In this document: piece after piece, positions 1 to 64,000 of the stretch | Layout of the letters: each line of letters opens with the position of its first letter | How positions within the stretch are numbered: the stretch's first letter is position 1 | Assembly (NCBI GenBank): GCA_036000965.1 | Contig: DASYUT010000188.1 | Span: 1 to 64,000, forward strand | Direction: 5' to 3' | Source of the DNA: Actinomycetes bacterium | Lineage (GTDB): Bacteria > Actinomycetota > CALGFH01 | DNA length: 64,000 bases | Made by a program: the position numbers and the translations under genes | The notes under the pieces: generated by a model | The model's input: the letters and a program-made list of their open reading frames with translations, nothing else | Told to the model about the DNA's origin: nothing | Database searches by the model: none

Positions 1-400
1 CGCCGATCAGGACGCCTCCAAACAGCAGCACCCAGCCCGCGGCGGCCAGGCCGGCCAGGCGCCAGGCCCGGCCGCGCCAGGACCGCCCGGCCCCGGCGGC
101 GCGGCCGGCCCCAGCGGCGGGACTTGCCCCAGCGGCGGGACGAGAGGCAGCGGCGCCTCCGGCCCCAGCGGCGGGACCAGAGGCGGCGGCGCGACCAGCC
201 CCAGCGGCGCGACCAGAGGCGGCGGCGCCTCCGGCCTCAGCGGCGAGACCAGAGGCAGCAGCGGGACCAGAGCCGGCGGGACCGGCCTCGGCCGCGGCCA
301 AGGGGACAGAAGCGGAGCCGGACGGCCCGGCGGGGTCCCGGCCGTTGCGGCCCCGCCCGGCCGTGGACCCGGAACCGGACATGCGTTGTGCACCTCGCAT
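1..400 (-). CDS. Unidentified membrane protein, N-terminal part (runs off left edge)
   Basis: The frame is open from an ATG at 400 to the window edge, giving at least 133 residues. An AAGGAG ribosome site sits five bases before the ATG, which decides the start. Residues about 30-110 are low complexity, almost only Ala, Gly, Ser, Pro and Arg, with repeated units such as AAASGRAAGAG. An Arg/Trp-rich stretch (WRGRAW) follows, then a hydrophobic segment LAGLAAAGWVLLFGGVLIG that reads as a first membrane helix with its N-terminus inside the cell. It lies 226 bases after trpA on the same strand. Another frame here is also open but codes only for Pro/Leu-rich repeats. I do not recognise the family because the conserved part lies outside the window. 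Confidence 0.6.
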   Translation of the reverse strand, partial: MRGAQRMSGSGSTAGRGRNGRDPAGPSGSASVPLAAAEAGPAGSGPAAASGLAAEAGGAAASGRAAGAGRAAASGPAAGAGGAAASRPAAGASPAAGAGRAAGAGRSWRGRAWRLAGLAAAGWVLLFGGVLIG

Positions 401-466
401 GGGGTCTCCTTGCCGTTCGTGCGCCTGGAGGAAGGTCACGAAGATGGGTTGCTGCCCGCCGACGCC

Positions 467-481
467 CCGGGGAAACCCCGG
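467..481 (-). terminator. Possible hairpin downstream of trpA
   Basis: A perfect 6-bp stem (CCGGGG and CCCCGG) with a 3-base loop lies about 150 bases after the trpA stop. There is no T tract and the stem is short, so a terminator role is only possible. Confidence 0.2.
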
Positions 482-546
482 CGCCACTCGCGGGCGACCG
501 CCGATGATACCGCCCGAACCGGACGGCAAGGGCCCAACCCCACCCG

Positions 547-590
547 CCCGCCGGATGGGGAGGCCCGCCGGATGGGGAGGCCCGCCGGGA
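547..590. repeat. 17-bp tandem repeat in the trpA downstream spacer
   Basis: The unit CCCGCCGGATGGGGAGG occurs twice in full, followed by a partial third copy. It is non-coding, and its period is not a multiple of three, unlike the repeats inside genes in this window. Confidence 0.8.
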
Positions 591-626
591 CGGGGCTCGG
601 GGACTGGTCGCCGGACCGGGGACCGG

Positions 627-1649
627 CTACGGCCGGGACACTGGGGCAGGGTCGCCGGCCCGGGCGCCGTGCACGGCCGTGGCCAGCTCACGGGTGAGCG
701 AGCGGACGCCGTCGACGCCGGCCTCGCCGAGCCGGCGGACCAGGGCGGTGCCGACGATCACCCCGTCGGCGAAGCGGGCCACCGCGGCGGCCTGCTCGGC
801 GTTGGACACCCCGATGCCGGCGCAGACGGCGCGGTCGGCGTGTGTGCGAACGCGGGCGACCAGCTCGTCGATGCCGGCCGCGAGGGACGCCCGCAAACCG
901 GTGACGCCGAGGGACGCCTGTGCGTACACGAACCCGCGGCCGGCCGCGGCGACTGCCTCGAGCCGGTCGTCGGTGGAGGTCGGCGCGGCCAGGAACACCG
1001 GGGCGATCCCGGCGCGGCCGGCCGCCTCGATCCAGGGCCCAGCTTCCTCGGGTGGGAGGTCGGGCACGACCGCGCCGCACGCACCCGCCTCGGCCAGCTC
1101 GTGGGCGAAGCGCTCGGGGCCCCGGTGGGCGACCAGGTTGTAGTAGACGAGCAGCACCACGGGCGTGTCGACGCTTCTGGTCAGCTCGGCGACCATGCCG
1201 AGAACGTCGTCGAGGCGGATGCCGCGGTCGAGGGCGGTCTGCACCGCCCGCTGGATGACCGGCCCGTCGATCAGCGGATCGGAGTAGGGCGGGCCGACCT
1301 CCAGCACGTCGGCGCCGGCCTCGGCCATGGCCCGGAAGGCGGCCAGCGACCCGGGCAGGTCCGGGTAGCCGGCCACCCCGTAGGCGACCAGCGCCGCCCT
1401 GCCTTCGGCGCGGAGGCTGGCCAGGTGCGCCTCCAGCCGCTCGACCGGCGGGACGCCGTCGGACCCGCCGGCGCCGGCAGTGCCGCGGCTGGGGACGCCC
1501 GGGACGCCTGACCCGGCGAGCAGGTCCGAGGGGCCAGCCCGGGCATCTGGCCCGGGCGGCCCCGGGGTGCCTGGCCCGGATGACGCCGGGGTGCCTGGCC
1601 CGGGCGGCCCCGGGGTGCCTGGGCCACTGGTCACGGGGGCGTCAGGCAT
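627..1649 (-). CDS. trpA: Tryptophan synthase alpha subunit
   Basis: TrpA cleaves indole-3-glycerol phosphate to indole and glyceraldehyde 3-phosphate, and passes the indole to TrpB. The 340-residue product has the catalytic Glu in [10 protein letters not shown], the catalytic Asp in DPLIDGP, the GVTG phosphate loop, and a C-terminal GIGVSNAEQ...GVIVGTALV segment. The ATG overlaps the trpB stop (ATGCCTGA), so translation is probably coupled. About 65 extra N-terminal residues precede the usual start near [11 protein letters not shown]. They include three 8-residue Pro/Gly repeats (PGTPGPPG type), which makes the protein longer than the usual 260-275 residues. Confidence 0.96.
1549..1620 (-). 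repeat. 24-bp tandem repeat in the trpA N-terminal extension
   Basis: Three contiguous 24-bp units (1549, 1573 and 1597) code on the minus strand for 8-residue Pro/Gly-rich blocks ahead of the TIM barrel. Units 1 and 3 are identical; unit 2 differs at several bases. Confidence 0.9.
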
Positions 1650-2955
1650 CGGCGTCCTCCAGCAGGGCGGCGACGGTGTCCACGTCCTTGTCGCCGCGGC
1701 CGGAGAGGTTGAGCACGACCACCGTGCCGGGTGCCACCTCGCCGGTCCGGGCCGCCTCGGCCAGCCAGCCGATCGCGTGTGCTGGCTCGAGGGCGGGCAG
1801 CAGCCCCTCGGTGCGGGCCAAGAGCCGGAACCCGTCCAGGGCGAGCGCGTCGCCGACCTGCCGGTAGGCGACCCGGCCGGTGTCGCGCCACCAGGCGTGC
1901 TCCGGCCCGACGCCCGGGTAGTCGAGGCCGGCCGAGATCGAGTGGGTCGGCAGCACCTGCCCGTCGGCGTCCTGCAGCAGGTAGGATCGGGCGCCGTGGA
2001 GCACGCCGGCCTGGCCGAAGTTGAGCGGGGCGCCGTTGTCGCCCGGCCCGGGGCCCCGGCCGCCCGCCTCGACGCCCACGAGCGGCACGTCGTCGTCGAC
2101 GAACGGGGCGAACACGCCGGCGGCGTTGGAGCCGCCGCCGACGCAGGCGACGACCAGCCCGGGCAGCCGCCCCTCGGCATCGAGGACCTGGGCTCGGGCC
2201 TCCTCGCCGATCACCCGCTGGAACTCGCGCACCATGACCGGGAACGGGTGGGGCCCGACCACCGAGCCGATCGCGTAGTGGGTCGTGCCGACCGACTCGA
2301 CCCAGTCCCGCAGCGCCTCGTTGATCGCGTCCTTCAAGGTGGCGGTGCCGGTGGCGACCGCCCGCACGTCCGTGCCCAGCATGCGCATGCGGACCACGTT
2401 GAGGCGCTGGCGGCGGGTGTCCTCCTCGCCCATGTAGACCACGCACTCCTGGCCGAGCAGGGCGGCCACGGTGGCGGTGGCCACCCCGTGCTGGCCGGCC
2501 CCGGTCTCGGCGATCACCCGCGGCTTGCCCATCCGCTTGGTGAGCAGGTGCTGGCCCAGGGAGTTGTTGAGCTTGTGGGCGCCGGTATGGAGCAGGTCCT
2601 CGCGTTTGACCCAGACCCTGAGGCCGAGCTCGGCGGAGAGGCGCCCGGCCAGGTACAGGGGGGTGGGCCGCCCGGCGTAGGTACGCCTGAGCCGGTCCAG
2701 CTCGGCCCCGAACGCCGGGTCGGCCGTGGCCTCGGCGAAGGCGGCGCTCAGCTCGTCGAGGGCGGCCATGAGCACCTCAGGGACGAAGCGACCCCCGTAG
2801 GGCCCGAAGTGGCCGCCCGGGTCGGGCGGGTGCGGGACCGCGGCCAGACCGCCTCCGCCGCCCACCCGCTCGCCCGTGGCGCCGCCCGGGCCCGGGTCCG
2901 CCGCCCCGGGCGCCTCGGCAATGGTCGTCCCGCGGACCGGCGGCGCCTCAGACAT
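1642..2955 (-). CDS. trpB: Tryptophan synthase beta subunit (TrpB1 type)
   Basis: TrpB is the PLP enzyme that joins indole and serine to give tryptophan. The 437-residue protein has the PLP lysine in HTGAHKLNN, the catalytic Glu in ETGAGQHG, the phosphate-binding GGGSNAAG and the C-terminal [10 protein letters not shown]. The ATG at 2955 overlaps the end of trpB2 (ATGTCTGA), which supports this start over a longer open frame upstream. The first 60 or so residues are Pro/Gly-rich; the conserved fold begins at [14 protein letters not shown]. It is the canonical partner for the trpA that overlaps it downstream. Confidence 0.97.
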
Positions 2956-4255
2956 CGAGCAGGTTCCCGGAGAGGTAGTCTTCGTAGGCCTTGAGGTCGA
3001 AGTGGCCGTGGCCACAGAGGTTGAACACGATCGTCTCCTCGCGGCCCTCCTCCTTGCAGCGCAGGGCCTCGTCGATGACGGCGCGGATGGCATGCGCGGG
3101 CTCTGGCGCTGGCAGCACGCCCTCGGTGCGGGCGAACTGCACCGCCGCGTCGAACACCTTGGACTGCGGGTAGGCGACCGCCTCGACGTGGCCCTCCTTG
3201 GCGAGCAGGGACACGATCGGCGAGTCGCCGTGGTAGCGCAGGCCGCCGGCGTGGATCGGAGCCGGGATGAAGTCGGCGCCCAGGGTGTACATGGGCATGA
3301 GCGGGGTCATGCCGGCCTGGTCGCCGCGGTCGTACTCGAAGCGGCCCTTGGTGAGGGTGGGCGCCGCGGTCGGCTCGGCCGCGACCACCCGGACGTCGGA
3401 CTTCCCAGCCAGCTTGTCGGCCAGGATCGGGAAGGTGAAGCCGCCGAAGTTCGATCCGCCGCCGACGCAGGCCACGAGCACGTCGGGCTCGACGCCGACC
3501 CGCGCGAGCTGGGCCTTGAGCTCCAGCCCGATCACGGTCTGGTGGAGCAGGACGTGGTTGAGCACACTGCCGAGCGCGTAGTGGGTGTCGTCGGACTGGG
3601 CGGCCACCTCGACCGCCTCTGAGATCGCGATGCCGAGGGAGCCGGGTGAGTCCGGGTCCTCGGCGAGCACGGCCCGGCCGGCGCTGGTCTCGTCCGACGG
3701 CGAGGGGACGACCGAGGCGCCCCACGTCTCCATGATCGAGCGCCGGTAGGGCTTGCCGTCGTAGGAGGCCCGCACCATGTAGACCTTGCACTCCAGCCCG
3801 AACCGGGCACAGGCGAACGCGAGGGCGCTGCCCCACTGCCCGGCCCCGGTCTCGGTGGTCAGGCGCCGGATGCCCGCCTGGGCGTTGTAGTAGGCCTGGG
3901 GCACGGCGGTGTTCGGCTTGTGGGAGCCGGCCGGCGAGCCGCCCTCGTACTTGTAGTAGATCCGGGCCGGGGTCCCGAGGGCCTGTTCGAGGTCGAGGGC
4001 GCGGATCAGCGGGGTGGGCCGCCACAGCCGGTAGGCGTCGATGACCGGGCCCGGGATGTCGACCCACGGGTCGGTCGAGACCTCCTGCATGATCAGGTCC
4101 ATCGGGAACAGCGGGGTGAGCGCGTCCGGCCCGACCGGTTCCCGGGTCTGCGGGTGCAGGTAGGGGCCGGGCTTGGTGGGCAGCGCCGGCATGACGTTGA
4201 ACCACGCGGTCGGGATCTCGTCCTCGCTGAGCAGGATCTTCCTCGGCTCTGCCAT
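2948..4255 (-). CDS. trpB2: TrpB-like PLP enzyme (TrpB2 type)
   Basis: This second beta-type tryptophan synthase has 435 residues. It carries the TrpB2 opening ([17 protein letters not shown]), the PLP lysine region [24 protein letters not shown], the GGGSNFGG phosphate loop, and the C-terminal [10 protein letters not shown]. TrpB2 proteins use free indole and usually do not dock with TrpA. A GGGAGGA ribosome site precedes the ATG. Its stop overlaps the trpB start, so both beta types are translated together, 62 bases after trpC. Indole salvage is the likely role by family knowledge; a serine deaminase activity is an alternative. Confidence 0.93.
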
Positions 4256-4317
4256 GTTTCCTCCCTCTCGTCGCCGGGGCTACCGCTCCGCTGCCTGAGC
4301 CCCTGGACCCGTTGTCG

Positions 4318-5130
4318 TTACCGGAGGCTGCCGCTCCGCTGGCCGAGCAGGACGGCGAGCAGCTCCTCGGGGTCGTCGGAGCGGACCAGCGACTCCCCCA
4401 CCAGCACGGCGTCGGCACCGGCGGCGGCCGCCGCCTCGACCTGGGCCCGGGTGGAGATCCCGCTCTCGGCGACCACGGTGGCCCCAGCGGGCAGGGCTTC
4501 CCGGATCTGGACGAAACGGCCCAGGTCGACCTCGAGGGTGGCCAGGTCGCGCGCGTTCACGCCGACCAGGGCGGCTCCAGCCAGCTCGGCCACGGCCGCC
4601 TCCTCGCGGGTGTGGACCTCCACGAGCGCGTCCAGGCCAGCCGCCCTGGCCTCGTCGAGCAGGTCGACGAGCAGGGCCGGCTCGAGCGCGGCCACGATCA
4701 GGAGCACGGCGTCGGCCCCCCAGGCGTGGGCCTCCCAGACCTGGTAGGGGGTGGTGACGAAGTCCTTGCGGAGCACGGGCAGGTCCACGGCGGCCCGCAC
4801 CGCCATGAGGTCCTCGGGGCTGCCCGCGAAGTGGACCGGCTCGGTGAGCACGCTGACCGCGGCCGCGCCCCCACGCTCGTAGGCCCCGGCCAGCGCGGCC
4901 GGGTCGAGGTTGGCCCGGATGTCGCCCCTGGAGGGCGAGCGCCGCTTCACCTCGGCGACCACCGCCGTCCCGGGGCGGGCCAGGGCCGCGCGCAGGCCGC
5001 GGGCGGGCGGCGCGGCCGCGGCACTGGCCCGCAGCTCGCCGAGGGGCAGCCCGGCGGCGCGGCGCTCGCTGGCCGCGCGCGTGTCGGCGACCGCGCGGGC
5101 CAGGAACGGGGTGGCAGGTGAGGACGGCAC
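4318..5130 (-). CDS. trpC: Indole-3-glycerol phosphate synthase
   Basis: TrpC closes the indole ring of CdRP, the step before tryptophan synthase. The 270-residue TIM barrel shows EVKRRSPSRG with the catalytic Lys, LRKDF, VGVNARDL and AESGI near the C-terminal phosphate site. The length fits a single-function TrpC with no fused TrpF. The start is GTG at 5130. There is no Shine-Dalgarno sequence, but TACAAT ends six bases before the GTG, so a leaderless transcript is possible. The histidine kinase gene ends 26 bases upstream. Confidence 0.96.
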   Translation of the reverse strand: MPSSPATPFLARAVADTRAASERRAAGLPLGELRASAAAAPPARGLRAALARPGTAVVAEVKRRSPSRGDIRANLDPAALAGAYERGGAAAVSVLTEPVHFAGSPEDLMAVRAAVDLPVLRKDFVTTPYQVWEAHAWGADAVLLIVAALEPALLVDLLDEARAAGLDALVEVHTREEAAVAELAGAALVGVNARDLATLEVDLGRFVQIREALPAGATVVAESGISTRAQVEAAAAAGADAVLVGESLVRSDDPEELLAVLLGQRSGSLR

Positions 5131-5136
5131 GCGGGA

Positions 5137-5142
5137 ATTGTA
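5137..5142 (-). promoter_or_regulatory. Candidate -10 element for a leaderless trpC transcript
   Basis: TACAAT on the minus strand, with six bases between it and the trpC GTG, would place the first transcribed base at the start codon. No good -35 element is visible, so the call rests on the -10 match and the missing ribosome site. Confidence 0.35.
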
Positions 5143-5156
5143 GCCGGGGTGACCGG

Positions 5157-6854
5157 TCAGCTTCGGTCAGGGGTGGCGGGGAGGTCCACCCGGGCCGGGC
5201 CCCAGGTGGCCGCGCCGCGGGGGGCGGGCAGAAGGAGCCGGAAGACGGTGCCGCCGCCGCGAGCCTCCTCGGCCCGGATCGCGATGCCCATCGCGTCGCA
5301 GAGCGCCTTGACGATGGCCAGGCCCAGCCCCGACCCGACCGTGCGGGTGCCCCGGTAGCGGGACCACAGGTAGCCGCGGTCGAACGCGCGCGGCAGGTCC
5401 TCGGCGGCGATGCCGGGGCCCCGGTCGACCACCGCCGCCTCGACCTGGCCGCCGGGCAGGGAGCGGGCCATCACCACGACCGGCTGGCCGGCCGGGCTGG
5501 ACCGGGTCGCGTTGTCGAGCAGGTTGTCGAGCACCTGGCGCAGCCGGCCGGGGTCGACGTGGGCGTCCAGCGGCCCCTCGAGGAGCTGCTGGACGGGCAC
5601 GCCGGCCCGCGCGGCCCGGTCGGCGGCAGCACCGGCCGCCTCGTGCAGGACCGCGGCCACGTCGGCGTCGACGAGCGCGACGGCGAACTGGCCCCGCCCG
5701 AGCCGGGCCAGGTCGAGCAGGTCCTGGACGAGCCGGGCCAGGCGGAGCGTCTCGGCGTGGATGCGCTCGAGGCCTTGCCGCCGCGCCTGCGGGGTGTCGG
5801 CGGTGCCGTCCAGGAGCGCCTCGGTCCAGCCCTGCACGGTGGTGAGCGGCGTCTTCAGCTCGTGCCCGACGCTGGCCAGGAACGCCTTCTGCTCGGCCTG
5901 CTCGTGCTCGAGGGCGGCCGCCATGTCGTCGAAGGCCACGGCCAGCTCGGCCAGCTCGGCCACGTCCTCGTCGCCGCCGGGGCCGACCCGGGTGGAGAGG
6001 TCGCCGGCGCCGAGCCGGCGCGCGGCCGCGACCAGCCGCGCCAGCGGCGCGGTGAGCCGGTCGGCCACGAGCCAGGCCACGCCAGCGGCCACGGCGACCG
6101 CGAGCAGCGCGGCGAGCAGCAGGCGCCGGCCGATCAGGCCGACCAGGCCGGAGCCGAGCGCGGTGGTGCGGTGGACCAGCAGCACTCCGGCGGCGGAGCG
6201 GAGGCCGGGCCGGGGCACGGGGGCGAGCGCGTAGGCGATGCCGTCCCGCACCCCGGTCACGGTCGCGCCGGCGGCCAGGTCGGTGCCGCGCACGCCGGCG
6301 GGCGCAGGGACCTGCGGCCAGCCGGGCCGGCGGCGGCCGAGGCCCGCGCAGCCTGGGCGGCGGGTGGCGCCGTCCGCGCCGACCAGGTACAGCTCGGTTC
6401 CGACGGGCTGGAGCGCGGCCGCGGCCAGGCACGGCTCGAACCCGCGGGGGTTGCCCGTGATCGCCTCGGCCTGGTCGGCGAGCTGCTGCTCGAGCCCTCG
6501 GGCGGGCACCAGGCGGACGAGCGAGAGGGTGATCACGCCGATCAGCACGGCGACCCCGGCCACCACGGCCACGAACGACCACACCAGCCGGGCCCGGAAC
6601 GACCCCCGGGCGCCCGCCCGGGACGGCCCCCCGCCGGCCCACACCGGATCCCCGGTGCCGCCCGCCCGCCAGCCTGGCGCACCGCCCGCCCACCCCGGGT
6701 CCTCTGGGCCGCCCTCGCTGTAGCCTGGCGCGGCACCCGCCCGGCCCGGGCCGCCGGGTGCGCCTGCCCGGCCCGGGCCGCCGGGTGCGCCCGCCAGCCA
6801 GCCAGGCGCCCCACCCGCCCAGCCCGGGCCTTCGGGTGCGCCCGCCGGTCTCAT
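5157..6854 (-). CDS. Two-component sensor histidine kinase
   Basis: The protein has 565 residues. In order it shows a Gly/Pro/Ala/Trp-rich cytoplasmic tail (about 1-75), one membrane helix near 85-107, an extracellular sensor of about 115 residues with two cysteines, a second helix near 225-247, a HAMP linker, HisKA with GHELKTPLTTVQGW (phospho-His about residue 330), and a HATPase domain with DNLLDNATRSSP, DRGPGIA and GSGLGLAIVK. The ATG overlaps the stop of the response regulator (ATGA), so they form a pair. The signal is unknown. The N-terminal tail holds a 27-bp repeat (APGGPGRAG twice). Confidence 0.93.
   Translation of the reverse strand: MRPAGAPEGPGWAGGAPGWLAGAPGGPGRAGAPGGPGRAGAAPGYSEGGPEDPGWAGGAPGWRAGGTGDPVWAGGGPSRAGARGSFRARLVWSFVAVVAGVAVLIGVITLSLVRLVPARGLEQQLADQAEAITGNPRGFEPCLAAAALQPVGTELYLVGADGATRRPGCAGLGRRRPGWPQVPAPAGVRGTDLAAGATVTGVRDGIAYALAPVPRPGLRSAAGVLLVHRTTALGSGLVGLIGRRLLLAALLAVAVAAGVAWLVADRLTAPLARLVAAARRLGAGDLSTRVGPGGDEDVAELAELAVAFDDMAAALEHEQAEQKAFLASVGHELKTPLTTVQGWTEALLDGTADTPQARRQGLERIHAETLRLARLVQDLLDLARLGRGQFAVALVDADVAAVLHEAAGAAADRAARAGVPVQQLLEGPLDAHVDPGRLRQVLDNLLDNATRSSPAGQPVVVMARSLPGGQVEAAVVDRGPGIAAEDLPRAFDRGYLWSRYRGTRTVGSGLGLAIVKALCDAMGIAIRAEEARGGGTVFRLLLPAPRGAATWGPARVDLPATPDRS
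6740..6793 (-). repeat. 27-bp tandem repeat in the histidine kinase N-terminal tail
   Basis: Two adjacent near-identical 27-bp units code for the 9-residue block APGGPGRAG. They sit in a longer Gly/Pro/Ala/Trp-rich stretch (about 6620-6850) with degenerate copies such as GWAGGAPGW. Confidence 0.9.
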
Positions 6855-7558
6855 GGCCGGTCGTCGGCCTTGTAGCCGACGCCCCGGATGGTGCGGATGG
6901 GCGCGCGCTCGCCGAGCTTGGCCCGGAGCTGCCGGATGTGGACGTCGACGGTGCGGGTGTCGGCCGGGAACGCGTACCCCCAGACCCGCTCGAGGATCTG
7001 GTCGCGGGTGAGCACGAAGCCGCGGTTGCGCACGAGGTAGCAGAGCAGCTCGAACTCGCGGGCGGTGAGGCCGACGGGCCGGCCCTCGAAGGTGACCTCG
7101 TGGCGGGCGGGGTCGACGGTGAGGTCGCCCAGGTGCAGGGCGGGCTCGGGCCCGTCCCCGGGCTCGGTCTCGGTCCGCCGCAGCACCGCCTTGACCCGGG
7201 CGACCAGCTCGCGGGGCGAGAACGGCTTGGTCACGTAGTCGTCGGCCCCGAGCTCGAGGCCGAGGACCCGGTCGGCCTCCTCCTCGCGGGCGGTGACCAT
7301 GATGATCGGCACGCGGCCGCCGCCGGCCCGCAGCGCCCGGGTCACCTCGAAGCCGTCCAGGCCGGGCAGCATCAGGTCGAGCACGACGAGCCGGGGCCGC
7401 TCGCTCTCGACCGCGGCCAGCCCGGAGCCGCCGTCGGTGCGCCACACCACCCGGAACCCCTCCCGTTCCAGGTAGAGGCGGACGAGTTGGGCGATCGAGG
7501 CCTCGTCCTCCACGACCAGGACGGTGCCCTTGCCGTCACGGTGCTTGGCCTGGTCCAC
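6851..7558 (-). CDS. OmpR-family response regulator
   Basis: This 235-residue regulator is paired with the overlapping histidine kinase. The receiver domain shows the acidic VVEDEA, the phospho-acceptor region VVLDLMLPG, the conserved Thr in VTAREEE and Lys in KPFSPREL. The DNA-binding winged helix follows (LTAREFELLCYLVRNRG, then RTVDVHIRQLRAKL and IRTIRGVGYKA). The start is GTG at 7558, with AGAGGAAGG a few bases upstream; longer in-frame extensions lack conserved residues. It probably binds DNA as a phosphorylated dimer. Its targets cannot be read from the sequence; the trp genes around it are candidates. Confidence 0.94.
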   Translation of the reverse strand: MDQAKHRDGKGTVLVVEDEASIAQLVRLYLEREGFRVVWRTDGGSGLAAVESERPRLVVLDLMLPGLDGFEVTRALRAGGGRVPIIMVTAREEEADRVLGLELGADDYVTKPFSPRELVARVKAVLRRTETEPGDGPEPALHLGDLTVDPARHEVTFEGRPVGLTAREFELLCYLVRNRGFVLTRDQILERVWGYAFPADTRTVDVHIRQLRAKLGERAPIRTIRGVGYKADDRP

Positions 7559-7653
7559 CGGCCTTCCTCTCTTGGTTCCCTCGCGCTGCAAGTCTCGCCC
7601 GGCCAGGTTCGGGGCAACGTCGACCCGATGTTCGAGGCAGGTGAAGCCGCTGG

Positions 7654-8235
7654 TCAGTCTCCCTCCCAGGGCGGCTCGCCCTCGGCCTCGACCACGGCCG
7701 GCCGGTCGGGCGGGGCACGGAAGGCGGCGCCCATCGCGGGCCACCCCGGACCGCGGCGGGCGACCTCGAGCCCGCAGGCAGCCACGAGCAGCCCGCCGGT
7801 CACGGCCAGGGCCGGCCCGACCTGGGAGGTCGTGACCCGGGAGGTCGTGACCTGGGCCGCACCCGGGGTGACGCCCTCGAGCTCCCCGCGCCGCAGCCGC
7901 TCCCCCGCCTCCGCGCCGGCCCGGCCGGCCCAGGTCAGGGCTTGGGCGGCGAGCACGACCCCGACCACGACCAGCCCGGCACCGACCGCCCAGCGGCCCC
8001 GGCCCCGCGTGAACGCCACGCCGAGCACGAGCACGAGCGCGAGCAGGGCGAGCGCGGACAGCGGAGCGAGGTCGTTGCCGGTGAGCCGGGCCCCGCCGAA
8101 GCGGCCGGCGCCGAGGCCGGGCAGGTCGACCGCGCCCGACACGGTGGCCCAGGGCCGGCCCGCGCCCACGACCGTGAGGACGACCCCGGTCGCGACGGCG
8201 AGCAGGGTCGCCCGCAGCGAAGCGCGCGCGCTAAT
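7654..8235 (-). CDS. Trp biosynthesis-associated membrane protein
   Basis: This matches the small actinobacterial membrane protein usually found next to trpE (the TIGR02234 family). It has about 193 residues with four hydrophobic helices: near SLRATLLAVATGVVLTVVG, APLSALALLALVLVLGVAF, WAVGAGLVVVGVVLAAQAL and GPALAVTGGLLVAACGL. Its function is unknown. The start is odd. The first helix is in frame only upstream of the first usable GTG (8169), and no ATG or GTG is found before it. The best fit is an ATT at 8235 overlapping the trpE stop (ATTAG), like the ATGA overlaps elsewhere. A start at 8169 would lose most of helix 1. Confidence 0.8.
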   Translation of the reverse strand: MSARASLRATLLAVATGVVLTVVGAGRPWATVSGAVDLPGLGAGRFGGARLTGNDLAPLSALALLALVLVLGVAFTRGRGRWAVGAGLVVVGVVLAAQALTWAGRAGAEAGERLRRGELEGVTPGAAQVTTSRVTTSQVGPALAVTGGLLVAACGLEVARRGPGWPAMGAAFRAPPDRPAVVEAEGEPPWEGD

Positions 8236-9739
8236 GGCGGCCCCCGAGCGCCTCGGCGGCGGCGACCGCGGCCAGCAGCGCGCGCGCCTTCGCCTCGGTC
8301 TCGCGCTCCTCCCGCTCGGGGACCGAGTCGGCCACCACCCCCGCCCCGGCCTGGCAGTAGGCGACGTCGCCGACGAACACGCAGGTCCGGATGGTGATGC
8401 AGGTGTCGAGGTTGCCCGAGAAGTCGAAGTAGCCGACGCAGCCGGCGTAGGGGCCGCGCCGGTGGCGCTCGAGCGCGTCGATGATCTCCATGGCCCGGAC
8501 CTTCGGCGACCCGGACACCGTGCCGGCCGGGAAGGCGGCCGCGAGCACGTCGAACGCGGACACCCCGTCGGCCAGCTCGCCGACCACGTCGGAGACCAGG
8601 TGCATGACGTGGGAGTAGCGCTCGACCCGCATGAGGTCGGCCACCCGGACGGTGCCCGGCCGGCAGACCCGGCCGAGGTCGTTGCGGGCCAGGTCGACGA
8701 GCATGACGTGCTCGGCCCGCTCCTTGTCGTCGGCCCGCAACTCGGCTTCGAGGGCGTCGTCCACGGCCGGGTCGGCGCCCCGGGGCCGGGTGCCCGCGAT
8801 CGGCCGCATGGTGGCCGAGCGGCCCTGCACGGTGACCAGCACCTCGGGCGAGGAGCCGGCGATCGTGACCCCGGGCAGCCGCAGGAAGTACATGTAGGGC
8901 GACGGGTTCACCACCCGGAGCACGCGGTAGACGTCGAGCGGGTCGGCGGTGGTGGGCACCGAGAAGCGCTGCGACGGCACGACTTGGAAGACGTCGCCGG
9001 CCCGGATGTGCTCCTTGGCGGTCTCGACCATCTCCTGGTAGCGGCCGGGCGGCAGGTCGCTCTCGGCCGCGGCCGGCGGGCCGGCCGCGGGCAGCGGGGT
9101 GGCCGGCGCCGGGGTGGCGACCGAGAGCCGGTCGGCCAGGTCGTCCAGGCGCCGTGCCGCCTCCAGGTAGGCCTCGCCCGGGTCGCGCGAGGCGTCGGTG
9201 ACCGTGTTGGCGACGAGCACGAGCCGCTGGCCGAGATGGTCGAAGACCACCACCGAGCGCGGGAACACGAGCACCCCGTCCGGGAGCCCCAGGTCGTCCT
9301 CGGTCCCGTCGGGCAGGCGCTCCAGCTCGCGCACGATGTCGTAGGCGAGGTAGCCGACCGCGCCGACGAACAGCGGCGGCAGGCCGGGCAGGGAGGGCGA
9401 GCGGAGGTGCTCGAGGGCGGCGCGCAGCACGGCCAGGGGCGGGCCGTCCGGCAGCCCGGACGGCGGCGCCCCGGTCCAGGCCGCCCGCCCGTCCTGGACC
9501 GTGAACGTGGCGAACGGGTCGGTGCCGATGAACGAGTACCGGCCCCAGCGCTCCCCGTGCTCGACGCTCTCGAGCAGGACCGAGCCGTCGGCGTCGCCCA
9601 GCTTGCGGAAGGCGCCGACCGGCGTCTCGAGGTCGCCGAGCAGCTCGCGCCAGACCGGCACCACCGAGTAGGACGCGGCCAGCCGGGTGAACTCGTCGAG
9701 CGACGGCCGCAGGTCACCGGCGAGCGGGTGCCGGATCAT
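8231..9739 (-). CDS. trpE: Anthranilate synthase component I
   Basis: TrpE converts chorismate to anthranilate, with ammonia delivered by a TrpG glutaminase that is not in this window. The 502-residue protein has the N-terminal tryptophan feedback motif region [20 protein letters not shown]. It also has the C-terminal chorismate-binding domain with [27 protein letters not shown], the [14 protein letters not shown] signature, [12 protein letters not shown] and IRTCVFVGD. The ATG overlaps the hisI stop (ATGA). The hisI-trpE linkage is common in actinobacteria and implies joint transcription of histidine and tryptophan genes. Confidence 0.97.
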
Positions 9740-10257
9740 GCCGGCGCCCTCTTCATGGAGTCGCCAGGCACCCCAGGCGCCATGGAATCGCCAGGCACCA
9801 TGGGCGCCATCGAGCCTGAGTCGCCGGGCACCATGGAGTCGCCAGGCGCCCCGGGCGCCATCGAGCCTGAGTCGCCGGGCACCATGGAGTCGCCGGGCAC
9901 GGCCGGCAGCGGCGCGCTGAAGGCCGGCAGCGGGGTGCTGAAGCAGCTGCGGGTGCCGGTGTGGCAGGCCGCGCCGACCTGCTCGACCCGGACCAGCAGG
10001 GTGTCGCGGTCGCAGTCGGCGGCCACCGAGCGGACGTACTGCCGGTGGCCCGAGGTCTCGCCCTTCTGCCAGTGCTCCCGCCGGGAGCGGCTCCAGAACC
10101 AGGTCCGCCCGGTGGCCAGCGTGCGGCGCACGGCCTCGGCGTCCATCCAGGCGACCATCAGCACGGTCCCGTCGGCGTCGTCCTGGACCACCGCGGGAAC
10201 CAGGCCCTGGGCGTCGAAGCGCAGGCCGGAGATGGCATCGGGCAGGTCGTCGGGCAC
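9736..10257 (-). CDS. hisI: Phosphoribosyl-AMP cyclohydrolase
   Basis: HisI opens the adenine ring of PR-AMP, the third step of histidine synthesis. The 173-residue protein starts at GTG 10257 behind a GAGGAG site. It has the zinc and substrate motifs [38 protein letters not shown] and SCF. The enzyme is complete by about residue 113, which is the usual length without a HisE domain. The remaining 60 residues are a repetitive tail of PGDSM and PGDSGSMAP blocks in 17-residue units. The tail has no known counterpart and runs into the trpE start. Confidence 0.96.
9763..9909 (-). repeat. 51-bp tandem repeat in the hisI C-terminal tail
   Basis: Two nearly identical 51-bp units (9808-9858 and 9859-9909), plus degenerate shorter copies on the left, code for 17-residue blocks built from PGDSM and SGSMAP. 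The array sits between the HisI catalytic domain and the trpE start. Confidence 0.9.
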
Positions 10258-10463
10258 GGGTGCTCCTCGGGACGGGGCAGGGAGGCGGCGCCTCCGGGGT
10301 CGGACAGCCGGGTCCATGCTACGGCGTGGCGGCGGATCTCACGTGCCGGCCGTGTCCAGGGTGTAGTCGCGGCTGGCTGGGTACGAGACACTGGGAAGCG
10401 TGCCTCGCATCGACACCGAGCGCCGAGAACGACCCTGGGCACGGAGCGACACCCGGAGGACTC

Positions 10464-13400
10464 ATGGCGACGAAACCCGAGCAGGCCAAGGCGGAAATCC
10501 TCGACAGGATCGTCGCGACCGTCCACGAGCGGGTGCCGCCCGAGGAGGCGGCCCAGGTCGAGGCGTTCGCGCGCCGCTACTACAGCCGGGTCGACCCCGA
10601 GGACCTGGCCGAGCACGACCTCCCCGACCTGTATGGCGCGGTGCTTGCCCACTGGACCTTCACCCGCCAGCGCACGCCCGGGACCACCAAGGTCCGTATC
10701 TACAGCCCCCGGTTCGAGGAGCACGGCTGGCGCTCGGTCCACACGATCGTGGAGGTCGTCACCGACGACATGCCGTTCCTGGTCGACTCGGTGACGATCG
10801 AGCTGAACCGGCACGGGCTCACCATCCACCTGCCGATCCACCCGGTGCTGGCCGTGCGCCGCGACGCCGAGGGCAACCTGCTCGAGGTGCTGCCCGACGG
10901 CAGCGAGGCCGACGACGCCATCCAGGAGTCGATCCTGCACATGCAGATCGACCGCCTGACCGAGCCGGAGGTGCTGGAGGACCTGCGGGAGGGGCTCGAG
11001 CGGGTCCTCGCCGACGTCCGCGCGGCGGTCGAGGACTGGCCGAAGATGCGCGAGCGGGTCGCCGACGTGCTGGCGGAGTACACCGAGCGCCCGCCAGCGA
11101 TCGACCAGGCGGCGGTGGAGGACACGCGGGCGCTGCTCGAGTGGATCGCCGACAACCACTTCGCCTTCCTCGGCTACCGCCAGTACGACCTGGTCACGCT
11201 GGACGGCGAGGACACGCTGCGGTCCGTGCCAGGCACCGGCCTCGGCATCCTGCGCGACCAGGGCCAGCCCCCGGTGTCGGTCAGCTTCGCCAAGCTGCCG
11301 CCCGAGGTGCGCAAGCTCGCCCGGGCCAGGCACCCGCTGGTGCTCACCAAGGCGAACTCGCGCGCCACCGTGCACCGGCCGTCCTACCTCGACTACGTCG
11401 GGGTCAAGCGCTTCGACGAGGACGGGCAGGTCGTCGGCGAGTGGCGCTTCCTCGGCTTGTACACCTCGGCAGCCTACAACCGGAACCCGCGCGACATCCC
11501 GGTCCTGCGCCGCAAGGTCGAGGGCGTGCTCGAGCAGGCTGCCTTCCCGCCCGGCAGCCACGACGAGAAGGCGCTCATCAACATCCTCGAGACGTTCCCT
11601 CGCGACGAGCTGTTCCAGATCTCCGAGGACACGCTGTTCGAGGTCGCCATGGGCATCCTGCGGCTCGAGGAGCGCCGCCGCGTCCGCCTGTTCCTGTGGC
11701 GCGACGCCTACGGGCGCTTCCTGTCCTGCCTGATCTACGTGCCCCGCGACCGCTACAACACCGAGGTCCGCATGCGGATCGAGCGGGTGCTGCAGCGCGC
11801 CTTCCAGGGCGCGACCCTGGACGACTTCGCGGTCCAGCTGTCGGAGTCGGTGCTCGCGCGGCTGCAGTTCATCATCCGCATCCCCCCCGGCGAGCTGCCC
11901 GACTACGACGTCCGCGACATCGAGCGGCAGCTGGTGGAGGCGACCCGCTCGTGGCGCGACGAGCTGCACGACTACCTGCTCGAGCAGCACGGCGAGGAGG
12001 TCGGCAACCAGCTCACCAGCCGCTACGCGGACGCGTTCCCGGCCGCCTACCGGGAGCAGTTCCTGGCCCGCAACGCGGTCTACGACATCCGGCACATGGA
12101 GGAGCTGGACGACCGCGGCGGCATCGACATGAGCCTGTACCGGCCGCTGGAGGCACTCCCCGGGCAGCTCCGGCTCAAGCTGTTCTGGTCGGCGCACCCG
12201 CTGCCGCTGTCGGACGCCGTGCCGATGCTCGAGGACATGGGCGTGGAGGTCGTGGAGGAACGGCCCTACGAGATCCGGATGCCCGGCCGGCCTCCGGTCT
12301 GGATCCACGACTTCGGCTTGCTCCACCCTGGCGGGGAGGTCGACCTGCACCAGGTGCGCGACCTGTTCCAGGACGCGTTCGCGCGGATCCTGCGCGGGGA
12401 GGTCGAGAGCGACGGCTTCAACCGGCTGGCGCTCGCGGCCCGGCTCACCTGGCAGCAGATCGTGGTGCTGCGCGCCTACTGCAAGTATCTGCGCCAGACC
12501 AGGCTCACCTTCAGCCAGGACTACATGGAGGAGACCCTGGCCGGCAACCCGGGGGTCGCGCGCCTGCTGGTGGAGCTGTTCGAGGCCCGCCTGGACCCGG
12601 CCAGGGCGGGCGACGGCGGGCAGCCGGCCAGCACCGCGGAGCGGCTCCGCGACCAGGTCGAGGTGGCCATCGACAAGGTCGCCAACCTCGACGAGGACCG
12701 CATCCTGCGCAGCTTCCTCAGCATGATCGAGGCGACCCTGCGGACCAACTACTACCAGACCGGGGCGGACCGGCAGCGCAAGCCGTACCTGTCGTTCAAG
12801 CTCGACCCGGCCAAGTGCCCGGCCCTGCCCGCGCCCCGCCCGATGTTCGAGATCTTCGTGTACTCGCCCCGGACCGAGGGGGTCCATCTGCGCGGTGGCC
12901 GCGTGGCGCGGGGCGGGATCCGCTGGTCGGACCGGCGGGAGGACTTCCGCACCGAGATCCTCGGGCTCATGAAGGCCCAGATGGTGAAGAACGCGGTGAT
13001 CGTGCCGGTCGGCGCCAAGGGCGGCTTCGTGGTCAAGCGCCCGCCCGCCGAGCGGAGCCGCGAGGCCCTGGCCGAGGAGGTCGTGGCCTGCTACTCGACC
13101 CTGATCCGGGGCATGCTCGACCTGACCGACAACCGCGTGGACGGCGAGGTGGCGCCCCCGGCCGACACCGTCCGCCACGACGGCGACGACCCCTACCTGG
13201 TGGTCGCGGCCGACAAGGGCACGGCCACGTTCTCCGACATCGCCAACTCGATCGCCCGCGAGTACGGGTTCTGGCTCGACGACGCGTTCGCGTCGGGCGG
13301 GTCGGCCGGGTATGACCACAAGAAGATGGGCATCACCGCCCGGGGCGCCTGGGAGTCGGTCAAGCGGCTCTTCCGGGAGCTGGGCGTGGACACCCAGACG

Positions 13401-15347
13401 ACCGACTTCACGGTGGTCGGCGTCGGCGACATGTCGGGCGACGTGTTCGGCAACGGGATGCTGCTCTCCCGCCACATCAAGCTGGTCGGCGCGTTCAACC
13501 ACCAGCACATCCTGGTCGACCCGGACCCCGACCCGGAGGCGAGCTTCGCCGAGCGGCAGCGCCTGTTCGGGCTGCCCCGCTCGTCGTGGGCCGACTACGA
13601 CGAGAAGGCGCTCTCGGCCGGCGGCGGGGTGTTCCCGCGCACGGCCAAATCGATCCCGCTGTCGCCCGAGGCGAGGCAGGCCCTTGGCGTGGACGCGGAG
13701 GCGCTGCCCCCCAACGAGCTGATCCAGGCACTGCTCAAGGCGCCCGTGGACGTGCTCTGGAACGGCGGCATCGGCACCTACGTGAAGGCGTCCAGGGAGA
13801 GCCACGGCGATGTCGGCGACCGCACCAACGACGGCGTGCGGGTCGACGGCAAGGAGCTGCGCAGCAAGGTGGTTGGCGAGGGCGGCAACCTCGGGCTCAC
13901 CCAGCTCGGCCGGATCGAGTACGCGCTCGCCGGGGGCCGCATCAACACCGACTTCATCGACAACTCCGGCGGGGTGGACTGCTCCGACCACGAGGTCAAC
14001 ATCAAGATCCTGCTGAACTCGGTGGTGGCCGCCGGCGACATGACCCGCAAGCAGCGCGACGAGCTGCTCGCGGCGATGACCGACGACGTGGCCGAGAGCG
14101 TGCTGCTGGACAACTACCGGCAGGCCCAGGCGATCAGCCTCACCGAGGCGCAGGCGCCCGCCCTGCTCGACGAGCAGGCCCGCATGATGCGGGCGCTCGA
14201 GCGGGCCGGCAAGCTCGACCGGCAGCTCGAGTTCCTGCCCGACCGCGAGGGGCTGGCGGAGCGGCGGGCCGCCGGGCTCGGGCTCACCCGCCCCGAGCTG
14301 GCCGTGCTGCTCGCCTACAGCAAGGTGACCCTCGAGGACGAGCTGGTCGCCTCGGACCTTTCGGAGGACCCCTACCTTGCCAACGACCTGGAGCGCTACC
14401 TGCCCCCGACTCTCCGGGAGCGGTTCCCCGAGCAGATCCGCAGCCACCCGCTGCGCCGGGAGATCATCACCACCTACGTCATCAACAGCATGGTGAACCG
14501 GGCCGGCCCCACCTTCGCGCACCGGCTCCAGGAGGAGACGGGCGTGGACGCGCCCGACATCGCCCGTGCCTACACGGTGGCCCGGGAGGTGTTCGACATG
14601 CGCCGGCTCTGGAAGGAGATGGGCCAGCTCGACAACAAGGTCGAGTCGAGCGTGCAGAACGAATTGATGATCGAGGGCAAGCGGCTGCTGGAGCGGGCCG
14701 CCCTGTGGTTCCTGCGCAACCGGCGCCAGCCGCTCGACATCGCGGCCACCGTGGCCCAGTTCGAGCCCGGGGTTCGGGTGATGGCCGACCAGCTCCCCCA
14801 CCTGCTGGCAAAGGCCGACCTGGACAGGGTCGTGGAGGCGGCCGAGCGGTTCGCCGGCCAGGGCGTGCCCGAGGAGCTGGCGGCCAGGGTGGCGAGCCTG
14901 GACGCGCTGTTCTCCGGTCTCAACGTCATCGACGTGGCCAGCGCGAGCGGCGAGCCGGTGGAGGCGGTGGCCGGGGTCTGGTTCGCGCTCGGGGCCAGGC
15001 TCGACCTGCACTGGCTGCGCGACCAGATCGCCAGGCTCCCGGCCGAGACCCGCTGGCAGGCGCTTGCCAAGGGCGCGCTCCGCGACGACCTGTACTCCGA
15101 GCAGCAGGACCTGACCGGGCAGGTGCTGCGGCTGGGCAGCCACCTGGGTGACGCCGAGGCGCGGATCGACGCCTGGCTGGACGAGAACCGCTCGTCGGTG
15201 GCACGCAGCCAAGAGCTGCTGGAGGACCTGCGGGAGGCCGAGTCGCTCGACGTCGCGATGCTGTCGGTCGCGCTGCGCGAGATCCGCAACCTGAACCAGA
15301 CCAGCGCCGCCGAGGCGGCCGCCGCGACCGCGTCCCGGAGCGGCTGA
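10464..15347 (+). CDS. gdh2: NAD-specific glutamate dehydrogenase, large (180-kDa) type
   Basis: This enzyme deaminates glutamate to 2-oxoglutarate with NAD. The 1,627-residue length is normal for the large bacterial family (about 1,600-1,650). The N-terminal half holds ACT-like regulatory regions such as MPFLVDSVTIELNRHG. The catalytic core starts near residue 800 with GGRVARGGIRWSDRREDFRT, followed by KNAVIVPVGAKGGFVVK, VGVGDMSGDVFGNGML (about 990) and GEGGNLGLTQLGRIEYA (about 1,140). A GGAGG site five bases before the ATG supports the start. It is on the opposite strand to its neighbours, between hisI and hisF, and ends 38 bases from the convergent hisF stop. It links amino acid breakdown to nitrogen supply. 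Confidence 0.97.
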   Translation: MATKPEQAKAEILDRIVATVHERVPPEEAAQVEAFARRYYSRVDPEDLAEHDLPDLYGAVLAHWTFTRQRTPGTTKVRIYSPRFEEHGWRSVHTIVEVVTDDMPFLVDSVTIELNRHGLTIHLPIHPVLAVRRDAEGNLLEVLPDGSEADDAIQESILHMQIDRLTEPEVLEDLREGLERVLADVRAAVEDWPKMRERVADVLAEYTERPPAIDQAAVEDTRALLEWIADNHFAFLGYRQYDLVTLDGEDTLRSVPGTGLGILRDQGQPPVSVSFAKLPPEVRKLARARHPLVLTKANSRATVHRPSYLDYVGVKRFDEDGQVVGEWRFLGLYTSAAYNRNPRDIPVLRRKVEGVLEQAAFPPGSHDEKALINILETFPRDELFQISEDTLFEVAMGILRLEERRRVRLFLWRDAYGRFLSCLIYVPRDRYNTEVRMRIERVLQRAFQGATLDDFAVQLSESVLARLQFIIRIPPGELPDYDVRDIERQLVEATRSWRDELHDYLLEQHGEEVGNQLTSRYADAFPAAYREQFLARNAVYDIRHMEELDDRGGIDMSLYRPLEALPGQLRLKLFWSAHPLPLSDAVPMLEDMGVEVVEERPYEIRMPGRPPVWIHDFGLLHPGGEVDLHQVRDLFQDAFARILRGEVESDGFNRLALAARLTWQQIVVLRAYCKYLRQTRLTFSQDYMEETLAGNPGVARLLVELFEARLDPARAGDGGQPASTAERLRDQVEVAIDKVANLDEDRILRSFLSMIEATLRTNYYQTGADRQRKPYLSFKLDPAKCPALPAPRPMFEIFVYSPRTEGVHLRGGRVARGGIRWSDRREDFRTEILGLMKAQMVKNAVIVPVGAKGGFVVKRPPAERSREALAEEVVACYSTLIRGMLDLTDNRVDGEVAPPADTVRHDGDDPYLVVAADKGTATFSDIANSIAREYGFWLDDAFASGGSAGYDHKKMGITARGAWESVKRLFRELGVDTQTTDFTVVGVGDMSGDVFGNGMLLSRHIKLVGAFNHQHILVDPDPDPEASFAERQRLFGLPRSSWADYDEKALSAGGGVFPRTAKSIPLSPEARQALGVDAEALPPNELIQALLKAPVDVLWNGGIGTYVKASRESHGDVGDRTNDGVRVDGKELRSKVVGEGGNLGLTQLGRIEYALAGGRINTDFIDNSGGVDCSDHEVNIKILLNSVVAAGDMTRKQRDELLAAMTDDVAESVLLDNYRQAQAISLTEAQAPALLDEQARMMRALERAGKLDRQLEFLPDREGLAERRAAGLGLTRPELAVLLAYSKVTLEDELVASDLSEDPYLANDLERYLPPTLRERFPEQIRSHPLRREIITTYVINSMVNRAGPTFAHRLQEETGVDAPDIARAYTVAREVFDMRRLWKEMGQLDNKVESSVQNELMIEGKRLLERAALWFLRNRRQPLDIAATVAQFEPGVRVMADQLPHLLAKADLDRVVEAAERFAGQGVPEELAARVASLDALFSGLNVIDVASASGEPVEAVAGVWFALGARLDLHWLRDQIARLPAETRWQALAKGALRDDLYSEQQDLTGQVLRLGSHLGDAEARIDAWLDENRSSVARSQELLEDLREAESLDVAMLSVALREIRNLNQTSAAEAAAATASRSG

Positions 15348-15385
15348 CCGGCCCGTCGCGGAGCGCAGCTGGCGCCTCGGGATGG

Positions 15386-16147
15386 TCAGGACCGGACGGG
15401 CAGCCCGGCCCCGGCCAGGCCGCGCTTGACGTCGGCAACCGAGAGCTGGCCGAAGTGGAACACGCTGGCTGCGAGCACGGCGTCCGCACCGGCCAGGCAG
15501 GCGTCCACGAAGTGGCTGACGTCGCCGGCGCCGCCGCTGGCGATCACCGGCAGGTCGACCGCGGCGGTCATCGCGCGGACCAGGTCCAGGTCGTAGCCGG
15601 TCTTCTGCCCGTCGGCGTCCATGCTGGTCACCAGCAGCTCGCCGGCGCCCCGGGCCGCGCCCTCCTCGGCCCAGGCCAGGGCGTCCCGGCCGGTCGGGGT
15701 ACGGCCGCCGTCGACCACCACCTCCCAGCCGCGGCCGTCTGGGCGGCGCCTGGCGTCGATGGCCAGCACCATGCACTGCACCCCGTAGGTGTCGGCACCT
15801 GCCGACAGCAGGTCGGGGTCGCGCACGGCGGCCGAGTTGACCGAGACCTTGTCCGCGCCGGCCCGCAGCAGCGCCCGCACGTCGGCCGGGGTGCGGACCC
15901 CGCCGCCGACCGTGAGCGGGATGAAGACCTGCTCGGCGGTGCGCCCGACCGCGTCAAACAGGGTCGTGCGGGCCTCGACGGTGGCGGTGATGTCGAGGAA
16001 GACCAGCTCGTCGGCGCCCTGGGCGTCGTAGACAGCGGCCAGCGCGGCCGGGTCGCCGGCGTCGACCAGGTTCACGAACGAGACGCCCTTGACCACCCGC
16101 CCGGCGGTCACGTCCAGGCACGGGATCACCCGCCGGGCCAGGGTCAT
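15386..16147 (-). CDS. hisF: Imidazole glycerol phosphate synthase cyclase subunit
   Basis: HisF joins ammonia from HisH with PRFAR to make imidazole glycerol phosphate and AICAR. The 253-residue TIM barrel has the catalytic Asp in [14 protein letters not shown] and the second catalytic Asp in [13 protein letters not shown]. Phosphate loops are [10 protein letters not shown] and [13 protein letters not shown]. The ATG at 16147 gives the standard N-terminus ([13 protein letters not shown]), although no clear ribosome site precedes it. A 91-base gap separates it from hisA, unlike the overlapping junctions upstream. It is the last gene of the his block and converges on the glutamate dehydrogenase. 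Confidence 0.97.
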
Positions 16148-16238
16148 CAGCGTGCCATCGGCCAGCGGGAGCCCGCCCGCGCGTCCGTTGCCCGGCGCCG
16201 GCACCGCCCACGCAAGGCCCCGAGTGCGCCCGCCCGGG

Positions 16239-16976
16239 TCACGGCCGCGCCCCGGCGAGAAGGGCCAGGGCGTCGGTGACGGTGAAGCGGCCGGCATAGA
16301 GGGCCTTGCCGACGATCACCCCTTCAAGGCCGAGGGGCTCGAGGCTGGTCAGGGCGGTCAGGTCGTCCAGGACGGCCACCCCGCCGGAGGCGATCACCGG
16401 GCGGTCGGTGGCGGCGAGCACCGCCTCGAGGCTGTCGACGGCCGGGCCGGTCAGCATGCCGTCCCTGGACACCTCGGTGTGGACGAAGCGCTCGCATCCG
16501 GCCGCCTCCAGCCGGCGCAGCGTCTCGAACAGGTCGCCGCCGCTCTCGGTCCAGCCCCGGGCTTGCAGGGTGCGGCCGCGGGCGTCCAGCCCCACGGCGA
16601 CCGCGTCGCCGTGGCGGGCGCACGCCTCGGCCACCCAGGCGGGGTCGGTAAGGGCGGCGGTGCCGATCACCACCCGGGCCGCGCCCAGGTCGAGCAGGGC
16701 TTGCAGGTCGCCGGCGGCGCGCACGCCGCCGCTGGCCTCGACCCGCACGGGCGCGACCCCCTCCACGATCCGGCCGATCTGGTCGCGGTTGACCGGGCCG
16801 CGCCCAAAGGCGGCGTCCAGGTCGACGACGTGGAGCCAGCAGGCGCCGCCGGCCGCGAACGCCTGCGCGGCCTCCACCGGGTCGCCGTAGCCGGTCTCGG
16901 TGCCGAGCTCGCCCCGCACGAGCCGGATGGCCTGGCCGCCCAGCAGGTCGACGGCGGGCAGCAGCTCCAAGGTCAT
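16239..16976 (-). CDS. hisA: ProFAR isomerase
   Basis: HisA performs the Amadori isomerisation of ProFAR to PRFAR. The 245-residue TIM barrel has the catalytic Asp in [32 protein letters not shown], the opposite catalytic Asp near [12 protein letters not shown], and [11 protein letters not shown]. The ATG overlaps the hisH stop. In many actinobacteria this enzyme also replaces TrpF (the PriA type). No trpF occurs in this window, so that double role is possible but cannot be decided here. Confidence 0.95.
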
Positions 16977-17632
16977 GTGGCGCAGACCTCGACGAAGTTG
17001 CCCAGCAGGGCGAGGCCGCTGGCGCCGGACTTCTCGGGGTGGAACTGGGTGCCGAACAGGTTGCCCCGCTCGATGGCGGCCGCGAACGGCGCGCCGTAGT
17101 CGCAGACGGCCGCGACCGCGTCCCCGCCCGCCTCGGGCGCGTAGGAGTGGACGAAGTAGAAGCGGGTGCCGCTCGGCAGGCCGGCGAACAGCCGGCTGCC
17201 GTTGCGGACGGCCACCTCGTTCCAGCCGATGTGGGGCACCTTCACGCCGCCGGCGAGCCGGCGCACGGTGCCGGGCACCACGCCGATCCCGCCGGTGACC
17301 GGGCCCTCCTCGCTCGCCTCGAAGGCGAGCTGCATCCCTACGCAGATCCCGAGCAGGGGCCGGCCGGCCGCGAGCCAGCCGGCCACCGCGCCTGCCCCAC
17401 CGGCCGACCCGAGCCCGGCCAGGCAGGCGCCGTACGCGCCCACGCCGGGCACGACCAGCCCGGCCGCGCCCGCGGCCGCCGCCACCGAGGGCACCACCCG
17501 CACGTCGGCTCCGGCCCGGTCGAGCGCCTTGGTGGCCGAGTGCAGGTTGCCGACCCCGTAGTCGAGCACCGCGATGGCAGGCCGTGGCCTGGTCATGCCG
17601 GCGTGCCCGGCGGGGGGCCGCCGCACGGTCAT
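16973..17632 (-). CDS. hisH: Imidazole glycerol phosphate synthase glutaminase subunit
   Basis: HisH releases ammonia from glutamine and channels it to HisF. The class I amidotransferase fold shows VLDYGVGNLHSA at the N-terminus, PGVGAYG, the nucleophile Cys in GICVGMQL, and the catalytic His and Glu in FHPEKSG. The start at 17632 overlaps the hisB stop (ATGA) and gives 219 residues. A second in-frame ATG at 17596 would give 207 residues and matches the family N-terminus more closely, so the true start is uncertain by 12 codons. Confidence 0.95.
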   Translation of the reverse strand: MTVRRPPAGHAGMTRPRPAIAVLDYGVGNLHSATKALDRAGADVRVVPSVAAAAGAAGLVVPGVGAYGACLAGLGSAGGAGAVAGWLAAGRPLLGICVGMQLAFEASEEGPVTGGIGVVPGTVRRLAGGVKVPHIGWNEVAVRNGSRLFAGLPSGTRFYFVHSYAPEAGGDAVAAVCDYGAPFAAAIERGNLFGTQFHPEKSGASGLALLGNFVEVCAT

Positions 17633-18228
17633 GCCAGCGTCCCCTTGGTCGAGCCGCTGCCGGCGCGCGGGTCGGGCGCGCAGGCGTCCCCGAGGGCGCG
17701 GGCGAGCGCCTTGAAGCAGGCCTCCAGGGCGTGATGGGGCAGGTCGGCCGCTTCGAGCACGACGTGGACGGTGCAGCGGGCCTGGGCGACCAGGCCTTCG
17801 AGCAGGTGGCGGGCCTGTCTGGGGTCGAAGCCGCCCAGCTCGCCCGGGCGGGCGTCGACCCGCACGTCCCAGACCAGGTAGGGGCGGCCGGACAGGTCCA
17901 CGGCGGCCCGTGCCCTGGCCTCGTCGAGGGGCACGACCGCGTCCCCGAACCGGCGCACCCCGCCCTTGTCGCCGAGGGCTTCGGCCAGCGCCTGCCCGAT
18001 CGCGATGCCGGTGTCCTCGACCGTGTGGTGGGCGTCGACCTCGAGGTCGCCCTTGGCCCGCACGTCGAGGTCGAAGCGGGCGTGCCTGCCGAGCTGGGCG
18101 AGCATGTGGTCGAGGAAGGGCACGCCGGTGTCGCTCCCGGACCGGCCCCTGCCGTCGAGGTCGAGGTCGACAGTGACCGCCACCTCGCTGGTGCGCCGCT
18201 CGACCCGGGCTCGGCGCGGCCCGGCCAT
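17629..18228 (-). CDS. hisB: Imidazoleglycerol-phosphate dehydratase
   Basis: HisB dehydrates imidazole glycerol phosphate to imidazole acetol phosphate. It is the single-function dehydratase (199 residues), without the phosphatase domain found in enterobacteria. Metal-binding motifs are FLDHMLAQLGRHARFDL, DAHHTVEDTGIAIGQAL and HHALEACFKALARAL. The ATG shares a base with the hisC stop (TGATG), so it is translationally coupled. It lies in the his block, where HisC uses its product. Confidence 0.97.
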   Translation of the reverse strand: MAGPRRARVERRTSEVAVTVDLDLDGRGRSGSDTGVPFLDHMLAQLGRHARFDLDVRAKGDLEVDAHHTVEDTGIAIGQALAEALGDKGGVRRFGDAVVPLDEARARAAVDLSGRPYLVWDVRVDARPGELGGFDPRQARHLLEGLVAQARCTVHVVLEAADLPHHALEACFKALARALGDACAPDPRAGSGSTKGTLA

Positions 18229-19391
18229 CAGGCGAGCACCTCCCCGAGGGCGGCCAGGAAGGTGTCGTCCTCCTCGGGCGTGCCCACGGTGACCCGCAGG
18301 TATGCCTCGAGGGTCGGGTAGGTGGAGACGTCGCGGACCAGCACCCCCCGGTCCAGCAGGCCCTGCCAGACGGTCCTGGGCGGCCGGCCCGGGGCGAAGC
18401 AGAGGAAGTTCGCGTCGCTGGGCAGCACCTCGACGCCCGGGAGCCGGGCCAGCCCGGCGGCGAGCCGGTCGCGCTCGCGCTCGGTGGCGGCGATGTGGCC
18501 CATGAGGTCCCCGACATGGGCGAGCGCGCGCAGCCCGACCGCCTGGGTCGGCGTGGACAGGTGGTAGGGCAGGCGGACCAGGCGGATCCCGTCGACCACG
18601 GACGGGTCGGCGAGCAGGTAGCCGAGGCGGACGCCCGCCATCCGGAACGCCTTGGAGAAGGTGCGGGTGACGACCAGGTTGGGGTGGCGGGAGAGCAGCG
18701 CTGCGGCGTGCGCGGTCCCGAACTCCCCGTACGCCTCGTCCACCACGACCAGGCCGGGCGCGGCCCGGCAGACGGCGGCGAGCACGTCGGGCCCGGTCGC
18801 CTCGCCGGTCGGGTTGTTCGGCGAGCACCAGAAGGTGAGGTCGGCGCCTGCTCCGGCCACCAGGTCGGCGGCCACCTCTGCGGTGATGGGCACGTCGCGC
18901 GGCTGGACCTCGGTGACGACCCGGGTGCCGGTGGCCCGGGCCAGCAGCGAGTGCATCGCGTAGGTCGGCTCGACCACCAGGGCGGAGCGGCCCGGCCCGG
19001 CGAACGCCATGAGGAGCTGCTGCAGCACCTCGTTGGAGCCGTTGGCGGCCCAGGTCCCCTCGAAGCCGTGCCCGGCGTGCAGCGCCAGCGCCTCGCGCAG
19101 CTCGGTCGCCTCCCGGTCCGGGTAGCGGTGCAGCTCAAGGTGGCGCACGGCCTCGGCCAGGTCGTCGAGCACGCCCTGGGGTACCGGCCAGGGCGTCTCG
19201 TTGGTGTTCAGCCGCACCGGCACGTCGAGCTGGGGCGCGCCGTAGGGGATGAGGCCGGCGAGGTCGTCGCGCACGCGGACGCGGTCGGCGGCGACCGGCA
19301 TCCGGCCGGTGCCGGGCCGGTCCGGGTCCGAGCGGGCGGGGTCGGCCGTGGCCAGCACGCCACGGCTGGCCGGGCTGCCTGGCGTGGTCAT
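18228..19391 (-). CDS. hisC: Histidinol-phosphate aminotransferase
   Basis: This is a fold-type I PLP aminotransferase of 387 residues. It shows RLNTNETPWPVP, ANGSNEVLQQL, the PNNPTG motif (SPNNPTGEATG), VVVDEAYGEF, the PLP lysine in TFSKAFRMAGVRLGY, and NFLCFAPG near the C-terminus. The ATG overlaps the hisD stop (ATGA). The first 40 residues are a Pro/Asp/Arg-rich extension before the conserved VRVRDDLAGLIPY. Position and motifs together support HisC over other aminotransferases of the same class. Confidence 0.96.
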   Translation of the reverse strand: MTTPGSPASRGVLATADPARSDPDRPGTGRMPVAADRVRVRDDLAGLIPYGAPQLDVPVRLNTNETPWPVPQGVLDDLAEAVRHLELHRYPDREATELREALALHAGHGFEGTWAANGSNEVLQQLLMAFAGPGRSALVVEPTYAMHSLLARATGTRVVTEVQPRDVPITAEVAADLVAGAGADLTFWCSPNNPTGEATGPDVLAAVCRAAPGLVVVDEAYGEFGTAHAAALLSRHPNLVVTRTFSKAFRMAGVRLGYLLADPSVVDGIRLVRLPYHLSTPTQAVGLRALAHVGDLMGHIAATERERDRLAAGLARLPGVEVLPSDANFLCFAPGRPPRTVWQGLLDRGVLVRDVSTYPTLEAYLRVTVGTPEEDDTFLAALGEVLA

Positions 19392-20779
19392 GGCGGCGCC
19401 TCCCGGGTCGGGGCTGGGTTCCTCGCGCTCGGAGGGGGGCTGGGTTCCTCGTGCTCGGATCGGGTGCTTCCTTCGGCCGACCACGGGCGCACGCCGAGCC
19501 GGACCTGGACGGCCCGGCCGTGGGCGGGCAGGTCCTCGGCGCGGGCCAGGGCGGCCACCGTGGGCGCGGCCGCGGCCAGCGCGTCGCGGTCGAACTCGGC
19601 CACCTGCACCGGGCGGAGGAAGTCCAGGGTGGACAGGCCGGCCGAGAACCGGGCGGTGCCGGCGGTGGGGAGCACGTGGTTGGTGCCGGCCGCGTAGTCG
19701 CCGAGCGACACCGGCGTCCACGGGCCGACGAAGACGGCACCGGCGTTGCGGACCCGCGCGGCCAGCTCGCCGGCGTCGGCGACCAGCAGCTCGAGATGCT
19801 CGGGGGCGAACGCCTCGACGACCCGGAGCATGGCAGCCCGGTCGTCGCAGAGCACCACCGCCGACTGCCCGGCGAACGCCGCCTCGACCCGCTCCCGGTG
19901 GGCGGTGGCCGCGGCCTCCTCGGCCAGGACGGGCTCGACCGCCTTCCAGACGTCCGGGTCGTCGGTGACGAGCAGGCATGCGGCCAGCGGGTCGTGCTCG
20001 GCCTGGGCGACCAGGTCGGCGGCGACGTGCCCGGGGTCGGCGGTGGCGTCGGCAAGCACGGCGATCTCGGTGGGGCCGGCGAAGGCGTCGGTGCGGACGC
20101 GGCTGGCCACCTCCTGCTTGGCCAGGGCGACGTAGAGGTTGCCCGGTCCGGTCACCGAGTCGCTGGCGGGCACGGTGGCGGTGCCGAGGGCCAGGGCGGC
20201 GACCGCCTGGGCGCCGCCGAGCAGCCAGACCTCGTCGACCCCGAGCAGCGCGGCGGCGCCCAGCACGGCCGGGTGGCCACGGCCGCCGGGGCCGGGCGGG
20301 GTGGCCAGCGCGACCGCGCCCACCTCGGCGGCTTGGGCCGGGACGACGTTCATGACCACGCTGGACGGGTAGGCGCCGAGACCACCGGGCGCGTACACCC
20401 CGGCCCGCCCGAGCGGCTCGAAGCGCTGAACCAGGCGGACGCCGGGCCGGGCGGTGAAGGTGACCGGGGACGGCCGCTGGGCCTCGTGGAAGGCGCGGAC
20501 CCGTTCGGCCGCGTCGCGCAGGGCGGCGCGCACCGCGGGGTCGAGGGCCCGCTCGGCCGCTGCCAGCTCCTGCCTGGTGGCGCGCCACCGGGCGGGCGGG
20601 GTGTCGACCTGGTCGAAGCGGCGGGCCGCCTCGGCCACCGCCTCGTCGCCGCGGACGGCGACGTCGTCGACGAGCGCGCGGACGCTGGCCCGGGCGGCGG
20701 CCACGTCGGCGGCGGGCGCGCGCGGCAGCAGGCCGGCCGGGTCGCGGTCGCAGCCTCGCAGGTCGATCAGGGGCAGCAC
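19388..20779 (-). CDS. hisD: Histidinol dehydrogenase
   Basis: HisD is the zinc- and NAD-dependent enzyme for the last two oxidations to histidine. The 463-residue protein shows YAPGGLGAYPSSVVMN, DSVTGPGNLYVALAK, the zinc ligands in AQAEHDPLA and SLGDYAAGTNHVLPT, and the catalytic His in APEHLEL. The start is GTG at 20779 with GGAG seven bases upstream. The last 30 or so residues (EEPSPPPSARNPAP region) form a Pro/Ser/Glu-rich tail that carries translation into hisC. It is the first gene of the his block. Confidence 0.97.
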   Translation of the reverse strand: MLPLIDLRGCDRDPAGLLPRAPAADVAAARASVRALVDDVAVRGDEAVAEAARRFDQVDTPPARWRATRQELAAAERALDPAVRAALRDAAERVRAFHEAQRPSPVTFTARPGVRLVQRFEPLGRAGVYAPGGLGAYPSSVVMNVVPAQAAEVGAVALATPPGPGGRGHPAVLGAAALLGVDEVWLLGGAQAVAALALGTATVPASDSVTGPGNLYVALAKQEVASRVRTDAFAGPTEIAVLADATADPGHVAADLVAQAEHDPLAACLLVTDDPDVWKAVEPVLAEEAAATAHRERVEAAFAGQSAVVLCDDRAAMLRVVEAFAPEHLELLVADAGELAARVRNAGAVFVGPWTPVSLGDYAAGTNHVLPTAGTARFSAGLSTLDFLRPVQVAEFDRDALAAAAPTVAALARAEDLPAHGRAVQVRLGVRPWSAEGSTRSEHEEPSPPPSARNPAPTREAPP

Positions 20780-20978
20780 GTGCAGGCTCCAGGCGGATGG
20801 GCAGACGTTGGCGTGTGGGCCGGCCGTGTGCGCGACCGGCCCGACGAGGGCCCAAGGTACCGCAGTGCCGGTGAGGGGGCGAAGCCGGTTTCCACAGCCC
20901 CGGGCTCGTGTCCGGTGCGACGCGCCGGGGGCGAGCCACTACCATGGAGGGCAGGACCCTCTCGCTGCGAGGCTGGTC

Positions 20979-21620
20979 GTGGAACTCCCGCTCTTCCCTC
21001 TGTCCACCGTGCTCTACCCGGGCCTGCCGATCCCGCTCCACGTGTTCGAGGAGCGCTATCGGGAGATGTTCGCCCGCATCCTCGACAGCGACCAGCGCTT
21101 TGGCGTGGTCGCGATCGTCGAGGGGTTCGAGGTCGGCGGCGCGGCCACCTACCATCCGGTCGGCTGCCTGGCAGAGGTCAGGGAGGTCCGGCCCTACCCG
21201 GACGGCCGGCTCGACGTGGTCGCGCAGGGGGCCAGCCGCTTCGAGATCGGCGGGGTCGTGCAGCCGCGCCCCTACATCGTCGCCGAGGTGACGACGCTGC
21301 CCGAGGAGGCCGGCGAGGACGCCGAGCGGCACGCCAAGCGGGCCGGCCGGCTGTTCACCCGGTACGTCTCGGCCCTGCTCGAGCTGGCCGGGGAGGACGG
21401 CGGCGAGTTCGAGGTCCCGGCAGACCCGCTGCCCGCCTCCTACTTCGTCGCCGCCGGCCTGCAGATCGACGTGGCCGACAAGCAGCGGCTCCTGATCGCC
21501 CCCACGGCCGCCGAGCGGCTGCAGGCCTCGACCATCCTGCTCCGCCGCGAGCTCGCCCTCCTGGAGCGGCTGCAGGCCGCCGGCCCGGCCCGCATGACCG
21601 GCCCGTTCTCGTTGAACTGA
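20979..21620 (+). CDS. LON peptidase N-terminal domain protein
   Basis: This stand-alone LON substrate-binding domain has 213 residues and no ATPase or protease part. It opens with the family signature ELPLFPLSTVLYPGLPIPLHVFEERYREM and continues with FGVVAIVEG, VGCLAEVREVRPYPDGRLDVVAQGASRFEI and, later, LLIAPTAAERLQASTILLRRELALLE. The GTG at 20979 with GAGG eight bases upstream places the family N-terminus at residue 1. It is divergent from hisD. The biochemical role of such proteins is not established; they are presumed to bind proteins or peptides. Confidence 0.88.
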   Translation: MELPLFPLSTVLYPGLPIPLHVFEERYREMFARILDSDQRFGVVAIVEGFEVGGAATYHPVGCLAEVREVRPYPDGRLDVVAQGASRFEIGGVVQPRPYIVAEVTTLPEEAGEDAERHAKRAGRLFTRYVSALLELAGEDGGEFEVPADPLPASYFVAAGLQIDVADKQRLLIAPTAAERLQASTILLRRELALLERLQAAGPARMTGPFSLN

Positions 21621-21946
21621 CCGGGGCTCCCGCCGCCCGGGGTCGCGCGGACCCTGGCTCGAGCAGTCAGAGCCGAGCAGCCGGCAGGCTCGAAGGTGAC
21701 TCGGGCGACCCCCGCCTGACTCCGCGGACTTGCTGGCCCATGAACGCTCCCTACGGGATAAGCTCGACGGCGAACCGGCGACGACGCTACTCGATCGGAC
21801 GGCCCGGTCGAAGGCCCTTGAGCGAGGGTGGACGGCCGTCCCGATACTCTGCTCATGATAATCTGCTCATATGGATCGAACCGTCTGAAGCGTTCGGACG
21901 AAGTCGAAGGTGCCCTGCCCCGCACGAAACGAGGTCCCGCTTCGCC
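21621..21946. other. 326-base spacer with a candidate promoter and repeats
   Basis: There is no convincing gene here. The right half is unusually AT-rich for this window. It holds the direct repeat TCTGCTCAT at 21848 and 21862, a -10-like GATAAT (21857-21862) between the copies, and an imperfect inverted repeat CGTCTGAA/TTCGGACG at 21882-21900. These look like a promoter and operator for the small gene at 21947. Confidence 0.4.
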
Positions 21947-22213
21947 ATGCGTGTGGTGCTGCTGATCGCGGTCGGGGGTTTCCTCGCGCTCGGTCTGCTC
22001 ACGGTCGTCGCTGCCATCGGGTCGGCCCGCGTCGCGCGAGACGAGGAGGCGCGTGCCCGGGCCACGCCGCCAAGCCGCCGCCGGCGCCGGCGCCGCTCCG
22101 GCGCCGGGCAGCCGCCCTCCCCCGCCCCAGGCCGGGCCGAGCAGCCCGGGCACGCCCCTCCCGGCCGAGCCGCCGATCCCCGCCGCGGCGGCCGGTCCAG
22201 CTCCACGGGCTGA
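21947..22213 (+). CDS. Small single-helix membrane protein (hypothetical)
   Basis: This 88-residue open frame begins MRVVLLIAVGGFLALGLLTVVAAIG, a clear membrane helix or uncleaved signal. A short acidic/basic linker follows (ARVARDEEARARA), then an Arg-rich and Pro-rich cytoplasmic tail. GAGG lies about 12 bases before the ATG, farther than ideal. The AT-rich promoter-like spacer upstream supports transcription in this direction. I recognise no family. The stop codon falls in the first unit of a tandem repeat, so the tail may have been altered by repeat growth. Confidence 0.45.
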   Translation: MRVVLLIAVGGFLALGLLTVVAAIGSARVARDEEARARATPPSRRRRRRRSGAGQPPSPAPGRAEQPGHAPPGRAADPRRGGRSSSTG

Positions 22214-22281
22214 CCCGCGCCGGTCACGCTCCACGCTGACCCGCGCCGGTCAGGCTCCACGGCTGACCGGCGCCGGTCAGG
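22201..22281. repeat. Three tandem copies of a 26-28-bp unit
   Basis: Units beginning CTCCAC at 22201, 22229 and 22255 share the core CTGACCCGCGCCGGTCA with small changes. The array covers the end of the small membrane-protein gene and continues into the spacer before dnaE (read from its 3' end). The periods are not multiples of three. Confidence 0.85.
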
Positions 22282-22295
22282 CGAGCAGGGCGTCG
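22275..22295. repeat. Displaced copy of the dnaE 3' end
   Basis: A 21-bp stretch is identical to 22386-22406, which codes for the last residues and stop of dnaE. The copy sits 111 bases downstream of the real dnaE end, directly after the tandem array. Confidence 0.75.
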
Positions 22296-22387
22296 CCTTG
22301 GCGCCCCCTGGCGCCCTGGCACGCCGCGGTGAGGTCGGCGCGCCAGCACCACCGAGGCGCTGTGGCCTGCGGCCGGGTCGGGTCGGG

Positions 22388-25300
22388 TCAGGCGAGCAGG
22401 GCGTCGGGACCGAGCTCGGCCTTGATCTCGGCGTAGAGACCGTTGCGGGGATCGACCCGGAACTGGTCGCCGAGGCGGACGATCATGGTCGAGCGGGCAC
22501 CGCGGATCTGCAGGTGCACGGGTGCCTTGCCCCGGTGGGAGCCGAGGATGCGCTTGAGGCGGTTGACCGTGCTGTCGTCGCAGGCGCGTGCCTCCAGGTT
22601 GAGCACGACCGGCTCGGTTCCCGGCTCGCTCAGGTTCGGCGGCTTGACCTCGACCGCGATCAGCTTCGGGGTCTCGTCCCGGGCGTCCACCCGGGCCTTG
22701 ACCACCACCACGGCGTCCTGGGCGAGCAGGCCCTGGTGCTGCTGGTAGGTCTGGGGGAAGAAGATGCACTCGGCCGTCCCGTCGAGGTCCTCCAGGTCGG
22801 CCACGACGTAGGTCTCGCCCCGCTTGGTGAACTTCTTGGTCAGCTTGGCCAGGATTCCGGCGACCGTCACCATCGCGCCGTCGGCCCGCTCGGCCAGTAC
22901 GGCCAGGCTCGTGTCGGCCGCAGCCGCGAGCACCCGCTCGAGCCCGAGCAGGGGATGGTCGGAGACGTACTGGCCGAGCATCTCCTTCTCGAAGGCGAGC
23001 CGCTGCGCCTTGTCCCAGTCGTCCTGGCCGAGCGTGGGCCGGGGCACGGGCACGTCGGTCTCGCCGAGGTCGAAGAACGAGAACTGGCCGGCCGCCTCGG
23101 CCCGCTTGCGGCTCAGGACCTGGTCGACGTGGTCCTCGTACTGCTCGATCAGGGCCCTGCGGGGGTGGCCGAGCGAGTCGAACGCGCCCGCCTTGATCAG
23201 CGACTCGACCACCCGCTTGTTCAGCACGCCGGCGTCGACCTTGTCGCAGAAGTCGAAGAAGTCGGTGAAGCTGCCCTTGTCGTGCCTGGCGGCGATGATT
23301 GCCTGCACGACCTGCTCGCCGACGTTGCGGACGGCCGACAGGCCGTACCGGATCGCCCGGCCCCGCCCGCCCGCTGCGGCGGGCGAGCTCTCGGCCGGGG
23401 CGCCCGGGCCGGGTGCCGCCCCGGCCCCGGCCGGGGTGAAGTCGGAGTCGGAGTCGTTGACGTCGGGCGGCAGTACGGTGATGCCCATGCGGCGGCAGGA
23501 GCCGAGGTACTTGGGGCGCGCGTCCTTGTCGTCCTTGACGCTGGTGAGCAGCGCCGCCATGTACTCGACGGGATGGTGCGCCTTGAGGTAGGCGGTCTGC
23601 CAGGCGACCAGGCCGTAGCCGGCCGCATGGGCCCGGTTGAACGAGTAGCCGGCGAACGGCTGGATGAGCCGCCAGAGCGTCCTGGCCTGCTCAGCGGTGA
23701 GGCCCTTGTCCTGGCAGCCGGCCAGGAAGCGGGGCTCCTCCTTGCGCATGAGGGCCTCGATCTTCTTGCCGATCGCCTTGCGGACGATGTCGGCCTCGCC
23801 GGCCGAGTAGCCGGCCACCCTCTGCAGCAGCGTGATGATCTGCTCCTGGTAGACCATGACGCCGTAGGTGTCGGCGGTGATCTCCTCGAGCAGCGGGTGC
23901 AGGTAGGTGACCTTGCTGGGGTCGTGCTTGCCCGCGATGTAGGTGGGGATCTGCTCCATCGGCCCCGGCCGGTACAGGGCGATCAGGGCGACGATGTCCT
24001 CGAAGCGGTCCGGGCGGAGCTGGCGGAGCAGGCGGCGCATGCCTTCCGACTCCATCTGGAACACCCCGTCGGAGTCCCCGGCCTGCAGCATCTGGAAGGT
24101 GGCCTGGTCGTCCTGGGGGAGGGTGCCGAGGTCGAGCTCGGCCCCGGCCGCCCGCAGGTGCTTCAGGGTGTCGTCGAGCACGGTGAGGTTGCGCAGGCCC
24201 AGGAAGTCCATCTTCAGCAGCCCGAGCTTGGCGACCCCGTTCATCTCGTACTGGGTGATGATCGCCCCGTCGGCCTCGCGCTTCATGACCGGCGCGGCCT
24301 CGATCAGGGGGACGCGGGAGATCACCACCGCGGCGGCGTGCACGCCCCACTGCCGGCGCAGCCCCTCCAGGCCCTCGGCGGTGTCGAGCACCTTGCGTGC
24401 GTCGGGGTCGTTGTCCCTGGCCGCCCGCAGGTCGCCCGAGAGCTTGTACGCCTCGGCGAGCGGGAACTCCTTGCCCAGGACCGGCGGGGGCATCATCTTG
24501 GCCAGGTCGTCGCCCAGCTTGTACGGGTACCCGAGCACCCGGGCCGAGTCGCGGATGGCCTGCTTGGCCTTGATGGTGGAGAAGGTGACGATCTGGGCGA
24601 CGTGGTCCTCGCCGTACTTCTCGGTCGCGTAGCGGATCATGTCGCCGCGCCGGCGCTCGTCGAAGTCCATGTCGATGTCGGGCATCTCGCGGCGCTCGGG
24701 GTTCAGGAAGCGCTCGAACATCAGCCCGTAGGCGATCGGGTCGAGCTCGGTGATGCGCAGGCAGTACGACACGCAGGAGCCGGCCGCGCTGCCCCGTCCG
24801 GGCCCGACCCGGATGCCGTGCTCGCGGGCGTGGCGGCACAGGTCGGCCACGATCAGGAAGTAGCCGGCGAAGCCGAGGTGGTTGATGACCGACAGCTCGT
24901 AGTCGAGCCGCTCCTGCGCGGCCCTGGGCAGCGGGTCGCCGTAGCGCCCGGCCGCCCCCCGCATGGTCTCCTCGCGCAGCCATGACTCGAGGGTGTGGCC
25001 CTCGGGCACGTCGAACTCGGGCAGGTGGTTGCCGCCGAAGCTCAGCTCGACGTCGCAGCGCTCGGCCACCGCCAGCGTGTTGTCGCATGCGTCCGGAACC
25101 TCACCGAACAGGGCGCGCATCTCGGCCGGGGACTTGAGGTAGAACTCCTCGGCGTCGAACTTGAACCGCTTGGGGTCGGCCAGCACGGCGCCGGTCTGGA
25201 TGCAGAGCAGCACCTCGTGGGGGACGGCGTCGGCCTTGCGGGTGTAGTGCAGGTCGTTGGTGGCGAGCAGCGGGATGCCGAGGTCGCGGGCGCAGGCGAC

Positions 25301-25876
25301 CAGCTCCAGGTTGACCCGCTTGTCCTCGGGCAGGCCGTGGTCCATCAGCTCGACGAAGTAGTTGTCGGGCCCGAACAGGTCACGGAACTCGGCGAGCACC
25401 GCCTTCGCGCCGGCCTGGTCGCCCTTGAGCAGGCGCTGGCAGGCCTCGCCGCCGAGGCAGCCGGAGGTGGCGATGACGCCCTCGTGGTGGCGGGCGAGCA
25501 GCTCGCGGTCCATGCGCGGCTTGTAGAAGAAGCCCTCGATGGAGGCATGGGAGACCAGCCGCAGCAGGTTGTGGTAGCCGGTCTGGTTCTCGGCCAGCAG
25601 GGTGAGGTGCGTGTAGGGCTCGGCTGAGTCGCGCCGCTGCTTCTCGAACCGGGAGCCGGGGGCCAGGTAGGCCTCGGCGCCCAGGATGGGCTTGACGCCG
25701 TGCTTCTTGCCGGCCTGGTAGAAGTCGACCGCGCCGAACAGGAAGCCGTGGTCGGTCATTGCCAGCGCCGGCATGCCCATGCGGGCCGCCTCGACGAACA
25801 GGTCGTCGACCCGGGCGGCCCCGTCCAGCATCGAGTACTCGGTGTGGACGTGGAGGTGGGCGAAGCTGTCCGGCAC
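22388..25876 (-). CDS. dnaE: DNA polymerase III alpha subunit
   Basis: This is the replicative polymerase. The 1,162-residue protein has an N-terminal PHP domain (HLHVHTEYSMLDGA, then TDHG), the polymerase core with PGRGSAAGS (about residue 358) and the catalytic aspartates in PDIDMDFDERRRGD (about 395-405), the fingers with GYSFNRAHAAGYG, and tandem helix-hairpin-helix and OB-fold parts (VTVAGILAKL near 1,005). A 25-residue Ala/Gly/Pro linker ([12 protein letters not shown]) interrupts the region near residue 820. The start is GTG at 25876 with GGGGGAG eight bases upstream; longer starts lack support. DnaA-like boxes lie 57-88 bases before the gene. Confidence 0.97.
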   Translation of the reverse strand: MPDSFAHLHVHTEYSMLDGAARVDDLFVEAARMGMPALAMTDHGFLFGAVDFYQAGKKHGVKPILGAEAYLAPGSRFEKQRRDSAEPYTHLTLLAENQTGYHNLLRLVSHASIEGFFYKPRMDRELLARHHEGVIATSGCLGGEACQRLLKGDQAGAKAVLAEFRDLFGPDNYFVELMDHGLPEDKRVNLELVACARDLGIPLLATNDLHYTRKADAVPHEVLLCIQTGAVLADPKRFKFDAEEFYLKSPAEMRALFGEVPDACDNTLAVAERCDVELSFGGNHLPEFDVPEGHTLESWLREETMRGAAGRYGDPLPRAAQERLDYELSVINHLGFAGYFLIVADLCRHAREHGIRVGPGRGSAAGSCVSYCLRITELDPIAYGLMFERFLNPERREMPDIDMDFDERRRGDMIRYATEKYGEDHVAQIVTFSTIKAKQAIRDSARVLGYPYKLGDDLAKMMPPPVLGKEFPLAEAYKLSGDLRAARDNDPDARKVLDTAEGLEGLRRQWGVHAAAVVISRVPLIEAAPVMKREADGAIITQYEMNGVAKLGLLKMDFLGLRNLTVLDDTLKHLRAAGAELDLGTLPQDDQATFQMLQAGDSDGVFQMESEGMRRLLRQLRPDRFEDIVALIALYRPGPMEQIPTYIAGKHDPSKVTYLHPLLEEITADTYGVMVYQEQIITLLQRVAGYSAGEADIVRKAIGKKIEALMRKEEPRFLAGCQDKGLTAEQARTLWRLIQPFAGYSFNRAHAAGYGLVAWQTAYLKAHHPVEYMAALLTSVKDDKDARPKYLGSCRRMGITVLPPDVNDSDSDFTPAGAGAAPGPGAPAESSPAAAGGRGRAIRYGLSAVRNVGEQVVQAIIAARHDKGSFTDFFDFCDKVDAGVLNKRVVESLIKAGAFDSLGHPRRALIEQYEDHVDQVLSRKRAEAAGQFSFFDLGETDVPVPRPTLGQDDWDKAQRLAFEKEMLGQYVSDHPLLGLERVLAAAADTSLAVLAERADGAMVTVAGILAKLTKKFTKRGETYVVADLEDLDGTAECIFFPQTYQQHQGLLAQDAVVVVKARVDARDETPKLIAVEVKPPNLSEPGTEPVVLNLEARACDDSTVNRLKRILGSHRGKAPVHLQIRGARSTMIVRLGDQFRVDPRNGLYAEIKAELGPDALLA

Positions 25877-25932
25877 CGGTCTCACTCCCCCACCAGCTCG
25901 TGACTCGATCGCTGCGACGCCCGTGCACAGGG

Positions 25933-25980
25933 TTCTCCACAAGCCTAGCCGAGGCTGTGGACAAAATTACACGGCTGTAA
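25933..25980. promoter_or_regulatory. Two DnaA-box-like sites and a palindrome upstream of dnaE
   Basis: TGTGGACAA at 25956-25964 is the exact reverse of the actinobacterial DnaA box TTGTCCACA. TTCTCCACA at 25933-25941 differs by one base and lies in the other orientation. Next to them TTACA-CGGC-TGTAA (25967-25980) forms a palindrome. This is one of the few AT-rich spots in the window and probably holds the dnaE promoter or operator. Confidence 0.55.
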
Positions 25981-26031
25981 CTTTGGGGGAGCCTACACCC
26001 TGGCGCGGGGGGTGGCAACGGTCCCGCGAGG

Positions 26032-26062
26032 GCTGAAACGCTTGCGCCACAAGGGTTTCAGC
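26032..26062 (-). terminator. Hairpin downstream of rluD
   Basis: A perfect 8-bp inverted repeat, GCTGAAAC and GTTTCAGC, flanks a 15-base loop 53 bases after the rluD stop and before the dnaE promoter. It has no T tract, so it may be a weak or factor-assisted terminator for lspA-rluD. Confidence 0.45.
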
Positions 26063-26114
26063 GGGAAGCGCCTGGTCAGCCATTCTGGTCAGCCAATGAG
26101 GAATCCGGAGGCCT

Positions 26115-27164
26115 TCAGCCCTCCTGGCGGAGCCGGTCGAGGACGGCCCCGAGCTCGGCGGGGAGGGGGTCGGTGACCGTCACCTCCTGGCCGGTGGCCG
26201 GGTGCCGGAACGCCAGCCGCCAGGCGTGCAGGAACGGGCGGCCGAGGCCGAGCCTGGCCGCCAGCGCCGGGTCGGCGCCGTAGGTGCGGTCGCCGGCGAC
26301 AGGGTGGCGCAGGTGGGCCAGGTGGACCCGGATCTGGTGGGTGCGGCCGGTCTCGAGCCGGGCCTCGACCAGGTCGGCGGCCCGCAGCCGCTCCTCGACC
26401 TGCCAGTGGGTGACCGCCCGCCGGCCCGAGGCCACCACCGCCATGCGCTTGCGGTCGCGCGGGTGGCGGCCGACCGGCGCGTCCACGGTCCCGCTGCCAG
26501 CGGCCAGGTGGCCCTGGACCAGCGCCAGGTAGCCCCGCTCGACCCGGTGGGCGGCGAGCTCGCGGGCGAGCGCGAGGTGGGTCGCGTCGTCCTTGGCCAC
26601 CACGAGCAGCCCGGAGGTGTCCTTGTCGAGGCGGTGGACGATCCCCGGCCGGTCGCTCCCGCCCGCCGCCGACAGGCCGGTGCCGGCCACCTCGCCCGAA
26701 GCGCGCGAGGCCGAATCGCCTGAAGCGCGCGAGGCCACCTCCCCTGCAGCCGGGGGGGCCACCTCCCCCGAAGCTAATGGGGCTGCCTCGCCCGAAGCCG
26801 GTGCGGCCCGGCCGAGCAGGGCGTTGACCAGGGTCCCGGCGGGGTGCCCGGGGGCGGGGTGGACGACCAGCCCGGCCGGCTTGGCCACCACCAGCAGGTG
26901 ATCGTCCTCCCAGCGGACCGCGAGCGGCACGGCCTCGCCGGCCGGCGGGCCGGCCTCGGGCTCGGGCGGCGGGTCCCAGGCCAGAACCTCCCCGCCGTGG
27001 AGCCGGTGCGACTTGGGGCGGGGCCGGCCGTCGACCAGGACCCGGCCGTCGGCCGCCCAGCGGGCGGCGGCAGCGCGCGACACACCCGCGAGCTCGGCCA
27101 CCACCTCGTCCAGCCGCCGCCCCGCGCTCCCGGAGGGCACCGGCCAGGTGCGGGCGGGGCTCAC
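26115..27164 (-). CDS. rluD: RluD-type 23S rRNA pseudouridine synthase
   Basis: The 349-residue protein has an N-terminal S4 RNA-binding domain (GRRLDEVVAELAGVSRAAAARW) and a RluA-family catalytic domain with LLVVAKPAGLVVHPAPGH, the catalytic Asp in HRLDKDTSGLLVV, RGYLALVQG, and RTHQIRVHLAHLRHPVAGD. The GTG overlaps the lspA stop (GTGA), and this lspA-rluD pairing is common. Five 8-residue repeats (ASGEVAPP type) are inserted directly before GIVHRLDKDTSG, in the loop leading to the active site. Which uridines it modifies cannot be told from the sequence. Confidence 0.95.
   Translation of the reverse strand: MSPARTWPVPSGSAGRRLDEVVAELAGVSRAAAARWAADGRVLVDGRPRPKSHRLHGGEVLAWDPPPEPEAGPPAGEAVPLAVRWEDDHLLVVAKPAGLVVHPAPGHPAGTLVNALLGRAAPASGEAAPLASGEVAPPAAGEVASRASGDSASRASGEVAGTGLSAAGGSDRPGIVHRLDKDTSGLLVVAKDDATHLALARELAAHRVERGYLALVQGHLAAGSGTVDAPVGRHPRDRKRMAVVASGRRAVTHWQVEERLRAADLVEARLETGRTHQIRVHLAHLRHPVAGDRTYGADPALAARLGLGRPFLHAWRLAFRHPATGQEVTVTDPLPAELGAVLDRLRQEG
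26690..26809 (-). repeat. 24-bp tandem repeat inside rluD, five units
   Basis: Five contiguous 24-bp units start at 26690, 26714, 26738, 26762 and 26786. They code for 8-residue blocks of the type ASGEVASR, and divergence between units suggests an older expansion than those in murB or murG. The array lies just before the catalytic HRLDKDTSG motif. Confidence 0.88.
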
Positions 27165-27721
27165 GCCCGGGGGGTGGAGCGCGGGCCGGTGCCGGTACCG
27201 ACGTCGCTGGCGTCGGAGGCGGGGGGGCCCCGGTCGCCGCCCTCCTGGCCGGCCGGCTCGGCGCGGCCGAGCAGGAACGCGAGCAGCAGCCCGCCGATCA
27301 CGATGCAGGAGTCGGCCACGTTGAACACCGGCCACGGCCCAACCTTGACGAAGTCGACCACCTCACCCCGCAGGGGGACGTCGCCGCGGAACAGGCGGTC
27401 GAGCAAGTTGCCGATGGCGCCGCCGAGCAGCAGCCCGAGCGCGAGCAGCACCGGCCGGCCCCTGGCCCGGCGCGCGCTCCACATGATCGCGACCGTGACC
27501 ACCGCCGCCATCACCGCGAAGAAGTACGGGGCGCCGGTGAACAGCGAGAAGGCGCCCCCGGAGTTGGTGGTGTAGCGCAGGTCGACGAAGCTGCCGACCA
27601 GCCGGAGCGGCGGCCGGCCGGCCAGGGTGCGCACGACCACGAGCTTGGTGAGCTGGTCGACCGCCACGATCAGCGCGGCGGTGCCGTAGACGAGGGCGAG
27701 CCGCCCGGCGGTCCCCCTCAT
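27161..27721 (-). CDS. lspA: Lipoprotein signal peptidase II
   Basis: LspA is the membrane aspartyl protease that cleaves the signal peptide of diacylated prolipoproteins. The 186-residue protein has four helices. Family motifs are VDQLTKLVVV, the NxGxAF signature TNSGGAFSLF, the first catalytic Asp in GNLLDRLFRG, and the second in VFNVADSCI. The ATG shares a base with the traR stop (TGATG). A Pro/Gly/Asp-rich tail of about 30 residues after the last helix runs into rluD. Confidence 0.96.
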   Translation of the reverse strand: MRGTAGRLALVYGTAALIVAVDQLTKLVVVRTLAGRPPLRLVGSFVDLRYTTNSGGAFSLFTGAPYFFAVMAAVVTVAIMWSARRARGRPVLLALGLLLGGAIGNLLDRLFRGDVPLRGEVVDFVKVGPWPVFNVADSCIVIGGLLLAFLLGRAEPAGQEGGDRGPPASDASDVGTGTGPRSTPRA

Positions 27722-28158
27722 CACCGCAGCCGCACCTGGCGCCGCGCGTCGGCCAGGCAGAGGGTGGCGTACGGGAGCGCGTCCAGGCGGTCGGGCTCGA
27801 TGGGGTCGCCGCACGTCTCGCAGCGGCCGAAGGTCCCGCGGTCGATCTGGGCGAGGGCGTGCCGGATCTTCTCGATCAGGTCCCTGGCGTTGTTGGACAG
27901 CGACAGGTCGCGCTCCCGCTCGAAGGTGTAGGAGCCGGCGTCGGAGAACTCCTCGTCGAAGCCGACCTCACCCGACCCCTCGGGGGTGTTGGCGTTGGCC
28001 GCCTGCTCGAGCTCCTCGGCCTGGACGGTCAGCTCGTCGAGCTCGGCCTGCAGCCGCTCGCGGTAGCGCCCCAAGGCGTCCTCGGCCAGGGTGGTCCCGG
28101 GCTCGGGACCACCCTGGGCCGGGCTGGAGGCAGCCCTGGGCTGCTTGTTGCGTGCCAT
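27721..28158 (-). CDS. TraR/DksA-type zinc-finger protein
   Basis: This 145-residue protein has a coiled-coil N-terminal half (RYRERLQAELDELTVQAEELEQ) with acidic residues, and a C-terminal DksA/TraR finger (GTFGRCETCGDPIEPDRLDALPYATLC). Such proteins bind the RNA polymerase secondary channel. The usual fourth cysteine is replaced: the finger ends CLAD instead of CxxC, so zinc may be bound by Cys3-Asp or only weakly. A GGGAGGAG site six bases before the ATG fixes the start. It heads an operon with lspA and rluD and is divergent from ileS. Confidence 0.9.
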   Translation of the reverse strand: MARNKQPRAASSPAQGGPEPGTTLAEDALGRYRERLQAELDELTVQAEELEQAANANTPEGSGEVGFDEEFSDAGSYTFERERDLSLSNNARDLIEKIRHALAQIDRGTFGRCETCGDPIEPDRLDALPYATLCLADARRQVRLR

Positions 28159-28271
28159 GGCGGCTCCTCCCGTTCCCCGGCCGGCGTCGGCCAGGGCCCG
28201 GCCGGGCCGCCGGCCGGCGTGGGCCGGCCGCGACCTCGACCCGGGTCGAGCCGGCCTGGTCGTGACAGCGC

Positions 28272-28277
28272 ATTGTA
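28272..28277 (-). promoter_or_regulatory. Candidate -10 element for the traR-lspA-rluD operon
   Basis: TACAAT on the minus strand lies about 115 bases before the traR start in GC-rich DNA. No convincing -35 element is seen, so confidence is low. Confidence 0.3.
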
Positions 28278-28422
28278 CCGGCGGCTCGCCCACGGGAGGG
28301 GAGGTCGCCCGGGGATCCGGCGGTCCCGCCGGCCACCGACGATGCCCGGCGCCTCCCGGTCGAGATCGTGACCGGCGCGGCCTCGCCACCGGCGGCGTGG
28401 GCAACCCGGTTGCCCGCGACGG

Positions 28423-28428
28423 TACACT
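28423..28428 (+). promoter_or_regulatory. Candidate -10 element for the ileS leader
   Basis: TACACT lies just upstream of the T-box stem I. It would give a leader of roughly 325 bases, a normal length for a T-box. No good -35 element is visible. Confidence 0.3.
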
Positions 28429-28439
28429 TGGGCGTACAG

Positions 28440-28752
28440 GCGACGACGGGAACGAGTAGCGGGCGGCACGGCCGCCAGCGAGCCGGGGACGGTGGAAGCC
28501 CGGTGGCACGGCACCCGCGAAGATCCTCCCCGAGCCGCTGCCCGAACAGCCCCGGTCGAGCGACCGGGCCGCCAAGTAGACGCAGCCGGGCCCGCCCGTG
28601 ACAGCGGGAGGCCATCCTCCGGGGTGGACCGTGAGGGGCCGGCGTGGTCCCGCGTCCCCGGGCGCGGGGACAGGCCGGCAAGAGGGGTGGTACCGCGGGG
28701 CCGCACGGCCTCGTCCCTTCGCGAGACACCGGCGACGTGACCGCGGAGGAGA
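28440..28752 (+). ncRNA. T-box riboswitch of ileS with an isoleucine specifier
   Basis: The leader contains the T-box core GGGTGGTACCGCGG at 28685-28698, which pairs with the uncharged tRNA acceptor end. Stem I landmarks precede it: GAGTAG near 28455 and the CCGGGGACGGTGGAAGCCCGG-like distal arm. The specifier codon is ATC (Ile) at 28523-28525, on the 3' side of stem I in GAAGATCCTCC. No T-run terminator is seen. A second CCGCGG stands directly before the GGAGGAG ribosome site near 28742, so control is probably at translation, as in other actinobacterial ileS leaders. The tRNA-Ile match is read directly; the switching model is inferred. Confidence 0.88.
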
Positions 28753-28758
28753 CCAACG

Positions 28759-31700
28759 ATGGGGCAGTTCCCCGAAGTCGACCCCCAGCTCGACCTGCCC
28801 GCCCTGGACCAGCGGGTGCTCGCCCTGTGGCGCGAGCGCAAGGTCTTCGAGCGCTCCCTGGACCAGCGGGTGGGCGCCGAGCCGTTCGTCTTCTACGAGG
28901 GCCCGCCGACCGCCAACGGCCGGCCTGGCGTGCACCACGTGGAGGCCCGGGTCTTCAAGGACCTGTTCCCGAGGTTCAAGACGATGCGCGGCTACCGGGT
29001 CGACCGCAAGGGCGGCTGGGACTGCCACGGGCTGCCGGTCGAGCTGGAGGTGGAGAAGGAGCTCGGCCTCACCCACAAGCGGGACATCGAGGCGTACGGC
29101 ATCGAGGCGTTCAACGCCCGCTGCCGGGAATCGGTCGAGCGCTACGTCGACGTGTTCGAGGACCTGACCGAGCGGATCGGCTTCTGGATCGACACCGGCC
29201 AGGCCTACCGCACGATGGACTCGTCCTACGTCCAGTCGGTGTGGTGGGCGCTGGCCGAGCTGTACCGCCGGGACCTCCTGTTCGAAGACTACAAGGTCCT
29301 CCCCTACTGCCCGCGATGCGGCACCGGCCTGTCCGACGCCGAACTCGGGCTGGACGCCTACCGGGAGGTCGACGACCCCTCGGTGTACGTGCTGCTGCCG
29401 GTGACCTCCGGGCGGCTGGCCGAGGAGCGGGCCGCGCTGCTGGTGTGGACGACCACGCCGTGGACGCTGGTGTCGAACGCGGGCGTGGCAGCCGGCCCGG
29501 GGATCGACTACGTCCTGGTCGAGGCGGCCGGGCCGGGCGGCGGCACCTACCGCATGGTGCTCGCCGAGGCCCGGGTGGCCGAGGTGGTCGGCGAGGGCGC
29601 CCGGCCCCGCGTGCTGCGCCGGGTGCCTGTCGAGGAGCTGGTCGGCACCACCTACCAGCGGCCGTTCGAGCTGGTCGAGGTGGCCCCCGAGGAGGCCGAG
29701 CGCGCCTGGCGGGTGGTCACGGCCGACTACGTCACCACCACCGAGGGGACCGGGCTGGTCCACACCGCTCCCGCCTACGGGCCCGAGGACCTGGAGGTGG
29801 GCCGGCGCGAGGGGCTGCCGGTGCTGCACCCGGTCGACCGGGAGGGCCGCTTCGCCGAAGGCACCGGCGACCTCTCGGGACTGCACGTGAAGGCGGCCGA
29901 CCCGGTGATCATCGAGCGGCTCTGGGCGGACGCGGTGCTGTGGCGGGAGGAGACCTACCGCCACGACTACCCGCACTGCTGGCGCTGCAAGACGCCGCTG
30001 CTGTACTACGCGCTCACCTCCTGGTACGCGCGGACCACGGCGGTGGCCGACCGCATGCTGGCCGAGAACGCGCAGGTGGGCTGGCGGCCGGAGCACATCC
30101 GTGACGGCCGCTTCGGCGACTGGCTGGCCAACAACGTGGACTGGGCCCTGTCGCGGGCGCGCTACTGGGGCACGCCGCTGCCGCTCTGGCGCTGCGGCGA
30201 TGGCCACGTCACCGCGGTCGAGAGCCTGGCCGACCTGTCAGCCAGGGCGGGCCGGGACCTGTCCGGGCTCGACCCGCACCGGCCATACGTCGACGAGGTG
30301 GCGTTCGCCTGCCCGGTGTGCGGCCTCGAGGCGCGCCGCGCGCCCGACGTGATCGACGCCTGGTTCGACTCCGGCTCCATGCCCTTCGCCCAGTGGGGCC
30401 ACCCGCACACGGGCAGCAGGGAGCTGGAGCGGGCCTTCCCGGCCGACTTCATCTCCGAGGCGATCGACCAGACCCGCGGCTGGTTCTACTCGCTGCTGGC
30501 CGTGAGCACGCTGCTGTTCGACCGGTCGCCCTACCGCAACGTGGTCTGCCTGGGGCACATCGTGGACCGGGACGGGCGCAAGATGTCCAAGAGCCTCGGC
30601 AACGTGCTCGACCCGTTCGACCTGCTCGACCGTTACGGGGCGGACCCGCTGCGCTGGTTCATGCTGGCCACGGGCTCGCCGTGGGTGTCGCGTCGCCTGT
30701 CGCCCGAGGCGCTCGGGGAGGTCACCCGGTCGTTCTTCCTCACCCTGTGGAACACTTATGCCTTCTTCACCCTCTACGCCCGGCTGGAAGGGTTCGACCC
30801 GAAAGCGCCAGAGCAGGGCGAGGCGGGCCTGCTCGACCGCTGGGCGCTGGCCAGGCTGCGCGAGACCGTGGCCGGGGTCACCGCCGACCTGGACGCCTAC
30901 GACGCCACCGCGGCCGCGCGCCGGCTGTCGGCGCTCGTGGACGACCTGTCAAACTGGTACGTGCGCCTGTCGCGGCGCCGCTTCTGGCGCGCGGCCGGGG
31001 CCGGGGCCGACGCTGCGGCCGCCTTCCGGACCCTGTGGACCTGCCTGCGCACCACGGCCCTGCTGCTGGCCCCGTACGCGCCGTTCGTGGCCGAGGAGCT
31101 CTGGCAGGGGCTGGTGGTCGCGGTCGACCCGGACGCCGGCGACTCGGTCCACCTGGAGAGCTGGCCGGCGGACCGGCCGGCCGAGGGCGACGCCGAGCTG
31201 CTGGCCGCCATGGCCGAGGCGCGCCGGCTGGTCGGGCTCGGACGCCAGGCCCGCGCCGAGGCGCGGGTGAAGGTGCGCCAGCCGCTGGCCCGGGCCCTGG
31301 TCAGCGTCGACCTGGCCCTCCGCCCGGCGGTCGAGCCGCTGCTCGACCTGGTCGCCACCGAGCTGAACGTGAAACGGGTCGAGTTCGCCGAGGCCTCGCG
31401 TACCTCTACCAGCGGGGCCTCTGGTGGCGGGGCCTCGCGCGCCTCGGGCGGCGGGGCCTCGCGCGCCTCGGGCGGCGGGGCCTCGGGCGGTGCGGCCGGG
31501 CTGGTCGCGTACCGGTTGACGCCCAACTTCCGCGCGCTCGGGCCGCGGTTCGGCAAGCAGGCCCAGGCGGTCGCCGCGGCGGTGCGCGCCGCCGACGCCG
31601 GTGCGCTCGCCCTGGAGCTGCTGGCCGGCGAGTCGGTCGAGGTCGACCTGCCCGGCGCCGGCCCGGTCCGGCTCGGGCCGGAGGAGGTCGGCGTGACCGA

Positions 31701-32046
31701 GGAGCCGGTGGTCGGCTGGCGGGTCGTCCGCGACGGGGCCGCCAGCGTCGCCCTCGACCTCGACGTCTCCCCCGAGCTGCGCCGGGAGGGGCTGGCCAGG
31801 GACGTGGTCCGGGCCGTCCAGGACCTGCGCAAGTCGTCCAGGCTGGCGGTGGACGACCGCATCGACCTCGCCGTCAAGGCCGAGGGCGAGGTGGCCCGGG
31901 CGCTCGAGGACCACCAGGAGTACGTGCTCGGCGAGACCCTGGCCGCCTCGCTGTACCGGACCCCCCAGGGCGACGGCTACGATGCCCGGGTGGAGCTGGA
32001 CGGGCAGCCGGTGCGGATCTGGCTCCGCCCCCGGCCGCGCGCGTAA
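28759..32046 (+). CDS. ileS: Isoleucyl-tRNA synthetase
   Basis: IleS charges tRNA-Ile and edits valine. The 1,095-residue class I enzyme has the HIGH region as GPPTANGRPGVHHVEA (about residues 48-63), WDCHGLPVELEVEKELG, the editing domain with LLVWTTTPWTL and GTGLVHTAPAYG, FISEAIDQTRGWFY, and KMSKSLGN (about 610). The C-terminal part has the anticodon-binding domain and ends in a PVRIWLRPRPRA tail. GGAGGAG precedes the ATG and is the likely target of the T-box. A Gly/Ala/Ser/Arg repeat (GASRASGG) is inserted at residues about 886-913, between ELNVKRVEFAE and the following C-terminal module. Confidence 0.97.
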   Translation: MGQFPEVDPQLDLPALDQRVLALWRERKVFERSLDQRVGAEPFVFYEGPPTANGRPGVHHVEARVFKDLFPRFKTMRGYRVDRKGGWDCHGLPVELEVEKELGLTHKRDIEAYGIEAFNARCRESVERYVDVFEDLTERIGFWIDTGQAYRTMDSSYVQSVWWALAELYRRDLLFEDYKVLPYCPRCGTGLSDAELGLDAYREVDDPSVYVLLPVTSGRLAEERAALLVWTTTPWTLVSNAGVAAGPGIDYVLVEAAGPGGGTYRMVLAEARVAEVVGEGARPRVLRRVPVEELVGTTYQRPFELVEVAPEEAERAWRVVTADYVTTTEGTGLVHTAPAYGPEDLEVGRREGLPVLHPVDREGRFAEGTGDLSGLHVKAADPVIIERLWADAVLWREETYRHDYPHCWRCKTPLLYYALTSWYARTTAVADRMLAENAQVGWRPEHIRDGRFGDWLANNVDWALSRARYWGTPLPLWRCGDGHVTAVESLADLSARAGRDLSGLDPHRPYVDEVAFACPVCGLEARRAPDVIDAWFDSGSMPFAQWGHPHTGSRELERAFPADFISEAIDQTRGWFYSLLAVSTLLFDRSPYRNVVCLGHIVDRDGRKMSKSLGNVLDPFDLLDRYGADPLRWFMLATGSPWVSRRLSPEALGEVTRSFFLTLWNTYAFFTLYARLEGFDPKAPEQGEAGLLDRWALARLRETVAGVTADLDAYDATAAARRLSALVDDLSNWYVRLSRRRFWRAAGAGADAAAAFRTLWTCLRTTALLLAPYAPFVAEELWQGLVVAVDPDAGDSVHLESWPADRPAEGDAELLAAMAEARRLVGLGRQARAEARVKVRQPLARALVSVDLALRPAVEPLLDLVATELNVKRVEFAEASRTSTSGASGGGASRASGGGASRASGGGASGGAAGLVAYRLTPNFRALGPRFGKQAQAVAAAVRAADAGALALELLAGESVEVDLPGAGPVRLGPEEVGVTEEPVVGWRVVRDGAASVALDLDVSPELRREGLARDVVRAVQDLRKSSRLAVDDRIDLAVKAEGEVARALEDHQEYVLGETLAASLYRTPQGDGYDARVELDGQPVRIWLRPRPRA
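31414..31497 (+). repeat. 24-bp tandem repeat inside ileS
   Basis: Two perfect 24-bp units (31429-31452 and 31453-31476), flanked by partial units, code for the 8-residue block GASRASGG in a C-terminal linker of IleS. Confidence 0.92.
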
Positions 32047-32130
32047 CCGCGCCGTGGATGGGCTGCGCTCGTGCGCCGGCCGAGCGCGCTGCCGTGTGCT
32101 GCCGTGGGTGGGCGCGGCGAGGAGGCGGGC

Positions 32131-32559
32131 ATGCGGGGACGTGAGGACGGCATCGGGAGGCTCCTGCCCGACGCCCGGCCATGGTGGGGGTACGTGTGGG
32201 CGGCCCCGAACAGCCTGGTCGGGCTGGTCGGGGCGTTGACGGCCGGCGCCCGGCCGGTACGCTGGCGGGGGGTGCTGCTGTGCGAGGGCGGCAGCAAGGG
32301 GCTGGCCTGGTTCCTGGCCAAGCGGGGGTTCAGCGCCATCACCCTCGGGCACGTGATCGTGACCACGGAGCGGCTCGGCGACCACGTGCTCGCCCACGAG
32401 CTCGGCCACGTCCGCCAGCACGAGCGCTGGGGGCTGCTGTTTTACCCGGCCTACCTGCTCACGAGCCTGGGCGGCTACCGGCGCAACCCGTTCGAGCGGG
32501 CCGCCGAGCGGCACGCGGTGACCGCGCTGTCTCGCCAGGCCGGCCACGACCACCGTTGA
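32131..32559 (+). CDS. Small protein with a metallopeptidase-like HELGH motif
   Basis: The 142-residue product begins MRGREDGIGRLLPD behind a GGAGG site six bases upstream. A hydrophobic stretch (WGYVWAAPNSLVGLVGALTAGA) is followed by a beta-rich part (GVLLCEGGSKGLAWFLAKRGFSAITLGHVIVTT) and then VLAHELGHVRQHERWG. The last has the HExxH zinc motif and a following His/Glu, with LGGYRRNPFERAAERHA after it. The HELGH motif is intact, and the downstream ERAAERHA could supply a third ligand. It is much shorter than known proteases of this fold, so activity is uncertain. It follows ileS by 84 bases on the same strand. Confidence 0.75.
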   Translation: MRGREDGIGRLLPDARPWWGYVWAAPNSLVGLVGALTAGARPVRWRGVLLCEGGSKGLAWFLAKRGFSAITLGHVIVTTERLGDHVLAHELGHVRQHERWGLLFYPAYLLTSLGGYRRNPFERAAERHAVTALSRQAGHDHR

Positions 32560-32680
32560 GGGGTGTCGCCGACGTCGACGCGACCTGGATGAGCGTGCGC
32601 TTCGTGGTCCGGCTGGCCGACCGCCCCAAGCGGGCCCGCGGCGCGCACCCCGGTCGCGGCGGACATCTACCAGGGCTGCG

Positions 32681-32845
32681 TCAGCTCCGGCTGCCGCGCC
32701 GGACAAGCGCGCGCACGAGCAAGATCACGGCGACGGCGTCGGCGGCCAGGGACCACCAGACGAAGGCCAGCCCGTCAGGCCGGAACAGCGACAGGGCAAG
32801 CAGCCCAATGGCGACCGCCATGGCCAGCACGGCGGCGGCGATCAC
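32681..32845 (-). CDS. 54-residue membrane protein with two helices
   Basis: This small minus-strand frame starts at GTG 32845, 40 bases after divIVA. Its two hydrophobic segments are VIAAAVLAMAVAIGLLALSL and FVWWSLAADAVAVILLV, joined by a short FRPDGLA loop, with a basic end (RALVRRGSRS). The composition of helices, loop and positive tail is that of a real small membrane protein, not a random frame. No clear ribosome site is seen, and a later ATG at residue 9 is possible. I do not recognise the family. It may be the last gene of the sepF-yggT-divIVA group. Confidence 0.5.
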   Translation of the reverse strand: MIAAAVLAMAVAIGLLALSLFRPDGLAFVWWSLAADAVAVILLVRALVRRGSRS

Positions 32846-32885
32846 AGCCGGGCGTCAGGGGAAGGCCCGGTGAGGGCTGCTCCGG

Positions 32886-33812
32886 TCAGTCGTCGTGGCG
32901 CAGGCGGTCCACCCGGTCGCGGCCGTTGTGGCCGAGCTGGTCGCCCTCGCGCAGAGCCTGGTAGGAGTTGGTCTGCCTGGCGCCGGTGGGCAGGGCGGGA
33001 AGGTCGTCGCTACCCGGCAGCGGTCGCGAGTTGTTGCTCCCGAGCCCGGGCGGCGGGCTCGGGGCCACCGGACCGGACGGGGCCGCGTCCTCCAGTGCCT
33101 TGAGCTGGCCTTCCACGAAGCCGCGGAGGCGGGCCCGGTAGTCGCGCTCGAAGGCGCGCAGCGCCTCGATCGAGCTCTCGAGCTCCTGCCGGCGACGGGC
33201 CACCTGCTCGGTCGCCTGGGCAATCTGCATGCGGGCCTGCTCCTCGGCCACGCGGGCGCGCGCCTCGGCCGACTGGATGCGCTCCTTGTAGCGGGTCTCG
33301 AGCCCCTCGGTCAGCTCGCGGGCGCGAGCCTGTGCGGTCTCGGTGACCTCGCGGGCGCGCATCTGGGCGGCCTCGGTGACCTCGCGGGCGCGCATCTGGG
33401 CGGCCTCGGTGACCTCGCGGGCGCGCATCTGCGTCTGCTCGGTCGTGTTCTTCGAGCGCGCCTCGGCCTCGGTCACCATTGACTTGGCCTTGGACTTGGC
33501 CTCCTCGACCGTCTGGTCCGCCATGCGCTGGGCCATCACCAGGGCCCGGGCGATGGCCTCCTCCCCGGCCCGAGGCTCAGCCTGGGACATGGGGGGCGGC
33601 ACCGGCGCGACGGACGGGGGCGGGGGCTGTGGAGGCGCTGCCGTCATCCCTCCGTTCGCGGCCTGCTCGCGAAGCCGGCTCACCTCGTCCTGGAGCCGGG
33701 TGAATTCCTCTGTGACCTGGTCGAGGAAGGTATCCACCTCGTGCATGGCGTAGCCACGCATGGCCTTGGTGAATTCCTTATGTTGGATGTCCAACGGCGT
33801 CAGTGGCGGCAT
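32886..33812 (-). CDS. divIVA: DivIVA/Wag31-type polar scaffold protein
   Basis: DivIVA marks curved membranes and cell poles and directs wall growth in actinobacteria. The 308-residue protein has the N-terminal membrane-binding domain (PLTPLDIQHKEFTKAMRGYAMHEVDTFLDQV), a Pro-rich linker near 55-75, then a long coiled coil to about residue 240 and a polar tail. The coiled coil contains the 11-residue unit AQMRAREVTEA repeated three times. AAGGAG lies six bases before the ATG. It follows sepF and yggT, as in many actinobacteria. Confidence 0.95.
   Translation of the reverse strand: MPPLTPLDIQHKEFTKAMRGYAMHEVDTFLDQVTEEFTRLQDEVSRLREQAANGGMTAAPPQPPPPSVAPVPPPMSQAEPRAGEEAIARALVMAQRMADQTVEEAKSKAKSMVTEAEARSKNTTEQTQMRAREVTEAAQMRAREVTEAAQMRAREVTETAQARARELTEGLETRYKERIQSAEARARVAEEQARMQIAQATEQVARRRQELESSIEALRAFERDYRARLRGFVEGQLKALEDAAPSGPVAPSPPPGLGSNNSRPLPGSDDLPALPTGARQTNSYQALREGDQLGHNGRDRVDRLRHDD
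33309..33440 (-). repeat. 33-bp tandem repeat in the divIVA coiled coil
   Basis: Two identical 33-bp units (33342-33374 and 33375-33407), flanked by diverged copies, code for the 11-residue coiled-coil unit AQMRAREVTEA. Eleven residues are three helical turns, so added copies lengthen the rod without breaking the heptad-like pattern. Confidence 0.92.
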
Positions 33813-33888
33813 CTGTGGCTCCTTGCTGCAAGTGATCGGTCATTGTAACCGAGCACCGCTCGATCGTCGTTGTTGGGCTGCCTACCTG

Positions 33889-34164
33889 CTAACTCACCAC
33901 GCTTCTCAACAGGGCGATCAGCACGAACACGATGAACGGGGAGAGATCGAGGGCTACTGCACCGACTCGCAGTGGGGGAAGGAGTCGCCGGATCGGACGG
34001 AGGACAGGTTCGGTCAGGTCATACAGGATTCCGTAGAGGATCGCCATACCCTGGAGCCCCCGGCCGCCGTTCAACGAGATGATGAAGTCGAACACGATGC
34101 GGCCGAGAAGGACAAGCCAGTACAGCGACAGCAGCAGGGACAGGAGGAAAAGTAGCAGATTCAC
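33889..34164 (-). CDS. yggT: YggT family membrane protein
   Basis: The 91-residue protein has two membrane segments: LLLFLLSLLLSLYWLVLLGRIV and LSPFIVFVLIALL. Between them is the conserved motif LYDLTEPVLRPIRRLLPP, typical of the YggT family. It starts at GTG 34164, four bases after the sepF stop. YggT proteins are found beside sepF and divIVA in Gram-positives and cyanobacteria. They are thought to assist division or cell shape, but the molecular role is not established. Confidence 0.92.
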   Translation of the reverse strand: MNLLLFLLSLLLSLYWLVLLGRIVFDFIISLNGGRGLQGMAILYGILYDLTEPVLRPIRRLLPPLRVGAVALDLSPFIVFVLIALLRSVVS

Positions 34165-34168
34165 TTGG

Positions 34169-34678
34169 TCATGCCTGGTTGAAGAAGCCGCGTTCCTGCA
34201 GGCGGCGCCGCTCCTCGGCCGAGACCTCGACGTTGGCCGGCGTGAGCAGGAACACCTTGTCGGCCACGCGCTGGATGCGTCCGTCGAGCCCGAACGTCAG
34301 CCCGGCCGCGAAATCGATAAGTCGTTTGGCTGTATCTGCCTCCATCGCTTGAAGATTAACAATCACCGGGATGTCCGCTTTGAACTTCTCGCCAATCTCC
34401 TCCGCATCGTTGAAGCCGGACGGTTCGATGAGGTGCACCTTGCCGGCGGCTGCTGTCGGGATCGGGCGGATCACTGCTTCGACCGGCTCCTCGAGCCGGA
34501 CGCCGTCCCGCCGTCGAGGGTCGAGCGGCTCCTCGCGCACGCGCCGGATGGACGCCGAGCCGGCCGGCGCCCTTCCCCCTGCCGATTCCACCACATCGGC
34601 CAACTCCTCCTCTTCTTCCGGTTCGACCAGCCCAAGCCATACCAAGCTCTTCTTGAACGCCCCGGGCACGCACCTCAC
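34169..34678 (-). CDS. sepF: Cell division protein SepF
   Basis: SepF anchors FtsZ to the membrane and is the main anchor where FtsA is missing, as here. The protein has an N-terminal amphipathic helix region (AFKKSLVWLGLVEPEEEEEL), a variable linker, and the folded SepF domain with VHLIEPSGFNDAEEIGEKF, IPVIVNLQAMEADTAKRLIDFAAGLTFGLDG and VFLLTPANVEVS. The start is GTG at 34678, or a second GTG nine bases later, which has a similarly close ribosome site. A 284-base leader separates it from yggS, so it may have its own promoter. Confidence 0.95.
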   Translation of the reverse strand: MRCVPGAFKKSLVWLGLVEPEEEEELADVVESAGGRAPAGSASIRRVREEPLDPRRRDGVRLEEPVEAVIRPIPTAAAGKVHLIEPSGFNDAEEIGEKFKADIPVIVNLQAMEADTAKRLIDFAAGLTFGLDGRIQRVADKVFLLTPANVEVSAEERRRLQERGFFNQA

Positions 34679-34716
34679 CTACCTTGCGTTGAGATCCTAC
34701 GTCCTCGAAGGGGCAA

Positions 34717-34752
34717 ACTCCGAACCGACGAGGGACGCACTCCGAACCGACG
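34717..34752. promoter_or_regulatory. Paired 14-bp direct repeats in the sepF leader
   Basis: ACTCCGAACCGACG occurs at 34717-34730 and again at 34739-34752, exactly 22 bases (two helical turns) apart, 40-75 bases before sepF. The arrangement suggests two sites on the same face of the DNA for one regulator. Confidence 0.45.
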
Positions 34753-34962
34753 GTCCGATCCGCCCCAGTGTGTACCGAGCCGCCGGCTTTCAACCACCAC
34801 AATCGTCGAGTAGCAAATCATGGATCCCGTCCGAGCATGACGAACTTCGCGGCGCACCGCCACGGGGGTGCCGCTTCGCTCCCTTCGTCCGGGTGATGGA
34901 CCGGCTCCGGTTGATGGACCGGTCCCGGGCCGCGGGGGCGGCGCACGGCCGCGGGCCCGCGC

Positions 34963-35778
34963 TCACGGACCGCCCCCAGCGTCCCCGGACCGCCGCGCCG
35001 GCCGGGGGAGGCCCTCTGCGCCCCGGTCCCCGGACCGCCCGCCCGGCCGGGGGAGGCGCTCCGGGCCCTGGTCCCCGGACCGCCGCGGCGGCCGGGGGCC
35101 GAACACGGCGGTGCCGACCCGGACCAGGGTCGCCCCCTCCTCAACAGCCACCTCCAGGTCGGCGGTCATGCCCATCGACAAGTGTCGCATGCCATGCCCC
35201 AGGCTCCGGGCCAGCTCGGCGGCGCGCCGGAAGGCGGGCCGGGACGCCTCCGGGTCGGTCGCGGCGGCCGGCATGACCATGAGGCCGGCCAGCTCCAGTC
35301 CCTCCACCGCCCGGCACGCGGCCACGAACCCCTCCAGCTCGGCTGGCCGGACCCCGTGGGCGGCTGGCCGCTCGTCCAGCTCGACCTGGACCAGGGCCTG
35401 GGCAACGGTCCCCCTGTCGTGGGCCCGGCGCCCGAGTGCGCGGGCGGTCGGCACCGACGCGAGCGAGTGGACCAGCGCCCCGGCGGCCACCACCGTCCCG
35501 GCCTTGTTCCGCTGCAGCCGGCCGACGAAGTGCCAGCGCACCCCGGTCCCGGCGAGCCGGGCCGCCTTGGCCTCGAGCTCCTGGGCGTAGCTCTCGCCCA
35601 CGTCGGCCACGCCGGCGGCCAGGGCGGCCCGAATCGCCTCGACCGGGTGCAGCTTGGCCACGGCCACGAGGGTGACCTCGGCGGGGTCGCGCCCTGCCCG
35701 CGCCGCCGCGGCGGCGATGCGCTCGCGCACGCGCTCGACCCGGCCCGCGACGGCGGCAGTGCCGCCCGCCGTGCTCAT
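34963..35778 (-). CDS. yggS: YggS/PLPBP-type pyridoxal phosphate homeostasis protein
   Basis: This is a fold-type III PLP-binding protein with no known catalytic activity, which balances cellular PLP and amino/keto acid pools. It has the PLP lysine in LVAVAKLHPVEAI, then VGESYAQELEAKA, WHFVGRLQRNKA, GLMVMPA, HLSMGMTADLEVAVEEG and TLVRVGTAVFGPR. The family normally ends there, near residue 222; this protein has 271. The extra 49 residues are Arg/Pro/Gly/Asp-rich blocks in 15-residue repeats. The ATG overlaps the pgeF stop (ATGA). Confidence 0.94.
   Translation of the reverse strand: MSTAGGTAAVAGRVERVRERIAAAAARAGRDPAEVTLVAVAKLHPVEAIRAALAAGVADVGESYAQELEAKAARLAGTGVRWHFVGRLQRNKAGTVVAAGALVHSLASVPTARALGRRAHDRGTVAQALVQVELDERPAAHGVRPAELEGFVAACRAVEGLELAGLMVMPAAATDPEASRPAFRRAAELARSLGHGMRHLSMGMTADLEVAVEEGATLVRVGTAVFGPRPPRRSGDQGPERLPRPGGRSGDRGAEGLPRPARRSGDAGGGP
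34981..35100 (-). repeat. 45-bp tandem repeat in the yggS C-terminal tail
   Basis: Units at 34981-35025 and 35026-35070, plus a 30-base partial copy to 35100, code for 15-residue blocks such as RSGDQGPERLPRPGG after the end of the conserved YggS fold. Confidence 0.9.
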
Positions 35779-36857
35779 CGCGGTCCCGTCCCCGGCGGGA
35801 CCAGGGCGACCAGGCCGGCCTGGCGGCCCGTGGGCCCGTCCCGACGGTAGGAGAAGAACCGCTCGGGGTGGTCGAAGGTGCACTCCCCCGCCACCCGGAT
35901 CCGCTCGAACCCCGACCGCCGCAGCGCCTCGGCAGTCCCGGCGGCCAGGTCCAGCGAGGGCCGGCCCGCCCTGGTCGTGGCGGCTGCGCCCGGGTAGCGG
36001 GTGGCGACCGCGTCGCGCACCTCCTGGCCGACCTCGTAGCAGCAAGGCCCGACGGCCGGGCCGATCAGGGCGACGGCGGCCTGGCCGGCCGGCTCGCCGC
36101 CAGCCCGGGCGAACCCGGCGGCGGCCGCCTCGACCACCCCGGCGGCCAGGCCGCGCCAGCCCGCGTGGACCGCGGCGACGACCCGGCCGGCCGGGTCGAC
36201 CAGCAGGACCGGCACGCAGTCGGCGGCGAGGACGGCGAGGACCAGGCCGGCCTCGGCAGTCACCAGGGCGTCGGCCTCGGCCAGGGCCGGCTTGGCCTCG
36301 GGCGGTCCCTGGCCCAGGCGGTCCCGGGCCGCGGTCACCGCGGCCGCGGAGTGGACCTGGCGCACGGTCGCCCAGGGCAGCCCGGCCAGGCCGAGCACCG
36401 TGGCCGCCCGGCGCCGGTTGGCGAGCACCGTGCGCACGTCGTCGCCGACGTGCAGGCCCAGGTTGAGGCTCTGGTAGGGCGGCCCCCCGCGCCCGCCGGC
36501 GCGGGACGTGAAGGCCGCGACCACGCCGTGCTCGAGCAGGTCTTCGGCAACCAGCACGGGCGGCCACGCCGGCCATGCCGCTTGGCCGGACGGGCCGGCG
36601 CCTCCAGCCGGGACGGGCCCGGCCGCGGGCAAGGTCGTGGCGGCCTCTGGGGCTCCGGCGGCCTCTGGGGCTGGGACGGGCCCGGCCGCGGGCAAGGTGC
36701 CGGTGCTCTCCGGAGTGGGGGCGGGCGGTGCCGGCCGCCAGACCAGGCTTGGGGCGGGGGGCGCCGGACGCGTCGGCACCCCCGCCGGCGCCGGGGCCGC
36801 AGGGGTGGGCGCGCCCCGCTCAGCGCTTGAGGAAGGAGGGGATGTCGAGGTCGTCAT
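35775..36857 (-). CDS. pgeF: Peptidoglycan editing factor / YfiH-type multicopper-like protein
   Basis: PgeF removes wrongly placed amino acids from UDP-MurNAc precursors; related proteins act on purine nucleosides. The zinc or catalytic triad is visible as the His in VRQVHSAAA, the Cys in [11 protein letters not shown] and the His in [13 protein letters not shown], followed by [13 protein letters not shown]. The conserved domain begins near [22 protein letters not shown] (about residue 100). The first 100 residues are Pro/Ala-rich with repeats. The ATG at 36857 lies 38 bases inside ftsZ; a shorter form starting at a later GTG is possible. Confidence 0.9.
36610..36698 (-). repeat. 63-bp direct repeat in the pgeF N-terminal extension
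   Basis: A 26-base block occurs identically at 36610-36635 and 36673-36698, and an 18-bp unit is doubled between them. On the minus strand this codes for two LPAAGPVPA blocks 21 residues apart. Confidence 0.85.
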
Positions 36858-37962
36858 CGCTGTCCAGGGCCGGCCTGCGGGGCGGCTCGCGGCTCGGGGG
36901 CTCGGGCGGGCGGTGCTCCTCGACCCGGCGGGACCCGGCGCTCGGCCACACGCTCTCCTCTTCGGCCCTGGTGGGCCTGGCCACAGGCGGGGCCGGCTCC
37001 GGTTCGGCCTCCTTGGTACGGTCGAACCCGGCCGCGATCACGGTGACGCGGACCTCGTCGCCGAGGGCGTCGTCGATGACCGCCCCGAAGATGATGTTGG
37101 CGTCGGGGTGGGCCGCCGAGGCGATCACCTCGGCGGCCTCGTTGACCTCGAACAGCCCGAGGTCGCTGCCGCCGGAGATGTTGAGGAGCACGCCCCTGGC
37201 CCCGTCGACCGACGCCTCGAGCAGCGGCGAGGAGATGGCCTGCTGGGCCGCTGCCACCGCGCGGTCCTCGCCGCGGGCCTGGCCGATGCCCATCAGGGCC
37301 GTGCCCGCCTCGCGCATCGTGGCCCGCACGTCGGCGAAGTCGAGGTTGATCAGGCCGGGGATGGTGATCAGGTCGGTGATCCCCTGCACCCCCTGGAGGA
37401 GCACCTGGTCGGCCAGCATGAACGCATCGAGCATCGAGGTGGTCCGCTCGGCCACCTGGAGGAGGCGGTCGTTGGGGATGATGATGAGGGTGTCGACCTC
37501 GGCCTTGAGCCGCTCGATGCCCTGGTCGGCCTGGGCCGAGCGGCGCCGGCCCTCGAACGCGAACGGTCTGGTGACCACGCCGATGGTGAGCGCTCCCTGG
37601 GCCTTGGCGAGGCGGGCGACCACCGGGGCGCCCCCGGTGCCGGTGCCGCCCCCCTCGCCCGCGGTGACGAACACCATGTCGGCGCCCTTGAGCACCTCTT
37701 CGAGCTCCTCGGCGTGGTCGTCGGCGGCCTGCCGGCCCACCTCGGGGTTGGACCCCGCGCCGAGCCCTCGGGTCAGCTCCCGGCCGACGTCGAGCTTCAC
37801 GTCGGCGTCGGAGGCGAGCAAGGCCTGGGCGTCGGTGTTCACCGCGATGAACTCCACGCCCTTGAGGCTTGCGTCGATCATCCGGTTGACGGCGTTGACG
37901 CCGCCGCCCCCGATCCCGACCACCTTGATCACGGCCAGGTAGTTCTGCGGCGCCGCCATCAT
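36820..37962 (-). CDS. ftsZ: Cell division GTPase FtsZ
   Basis: FtsZ is the tubulin-like protein that forms the division ring. The 380-residue protein starts [28 protein letters not shown]. It has the GTP signature [15 protein letters not shown], the T7 loop with [14 protein letters not shown], a variable Pro/Arg/Glu linker, and the C-terminal peptide [10 protein letters not shown] that binds SepF. AAGGAGG lies eight bases before the first ATG (37962). It is the last gene of the wall cluster, but a 286-base leader with a TTGACA promoter precedes it. Confidence 0.98.
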
Positions 37963-38200
37963 TCGATCGTCCTCCTTCGCCCGGTTCCCGGACGTTCTCG
38001 TCCCTTCGCGGTCGTACTCGTCGGGACCGCGCCGGCCAGCCCGCATCCGCCGCACCACCCGGCGCCGAGGACCAGGGAAAGAGGGGGAGTTGCCGAGGGG
38101 ACCCCCGCAGCCAGTGTGCCCGCTTCCCCGATGCCACCGCCACGGTCCGTGACCGCTGAGCGGCGTTCAGGTCGGCAGGGACTCTGCACCTATGCCTCAG

Positions 38201-38236
38201 CCTCTACTTAAGGTTCACCGTTATGTCAACCTCAAG
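38201..38236 (-). promoter_or_regulatory. ftsZ promoter with an overlapping inverted repeat
   Basis: On the minus strand TTGACA (38224-38229) is followed after 17 bases by TAGAGG (38201-38206), about 240 bases before ftsZ. CTTAAGGTT at 38207-38215 and AACCTCAAG at 38228-38236 form an inverted repeat matching at 8 of 9 positions with a 12-base spacer. It overlaps both the spacer and the -35 element, as a repressor site would. Confidence 0.6.
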
Positions 38237-38248
38237 TCGCGGCGGATG

Positions 38249-39133
38249 CTACCGGTGGCCCGGAGGCCGGTCAACCACCCTCGGCGTCCTTCCCTGGGTA
38301 ACCGTTGGCGCGGACGGGTTCCGCACGTCGACCAGCAGCACCTCCCTTCCTTGCCGTGAGAGCTTGCCGAGCAGCAGCAGGGCTGCCGCGTCCTTGGCCG
38401 GCTGCGCCTCGGCGAGCCCGTACAGGACCCGCGAGCCGCCCCGCAGCTGGAACTCGAGGCTGTCGATGGAGCGGGCCTCGACCCCGGTCACGAGCCTGGC
38501 CAGCTCCGGGCGGAGCCCACCGAGCGCGGCGACGGCATTGGCGAGCGGCCCGCCGGCCGGGAGCCTGGTGCCGGGGCGGAGCCCCGGGGGCACGGGCACG
38601 TGGGCCACGAACGGGATGCCCTTTGGCCGGGCCGCGCCCGCGTCGAGCACGGTCCCGTCGGCCGCCACCTGCCACCAGTGGCCCCCGGCGCTGATGGTGG
38701 CCGTGGGCCGGCGCTCGACCACGGTGATGCGCAGGCTCGACGGGTAGTCGCGACGCACCTCGGCTCGCGCGACCCGGGGCAGGGTCTCGACCCGGCGGCG
38801 GATCGCGCCCGGGTCCATGGCGAGGTAGGGCTGGCCGGGTCGGACCCCGGAGGCGGCGATGACCTGGGCTGGGGTCAGGGCGGCGGTCCCCCGCACCGTG
38901 ACCGAGGTGAGCGAGAACAGCGGGGAGTCGACGAGCTTGACGACGCCGACCGCGAGCAGGATCGCGCCCACGCCGCCGGCGAGCTGCCGGCGGCGGCGCC
39001 GGACCCGGTCGGCGGCGACCTGGCGCCGGCGCTCGATGATGCGGCGGTCGGCGGCCGCCCGCCCGGCCGGTCCCGGGGTCCGCTGGCCGGCGGCCGCGTC
39101 GGGCGGCCGGCCCCTGGTCCGCTGCGAGGTCAA
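38249..39133 (-). CDS. ftsQ: Divisome protein FtsQ
   Basis: FtsQ is a bitopic membrane protein that links FtsL/FtsB-type partners with the septal synthase. The 294-residue protein has a basic cytoplasmic region (RRIIERRRQVAADRVRRRRR), one helix LAGGVGAILLAVGVVKLVD, the POTRA domain (LFSLTSVTVRGTAALTPAQVI to ITVVERRPTATI), and the FtsQ beta domain (VAADGTVLDAG). The start is a TTG overlapping the murB stop (TTGA). No other start gives the basic region, so the rare start is accepted. Confidence 0.93.
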   Translation of the reverse strand: MTSQRTRGRPPDAAAGQRTPGPAGRAAADRRIIERRRQVAADRVRRRRRQLAGGVGAILLAVGVVKLVDSPLFSLTSVTVRGTAALTPAQVIAASGVRPGQPYLAMDPGAIRRRVETLPRVARAEVRRDYPSSLRITVVERRPTATISAGGHWWQVAADGTVLDAGAARPKGIPFVAHVPVPPGLRPGTRLPAGGPLANAVAALGGLRPELARLVTGVEARSIDSLEFQLRGGSRVLYGLAEAQPAKDAAALLLLGKLSRQGREVLLVDVRNPSAPTVTQGRTPRVVDRPPGHR

Positions 39134-40230
39134 CGCTCGACCTCCGCGGCAGGGGCGTCGAAGTCGCCGACGAGCTGCACCTCGGTGCGCAGGGAGATGC
39201 CCAGCTCGTCGCGGGCGCGGCGCTGCGCGAGCCGGATGAGCGCCAGCACGTCCGCCGAGGTGGCGCCCTCGGCGGCCACGATGAAGTTCGCGTGGACCTC
39301 GCTGACCCGGGCGCCCCCGCGCCGCTCCCCCTTCAGGCCGAGCTGCTCGACCACCCGGCCGGCGGCCGTCCCGGGCGGGTTGGCGAACACGCTGCCGCAG
39401 TTGGGCTGGTTGACGGGCTGGTTGTCGCGCCGCCAGCGGCGCGCCTCGTCGATCTCGGCCCGCACCTCGGCCTCGGGGGCCGGATGGAGCGCGAACCGGG
39501 CCGCGGTCACCACCGCGCCCGCCGGCAGGGCCGAGCGCCGGTAGCCGAAGCCGAGCTCGTCCGGCTCCATCCGCTCCGGCTCCCCCGCCGACGGGCCGGC
39601 CAGCGGGACCACCTCGGCCCAGACCAGCCGGTCGGCCAGCTCCGAGCCGTGGGCGCCGGCGTTCATGCGGACGCCGCCACCGACGCTGCCCGGGATGGCC
39701 ACGGCGAAGGCGATGCCGCCGAGCCCGGCCGCCGCGGAGCGGGACGCCACGCTGGGCAGCGGCGTGGCCCCGCCCGCCTCGAGCTCCTCGCCCTCGATCC
39801 GGATGCCGCGGAACCGCTGCCCGAGGTGGAGCGCGACGCCTGGCCAGCCGGCGTCGGCGACCAGCATGTTGGAGCCGCGCCCGACGACCAGCAGGGGCAG
39901 CGGCACCTCGGCCAGGGTCGCGGCCAGGGCGGCCAGGTCGGCGACCTGCTCGGCCCGCAGGAACAGCCGGGCCGGCCCCCCGAGCCGGAACGTGGTGAGC
40001 GGCGCCAGCGCGAGGTCGCGCCGCACCCGCCCCGGGCAGCGCACCGACAGCAGCGCCCAGGCCTCCTCCAGGGCCGCGGCGTCGACCGGGCCGGGCAGCC
40101 CCGAGGCACCCCCCGGGCCGGGCAGCCCCGAGGCACCCCCCGGGCCGGGCACCCTCGAGGCATCCTCCGGACCGGGCGGCTGCCCGGGACCGGCGACGCT
40201 CGCGCCTTGCCAGCGCCTGGGCAGGCTCAT
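39130..40230 (-). CDS. murB: UDP-N-acetylenolpyruvoylglucosamine reductase
   Basis: MurB is the FAD enzyme that makes UDP-MurNAc with NADPH. Motifs are TTFRLGGPA, VVGRGSNMLVADAGWPGV, AVAIPGSVGGGVRMNAGAHG, the substrate Tyr/Arg region GFGYRRSAL, and NQPNCGSVFANPPG with the proton-donor Ser. This is a type II MurB lacking the extra domain of type I. The ATG overlaps the murC stop (ATGA). The 366-residue protein has about 70 extra N-terminal residues, including three 9-residue repeats (GPGGASGLP). Confidence 0.96.
   Translation of the reverse strand: MSLPRRWQGASVAGPGQPPGPEDASRVPGPGGASGLPGPGGASGLPGPVDAAALEEAWALLSVRCPGRVRRDLALAPLTTFRLGGPARLFLRAEQVADLAALAATLAEVPLPLLVVGRGSNMLVADAGWPGVALHLGQRFRGIRIEGEELEAGGATPLPSVASRSAAAGLGGIAFAVAIPGSVGGGVRMNAGAHGSELADRLVWAEVVPLAGPSAGEPERMEPDELGFGYRRSALPAGAVVTAARFALHPAPEAEVRAEIDEARRWRRDNQPVNQPNCGSVFANPPGTAAGRVVEQLGLKGERRGGARVSEVHANFIVAAEGATSADVLALIRLAQRRARDELGISLRTEVQLVGDFDAPAAEVER
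40086..40166 (-). repeat. 27-bp tandem repeat in the murB N-terminal extension
   Basis: Units at 40086, 40113 and 40140 are contiguous; the first two are identical and the third has several changes. They code for 9-residue blocks GPGGASGLP ahead of the FAD domain. Confidence 0.93.
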
Positions 40231-41729
40231 CCCGGACCCTCGGGGTCGTGGCCCGGGCCGGGCCTGGCGGGTGGCGGTGGCGCTCCGGCTGCAGCCCGGG
40301 GGCTGGCCGGGAGCAGCTCGGCCACCTCGTCGGCCAGCGTGGTGATGTCGCCGGCGCCGAGGGTGAGCAGCAGGTCGCCGCGGCGCAGCACGGCGGCGAC
40401 GTGCTTGGCGAGCTCGCTGCGGTCGGGCACGTAGGCGCAGTCCAGGCTCGGCCGGGCCTCGAGCGCGGCCGCCACCACGAGGGCGCCGTCGACGCCAGGC
40501 TGGGGGTCCTCGCGCGCCCCGTACACGTCGGTGACCAGCAGCACGTCGGCCACGGACAGGGCCTGGCCGAGCTCGTTCGCGAACACCCGGGTGCGCGAGT
40601 ACAGGTGGGGCTGGAACACCGCGACGACCCGGGCCCACTGACCGAGCCGGGCCGCGGCCAGGGTCGCCGCCACCTCGGTCGGGTGGTGGGCGTAGTCGTC
40701 GACCACGGTGATCCCGCCCAGCTCGTGGCGGAGGTGGAAGCGCCTGGCCGCGCCGGTGAAGCCGGCCAGGGCGGCCTGCGCGGCCCCGAACGGCGCGCCC
40801 AGGACGCGGGTGGCGGCGATGGCGGCGAGTGCGTTGGCCACCATGTGGCGGCCGGGCACGAGCAGGCGGACCCGGCCGAGCTCCTCGCCCCCGGCCGTCA
40901 CGGTGAAGCGCGAGCCGGCGCCGTCGGCGGCCACGCCGGCCGCCCGCACGTCGGGGCCGGGACCGAGACCGTAGGTGACCACCGGGCAGGGCGCGTCCCC
41001 GGCGAGCGCGAGCGCGCCGGGGTCGTCGGCGCAGAGCACCGCGGTCCCGTCGGGTGGGAGCAGGGCGACGAACTGCCGGAAGCCGGCCTGGATGGCCTCG
41101 AGGCTGCCCCAGTGGTCGAGGTGGTCGGCTTCGACGTTGGTGACCACGGCCACCGCCGGCGACAGCTCCAGGAACGAGCCGTCCGACTCGTCGGCCTCGG
41201 CGACGAAGTGGCGGCCCGTGCCGGCCTGGGCGTTGGCCCCGGTCGACTTGAAGTCGCCGCCCACGGCGAACGAAGGGTCGAACCCGGCCTCCTGGAGGAT
41301 CACCGTGGCCATCCCGGTGGTGGTTGTCTTGCCGTGGGTGCCGGCCACCACCAGCGCGGTCTGGCCGGCCATCAGCATGGCGAGGAGCCGGGCCCGGCGC
41401 ACCACGGGCACGCCGGCCAGCGCCGCCGCGACCAGCTCGGGGTTCTGGGCCCGGATCGCGGTCGAGACCGCCACCAGGTCCGGACGGCCGAGCCGGGACC
41501 CGTCGTGCCCGGCCCACACGTCGGCCCCGAGCTCGCGCAGGGTGGCGAGCGCGGCCGACTCCTTCTGGTCGGACCCGGTGACGGCGTGGCCACGGGCCAG
41601 CAGCAGGCGCGCCAGCCCGCTCATGCCGACGCCGCCCACGCCGATCAGGTGCACCCGCCGGGGCGCCGCGTCCAGGTCGACGGCGGGCACTGCGTCGTCG
41701 TGGGGTGCCTGCCCGGGTCCGGGGGTCAC
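40227..41729 (-). CDS. murC: UDP-N-acetylmuramate-L-alanine ligase
   Basis: MurC adds L-alanine to UDP-MurNAc with ATP. The 500-residue Mur ligase starts at a GTG overlapping the murG stop (GTGA). It shows RRVHLIGVGGVGMSGLARLL (nucleotide-binding N-domain), GTHGKTTTTG (ATP loop, about residue 130), EADESDGSFL, VVTNVEADHLDHWGS, and DDYAHHPTEV in the C-terminal domain. A Pro/Gly tail of about 30 residues follows the conserved end. Confidence 0.97.
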   Translation of the reverse strand: MTPGPGQAPHDDAVPAVDLDAAPRRVHLIGVGGVGMSGLARLLLARGHAVTGSDQKESAALATLRELGADVWAGHDGSRLGRPDLVAVSTAIRAQNPELVAAALAGVPVVRRARLLAMLMAGQTALVVAGTHGKTTTTGMATVILQEAGFDPSFAVGGDFKSTGANAQAGTGRHFVAEADESDGSFLELSPAVAVVTNVEADHLDHWGSLEAIQAGFRQFVALLPPDGTAVLCADDPGALALAGDAPCPVVTYGLGPGPDVRAAGVAADGAGSRFTVTAGGEELGRVRLLVPGRHMVANALAAIAATRVLGAPFGAAQAALAGFTGAARRFHLRHELGGITVVDDYAHHPTEVAATLAAARLGQWARVVAVFQPHLYSRTRVFANELGQALSVADVLLVTDVYGAREDPQPGVDGALVVAAALEARPSLDCAYVPDRSELAKHVAAVLRRGDLLLTLGAGDITTLADEVAELLPASPRAAAGAPPPPARPGPGHDPEGPG

Positions 41730-43234
41730 CGCCGGCCTCCGGGGTCGGTCTGGTCGCCGCCCTGGAACCAGCCCACGAACTCCTGGGTGGAGGCGATGTC
41801 GGTTGCGGGGCCCGGCCTGGCGAGCGGCCGGTCCGCGTCCGCCCCCGGCCGCCGGTCCGGGCGCGGCTGTTGGTCCGGGCCCGTGCCCGGCTGCCGGTCC
41901 GCGTCCGTGCCCGGCCGCCGGTCCGGGCGCGGGCCCGGCTGTTGGTCCGGGCGCGGGCCCGGCTGTTGGTCCGGGCGCGGGCCCGGCTGTTGGTCCTGGC
42001 CCGGGCCAGGTGGTGGCTGCGGCCCCCGCCCGCCGCCGAGGGACCGCGGTGCGGGGCGGCGGCCGGCGGGCAGCGCGTCGAGCACGAGGGAGGCCATGTC
42101 CTCGGCGGCCCGGGGGTGGGCGAGCGAGAGCATGGCCCGGCCCATGCGGGCGAGGGTGCCCGGGTCGGAGAGCAGCGGCGCGGCCGCGGCGGCCAGGGCC
42201 GGGCCGTCGAGGTCGCCGTCCTCGACGACCAGCGCGCCGCCGGCATCGGCGGCGGCCCGGGCGTTGCCCCGCTGGTGGTCGTTGGTGGCGTGGGGCAGGG
42301 GCACCAGCACGGCCGGCATGCCGACCACGGTGAGCTCGGCCATGGTCATGGCGCCGGCCCGGGTGAGGGCGAGGTCGGCGGCGGCATAGGCGAGGTCCAT
42401 GCGGTCGACGAAGGGGGTGACCCGGACGACCAGGCCGCGTGCCTCGGGGTTGGCGGCCTGCCAGGCCTCGCGCACCGCAGCCTCGTCCCGGCGCCCGCAG
42501 GCGTGGAGGACCTGCATGCCCCACGGGTGGGGCCAGCTCGCGGTGGCGGCCACCACCGCCTGGTTGACCCGGCGGGCGCCCTGGCTGCCGCCGAACACCA
42601 GCAGGGTGCGCCGGCCGGGCTCCAGGCCGAAGGCTGCCAGTGCCTCGGTGCGCAGGGCGGCCCGGTCGAGCCGGAGCAGCTCGGGCCGGACCGGGTTGCC
42701 GACCACCACCGTCTTGCCGGCTGGGAACGCCCTGGCCGCCTCGGCCACCCCGAGGGCGACCCGGCTGGCGACCCGGACCGCGAGCTTGTTGGCCAGGCCG
42801 GCCACGGCGTTCTGCTCGTGGAGCACGACCGGCACTCCGGCCAGCCGGGCGGCCACGGCCACGGGCAGGGTGACGTAGCCGCCCATGCCGGCGACCACGT
42901 CGACCCGGCGGCGCTGGATCAGCCGCCAGGCGGCTACCGTGCCGGCCAGCGCGGCGAACGGCGCGAGGACGGTCTCGAGCGACAGCCGGCGCGACAGGGG
43001 CAGCACCGGCAGGAGGTCGAGGGCGTAGCCGGCCTCGGGCACGACCCTGGTCTCGATCCCCCGCGAGGTGCCCGCGAAGGTCACGGTGGCGGCCGGCTCG
43101 CGCTCGAGGATCGTGCGGGCCACGGCCAGGCCGGGCACGACGTGGCCGCCGGTCCCTCCGGCCGCCACGAGCACCCGGGGGCCGCCGCGCCTGGCGGCGC
43201 GGGTGGCCGGTGGGCGGTTGGAGTCAGGTGTCAT
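41726..43234 (-). CDS. murG: Lipid II glycosyltransferase MurG
   Basis: MurG moves GlcNAc from UDP-GlcNAc onto lipid I at the inner membrane face. The GT-B protein has AAGGTGGHVVPGLAVA, AGMGGYVTLP, LHEQNAVAGLANK, VVGNPVRPELL, FGGSQGARRVN and TRAGAMTMAELTVVGMPAVLVPLP. A strong AGGAGGT lies six bases before the ATG, which is inside the end of ftsW. The family usually ends near residue 370-380. This protein has 502 because of a tail of about 110 residues built from 8-residue QQPGPRPD-type repeats, ending in an unrelated polar segment (DIASTQEFVGWFQGGDQ). Confidence 0.96.
   Translation of the reverse strand: MTPDSNRPPATRAARRGGPRVLVAAGGTGGHVVPGLAVARTILEREPAATVTFAGTSRGIETRVVPEAGYALDLLPVLPLSRRLSLETVLAPFAALAGTVAAWRLIQRRRVDVVAGMGGYVTLPVAVAARLAGVPVVLHEQNAVAGLANKLAVRVASRVALGVAEAARAFPAGKTVVVGNPVRPELLRLDRAALRTEALAAFGLEPGRRTLLVFGGSQGARRVNQAVVAATASWPHPWGMQVLHACGRRDEAAVREAWQAANPEARGLVVRVTPFVDRMDLAYAAADLALTRAGAMTMAELTVVGMPAVLVPLPHATNDHQRGNARAAADAGGALVVEDGDLDGPALAAAAAPLLSDPGTLARMGRAMLSLAHPRAAEDMASLVLDALPAGRRPAPRSLGGGRGPQPPPGPGQDQQPGPRPDQQPGPRPDQQPGPRPDRRPGTDADRQPGTGPDQQPRPDRRPGADADRPLARPGPATDIASTQEFVGWFQGGDQTDPGGRR
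41800..42006 (-). repeat. 24-bp tandem repeat in the murG C-terminal tail
   Basis: The cleanest units start at 41935, 41959 and 41983, with older diverged copies extending left to about 41820. The 8-residue unit is QQPGPRPD. It makes an extended Pro/Arg/Asp/Gln tail on the otherwise normal MurG. Confidence 0.93.
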
Positions 43235-44663
43235 GTTGGTACCTCCTGCGGCGATCGCCCGGGGGGCGGGGCGGCCGCCTCGCGGTCGGCTGGGGACCGG
43301 GCCGGGCCGGTGCCCGGGCTGCGTCCGCCCTCGCCTTCTGGGCCGGTGTCTGGCGTGCCCCACCATCACGCGCGGGCGGCCTTGCCGGCCGGCCGCCGTC
43401 GCCCGGGCGGGCGCCGGCCGGGGCGCGGCGGGGCGAGCCCGCCGCGGGACGGCGGCGGCCGCGGCGGTCGGCCGGCGCGGCCGTGGCGACCACCGCCGCC
43501 CGCGACCGCCAAGCCTCCTGCCTGGCCACGTTGAGCAGCATGCCGACCGCGGCCAGGAGCACGAGCATGCTGGAGCCTCCGGACGACACCAGCGGCAGCG
43601 GCACCCCGGTGATGGGCAGCACGCCGACCACCGCGCCGATGTTGACCAGCGCCTGGACCATGATCCAGACGGTGATGCCGCCGGCCAGGTAGCGGCCGAA
43701 CGAGTCGTGGGCACGCCTGGCCACCCGCACGCCGGCGTAGGCCAGGGTGACGAAGAGGGCGATGACCGCGAGGCTGCCGACCAGGCCCAGCTCCTCGCCG
43801 ATGATCGCGAAGATGAAGTCGGTGTGGGCGTTGGGCAGGAACGACCACTTGGCGTACGACTGGCCCAGGCCGACCCCGAGCAGCCCGCCCGAGCCGAGGG
43901 CCAGGCGGCCCTGGATGAGCTGGTAGCCGGCGGCCTGGTAGTCGGCCCCGGGGTCCAGGAACGAGGTCAGCCGGGCGCGCTGGTAGCCGCGCAGGGTCGC
44001 GTAGGCGGTGGTGAGGCCGAGGAGGCCGAGCCCCGTGAGCACGGCGACCGGCGCCCCCGCCAGGAACAGCAGGCTGAACGCGATCGAGCAGAGCAGCATG
44101 GTGGTGCCGAGGTCGGGCTCGGCCAGGACCAGCAGGGCGAGCAGGAGCATGACCGGGACGACCGGCACGAGCACGTGGCGGACGTCGCCGAGCAGGCGCT
44201 CCTTGCGGACCAGCACGTCGGCCGAGAACAGCAGCAGGGAGAGCTTGGCGAACTCGGCCGGCTGGAAGGTGAGCCCGCCAACCGCGATCCACCGGGTCGA
44301 GCCGTAGGCGGAGACTCCCCTCGGGTGCACCAGCACGAACACCAGCATGCCGGCCGACAGGACCAGCAGGGGCGCGCCAAGCCGCCGCCAGCGCCGGTAG
44401 TCGATCCAGCTGACCGCGAGCATCACCGCGACCCCGGCCACCGCCCAGGTCGCCTGCTTCTTGAAGTAGACGTAGGAGTCGCCGGTCTTGGCGAACGCCA
44501 TCACCGAGGAGGACGACAACACCATCACCAAGCCGATCGCGAGCAGCGTGCCGACCACCGCGAGCAGCAGGTAGTAGCTGGACCCGGACGCCGGGGTGGG
44601 CCGCCGCCCCCGGCGCGCGGCCAGGGCGCGGGCGAGCCCGTCAGGGACCGCGATGGGCGCCAT
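43224..44663 (-). CDS. ftsW: FtsW, SEDS-family peptidoglycan polymerase
   Basis: FtsW polymerises lipid II at the septum together with FtsI. The 479-residue protein has ten predicted helices. SEDS motifs include STRWIAVGGLTFQPAEFAKLSL, LAEPDLGTTMLL, GGLLGVGLGQSYAKWSFLPNAHTDFIFAIIGEELGL and GVLPITGVPLPLVSSGGSSM. After the last helix there is an Arg/Pro/Ala-rich cytoplasmic tail of about 90 residues. The ATG at 44663 lies 23 bases inside murD, and the 3' end overlaps murG, so all three are translated as a block. Confidence 0.97.
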   Translation of the reverse strand: MAPIAVPDGLARALAARRGRRPTPASGSSYYLLLAVVGTLLAIGLVMVLSSSSVMAFAKTGDSYVYFKKQATWAVAGVAVMLAVSWIDYRRWRRLGAPLLVLSAGMLVFVLVHPRGVSAYGSTRWIAVGGLTFQPAEFAKLSLLLFSADVLVRKERLLGDVRHVLVPVVPVMLLLALLVLAEPDLGTTMLLCSIAFSLLFLAGAPVAVLTGLGLLGLTTAYATLRGYQRARLTSFLDPGADYQAAGYQLIQGRLALGSGGLLGVGLGQSYAKWSFLPNAHTDFIFAIIGEELGLVGSLAVIALFVTLAYAGVRVARRAHDSFGRYLAGGITVWIMVQALVNIGAVVGVLPITGVPLPLVSSGGSSMLVLLAAVGMLLNVARQEAWRSRAAVVATAAPADRRGRRRPAAGSPRRAPAGARPGDGGRPARPPARDGGARQTPAQKARADAARAPARPGPQPTARRPPRPPGDRRRRYQHDT

Positions 44664-46110
44664 GGCCGCCGCCCCCCTCCCGGTGCCGCTGGGCCAGCCG
44701 GGCCACGCTGGCCGCGAACGCGTCGCCGCGCTCGGCGTAGTCGGTGAACATGTCCTGGCTGGCGCAGGCCGGCGCGAGCAGCACGGTGTCGCCCGGCTCG
44801 GCCAGGCCGAACCCGACCGTCACGGCCTCGCCGATCGAGGCGGCGCGCACCACCGGGCCGGCGAAGCCGGCCCGCTCGAGGGCGCCGGCCAGCTCGCCGG
44901 CGGCCTCGCCGAGCAGCACCACCCCGACCAGCCGGTCGAGCCCGGAGGCAACCACCTCGTCGAACCCGAGCCCCTTGTTACGGCCCCCGGCGACCCAGAC
45001 CACCCGGGGGAAGGCGGCGATGGCGCGCTGGGCGGCGTGCGGGTTGGTCGCCTTGGAGTCGTTCACGAACGTCACCCCGCGCACCTCGGCCACCTTGGCC
45101 AGCCGGTGCGGCCCGGCCCGGAAGGCGGCAACCGCCCTGGCCAGGGCGGCGGGGTGGGCGCCGAGGGCGAGGGCCAGCCCGGAGGCGGCGAGCGCGTTGG
45201 CCAGGTTGTGCCGGCCGGGCAGGCGCAGGGCGGCAACCCGCCACAGGCCGCCCTCGAGCCCGGGGACCTTGGACACGGCGATGCCGGCCTCGACCCCGAG
45301 CCCGCCGGGCTCGGCCCGGCCGGTGGTGAACGGTACCGGCCGGCCGGAGGCGTGCGCGGCCCAGGCGGCCACCTCGGGCTCGTCGGCCGCGTAGAGCGAC
45401 CAGTCGCCGCCGCTCTGGTTGGCCCACACCCGCGCCTTGGCCACCGCGTAGGCGTCCAGGTCCGGGTGCCAGTCGAGGTGGTCGGGGGCGAGGTTCAGCC
45501 ATGCCCCGGCGGCCAGGTGCAAGGTGTGGCAGAAGCGGAGCTGGAAGCTGGACAGCTCGACCACGACCGCGTCCGGCCGCGGCTTGGCCAGCACGGCGTC
45601 GACCAGGGGCAGGCCCAGGTTGCCGGCCGCCACGGTGGCGAGGCCCGTCGCGGCCAGCATGGCCGCGGCCAGCTCGGTGGTGGTGGTCTTGCCGTTGGTG
45701 CCGGTGACCCCGACCATCGGGGAGCCGGCGACGCGGGCGGCCAGCTCGACCTCGCTCCACACCGGGACGCCGGCGGCCAGGGCGGCCTGGATCACCGGGT
45801 GGCGCTCGGGCAGCCCGGGGGCGACGACCAGGAGCTGGCGCCCCTCGAGCAGGTCGACGGCGCCCGGCCCCAGGTGGGTCCTGACCCCGAGCGCGTCGAG
45901 GTCGCCGACCTCGAGGCGGACGGCGTCGTCGCAGGCGGTCACGTCGGCGCCGAACTCGGCCAGGTGCCTGGCGGCCGCCCGCCCGGACCGGCCCAGGCCG
46001 GCCACGAGCACGGGCAGCCCCGAGAACCACTCCGGCGAGCAGCGGTCGGGCCAGTCGCGCTTCAGGCGACCTGGCCAGCCCGACACGGAGAACAGCCGCG
46101 GCTCAGCCAC
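44641..46110 (-). CDS. murD: UDP-MurNAc-L-alanine-D-glutamate ligase
   Basis: MurD adds D-glutamate to UDP-MurNAc-alanine. The 489-residue ligase shows VLVAGLGRSGRAAARHLAE, VTGTNGKTTTTEL (ATP loop near residue 134), VVELSSFQLRF, NLAPDHLDWHPD, FVNDSKATNPHAA and the C-terminal LAPACASQDMFTDYAERGDAF. The start is GTG at 46110, overlapping the mraY end by eight bases. It lies between mraY and ftsW, as in the standard cluster. Confidence 0.97.
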   Translation of the reverse strand: MAEPRLFSVSGWPGRLKRDWPDRCSPEWFSGLPVLVAGLGRSGRAAARHLAEFGADVTACDDAVRLEVGDLDALGVRTHLGPGAVDLLEGRQLLVVAPGLPERHPVIQAALAAGVPVWSEVELAARVAGSPMVGVTGTNGKTTTTELAAAMLAATGLATVAAGNLGLPLVDAVLAKPRPDAVVVELSSFQLRFCHTLHLAAGAWLNLAPDHLDWHPDLDAYAVAKARVWANQSGGDWSLYAADEPEVAAWAAHASGRPVPFTTGRAEPGGLGVEAGIAVSKVPGLEGGLWRVAALRLPGRHNLANALAASGLALALGAHPAALARAVAAFRAGPHRLAKVAEVRGVTFVNDSKATNPHAAQRAIAAFPRVVWVAGGRNKGLGFDEVVASGLDRLVGVVLLGEAAGELAGALERAGFAGPVVRAASIGEAVTVGFGLAEPGDTVLLAPACASQDMFTDYAERGDAFAASVARLAQRHREGGGGHGAHRGP

Positions 46111-47170
46111 TGGTCCCCCCCTGGGCGATGAACTCGGCGTAGAACAGGCCGAGGCCGAAGGCCACGGCCAGCCCGGCGAGGATCCAGAACCGCACGATCA
46201 CGGTGAACTCGGGCCACTCCGACAGCTCGAAGTGCAGGTGGATGGGGGCCATCTTGAACACGCGGCGGTGCAGGATGCGGAACGAGGCGATCTGCAGGAT
46301 CACCGACAGGGTCTCCACCACGTAGATCCCGCCGAGCACGGCGAGCAGGAGCTGGGTGTTGGTGAACAGGGCGAGCGCGGCGAGGGTGCCGCCGAGCGCC
46401 AGCGAGCCGGTGTCGCCCATGAAGATCCGGGCCGGGGGCGCGTTCCACCACAGGAAGCCGGCGGTCGCGCCCATCATCGCGGCCGCGGCCACGGCCAGGT
46501 CCAGCGACTCGGTGGACTGGACGCGGTAGCAGCCGGCGGCGTTCAGGGGCGGCGCGAAGCAGGAGTGGCGGAACTGCCAGAAGGCGATCACCACATAGGC
46601 GCTGACCACCAGCACGGTCGAGCCAGAGGCGAGCCCGTCCATGCCGTCGGTCAGGTTCACGCCGTTGGAGGTCGCCGACACGATCAGGAAGACCCAGATC
46701 AGGAACAGGACGAGGGGCAGGGCGGTCCCGGCAAGGGGCCGGATGAACGAGACGCCCCGCCAGGCGTCGGCCCAGTACCAGGCGCCCATGCCCAGCCCGA
46801 CCGCGGCCAGCGCCTGCCCGGCGAACTTGGCCGTCTTGGTCAGGCCGAGGCTGCGCTGGTTGCGGATCTTCAGGTAGTCGTCGACGAAACCGACCGCGCC
46901 CAGGGCGACCATGGTGATCATCACCATGAGGCCGCCGGGGGTGAACGGCACCCTGATGAAGAAGTGGACGATCACGTAGCCGACGACCGCGCCGAGGATC
47001 ATCACCGTCCCGCCCATCGTCGGGGTGCCCCGCTTGGTCTGGTGGGAGTCGGGCAGGTCGACCTGGATGAGCTGGCCGAGCTCGCGGTGCCGGAACGTCC
47101 GGATGGCGAGCGGGGTGCCGACCAGCCCGACGGCCAGGGCCACGGCGGCGGCGATGAGGATGCCGACCAC
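46103..47170 (-). CDS. mraY: Phospho-MurNAc-pentapeptide transferase
   Basis: MraY makes lipid I by moving phospho-MurNAc-pentapeptide to undecaprenyl phosphate. The 355-residue protein has ten helices. It shows GTPTMGGTV, FVDDYLKIR with the DD pair, NLTDGMDGLASGS, FMGDTGSLALGG and MAPIHLHFELSEWPE. In the last motif the central residue of the usual PIHHHFE triad is Leu, an odd change in an otherwise invariant loop. The start is GTG at 47170, one base after the murF stop. Confidence 0.96.
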   Translation of the reverse strand: MVGILIAAAVALAVGLVGTPLAIRTFRHRELGQLIQVDLPDSHQTKRGTPTMGGTVMILGAVVGYVIVHFFIRVPFTPGGLMVMITMVALGAVGFVDDYLKIRNQRSLGLTKTAKFAGQALAAVGLGMGAWYWADAWRGVSFIRPLAGTALPLVLFLIWVFLIVSATSNGVNLTDGMDGLASGSTVLVVSAYVVIAFWQFRHSCFAPPLNAAGCYRVQSTESLDLAVAAAAMMGATAGFLWWNAPPARIFMGDTGSLALGGTLAALALFTNTQLLLAVLGGIYVVETLSVILQIASFRILHRRVFKMAPIHLHFELSEWPEFTVIVRFWILAGLAVAFGLGLFYAEFIAQGGTSG

Positions 47171-47171
47171 G

Positions 47172-48569
47172 TCAGCCGCTCCCGCCCGGCCCGTCGAGCA
47201 GGCGCTCGGCGACCCGGTCCAGGGCGACCACCCGGCTCGCCTTGACCAGGACGACGTCGCCCGGGCCGGTGCCGAGCGCCTGCTCGACGGCGGCCAGGGC
47301 GGCGTCGGCGTCGGCGGCCGCCACGGCCTCCTCGGGCCACATGCCCTCCATGCGGGCCGCGCGCACGATCACCTGGCCGAGCTCGCCCACCCCGACCAGG
47401 CGGTCGATGCCGAGCCGGGCAACCAGGCGGCCGATGCGGTCGTGCTCGGCCAGGGCGGTGTCGCCCAGCTCGGCCATCTCGCCGAGCACGGCCACGGTCC
47501 GCCGGCCGCCGCTGCCGGCGGCGGCGAGCGCCTTGAGCCCGGCCGCCATCGAGGTCGGGTTGGCGTTGTAGGCGTCGTTGATGACCGTGAGGCCGTCCGC
47601 CCGTCGGGTCACCTGCATCCGCGCGGGCGACAGGCTGGCCTTGCCGAGCCCGGCCGCGACCTCCTCCGGGCCCATGCCGAGCACGCCGGCGGCGGCCGCG
47701 GCGGCGAGCGCGTCGGAGACCAGGTGCTCCCCCACGACGGGCAGGGCGACGTCGGCGCCCACGCCCCCGGCGACCAGCCGGAACACGGCCCGGCCCTGGC
47801 CGTCGAGCTCCACCCCCTCGCCACGCACGTCGGCGCCGGCACCCAGGCCGAAGGTCACGACCCGGGCCGCGGTCCGCGCGGCCATGGCGGCCACCAGCGG
47901 GTCGTCGGCGTTCAGCACGGCCACGCCGTCGCCCGGGAGCCCCACCACCAGCTCGGCCTTGGCCTCTGCGACGGCCTGCCGGGAGCCGTACAGCCCGACG
48001 TGGGCCTCGCCGACGTTGAGGACGACGCCGACACCCGGGCGCGCCAGCCGGGCGAGCATGGCGATGTGGCCGGGGCCGCGGGCGCCCATCTCGACCACGA
48101 GGGCCTCGGTGGAGGGCTCCAGCCGGGCCAGGGTGAGGGGCAGGCCCACCTCGTTGTTGAACGAGGCCAGGTTGGCGACGGTCTCGAAGCGGGTGGCCAG
48201 GACGGCGGCGAGCAGGTCCTTGGTGGTGGTCTTGCCGACCGAGCCGGTGATCCCGACGACCCGGGCGCCCGACCGGGCGCGCACCTCGCCGGCCACCGCG
48301 GCCAGCGCGGCGAGCGGGTCGGCGACCTCGACCCGAGGGCCCCCGGTGACCGCGCCGGGGCGCGCCAGGCAGGCCACGGCACCGGCGACGAGGGCCTGGC
48401 CGGCATGGCGGGCACCGTCGGTGCGGCTGCCCCGCAGGGCGACGAACAGGCTGCCCGGGGAGGTCTCCCTGGAGTCGGTGGACAGACCGGTGACCAGCGT
48501 CGCAGGGTCGGCGTCGCACACCGCGCCCCTGGCCGCGACGGCCACCTCAGCCAGGGTGAGGCTGATCAC
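47172..48569 (-). CDS. murF: UDP-MurNAc-tripeptide-D-alanyl-D-alanine ligase
   Basis: MurF adds D-Ala-D-Ala to complete the pentapeptide. The 465-residue ligase shows STDSRETSPGSLFVALRG, VGITGSVGKTTTKDLL (ATP loop near residue 111), SFNNEVGLPLTLA, VVEMGARGPGHI, NDAYNANPTSM and VLGEMAELG. It starts at GTG 48569, which overlaps the stop of a 23-codon frame linking it to murE. The 18 bases before this start copy those around the murE stop, 68 bases upstream. Confidence 0.97.
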   Translation of the reverse strand: MISLTLAEVAVAARGAVCDADPATLVTGLSTDSRETSPGSLFVALRGSRTDGARHAGQALVAGAVACLARPGAVTGGPRVEVADPLAALAAVAGEVRARSGARVVGITGSVGKTTTKDLLAAVLATRFETVANLASFNNEVGLPLTLARLEPSTEALVVEMGARGPGHIAMLARLARPGVGVVLNVGEAHVGLYGSRQAVAEAKAELVVGLPGDGVAVLNADDPLVAAMAARTAARVVTFGLGAGADVRGEGVELDGQGRAVFRLVAGGVGADVALPVVGEHLVSDALAAAAAAGVLGMGPEEVAAGLGKASLSPARMQVTRRADGLTVINDAYNANPTSMAAGLKALAAAGSGGRRTVAVLGEMAELGDTALAEHDRIGRLVARLGIDRLVGVGELGQVIVRAARMEGMWPEEAVAAADADAALAAVEQALGTGPGDVVLVKASRVVALDRVAERLLDGPGGSG

Positions 48570-48637
48570 GGGCCGCCCCCGCTCGCAGCTGGTGCAGGTC
48601 CAGGACGGGTGCGGGCGGGTGCGGTGGGGCTGGTCAC
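48566..48637 (-). CDS. 23-residue linker frame between murE and murF
   Basis: A GTG overlapping the murE stop (GTGA at 48634-48637) opens a frame of 23 codons, Pro/Ala/Arg/Thr-rich, which ends in a TGA overlapping the murF GTG (48566-48569). The block AGCGGGGGCGGCCCGTGA occurs at both ends, so the frame probably arose by duplication of the murE-murF junction. It may only carry ribosomes from murE to murF; a function for the peptide itself is not suggested by its sequence. Confidence 0.5.
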   Translation of the reverse strand: MTSPTAPARTRPGPAPAASGGGP

Positions 48638-50154
48638 GGGCCGCCCCCGCTCGCCTGGCCGGCCAGGCGGTCGAGCTCCTCGGCGGCCACCGCGCGGTCG
48701 TCGAACCGGATCGTATGCCCACCGGCGAACTCCTGGCCCTGCTCGTGGCCCTTGCCGGCCACGATCACCGCGTCGCCCGGGCCGGCGGCGGCGAGCGCCT
48801 GCCTGATCGCGGCGCGCCGGTCGACCTCGACCGCCCACGCGCCGGGCGCCGCGGTGCGCCGGACGCCCTCGGCCACCTCGGCCACGATCGCATCGGGCGG
48901 CTCGGAGCGTGGGTTGTCGGAGGTGACGATGGCCAGGTCGGCCAGGCGCCCGGCGATCTCCCCCATGAGCGGCCGCTTGGCCCGGTCGCGGTCGCCGCCG
49001 CAGCCGAACACCACGATGAGCCGCTTGGCGGTGACGGCCCTGGCGGCCCGCAGGACGTTGTCGAGCGAGTCGGGGGTGTGGGCGTAGTCGACCAGCACGG
49101 TGAACGGCTGGCCGGCGTCGACCCGCTCGAAGCGGCCGGGCACGCCGGCCAGGCCGGCCAGGCCGGCGACGCCGGCGTCCAGGTCGATGCCGAGGGCGTC
49201 GGCCGCGGCCAGGGCGCCGAGCGCGTTGGCAACGTTGAAGTGGCCGGCCAGGCGGAGCCGGACCGTGCGCGACCCGGCCGGGCTGTCGAGCCGGAAGCTG
49301 CTGCCCTCGAGCGACGCGTCGACCGCCGAGGCCCGCCAGGCCGCCGCCGGGCCGGTCCCGGTGGTGACGACCGGGACCTCTCCGTCCGGCCCGGCCAGGC
49401 GCCGCCCGTAGGGGTCGTCGGTGTTGACCACCGCGAGCCCGGTGAACGCGCGGGTGAACAGCTTCCGCTTGGCCAGGAAGTACGCCTCGAGGTCGGGGTG
49501 GTAGTCGAGGTGGTCCTGGGTGAGGTTGGTGAACACGGCGGTCCGGAAGCGGGTCTGGTCGACCCGGCCCTGGGCCAGGCCGTGGCTGGACACCTCCATG
49601 GCCGCCGCCTGCACGCCGCTGTCGGCCATCTCGGCCAGCAGCCGCTGCAGATCGGGGGCTTCCGGGGTGGTGTGGGCGACCGGGCGGCGCTCCTGGCCGA
49701 CGCGCACCTCGACCGTGCCGATGACCCCGGGGACGAGCCCGGCGGCCCGGAAGATCGCCTCCAGCATGAAGGTGGTGGTGGTCTTGCCGTTGGTGCCGGT
49801 GACGCCGACCAGGTCCAGGCGGCGCGACGGCCGGCCGTAGAACGCGCCGGCCAGGGGCGCGAGCGCGGCCCGGACCGAGCCGACCAGGAGCTGGGGCGCG
49901 GCCAGGTCGAGCGGCCGCTCCACGCACAGGGCGGCCGCGCCGGCCGCACGCGCCGCCGGGGCCAGGTCGTGGCCGTCCACCCGCGCGCCGGGCACGCAGC
50001 AGAACAGCGCGCCAGGGATGACCCTGCGGGTGTCGAGCACGACGTCCGAGACGGCGGTCTCGCCGGCGCCCCGGACGGTACCGTGCACGGCGGCGGCGAG
50101 TGCGGTGAGGGGGACGCGCCTGGGCGTCAAGGTCATGAACGTGGGAACCCGCAT
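48634..50154 (-). CDS. murE: UDP-MurNAc-tripeptide synthetase (meso-DAP adding)
   Basis: MurE adds the third residue of the stem peptide. The DNPRSE motif in VTSDNPRSEPPDA is the signature for meso-diaminopimelate rather than lysine. Other motifs are VVLDTRRVIPGALFCCVPG, VTGTNGKTTTTFML (ATP loop), HTTPEAPDLQRLL, MEVSSHGLAQGRV and LVDYAHTPDSL. The start at 50154 (MRVPTF) gives 506 residues. ATG at 50136 is also possible; neither has a clear ribosome site. It follows ftsI after a 117-base gap. Confidence 0.95.
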   Translation of the reverse strand: MRVPTFMTLTPRRVPLTALAAAVHGTVRGAGETAVSDVVLDTRRVIPGALFCCVPGARVDGHDLAPAARAAGAAALCVERPLDLAAPQLLVGSVRAALAPLAGAFYGRPSRRLDLVGVTGTNGKTTTTFMLEAIFRAAGLVPGVIGTVEVRVGQERRPVAHTTPEAPDLQRLLAEMADSGVQAAAMEVSSHGLAQGRVDQTRFRTAVFTNLTQDHLDYHPDLEAYFLAKRKLFTRAFTGLAVVNTDDPYGRRLAGPDGEVPVVTTGTGPAAAWRASAVDASLEGSSFRLDSPAGSRTVRLRLAGHFNVANALGALAAADALGIDLDAGVAGLAGLAGVPGRFERVDAGQPFTVLVDYAHTPDSLDNVLRAARAVTAKRLIVVFGCGGDRDRAKRPLMGEIAGRLADLAIVTSDNPRSEPPDAIVAEVAEGVRRTAAPGAWAVEVDRRAAIRQALAAAGPGDAVIVAGKGHEQGQEFAGGHTIRFDDRAVAAEELDRLAGQASGGGP

Positions 50155-50271
50155 CGGAGGGCCGGGCGCCCGGCGGCGGGAACGCCGGGCCCCGCAGAAC
50201 GCTGGCCGACACCAGGGTGTGGGCCCGCGAAAGCCTAGCATCCGCGCCATGTCCCGGTGGCCTCGCCCGGG

Positions 50272-52176
50272 TCACAGTTCGTGTCGTCGCGGCGGCGCCG
50301 CGCCGGCCGGCCCGGGTCCGGGACCGCCGGCGGCAGCCGTCCCACCCGTGGTGGACGGCCCGGCGTCCGCGGTGGCCTCGCGCGCCTCAGGCGGGAGGAC
50401 CGGCCGGTCCGGCGGCACCTTGAGCCGGGCCAGGGCGTAGCCGGCCACCTCGCGGAACACCGGGGCGGCGACCACCCCGCCGAAGATCGCCTTGGCCGGC
50501 TGGTCGAGCACGACGGCGACGACCACGGCCGGGCGCTGGGCGGGCGCGAAGCCGATGAAGGAGGCCGTGTAGGCGCCCGGGAGGTAGCCGCGCCCCTTCG
50601 GGTTGGGCACGCGCGCGGTGCCCGTCTTGCCCGCGACCGACCAGTCGGCCAGGGCCGCCCCGGTCCCGGTGCCCTTGCCCTGCACCACGCCCTCGAGCAG
50701 GCGGGTCAGGGTGTGGGCGGTGCGGGCCGACAGCACCCGCCGGGCGGGCTTGCGCTCCACCGGCTGGAACCGCCCGCGCTGGTCGACCGTGCCGTGCAGG
50801 ATCGACGGGGGCGCGAGCACGCCGCCGTTGGCGACCGCGGCGTAGACCCCCGCCATCTGCAGGGAGGTGGCCGCCACACCCTGGCCGATCGCGTTGACCC
50901 CCAGGTCGGTGCAGCGCCAGTCGCGCACCGGGGTGACGATGCCCGCGGACTCGCCGGGCAGGTCCACGCCGGTGCGCCTGCCGTAGCCGAAGGCGCGCTC
51001 GGCCCTGGCCAGCCGCTGGGCGCCGAGCCGGGCGGCGACCTTGATGGTGCCGACGTTGGACGACTGGGCCACCACGTCCGCGAACGACATCGACTCGGTG
51101 GCGTGCTCGTGGGAGTCGCGGAAGGTCTTCACCCCGGGGCAGAGCTCGATCCGCGACGGGACCAGCATGCGGGTGCCCGGGGTGACGATGCCGGCCTCCA
51201 GCGCGGCCGCGGCCGTGATCGTCTTGTTGGTCGAGCCGGGCTCGAACACGTTCTCCACGGCCCGGTTGCGGACCGCGTCGGGCGTGGCCGCCGCGAACCG
51301 GTTGGGGTCGAAGCCGGGCACGTTGGCCATGGCCAGGACCTCGCCGGTGGAGGGGCTGAGGACCACCACCGAGCCGCCCTTGGCCTGCCACCTGCGCACC
51401 GCCAGGAACAGGGAGCGCTCGGCCACGAACTGCAGCTGCTGGTCGATGGTGAGGACCACGTCGGTGCCGGGCTGCGCCGGCTCCACCGAGCGGTGGCCCT
51501 GCGGGATGGGCCGGCCGGCCGGGTCCTGCTCGAGCAGCAGCCGGCCGGGTCGGCCCCGCAGCAGGGAGTCGTACTGCAGCTCGGTGCCGGCCAGGCCGCG
51601 GCCGTCGTCGCCGACGAACCCGAGCACCTGGGAGGCGACCGTGCCCGACGGGTAGTTGCGGACGGTGTCGTTCAGCACGCCGATCCCGGGCAGCCGGAGG
51701 CGCTCCACCGCCGCGCCCCGGGCGACCGGGATCTTCCTGGCCAGGTACAGCCAGGGCTTGCCGGAGGCGAGCTTCCTGTGCAGCTCGGCGGCGGGGCGGC
51801 GCAGCAGCGGGGCCAGGCGGCGGGCGCTGGCGGCCGGGTCGGTCACCAGCCGGGGCTGGGCGTAGACGGTGCGGGCGTCCACCGACAGGGCGAGGTCGCC
51901 GCCGTGGCGGTCGAAGACCCGGCCCCGGTCGGCCGGCAGCTCGACCGCGCGCAGGCGCTGCCTGGCCGCGGCCTGGTCCAGCGGGCCGGCATCGAGCACC
52001 TGCAGCACGACCAGCCGGCCAGAGATCGCGAGGAAGGCGAGCACCGTCGCGCCGAGCACGACCAGCAGCCGGTTCGCGCCGGTCGCCCGGCGCGAGCGCC
52101 GCCGGCGCACCCGCACCCCCCGAGGCACGGGACCTCGTCGCTGCTTCTGCACTGGCTCCCCCATCTCTCGGTGCAT
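50272..52176 (-). CDS. ftsI: Septal penicillin-binding protein (FtsI/PBP3 type)
   Basis: This is a monofunctional class B transpeptidase that crosslinks septal wall. The 634-residue protein has a basic cytoplasmic start, one helix (LLVVLGATVLAFLAISGRLVVLQ), a dimerisation domain opening with ELPADRGRVFDRHG, and the transpeptidase domain. Active-site motifs are SxxK as PGSTNKT (about residue 315), SxN as QSSNVGT (about 371) and KTG as AGKTGTAR (about 515). A Pro/Gly/Ala tail of about 45 residues ends it. The start is uncertain: ATG 52176, ATG 52164 or a later GTG. It lies 123 bases after ftsL. Confidence 0.95.
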   Translation of the reverse strand: MHREMGEPVQKQRRGPVPRGVRVRRRRSRRATGANRLLVVLGATVLAFLAISGRLVVLQVLDAGPLDQAAARQRLRAVELPADRGRVFDRHGGDLALSVDARTVYAQPRLVTDPAASARRLAPLLRRPAAELHRKLASGKPWLYLARKIPVARGAAVERLRLPGIGVLNDTVRNYPSGTVASQVLGFVGDDGRGLAGTELQYDSLLRGRPGRLLLEQDPAGRPIPQGHRSVEPAQPGTDVVLTIDQQLQFVAERSLFLAVRRWQAKGGSVVVLSPSTGEVLAMANVPGFDPNRFAAATPDAVRNRAVENVFEPGSTNKTITAAAALEAGIVTPGTRMLVPSRIELCPGVKTFRDSHEHATESMSFADVVAQSSNVGTIKVAARLGAQRLARAERAFGYGRRTGVDLPGESAGIVTPVRDWRCTDLGVNAIGQGVAATSLQMAGVYAAVANGGVLAPPSILHGTVDQRGRFQPVERKPARRVLSARTAHTLTRLLEGVVQGKGTGTGAALADWSVAGKTGTARVPNPKGRGYLPGAYTASFIGFAPAQRPAVVVAVVLDQPAKAIFGGVVAAPVFREVAGYALARLKVPPDRPVLPPEAREATADAGPSTTGGTAAAGGPGPGPAGAAPPRRHEL

Positions 52177-52299
52177 GCGGGGGTACAGCTGCTGGCCGTT
52201 CGCCCCCCGAACGGTGCTGCTCGAATGCGGGACCTTGCGGCAGGTCCGTGTGGCGTAGCGGTCCCCGGGAGCCGGGGAAGTGGCCCCCGGGGACCGGCG

Positions 52300-54324
<2,025 letters not shown>

Positions 54325-54460
54325 CGCAGGACGGACCCCCTGGAGACGGCTCTTTCATGGCTCTGAGCAGGCAAAATGAACGAATGCGAACGCGCGTTCG
54401 AGGCTTGCCCACCCAGTGCCCGTTTCTCCACTCCACTCCACCGCGGGGGCGGAACAGGGC

Positions 54461-56101
54461 TCAGCGGGCGGAGGGGCCGCGCAGGCCGAGCGGGGGCTGC
54501 CGGCGGGCCGGCCCGCCCGTGACCTGGTCCGCCGGCGGCGCCGGCAGCAGCTCCGGGGGGACCTCGACCGGGGCCGGGGTGAAGGCGGTGCCGCCCTCCG
54601 GGAGCAGCTCGCGGTCGACCGAGAACGACGACTCGAGCGCGCCCACGGTGATGCGGTCCACCGCGACCGGCCGACGGGTCCCCGGGTCGAAGTGGATGAC
54701 CTGGGCGGTGTAGGGCACCGGCTCCTTGGCCCGCAGCCCGTCCGGGCCGGCGCCCCCCACCGTCCCGGTGGTGAGCGTCCGGGTGCCGTTCACCAGCGAG
54801 GTTCGGAAGGCGTGGAGGTGCCCGTCGAGCACGGTGGCGACGTGGCCGAGGGCGTAGGTGGCCAGCCTCGGGTCGTGGACGAGCAGGACGTCGGGCCGCT
54901 CGGCGAGGCCGTCCAGGGCGGCGCCCACGACGACGCTGCGCTGCTCCTTGAGGCGGTCGAAGGCCGGGACCCGGTACCCCTGGCCGGGTGAGAACACGGG
55001 GTCGGCGACCCCGTAGAAGCGGATGCCGGCCACCTCGGTGGCCGAGGAGTCCAGCACCCGGGCGTTGGGGTTGGCGGCGACCGCCTTGACCATGGCGGCG
55101 TTGTCGTGGTTGCCCTTGACGAACAGGTAGGGGACCTTGAACTCCCGGACCCGGCGGGTGACGCTCCGCTCCGGGGGCAGGCCCCAGGTGCCCATGTCGC
55201 CGGTGTCGACCACCGCCTGGACGTCGAACTTGGTCGCGAGCTGCTGGGCGAGGTCGAAGCCGGCGGGGTTCAGGTGGACGTCGGCGACGTGCAGCACCCG
55301 CACGGTGGCGCCGCCGAGCACCGGTACCGGCTTGCCGAGCGCGTCGTAGGCGCGGTTGAGGTTCTCGCTGATCCGGGCCATCTCCTCGCGCAGGGTGCGC
55401 AGGCGGTCCAGCCCGGTCCGGGCGTCGCCGATGAGCGCGGGCGCGTACTCCAGCGCGCCTTCGTAGCGGGGCGCCCGGAACGCGCCGATGTCGTAGGTGG
55501 CCAGCGCCGGGACGAGCAGCGCGGCCGTGGCCAGGGCGCCGCCCAGCCCGCAGCGGAGCAGCCGCGCGCGGGTACGGCGGGCGTACAGCAGGGTGGCGGC
55601 CACCCCGCCGAGCAGGCCGAGCAGGCAGAGGCGGACGACGAACTGGCGGGCAGCCCGCCTGGCCTCCTGCTCGAGCGGGAGCAGCGCCGCGGAGAGGCTG
55701 GGACGGCGCAGCCCGCCGGCGGGCGCGTCGTCGTCCAGCTCGTCACGCAGGGCGGGGACGTCGACGTCGTCCAGGGTGGCCCGGAACTGGACCAGGCCCA
55801 GGTGGGTTCGGGCCGACACCGACCCGAACGGCGGCACGGCAAGCCGGCTCGAGCCGCTCAGGGCGGGGTGGACCGACAGGCGCACGGTGGCCGGGCCGAC
55901 CCGGGCGTCCTGCCTGCCGAGCAGGGTGACGAGCAGCAGGGCGCCGACCGCGCCGACGCCAAGCGGCAGCGCCCAGGGCGCGAGCGCCCGCGCCACCCGG
56001 ACGACCCCCCGGCGGGCGGCCAGCACGGCCTGGGCCGGCCGGGCGCGGTGGGCGGGGCCGGCCGGCGGAGCGTCTGGTCGAGCGCCTCGCCGGGGTTGCA
56101 T
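54461..56101 (-). CDS. Membrane-anchored metallophosphoesterase
   Basis: The 546-residue protein has one helix near residues 42-62, an extracytoplasmic region with VRLSVHPALSGSSRLAVPP, two further helices near 155-205, then a calcineurin-like phosphoesterase domain. The metal-binding motifs are all present: ADVHLN, VVDTGDMG, VKGNHDNAAMV, LLVHDPR and LDGHLHAFRTS. A Pro-rich tail follows. The substrate is unknown. It is read in the same direction as the wall cluster but ends upstream of the mraZ promoter and follows the HNH gene by 16 bases. A role on a phosphorylated lipid or nucleotide at the membrane is a guess from topology. Confidence 0.85.
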   Translation of the reverse strand: MQPRRGARPDAPPAGPAHRARPAQAVLAARRGVVRVARALAPWALPLGVGAVGALLLVTLLGRQDARVGPATVRLSVHPALSGSSRLAVPPFGSVSARTHLGLVQFRATLDDVDVPALRDELDDDAPAGGLRRPSLSAALLPLEQEARRAARQFVVRLCLLGLLGGVAATLLYARRTRARLLRCGLGGALATAALLVPALATYDIGAFRAPRYEGALEYAPALIGDARTGLDRLRTLREEMARISENLNRAYDALGKPVPVLGGATVRVLHVADVHLNPAGFDLAQQLATKFDVQAVVDTGDMGTWGLPPERSVTRRVREFKVPYLFVKGNHDNAAMVKAVAANPNARVLDSSATEVAGIRFYGVADPVFSPGQGYRVPAFDRLKEQRSVVVGAALDGLAERPDVLLVHDPRLATYALGHVATVLDGHLHAFRTSLVNGTRTLTTGTVGGAGPDGLRAKEPVPYTAQVIHFDPGTRRPVAVDRITVGALESSFSVDRELLPEGGTAFTPAPVEVPPELLPAPPADQVTGGPARRQPPLGLRGPSAR

Positions 56102-56117
56102 CTGGATCGGGCGCGGG

Positions 56118-56633
56118 TCAGGCGGGCAGGGCCGCGTCCGGCTCCAGGCCGAGGTAGGGCGCCCACCCGGGGTCGATGTGGCCGACCGCGATCACGATCC
56201 AGAGCGTCTCCCTGGGCGCTCGTGGCTCGCGGCGCAGGCGGAAGCCGGCCTCGTGGGGCAGGCGGTCCTCCTTGCGGCTGTTGCAGCGCCGGCAGGCGGC
56301 CACGACGTTCTCCCAGACGTGGAGGCCGCCGCGCGAGCGGGGGATGACGTGGTCGACGTTCTCGGCCCGGGCGCCGCAGTACTGGCAGGTGTAGTCGTCG
56401 CGCACGAACACCGCGCGCCGGGACAGGCCGGCCCGGGCCCGGAAGGGCACCTTCACCACGTAGCGGAGCCGGATCACGCTGGGGGCCTGGACGGCGATGG
56501 TGGCGCCCCGGACCAGCCTCGCCCCGGGCACGAGCACGTCGGCTTTCTCCTTGAGGACGAGCACGACCGCCCGGCGCACCGGCACGACACAGATCGGCTG
56601 GTACGAGGCGTTCAAGACGAGTGCTCGCTCCAT
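56118..56633 (-). CDS. HNH nuclease family protein
   Basis: This 171-residue stand-alone HNH protein belongs to a family common in actinobacteria and cyanobacteria. The N-terminal part (ERALVLNASYQPICVVPVRRAVVLVL) is followed by the HNH module: CQYCGARAENVDHVIPRSRGG, then NVVAACRRCNSRKEDR. The two CxxC pairs bind zinc, and the His in VDHVIP is the likely catalytic base. GGAG lies six bases before the ATG. The cellular role is unknown; a restriction or homing role is not suggested by the context. Confidence 0.9.
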   Translation of the reverse strand: MERALVLNASYQPICVVPVRRAVVLVLKEKADVLVPGARLVRGATIAVQAPSVIRLRYVVKVPFRARAGLSRRAVFVRDDYTCQYCGARAENVDHVIPRSRGGLHVWENVVAACRRCNSRKEDRLPHEAGFRLRREPRAPRETLWIVIAVGHIDPGWAPYLGLEPDAALPA

Positions 56634-56671
56634 GTGCGCTCCCGCTCCGTACCGTGGTCACACCTGTCAGA

Positions 56672-56677
56672 AGTATA
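56672..56677 (-). promoter_or_regulatory. Candidate extended -10 element upstream of the HNH gene
   Basis: TATACT with an upstream TG (TGGTTATACT) on the minus strand, about 40 bases before the HNH start, in otherwise GC-rich DNA. No convincing -35 element is seen. Confidence 0.4.
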
Positions 56678-56879
56678 ACCAGTGCTCCGGCGGGCACCGC
56701 TCGCCTATTCGGCGCCGGGTGCTCGAGCAGCGCCCGGTAGCGCGCCTCGGCCCGCGGCCAGCTCCCGCTGGGCTCTGGCCCGCTCGGCCAGCTTCTGCTC
56801 GCTCGGTGGCACGCTCCCCCACGCCCCCCAACAGCGCCGGTGCCACGGCCGGGGTACTCGGCGGATGCGTCGACAGGCC

Positions 56880-57464
56880 CTAGTCCCTGCGGTCGACGTA
56901 GAGCGCGTGGTACCAGAGGTCGGCCAGGGTCTCCACGGTGAGGTCGCGGTCCAGGGGCTCGGCCCGCACGGCGCGCAGGAACATCGTCTGCTCGGCCATG
57001 GCGGCCAGCGCGGTCGCGGCGGTGTGGGCGTCGACGGGCCGGGTCAGCCCCTGGGACGCCGCCCGCTCGACGTTGCGGGCGATCCGGGCCACGAACTGGC
57101 GCCGCACCTCGTCGAGCACGCGCCCGAGCTCGGGGTCGCCCATGGACGCCTCGGTCCACAGGGCGATCAGGTCGGCGTCGGCGTCGTACAGGTCGGCCAG
57201 CCCCGACAGCACCGACTTGAGGCTGGCCCGTACGTCCCCCACGCCCCAGGGCCGCTCGGCCAGCGCGACCAGGGTGGCCGCGTTCTCGTGGATGAGGGCG
57301 GCCAGCGCGGCCCGCTTGTTCGGGAAGTAGGCGTAGAAGGTGCCGTGCCCCACCCCGGCCCGGCTCACGATGTCCTCCACCCTGGCCTTGCCGTAGCCAA
57401 GGTCGGCGAAGGCCTGCCTGGCGGCGGCCAGCAGCTTCGCTCTGGTCTCGGGAGCGCTCGGCAT
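56880..57464 (-). CDS. TetR/AcrR family transcriptional regulator
   Basis: The 194-residue protein has the N-terminal TetR helix-turn-helix (ETRAKLLAAARQAFADLGYGKARVEDIVSRAGVGHGTFYAYFPNKRAALAAL region), followed by an all-helical ligand domain (DADLIALWTEASMGDPELGRVLDEVR, TALAAMAEQTMFLRAV). The ligand is unknown. It is divergent from the moxR gene with an 84-base intergenic region that contains the palindrome GGATATCC, a candidate binding site. Control of the moxR-DUF58-transglutaminase genes is inferred from that layout. Confidence 0.93.
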   Translation of the reverse strand: MPSAPETRAKLLAAARQAFADLGYGKARVEDIVSRAGVGHGTFYAYFPNKRAALAALIHENAATLVALAERPWGVGDVRASLKSVLSGLADLYDADADLIALWTEASMGDPELGRVLDEVRRQFVARIARNVERAASQGLTRPVDAHTAATALAAMAEQTMFLRAVRAEPLDRDLTVETLADLWYHALYVDRRD

Positions 57465-57475
57465 CTCGAGCGAAA

Positions 57476-57513
57476 GGATATCCGACTCGTAACCGGCGAA
57501 GCCCTTCTACAAT
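57476..57513. promoter_or_regulatory. Divergent regulatory region between the TetR gene and moxR
   Basis: GGATATCC at 57476-57483 is a perfect palindrome 12 bases before the TetR start. TACAAT at 57508-57513 is a -10 candidate for moxR. The region is too short for much else. Binding by the neighbouring TetR protein is an inference. Confidence 0.4.
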
Positions 57514-57548
57514 CGAGTCCTCGAACGCAGCGGAAAGGAGCCGGGCCG

Positions 57549-58532
<984 letters not shown>

Positions 58533-58536
58533 GCCG

Positions 58537-59826
58537 ATGGGCTGGCGGACCTTCACCCCGCGGGCGTTCGGGTTCGCCGCCGCCGCGCTCGCCCTGTGGA
58601 TCGCGGGGCTGCTCACCGGCGTGCCCGAGCTGTTCATGCTCGCCCTCGGCGCGCTCGTGCTGCCGCTCGGGGCCTGGCTGGTCATCCGGTTCGGCAACTA
58701 CCGCCTGGCCTCGGCCCGCTCGGTCCGGCCGCTGCGGACCACCGTGGGCGGCCGCATCGCGGTCACCGTGCGGCTCGACAACCCGAGCCGGCTCGAGACC
58801 GGGGTGCTCCTGCTCGAGGACCACCTCCCCTACCAGTTCGGGCCGGCCGCCCGGTTCGTGGTGCCCGGCGTCGGCGGCGGCGCCCGGGAGACCCTGAGCT
58901 ACGAGCTGACCGCGCTCGCCCGGGGGCGGTACGTGATCGGCCCGCTGTCGCTGCGCCTGCTCGACCCGTTCGGGCTGGCCCAGGCCACCAGCGAGCTGGC
59001 GGGCACCTCCGAGGTGATCGTCCACCCCCGGGTCGAGCCGCTCTCCCCGCCGGGCCTGGGCGGGGACTTCGCCAGCGCGTCGGCCGCCCGGGTCCGCCGC
59101 CTGTTCACCCGGGGCGAGGAGTTCTACACCACCCGGGAGTACCGCGACGGCGACGACCTGCGCAAGGTCCACTGGCGCTCCTCGGCCAAGCGCGGCGAGC
59201 TGATGATCCGCCAGGAGGAGCAGCCCTGGCGGGCGCGCGCCCAGCTCGCGGTCGACCTGCGCCGCTCCGCCCACAGGGGCCAGGGCGAGCATGCCTCGTT
59301 CGAGCGGGCGGTGTCGGCGGCGGCCTCGATGGCCGTGCGGCTGGCCCGCTCCGGCTACGAGCTGGCCCTGCTCACCGACGACGGCCACCAGGTCCGCCCG
59401 CCGGCAGGGACCGACCAGGCCATGGCCATCCTCGACTTCCTCGCCACGGTGGAGCCGAGCGGCGGGCGCTCCCTGGTGCCCATGGCCGACCAGCTCGCCC
59501 GCCTGTCCGGTGAGGGCCTGCTGCTCGCGGTCCTCACCGTGCCCACCCCCGAGGAGGCGGCCACCCTGGCCCGCTGCCGCCTCGGCTTCGGCGGGGCCAT
59601 GGGCCTGCTGCTGCGGCCCGACAGCTGGCTCGGGCTGGCCGCCCGGGACGTGGCCGCGGCCGACGCGCGCGGGGCGGGCGCCGCGTTGATGCTCGAGCGG
59701 GCGGGCTGGCGCACCGCGACGATGATCCGTACCGACCGACTGGAAGAGCCATGGCAACGCCTGATCGCACCGCTGGGGCGCGCAGCACCGACCTCGCCCA
59801 GGCGCTCGCGCTCGCCGGCCTCCTGA
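58537..59826 (+). CDS. DUF58 domain protein (VWA-like)
   Basis: The 429-residue protein has two N-terminal helices ([37 protein letters not shown]), a beta-rich middle part, and the DUF58 signature [34 protein letters not shown]. It then has a VWA-like fold with [10 protein letters not shown] in place of a full DxSxS metal motif. The ATG lies four bases after the moxR stop. DUF58 proteins are the standard partners of MoxR ATPases. Its last 76 bases overlap the transglutaminase gene in another frame. Confidence 0.93.
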
Positions 59827-62096
59827 CCGGCGCGTCGCTGTCGCTGGGCCGCATCTACGCCAGCAACGCCTGGTGGCTGCCGACCTGGCTGACGATCGTG
59901 TCCGCCCTCGGCCTGGCCGCCCTGCTCCGCCGGGCCGGCGCCGGCCAGGCCGTCTCCCTGCTGGCCATGCTGACCGGGTTCTTCGTGGTGGCCGGTGTGC
60001 TGCTCTTCCCCGACACGCTGTTCGTGGTCGTGCCGACGCTGGCCACCTGGCATGCGATGACCGACGCGACCAGGGTCGCCATGCAGGGCGTGGTCGACCA
60101 GGCGGCGCCCGTGGTCGTCACCCGGGAGTTCCTGCTGCTCACCTGCGCGGGCGCCTGGGCGGTGGCCACCTCCGCGGACGGCCTGACCTTCCGGGCCAGG
60201 CAGCCGCTGCTCGCCCTGGTCCCGGCCCTCGGCCTGTTCGTGTTCCCCGCGATCGTGCGCAACTCGAGCCCGGCCTGGTACACGCTGTGGTTCCTGCTCG
60301 GCGCGGCCGGCGTGCTGCTCACCGAGGGCCGGGCCCGGCTCGCGACCTGGGGGCTCTGGGTGTCGAACCCACGCAGCCGCCCGGCCAGCGGCTGGCGCCT
60401 GCCGACCACCCCGGCCGCCAACACCGCGCGGTGGCTCGCGGTCGGCGCCGGCGTGATCGCGCTGGCCGTCCCCTGGGTCCTGCCCGGCTACGGCCGGGAG
60501 CCGCTGCTGGACTACCGCACCGGCGTCGACGCCGAGGGGCCGGTGTCCATCAACCCGTTCGTGTCCCTGCGCACCCGGCTGCGGGCCAGCCGGGAGGAGA
60601 CGATGTTCACGGTCAGGTCCGTCGAGGGGACCTACTGGCGCCTGGTCACCCTCGACCAGTTCGACGGGACGACGTGGCGGACGTCGGGCCGGGCCGACGA
60701 CGTGCTCCCGTTCACTCCGGGCGTGTCCGACCTCGACCAGGACCCCCGGGCCCCGGCCAGGGAGCTGACCCAGAAGTTCGAGATCGAGCAGCTCTCGGGC
60801 CGGGGGGACGGGTTCCTGCCCGCCGCCGTCGTGCCGGTCGCGGTGCTGCGTGCCGGCCAGCCGATCCTGCGCAACACCGTGAACCGGAGCCTGACCACCA
60901 AGCGGCGCTTCCGGCAGGGCTTCAAGTACGAGGTGAGGTCGAGGATCCTGCTGCCCGAGGCCAAGGACCTCGAACGGCCCCAGAGGTACAAGGACACCCC
61001 GGGCGAGGGCTACACCGAGATCGAGAACCTGAGCCAGCGGGTCAACGACCAGGCGCACGAACTGACCGACGGGAAGCCGAGCGCCTACCAGAAGGCCCTG
61101 GCCCTGCAGGACTACCTGCGGAGCCGCAACTTCAAGTACGACCTGACCGTGCCGGAGCTGACCTCCGGCCAGGACCAGCTCACCAGGTTCCTGTTCGACG
61201 TGAAGCGCGGGTACTGCGAGCAGTTCGCCTCGGCCATGGCGGCGATGGCCCGCGCTGTCGGCCTCCCCGCCCGGGTCGCGATCGGCTTCACCCCGGGCCG
61301 GCAGGTGGGCGACAAGTGGGAGGTGACCACCCGCGACGCCCACGCCTGGCCGGAGATCTACTTCAACGAGGTGGGCTGGGTCCGGTTCGAGCCGACCCCG
61401 CGGAGCGACCAGGTCGAGGTGCCCGCCTACACCACCCCGGCCGGCCGGCAGATCGCGAGCGCGCCGACCACCATCCTGGTCCCCGGGGCGACCACGGCGA
61501 CCACCAGCGCCGACCGCCTGAACCCGGGCCAGCGCAACGAGCTCGAGGAGCGACGGAACGCGGCACTCGGCGGGCGCCGGCGCAGCCCGGGGCTGCTCGA
61601 GCGCCGCGCGGTGCGGGTCCCGCTCGCCGTGCTCCTGCTCGTGCTGCTGGTGCCGTCGGTCAAGGCGGTCCGCAACCTGGTGGCCAGGCGGCGGGCGGGT
61701 CACCAGCCCAGGGACGCGGTGGCCGAGTCGTACGCCGAGGTGACCGCCTGGACCGGCGACGCCGGCATCGGCCGGCGGCCGGCGGAGACTCCGAGCGCCT
61801 ACGCCAGCCGGGTCGCGGCCGCCTACGGCCCCGACGCCGAGCCGCTGGTGGAGCTCACCGGGCTGTACGTGACCGCGGAGTACGCCGCAAGACCGGCCAC
61901 CGGCCCGGACCAGGCGCACCAGGCCCGGCGCCTGGCCAGGGCGGCCCGCTCCCGGCTGGCCGCGCGGCTGGGCTGGAACCGCCGGCTGATCGCCGCCCTG
62001 AGCCCGCGGAGCCTGTTCGCGCCGAGGCCGATCATGCCCCGCCCGCCAGCGTCCCCACGCGACAGCGAGCGCAGGGACCTCGCTGTGCGGCGCTGA
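59751..62096 (+). CDS. TgpA-like membrane transglutaminase
   Basis: The 781-residue protein has about six N-terminal helices in the first 250 residues, an extracytoplasmic transglutaminase domain, one more helix (VPLAVLLLVLLVPSVKAV) and a cytoplasmic DUF4129-like tail. The catalytic Cys is in KRGYCEQFASAMAAMARA (about residue 488) and the His in TRDAHAWPEIYF (about 530). The third position is VRFEPTPR, with Glu where many relatives have Asp. GGAAGAG five bases before the ATG supports the start, which lies 76 bases inside the DUF58 gene. It is the usual third member of the MoxR-DUF58 group. Confidence 0.94.
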   Translation: MATPDRTAGARSTDLAQALALAGLLTGASLSLGRIYASNAWWLPTWLTIVSALGLAALLRRAGAGQAVSLLAMLTGFFVVAGVLLFPDTLFVVVPTLATWHAMTDATRVAMQGVVDQAAPVVVTREFLLLTCAGAWAVATSADGLTFRARQPLLALVPALGLFVFPAIVRNSSPAWYTLWFLLGAAGVLLTEGRARLATWGLWVSNPRSRPASGWRLPTTPAANTARWLAVGAGVIALAVPWVLPGYGREPLLDYRTGVDAEGPVSINPFVSLRTRLRASREETMFTVRSVEGTYWRLVTLDQFDGTTWRTSGRADDVLPFTPGVSDLDQDPRAPARELTQKFEIEQLSGRGDGFLPAAVVPVAVLRAGQPILRNTVNRSLTTKRRFRQGFKYEVRSRILLPEAKDLERPQRYKDTPGEGYTEIENLSQRVNDQAHELTDGKPSAYQKALALQDYLRSRNFKYDLTVPELTSGQDQLTRFLFDVKRGYCEQFASAMAAMARAVGLPARVAIGFTPGRQVGDKWEVTTRDAHAWPEIYFNEVGWVRFEPTPRSDQVEVPAYTTPAGRQIASAPTTILVPGATTATTSADRLNPGQRNELEERRNAALGGRRRSPGLLERRAVRVPLAVLLLVLLVPSVKAVRNLVARRRAGHQPRDAVAESYAEVTAWTGDAGIGRRPAETPSAYASRVAAAYGPDAEPLVELTGLYVTAEYAARPATGPDQAHQARRLARAARSRLAARLGWNRRLIAALSPRSLFAPRPIMPRPPASPRDSERRDLAVRR

Positions 62097-62111
62097 GCGG
62101 CCAGGGCGGGA

Positions 62112-62528
62112 TCAGGGCTGCGGCGGCCCGCCGCGCTCGTCCCAGCGCTGGCGCCAACGCTCGGTGAGCCGGCCCCACCGCGACTCGACGCTGCGGCCGG
62201 GCGAGCGCCGTTTGGGCGGCGGCGCCGCCGGGGTGGGCGGGCTGGCCGGGGCACGGTCGACCGCGGACCGGCGCCGGAGGGTTCGTACGAACTCGGCGAT
62301 GGCCAGCAGCATGATCACGAACCCGGCGACCCCGAGCCCGGTGTTCTTGGCGAAGCCCGCCACGAGCACGACCAGGCCGACGAGGAAGCCGAGGGCGGCC
62401 AGCTTCAGCCGCCGTGACAGGTGGGCCCGGAACGTCGAGCCCACCTGGTGGGCGAACTTGGGGTCTTCCTCGAGCAGGCGCCGCTCGATCTCGGCCAGGA
62501 TGCGCTGCTCGTGTTCGGACAGGGGCAT
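62112..62528 (-). CDS. DUF3040 membrane protein
   Basis: The 138-residue protein opens with the DUF3040 signature PLSEHEQRILAEIERRLLEEDPKFAHQV, followed by two helices (LKLAALGFLVGLVVLVAGFA and LGVAGFVIMLLAIAEFV) and a basic, Pro-rich tail. It is an actinobacterial family of unknown function. GGAG seven bases before the ATG and a promoter 42 bases upstream set the start. The frame is open further upstream through a tandem repeat, but nothing there supports translation. It converges with the transglutaminase gene. Confidence 0.93.
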   Translation of the reverse strand: MPLSEHEQRILAEIERRLLEEDPKFAHQVGSTFRAHLSRRLKLAALGFLVGLVVLVAGFAKNTGLGVAGFVIMLLAIAEFVRTLRRRSAVDRAPASPPTPAAPPPKRRSPGRSVESRWGRLTERWRQRWDERGGPPQP

Positions 62529-62569
62529 GTCGAGGCTCCGCCCGGACGTGGTCTTTGGTGACAAAAGCG

Positions 62570-62598
62570 AGTGTACCCGGGGGCCCGGTCGCCAACAA
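62570..62598 (-). promoter_or_regulatory. Promoter of the DUF3040 gene
   Basis: On the minus strand TTGTTG (62593-62598), a 17-base spacer and TACACT (62570-62575) lie about 42 bases before the DUF3040 start. The 18-bp repeat array begins about 22 bases farther upstream. Confidence 0.5.
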
Positions 62599-62620
62599 CA
62601 GCGGCACGCCAACAGATGGG

Positions 62621-62775
62621 TTGTCAGCTGCCAGGTGGTTGTCAGCTGCCAGGTGGTTGTCAGCTGCCAGGTGGCTGTCAGCTGCCAGGTGGCTGTCAGC
62701 TGCCAGATGGTTGTCAGCTGCCAGATGGTTGTCAGCTGCCAGGTGGTTGTCGGCTGCAGACGGTTGTCGGCTGCT
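62621..62775. repeat. 18-bp intergenic tandem repeat, seven units plus two degenerate
   Basis: Units of TTGTCAGCTGCCAGGTGG start at 62621, 62639, 62657, 62675, 62693, 62711 and 62729. They differ only at the first base (T or C) and at one G/A position. Two degenerate copies follow to about 62775. Each unit carries the palindrome CAGCTG, so sites repeat every 18 bases. The array lies between the dinB 3' end and the DUF3040 promoter. Confidence 0.97.
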
Positions 62776-62860
62776 CGTCGCATTTCCCCGTCAGGAGCCG
62801 GTGAACCGGGGCGACCGCCGCCCGGCGGACGTGGCCGGGGCCTCGGTGGTGGTCGGCGAG

Positions 62861-62950
62861 CCCGCTACCCGGGCCCCCGGGCTCGGCGGCCCCGCTACCC
62901 AGGTCCCCCGCCGGGCTCGGCGGCCCCGCTACCCAGGCTCCCCGCCGGGC
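62861..62950. repeat. Tandem copies of the dinB 3' end
   Basis: CCCGCTACCC recurs at 62861, 62891 and 62924, with flanks rich in GGGCTCGGCGG. The right-hand copy contains the dinB stop (TAG on the minus strand). The other two are downstream copies, each with its own TAG, 30 and 33 bases apart. Confidence 0.8.
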
Positions 62951-64000
62951 TCCTCGAGCGGGTCGCGGCGGACCCGCGGCGCCTCCCGGGCCTCCCCGAA
63001 CGCCTCGGCGGGAGCCTCGGCGGCCAGCGAGGCGAGGTCGACGGCGCGGTCGCCGAAGCGGGCCCGCACCGCGTCGGCGGCCCGGACGGCCGCCTGCCAT
63101 CCGGGCCGCTCCCGGCCGAGCTGAAGCTGGGTCGGCGCCCCGCCGTCAGTGAGGTTGCTGACGGTCACGCCCACCAGGCGCACGGGCAGCCGCCCGAGCC
63201 GGAGCCGGGCCAGCAGGTCGGCCGCGACCTCGTGGATCTCGGCGTCGGTGTCGGTGACGCCGGCCAGGGTGCGCGAGCGGGTGATGGTCCTGAAGTCGGC
63301 GAAGCGGAGCTTGAGGGTGACGGTGCGGCCAGCCAGGCCGGACTCGCGCAGGCGCCGCCCGACCCGGACCGCGCAGCGCAGCACCTCGCGGGCCAGGACC
63401 ACGGGGTCGTCGACGTCGACCGCGAAGGTCTCCTCGGACCCAACCGACTTGGCCGACTCGAAGGGCACCACCGCGCGCGGGTCCCGGCCCCACGCCAGCT
63501 CGGCCAGATGGCCGCCCTGCGCCTGGCCGAGCATGCGCTCGAGGGTCGACCGCGGGGTCCTGGCCACCTCCCCGACGGTGCGCAGGCCGTAGCGGGCGAG
63601 CCGGTCGATGGTGGCGTGCCCGGCGCCCCAGAGGGCGTCAGCGGGCAGCGGGTGGAGGAAGTCGAGGGCGCGGCTGGGCGGCACGACCAGCAGCCCGTCC
63701 GGCTTGCCCCTGGTCGAGGCGAGCTTGGCCAGGAACTTGTTGCCGGCCACGCCGACCGTCAGCGGCAGGCCGGTCTCGGCGGCGACCCGGGCCCGGAGCA
63801 GGCGGGCGATGCGCACGGCGTCGCCGAGCAGCCGGCGCGCCCCGCCCACGTCGAGGAACGCCTCGTCCAGGGAGAGCGGCTCGACCAGTGGGGTGACGTC
63901 CCGGAAGACCCGCATCACCCGGCTCGAGTAGCGCCGGTAGGTGGCGAAGTCGGGCGGCACGGCGACCGCCTGCGGGCACATGGCCCGGGCACGCGCCATC
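62929..64000 (-). CDS. dinB: DNA polymerase IV (DinB), start beyond right edge
   Basis: This Y-family translesion polymerase is missing only its N-terminal end, which lies past the window. Visible are ARAMCPQAVAVPPDF, the catalytic acidic pair in PLSLDEAFLDVGGARRL, GVAGNKFLAKLASTRGKP, the helix-hairpin-helix region with WGAGHATIDRLARYGLRTVGE, and the little-finger domain (KLRFADFRTITRSRTL, VRLVGVTVSNL). About 357 residues are present; the first 55 or so, with the first catalytic Asp, are outside. The last 60 residues form a variable tail ending at a TAG inside a duplicated block. Confidence 0.95.
   Translation of the reverse strand, partial: MARARAMCPQAVAVPPDFATYRRYSSRVMRVFRDVTPLVEPLSLDEAFLDVGGARRLLGDAVRIARLLRARVAAETGLPLTVGVAGNKFLAKLASTRGKPDGLLVVPPSRALDFLHPLPADALWGAGHATIDRLARYGLRTVGEVARTPRSTLERMLGQAQGGHLAELAWGRDPRAVVPFESAKSVGSEETFAVDVDDPVVLAREVLRCAVRVGRRLRESGLAGRTVTLKLRFADFRTITRSRTLAGVTDTDAEIHEVAADLLARLRLGRLPVRLVGVTVSNLTDGGAPTQLQLGRERPGWQAAVRAADAVRARFGDRAVDLASLAAEAPAEAFGEAREAPRVRRDPLEEPGGEPG

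Follow-up and report, generated by a model that had tools for sequence, protein, structure and literature searches.

A 24-bp repeat inserted in frame in an rluD-like gene recurs at many sites of one actinomycete genome

How does a run of five eight-residue repeats come to lie inside a conserved RluD-type enzyme, and is it a feature of that protein or of something larger? The window, by which we mean the whole 64,000-nucleotide stretch of DNA that was analyzed, carries on its minus strand a gene whose product has the domains of the RluA family, with PF00849 (PseudoU_synth_2) at 101.4 bits against a cut-off of 26.8, and PF01479 (S4) at 30 bits against a cut-off of 22.8. The best solved relatives by sequence were RluD chains (RluD 1v9f, 3.4e-56), and residues H181, R182 and D184 of the HRLD motif, which contains the catalytic Asp184, were invariant across 26 aligned sequences. 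The gene start given below is provisional, and the longest open frame in the ORF list starts at 27335. The features of this gene are:

26115..27176, minus strand: rluD-like gene (RluA-family pseudouridine synthase with S4 domain; PF00849 7.2e-29, PF01479 4.2e-07; ORF list)
26604..26645, minus strand: GIVHRLDKDTSGLL motif with the catalytic Asp (residue 184), from the invariance noted above
26685..26804, minus strand: 120-bp insertion of five 24-bp units, 40 residues, from an exact 40-residue gap against both same-family genomes
26693..26711, minus strand: intact core copy of the dispersed repeat described below, 0 mismatches
26717..26735, minus strand: intact core copy, TCA variant, with 1 mismatch to the first pattern and 0 to the R pattern

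The five eight-residue units are real. They are read in the minus-strand frame as APASGEAA-PLASGEVA-PPAAGEVA-SRASGDSA-SRASGEVA, and Tandem Repeats Finder detected a 24-bp period at 26685-26774 and 26733-26799; the earlier note had placed them at 26690-26809, which is the same block shifted by five bases. The insertion comprises residues 125-164 of the product (P0001). When this protein was compared with RluD from two same-family genomes, it had exactly 40 additional residues following residue 124. Apart from this, residues 61-260 aligned with a single one-residue gap, at 174, and the DNA alignment showed a clean 120-bp gap. The alignment with relatives that the earlier note had proposed as a check bears out an insertion, since the block is missing from both same-family genomes and was present in 0 of 25 more distant aligned relatives.

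The position of the insertion differs somewhat from what had been claimed, namely that the array lies directly before GIVHRLDKDTSGLL, the most conserved part of the enzyme. It does lie upstream of the motif, but 13 residues (GTGLSAAGGSDRP) intervene between the insert and GIVHRLD, and the distance to the catalytic Asp184 is 19 residues. Likewise, the array is inside a conserved enzyme, but it occupies a variable stretch outside the active-site motif; in the 25 relatives, this stretch consists of 4-6 residues of variable sequence and slightly variable length between a conserved NALL and LSGxGG. The insert begins after a helix (residues 116-124), and because the sequence that directly follows it, LSAAGG, belongs to a conserved stretch, the harmlessness of the insert is not self-evident.

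The fold of the protein was predicted with the insert present, using AlphaFold2 and an alignment of 26 sequences. pLDDT was below 50 at residues 128-165 and at least 90 for 235 of the 353 residues, and the model matched solved RluD structures (2ist, TMt 0.75; Neisseria RluD 11wx_C, TMt 0.88, rmsd 2.4). Since confidence falls below 50 at the insert while the model matches solved RluD, the insert is most likely a floppy loop beside an intact catalytic fold, in keeping with the looped-out, in-frame insertion that the earlier note had envisaged. As modeled, the loop would hang outward beyond helix 116-124, and the catalytic pocket should still function, so that catalysis is predicted to be undisturbed.

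The main point, which the earlier note had missed, is that the repeat is not a feature of RluD but a genome-wide dispersed element, and a second array of the same family lies within the window, 5 kb from rluD, in ileS. The ileS array has two intact cores, at 31432 and 31456, and is located between the anticodon-binding and C-terminal domains. The additional features are:

28759..32046, plus strand: ileS (isoleucyl-tRNA synthetase; PF00133 1.2e-111, PF08264, PF19302)
31396..31491, plus strand: 96-bp ileS insertion of the same repeat family, 32 residues, from a 32-residue gap against both same-family genomes
50375..50393, plus strand: single core copy, in antisense orientation to a minus-strand penicillin-binding transpeptidase gene (50275-51891), in the part encoding the C-terminal tail

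The window is also rich in other GC-rich tandem repeats, with 73 Tandem Repeats Finder rows. Among these are an 18-bp repeat at 62619-62774 (8.7 copies, 93% matches), a 33-bp repeat at 33305-33431 (3.8 copies, 91%) in a predicted minus-strand coding segment (32889-33779), and 27-bp and 24-bp arrays of other sequence at 40086-40177 and 41827-42007, respectively.

An intact unit of the dispersed repeat consists of a 21-nt core, GGCCTCGCGCGCYTCRGGCGR, plus three variable bases, making 24 bp. Allowing up to one mismatch, GCCTCGCGCGCNTCRGGCG had 80 matches in the 6.47-Mb genome versus 1 for a reversed-pattern control, and the two same-family genomes had 0 and 1. Each of the other 146 relatives had at most 5 matches, for a sum of 66 versus 29 in reversed-pattern controls, and the core pattern is therefore slightly above control in these relatives too. 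A looser pattern, at up to two mismatches, gave 113 genome matches versus 14 for its control, and given these counts some of the two-mismatch singletons will be chance matches. In the 64-kb window, 13 core matches were found at up to three mismatches, compared with 3.61 expected, and none of 100 shuffles reached 13. The exact two-unit pattern had no matches in viral_contigs or genome_contigs, a search that divergent copies would escape and for which the genome's own records may be missing from genome_contigs; among the papers listed by a literature search there was no earlier report of the 24-bp repeat of RluD and ileS. A protein scan of genome_contigs, where the genome's own or near records may be missing, gave only relatives at 48% identity or less, and an actinobacterial lineage is suggested by gene content and by the best match in a plasmid collection, a Nonomuraea record.

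Copies of either orientation were spread over many contigs, some intergenic and others within conserved genes, and their flanks look unrelated in the site listing. Close copies were present at 53 sites, 31 of which were arrays of 2 to 7 units, mostly at 24-bp steps. In 22 singletons strong conservation was limited to the 21-nt core and dropped to either side, apart from a weak G/C bias ∼24-27 nt on. The three-base spacers were alike within arrays L004, L010, L073 and L084 and unlike within L016 and L018; the likeness within several arrays suggests that some have grown by duplication of units. Degenerate units also occur within arrays. One array, at 1562-1676 of locus L073 (genome G000, contig C263), has five near-identical units at exact 24-bp steps, lacks a coding signal, and is situated ∼100 bp upstream of a dapB coding segment.

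This distribution bears on whether anything moved between sites at all, because GC-rich low-complexity sequence might have undergone a separate local tandem expansion at each place. The abundance of unrelated tandem repeats in the window (the 73 rows above) is what gives this explanation some appeal. It is nevertheless very unlikely, since a single core is shared by sites of either orientation on many contigs, singletons among them, and since empty sites differ by whole units, as described below. The window provides its own control in the 18-bp repeat at 62619, for which all 7 genome matches (up to two mismatches) were in a single array, confined to one place with no dispersal.

The core is imperfectly palindromic (GCCTnnnGCGCnnnAGGC, as read from the sequence), and this, together with its strong conservation in singletons, raised the possibility that it serves a function as DNA, such as protein binding or chromosome organization, and was multiplied because it is useful, with the peptides encoded in genes as a by-product. 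We consider this unlikely, since the degenerate units in arrays, the insertion of whole units into enzymes and the near absence of the repeat from same-family genomes better fit a recent spreader. The palindrome did not translate into folding or into inverted organization: the hairpin of the unit was no stronger than those of shuffles (z 0.02), two two-unit strings were only slightly better than shuffles (z -0.94 and -1.83; 11 and 36 of 200 shuffles folded as well), and a search 200 bp around each of 53 sites found no inverted copy of the core, the arrays being direct.

Intragenic copies, identified by codon scores and Pfam, were present in genes for PurL, a homocitrate-synthase-like protein, a MobA-like transferase, a xanthine-dehydrogenase type protein and a P-type ATPase, and further ones in genes for acyl-CoA dehydrogenase, citrate synthase, a histidine kinase, a GNAT protein, a prolyl-oligopeptidase type protein, a glycosyltransferase and others. 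We compared seven genes, including rluD, with the same-family genomes. The P-type ATPase and the penicillin-binding protein gave no usable site, and the tail of the latter could not be aligned to relatives. For the other five genes an empty site could be identified, and there the inserts were 40 residues in RluD, 32 in IleS, 16 in PurL, 32 in citrate synthase (aligned as gaps of 2 and 30) and 8 in the MobA-like protein, in every case (5/5) a multiple of 8 residues.

Reading frame was analyzed at 69 sites, taken from among the matches listed at a tolerance of up to two mismatches (113 in total), with L182, L184, L188, L194, L205 and L207, which have no site of the stricter core, dropped. A site was taken as genic in-frame if the sequence to its left and right was coding in the same frame; 20 sites were of this class, 19 were non-coding, 28 were classed as edge, and 2 of the 69 were genic with an apparent frame shift. 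The RluD array, with its weak upstream flank score, was classed as edge and is outside the 20 in-frame sites. At 17 of these 20, the core was read in two of the six frames, giving an ASRASGE-type peptide or, antisense, a SPEAREA-type peptide (binomial p 2.8e-6, for a frame pair picked post hoc from 15 possible pairs); the exceptions were L087, one array of L195, and L197. When only close copies (up to one mismatch) were considered, the two favored frames accounted for 12 of 15 (binomial p 2.9e-4, the pair again chosen post hoc). Unit spacings were divisible by 3 in 28 of 28 cases at in-frame genic sites versus 10 of 21 at non-coding sites (Fisher p 1.2e-5, with spacings within one array not being independent); beyond the 20 in-frame sites, the share was 33 of 47. 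This pattern is what purifying selection on genic insertions would leave, and the choice of frame may reflect only which insertions survive.

The same results address an artefact of assembly or binning, a concern because the genome is a draft of 358 contigs with an estimated contamination of 4.19%. Such an origin is extremely improbable, because spacings at in-frame genic sites keep frame (all 28, in conserved genes) and copies are on many contigs, and the 148 other genomes had at most 5 matches each. For the RluD array itself, a frameshift or misassembly, the outcome that the earlier note had said would refute its reading, appears unlikely from the sequence, since the insert preserves the reading frame, as does the unit in many genes on other contigs.

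We conclude that the RluD array is probably an insertion of a small dispersed repeat that is specific to the lineage and compatible with coding. The evidence for mobility comes from one genome of the species, in which no polymorphism or new insertion was seen. The repeat may spread through a form of copying in which whole 24-bp units arrive at new sites, after which slippage or unequal crossing-over would lengthen the arrays. Since each 24-bp unit amounts to eight codons, and since most frames are disfavored, the genic copies that survive would add a hydrophilic, flexible stretch of Ala, Ser, Gly, Arg, Glu and Pro. Candidate routes of copying are the switching of whole-unit templates from existing arrays, perhaps aided by GGCC, and transposition in trans.

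A rival reading is a REP/REPIN-type element, a short imperfect palindrome mobilized by a single-copy RAYT (Y1 tyrosine transposase). The short 21-nt imperfect palindrome, the many copies and the mixture of singletons and clusters would suit such an element. However, a PF01797 profile search of this draft assembly, in which a gap is possible, found no intact RAYT-type transposase, and the sole PF01797 (Y1_Tnp) match in the genome (L138:2212-2487, contig C31 of G000) is partial (profile 26-120) and has an in-frame TGA. The direct arrays with no inverted copy within 200 bp, the shuffle-level hairpin of the unit and the many intragenic copies also argue against a REP/REPIN element, which we regard as improbable. 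No duplicated flank common to the 22 singletons was seen.

Regarding template switching, each intact unit starts with GGCC. A further GGCC was located 24 nt after that of the last core at 13 of 53 sites, versus 0-4 sites at the other offsets tested. At the empty site of purL, GGCC was present in one same-family genome and TGCC in the other. The excess at +24 nt would fit template switching from arrays, or a target preference like that reported for SDR5 at HIP1 sites, but is only a lead, since decayed further units could mimic the signal. A more specific form of the dispersed-repeat reading is possible, although on balance we doubt it: the repeat would be a self-spreading coding minisatellite, with whole 24-bp units copied from arrays, perhaps by GGCC template switching without a dedicated transposase, giving frame-neutral eight-residue loops in essential enzymes. 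If the dispersed-repeat reading is right, a 24-bp repeat can move through a genome while carried in conserved enzymes (RluD, IleS, PurL and citrate synthase), since it spans a whole number of codons and both of its favored frames encode flexible, hydrophilic peptides. It would then offer a compact natural system for asking how loops are added to proteins by mobile DNA, as the Rickettsia elements had already prompted, and how elements that are too short to resemble transposons spread.

The repeat is best read as resembling small dispersed repeats in kind, that is, as SDR-like and akin to the cyanobacterial SDRs and the Rickettsia palindromic elements. Cyanobacterial SDRs are ∼20-27 nt long and dispersed within a lineage. 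They were reportedly described by Elhai et al. in 2008, with SDR5 as an example. The likeness drawn here is one of comparable size and of dispersal in one lineage. Here, the unit recurs at unrelated sites of one lineage (a 21-nt core with 22 singletons, and 80 copies, compared with no more than 5 in any of 148 other genomes), and insertion is exact relative to empty orthologous sites in all five judgeable genes of seven tried. The repeat differs from SDRs in forming tandem 24-bp arrays and in entering conserved enzyme genes as whole eight-codon blocks. SDR5 is reported to insert precisely inside HIP1 sites (PMC4390886), which may be set beside the possible GGCC preference here, itself only a lead.

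REP/REPIN-RAYT systems are similarly short, many-copy and imperfectly palindromic (PMC3116915), but here no intact RAYT was found in the draft assembly, arrays are direct without a near inverted partner, and copies are often intragenic; neither a RAYT gene with adjacent REPs nor an inverted-doublet organization (0/53 sites) was observed. PARCEL repeats share with the present repeat coding tandem units and dyad symmetry, and are thought to be mobile within genomes. They are a motif of 25 residues that occurs in membrane proteins and in ORFs of unassigned function in diverse microbes (PMC2996958), whereas the unit here encodes 8 residues, lies inside housekeeping enzymes, and was found in one genome. 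Rickettsia palindromic elements (RPEs) are 105-146 bp with long stem-loops (PMC2229807), and the 24-bp tandem unit, with no stable hairpin of its own, resembles them in neither length nor stem-loop. The likeness to RPEs is in location: RPEs are reported in frame within 19 genes, and the present repeat, too, is both intergenic and carried in frame by conserved protein genes. According to the same review, an RPE-bearing guanylate kinase stays active, with its substrate affinity changed (PMC2229807).
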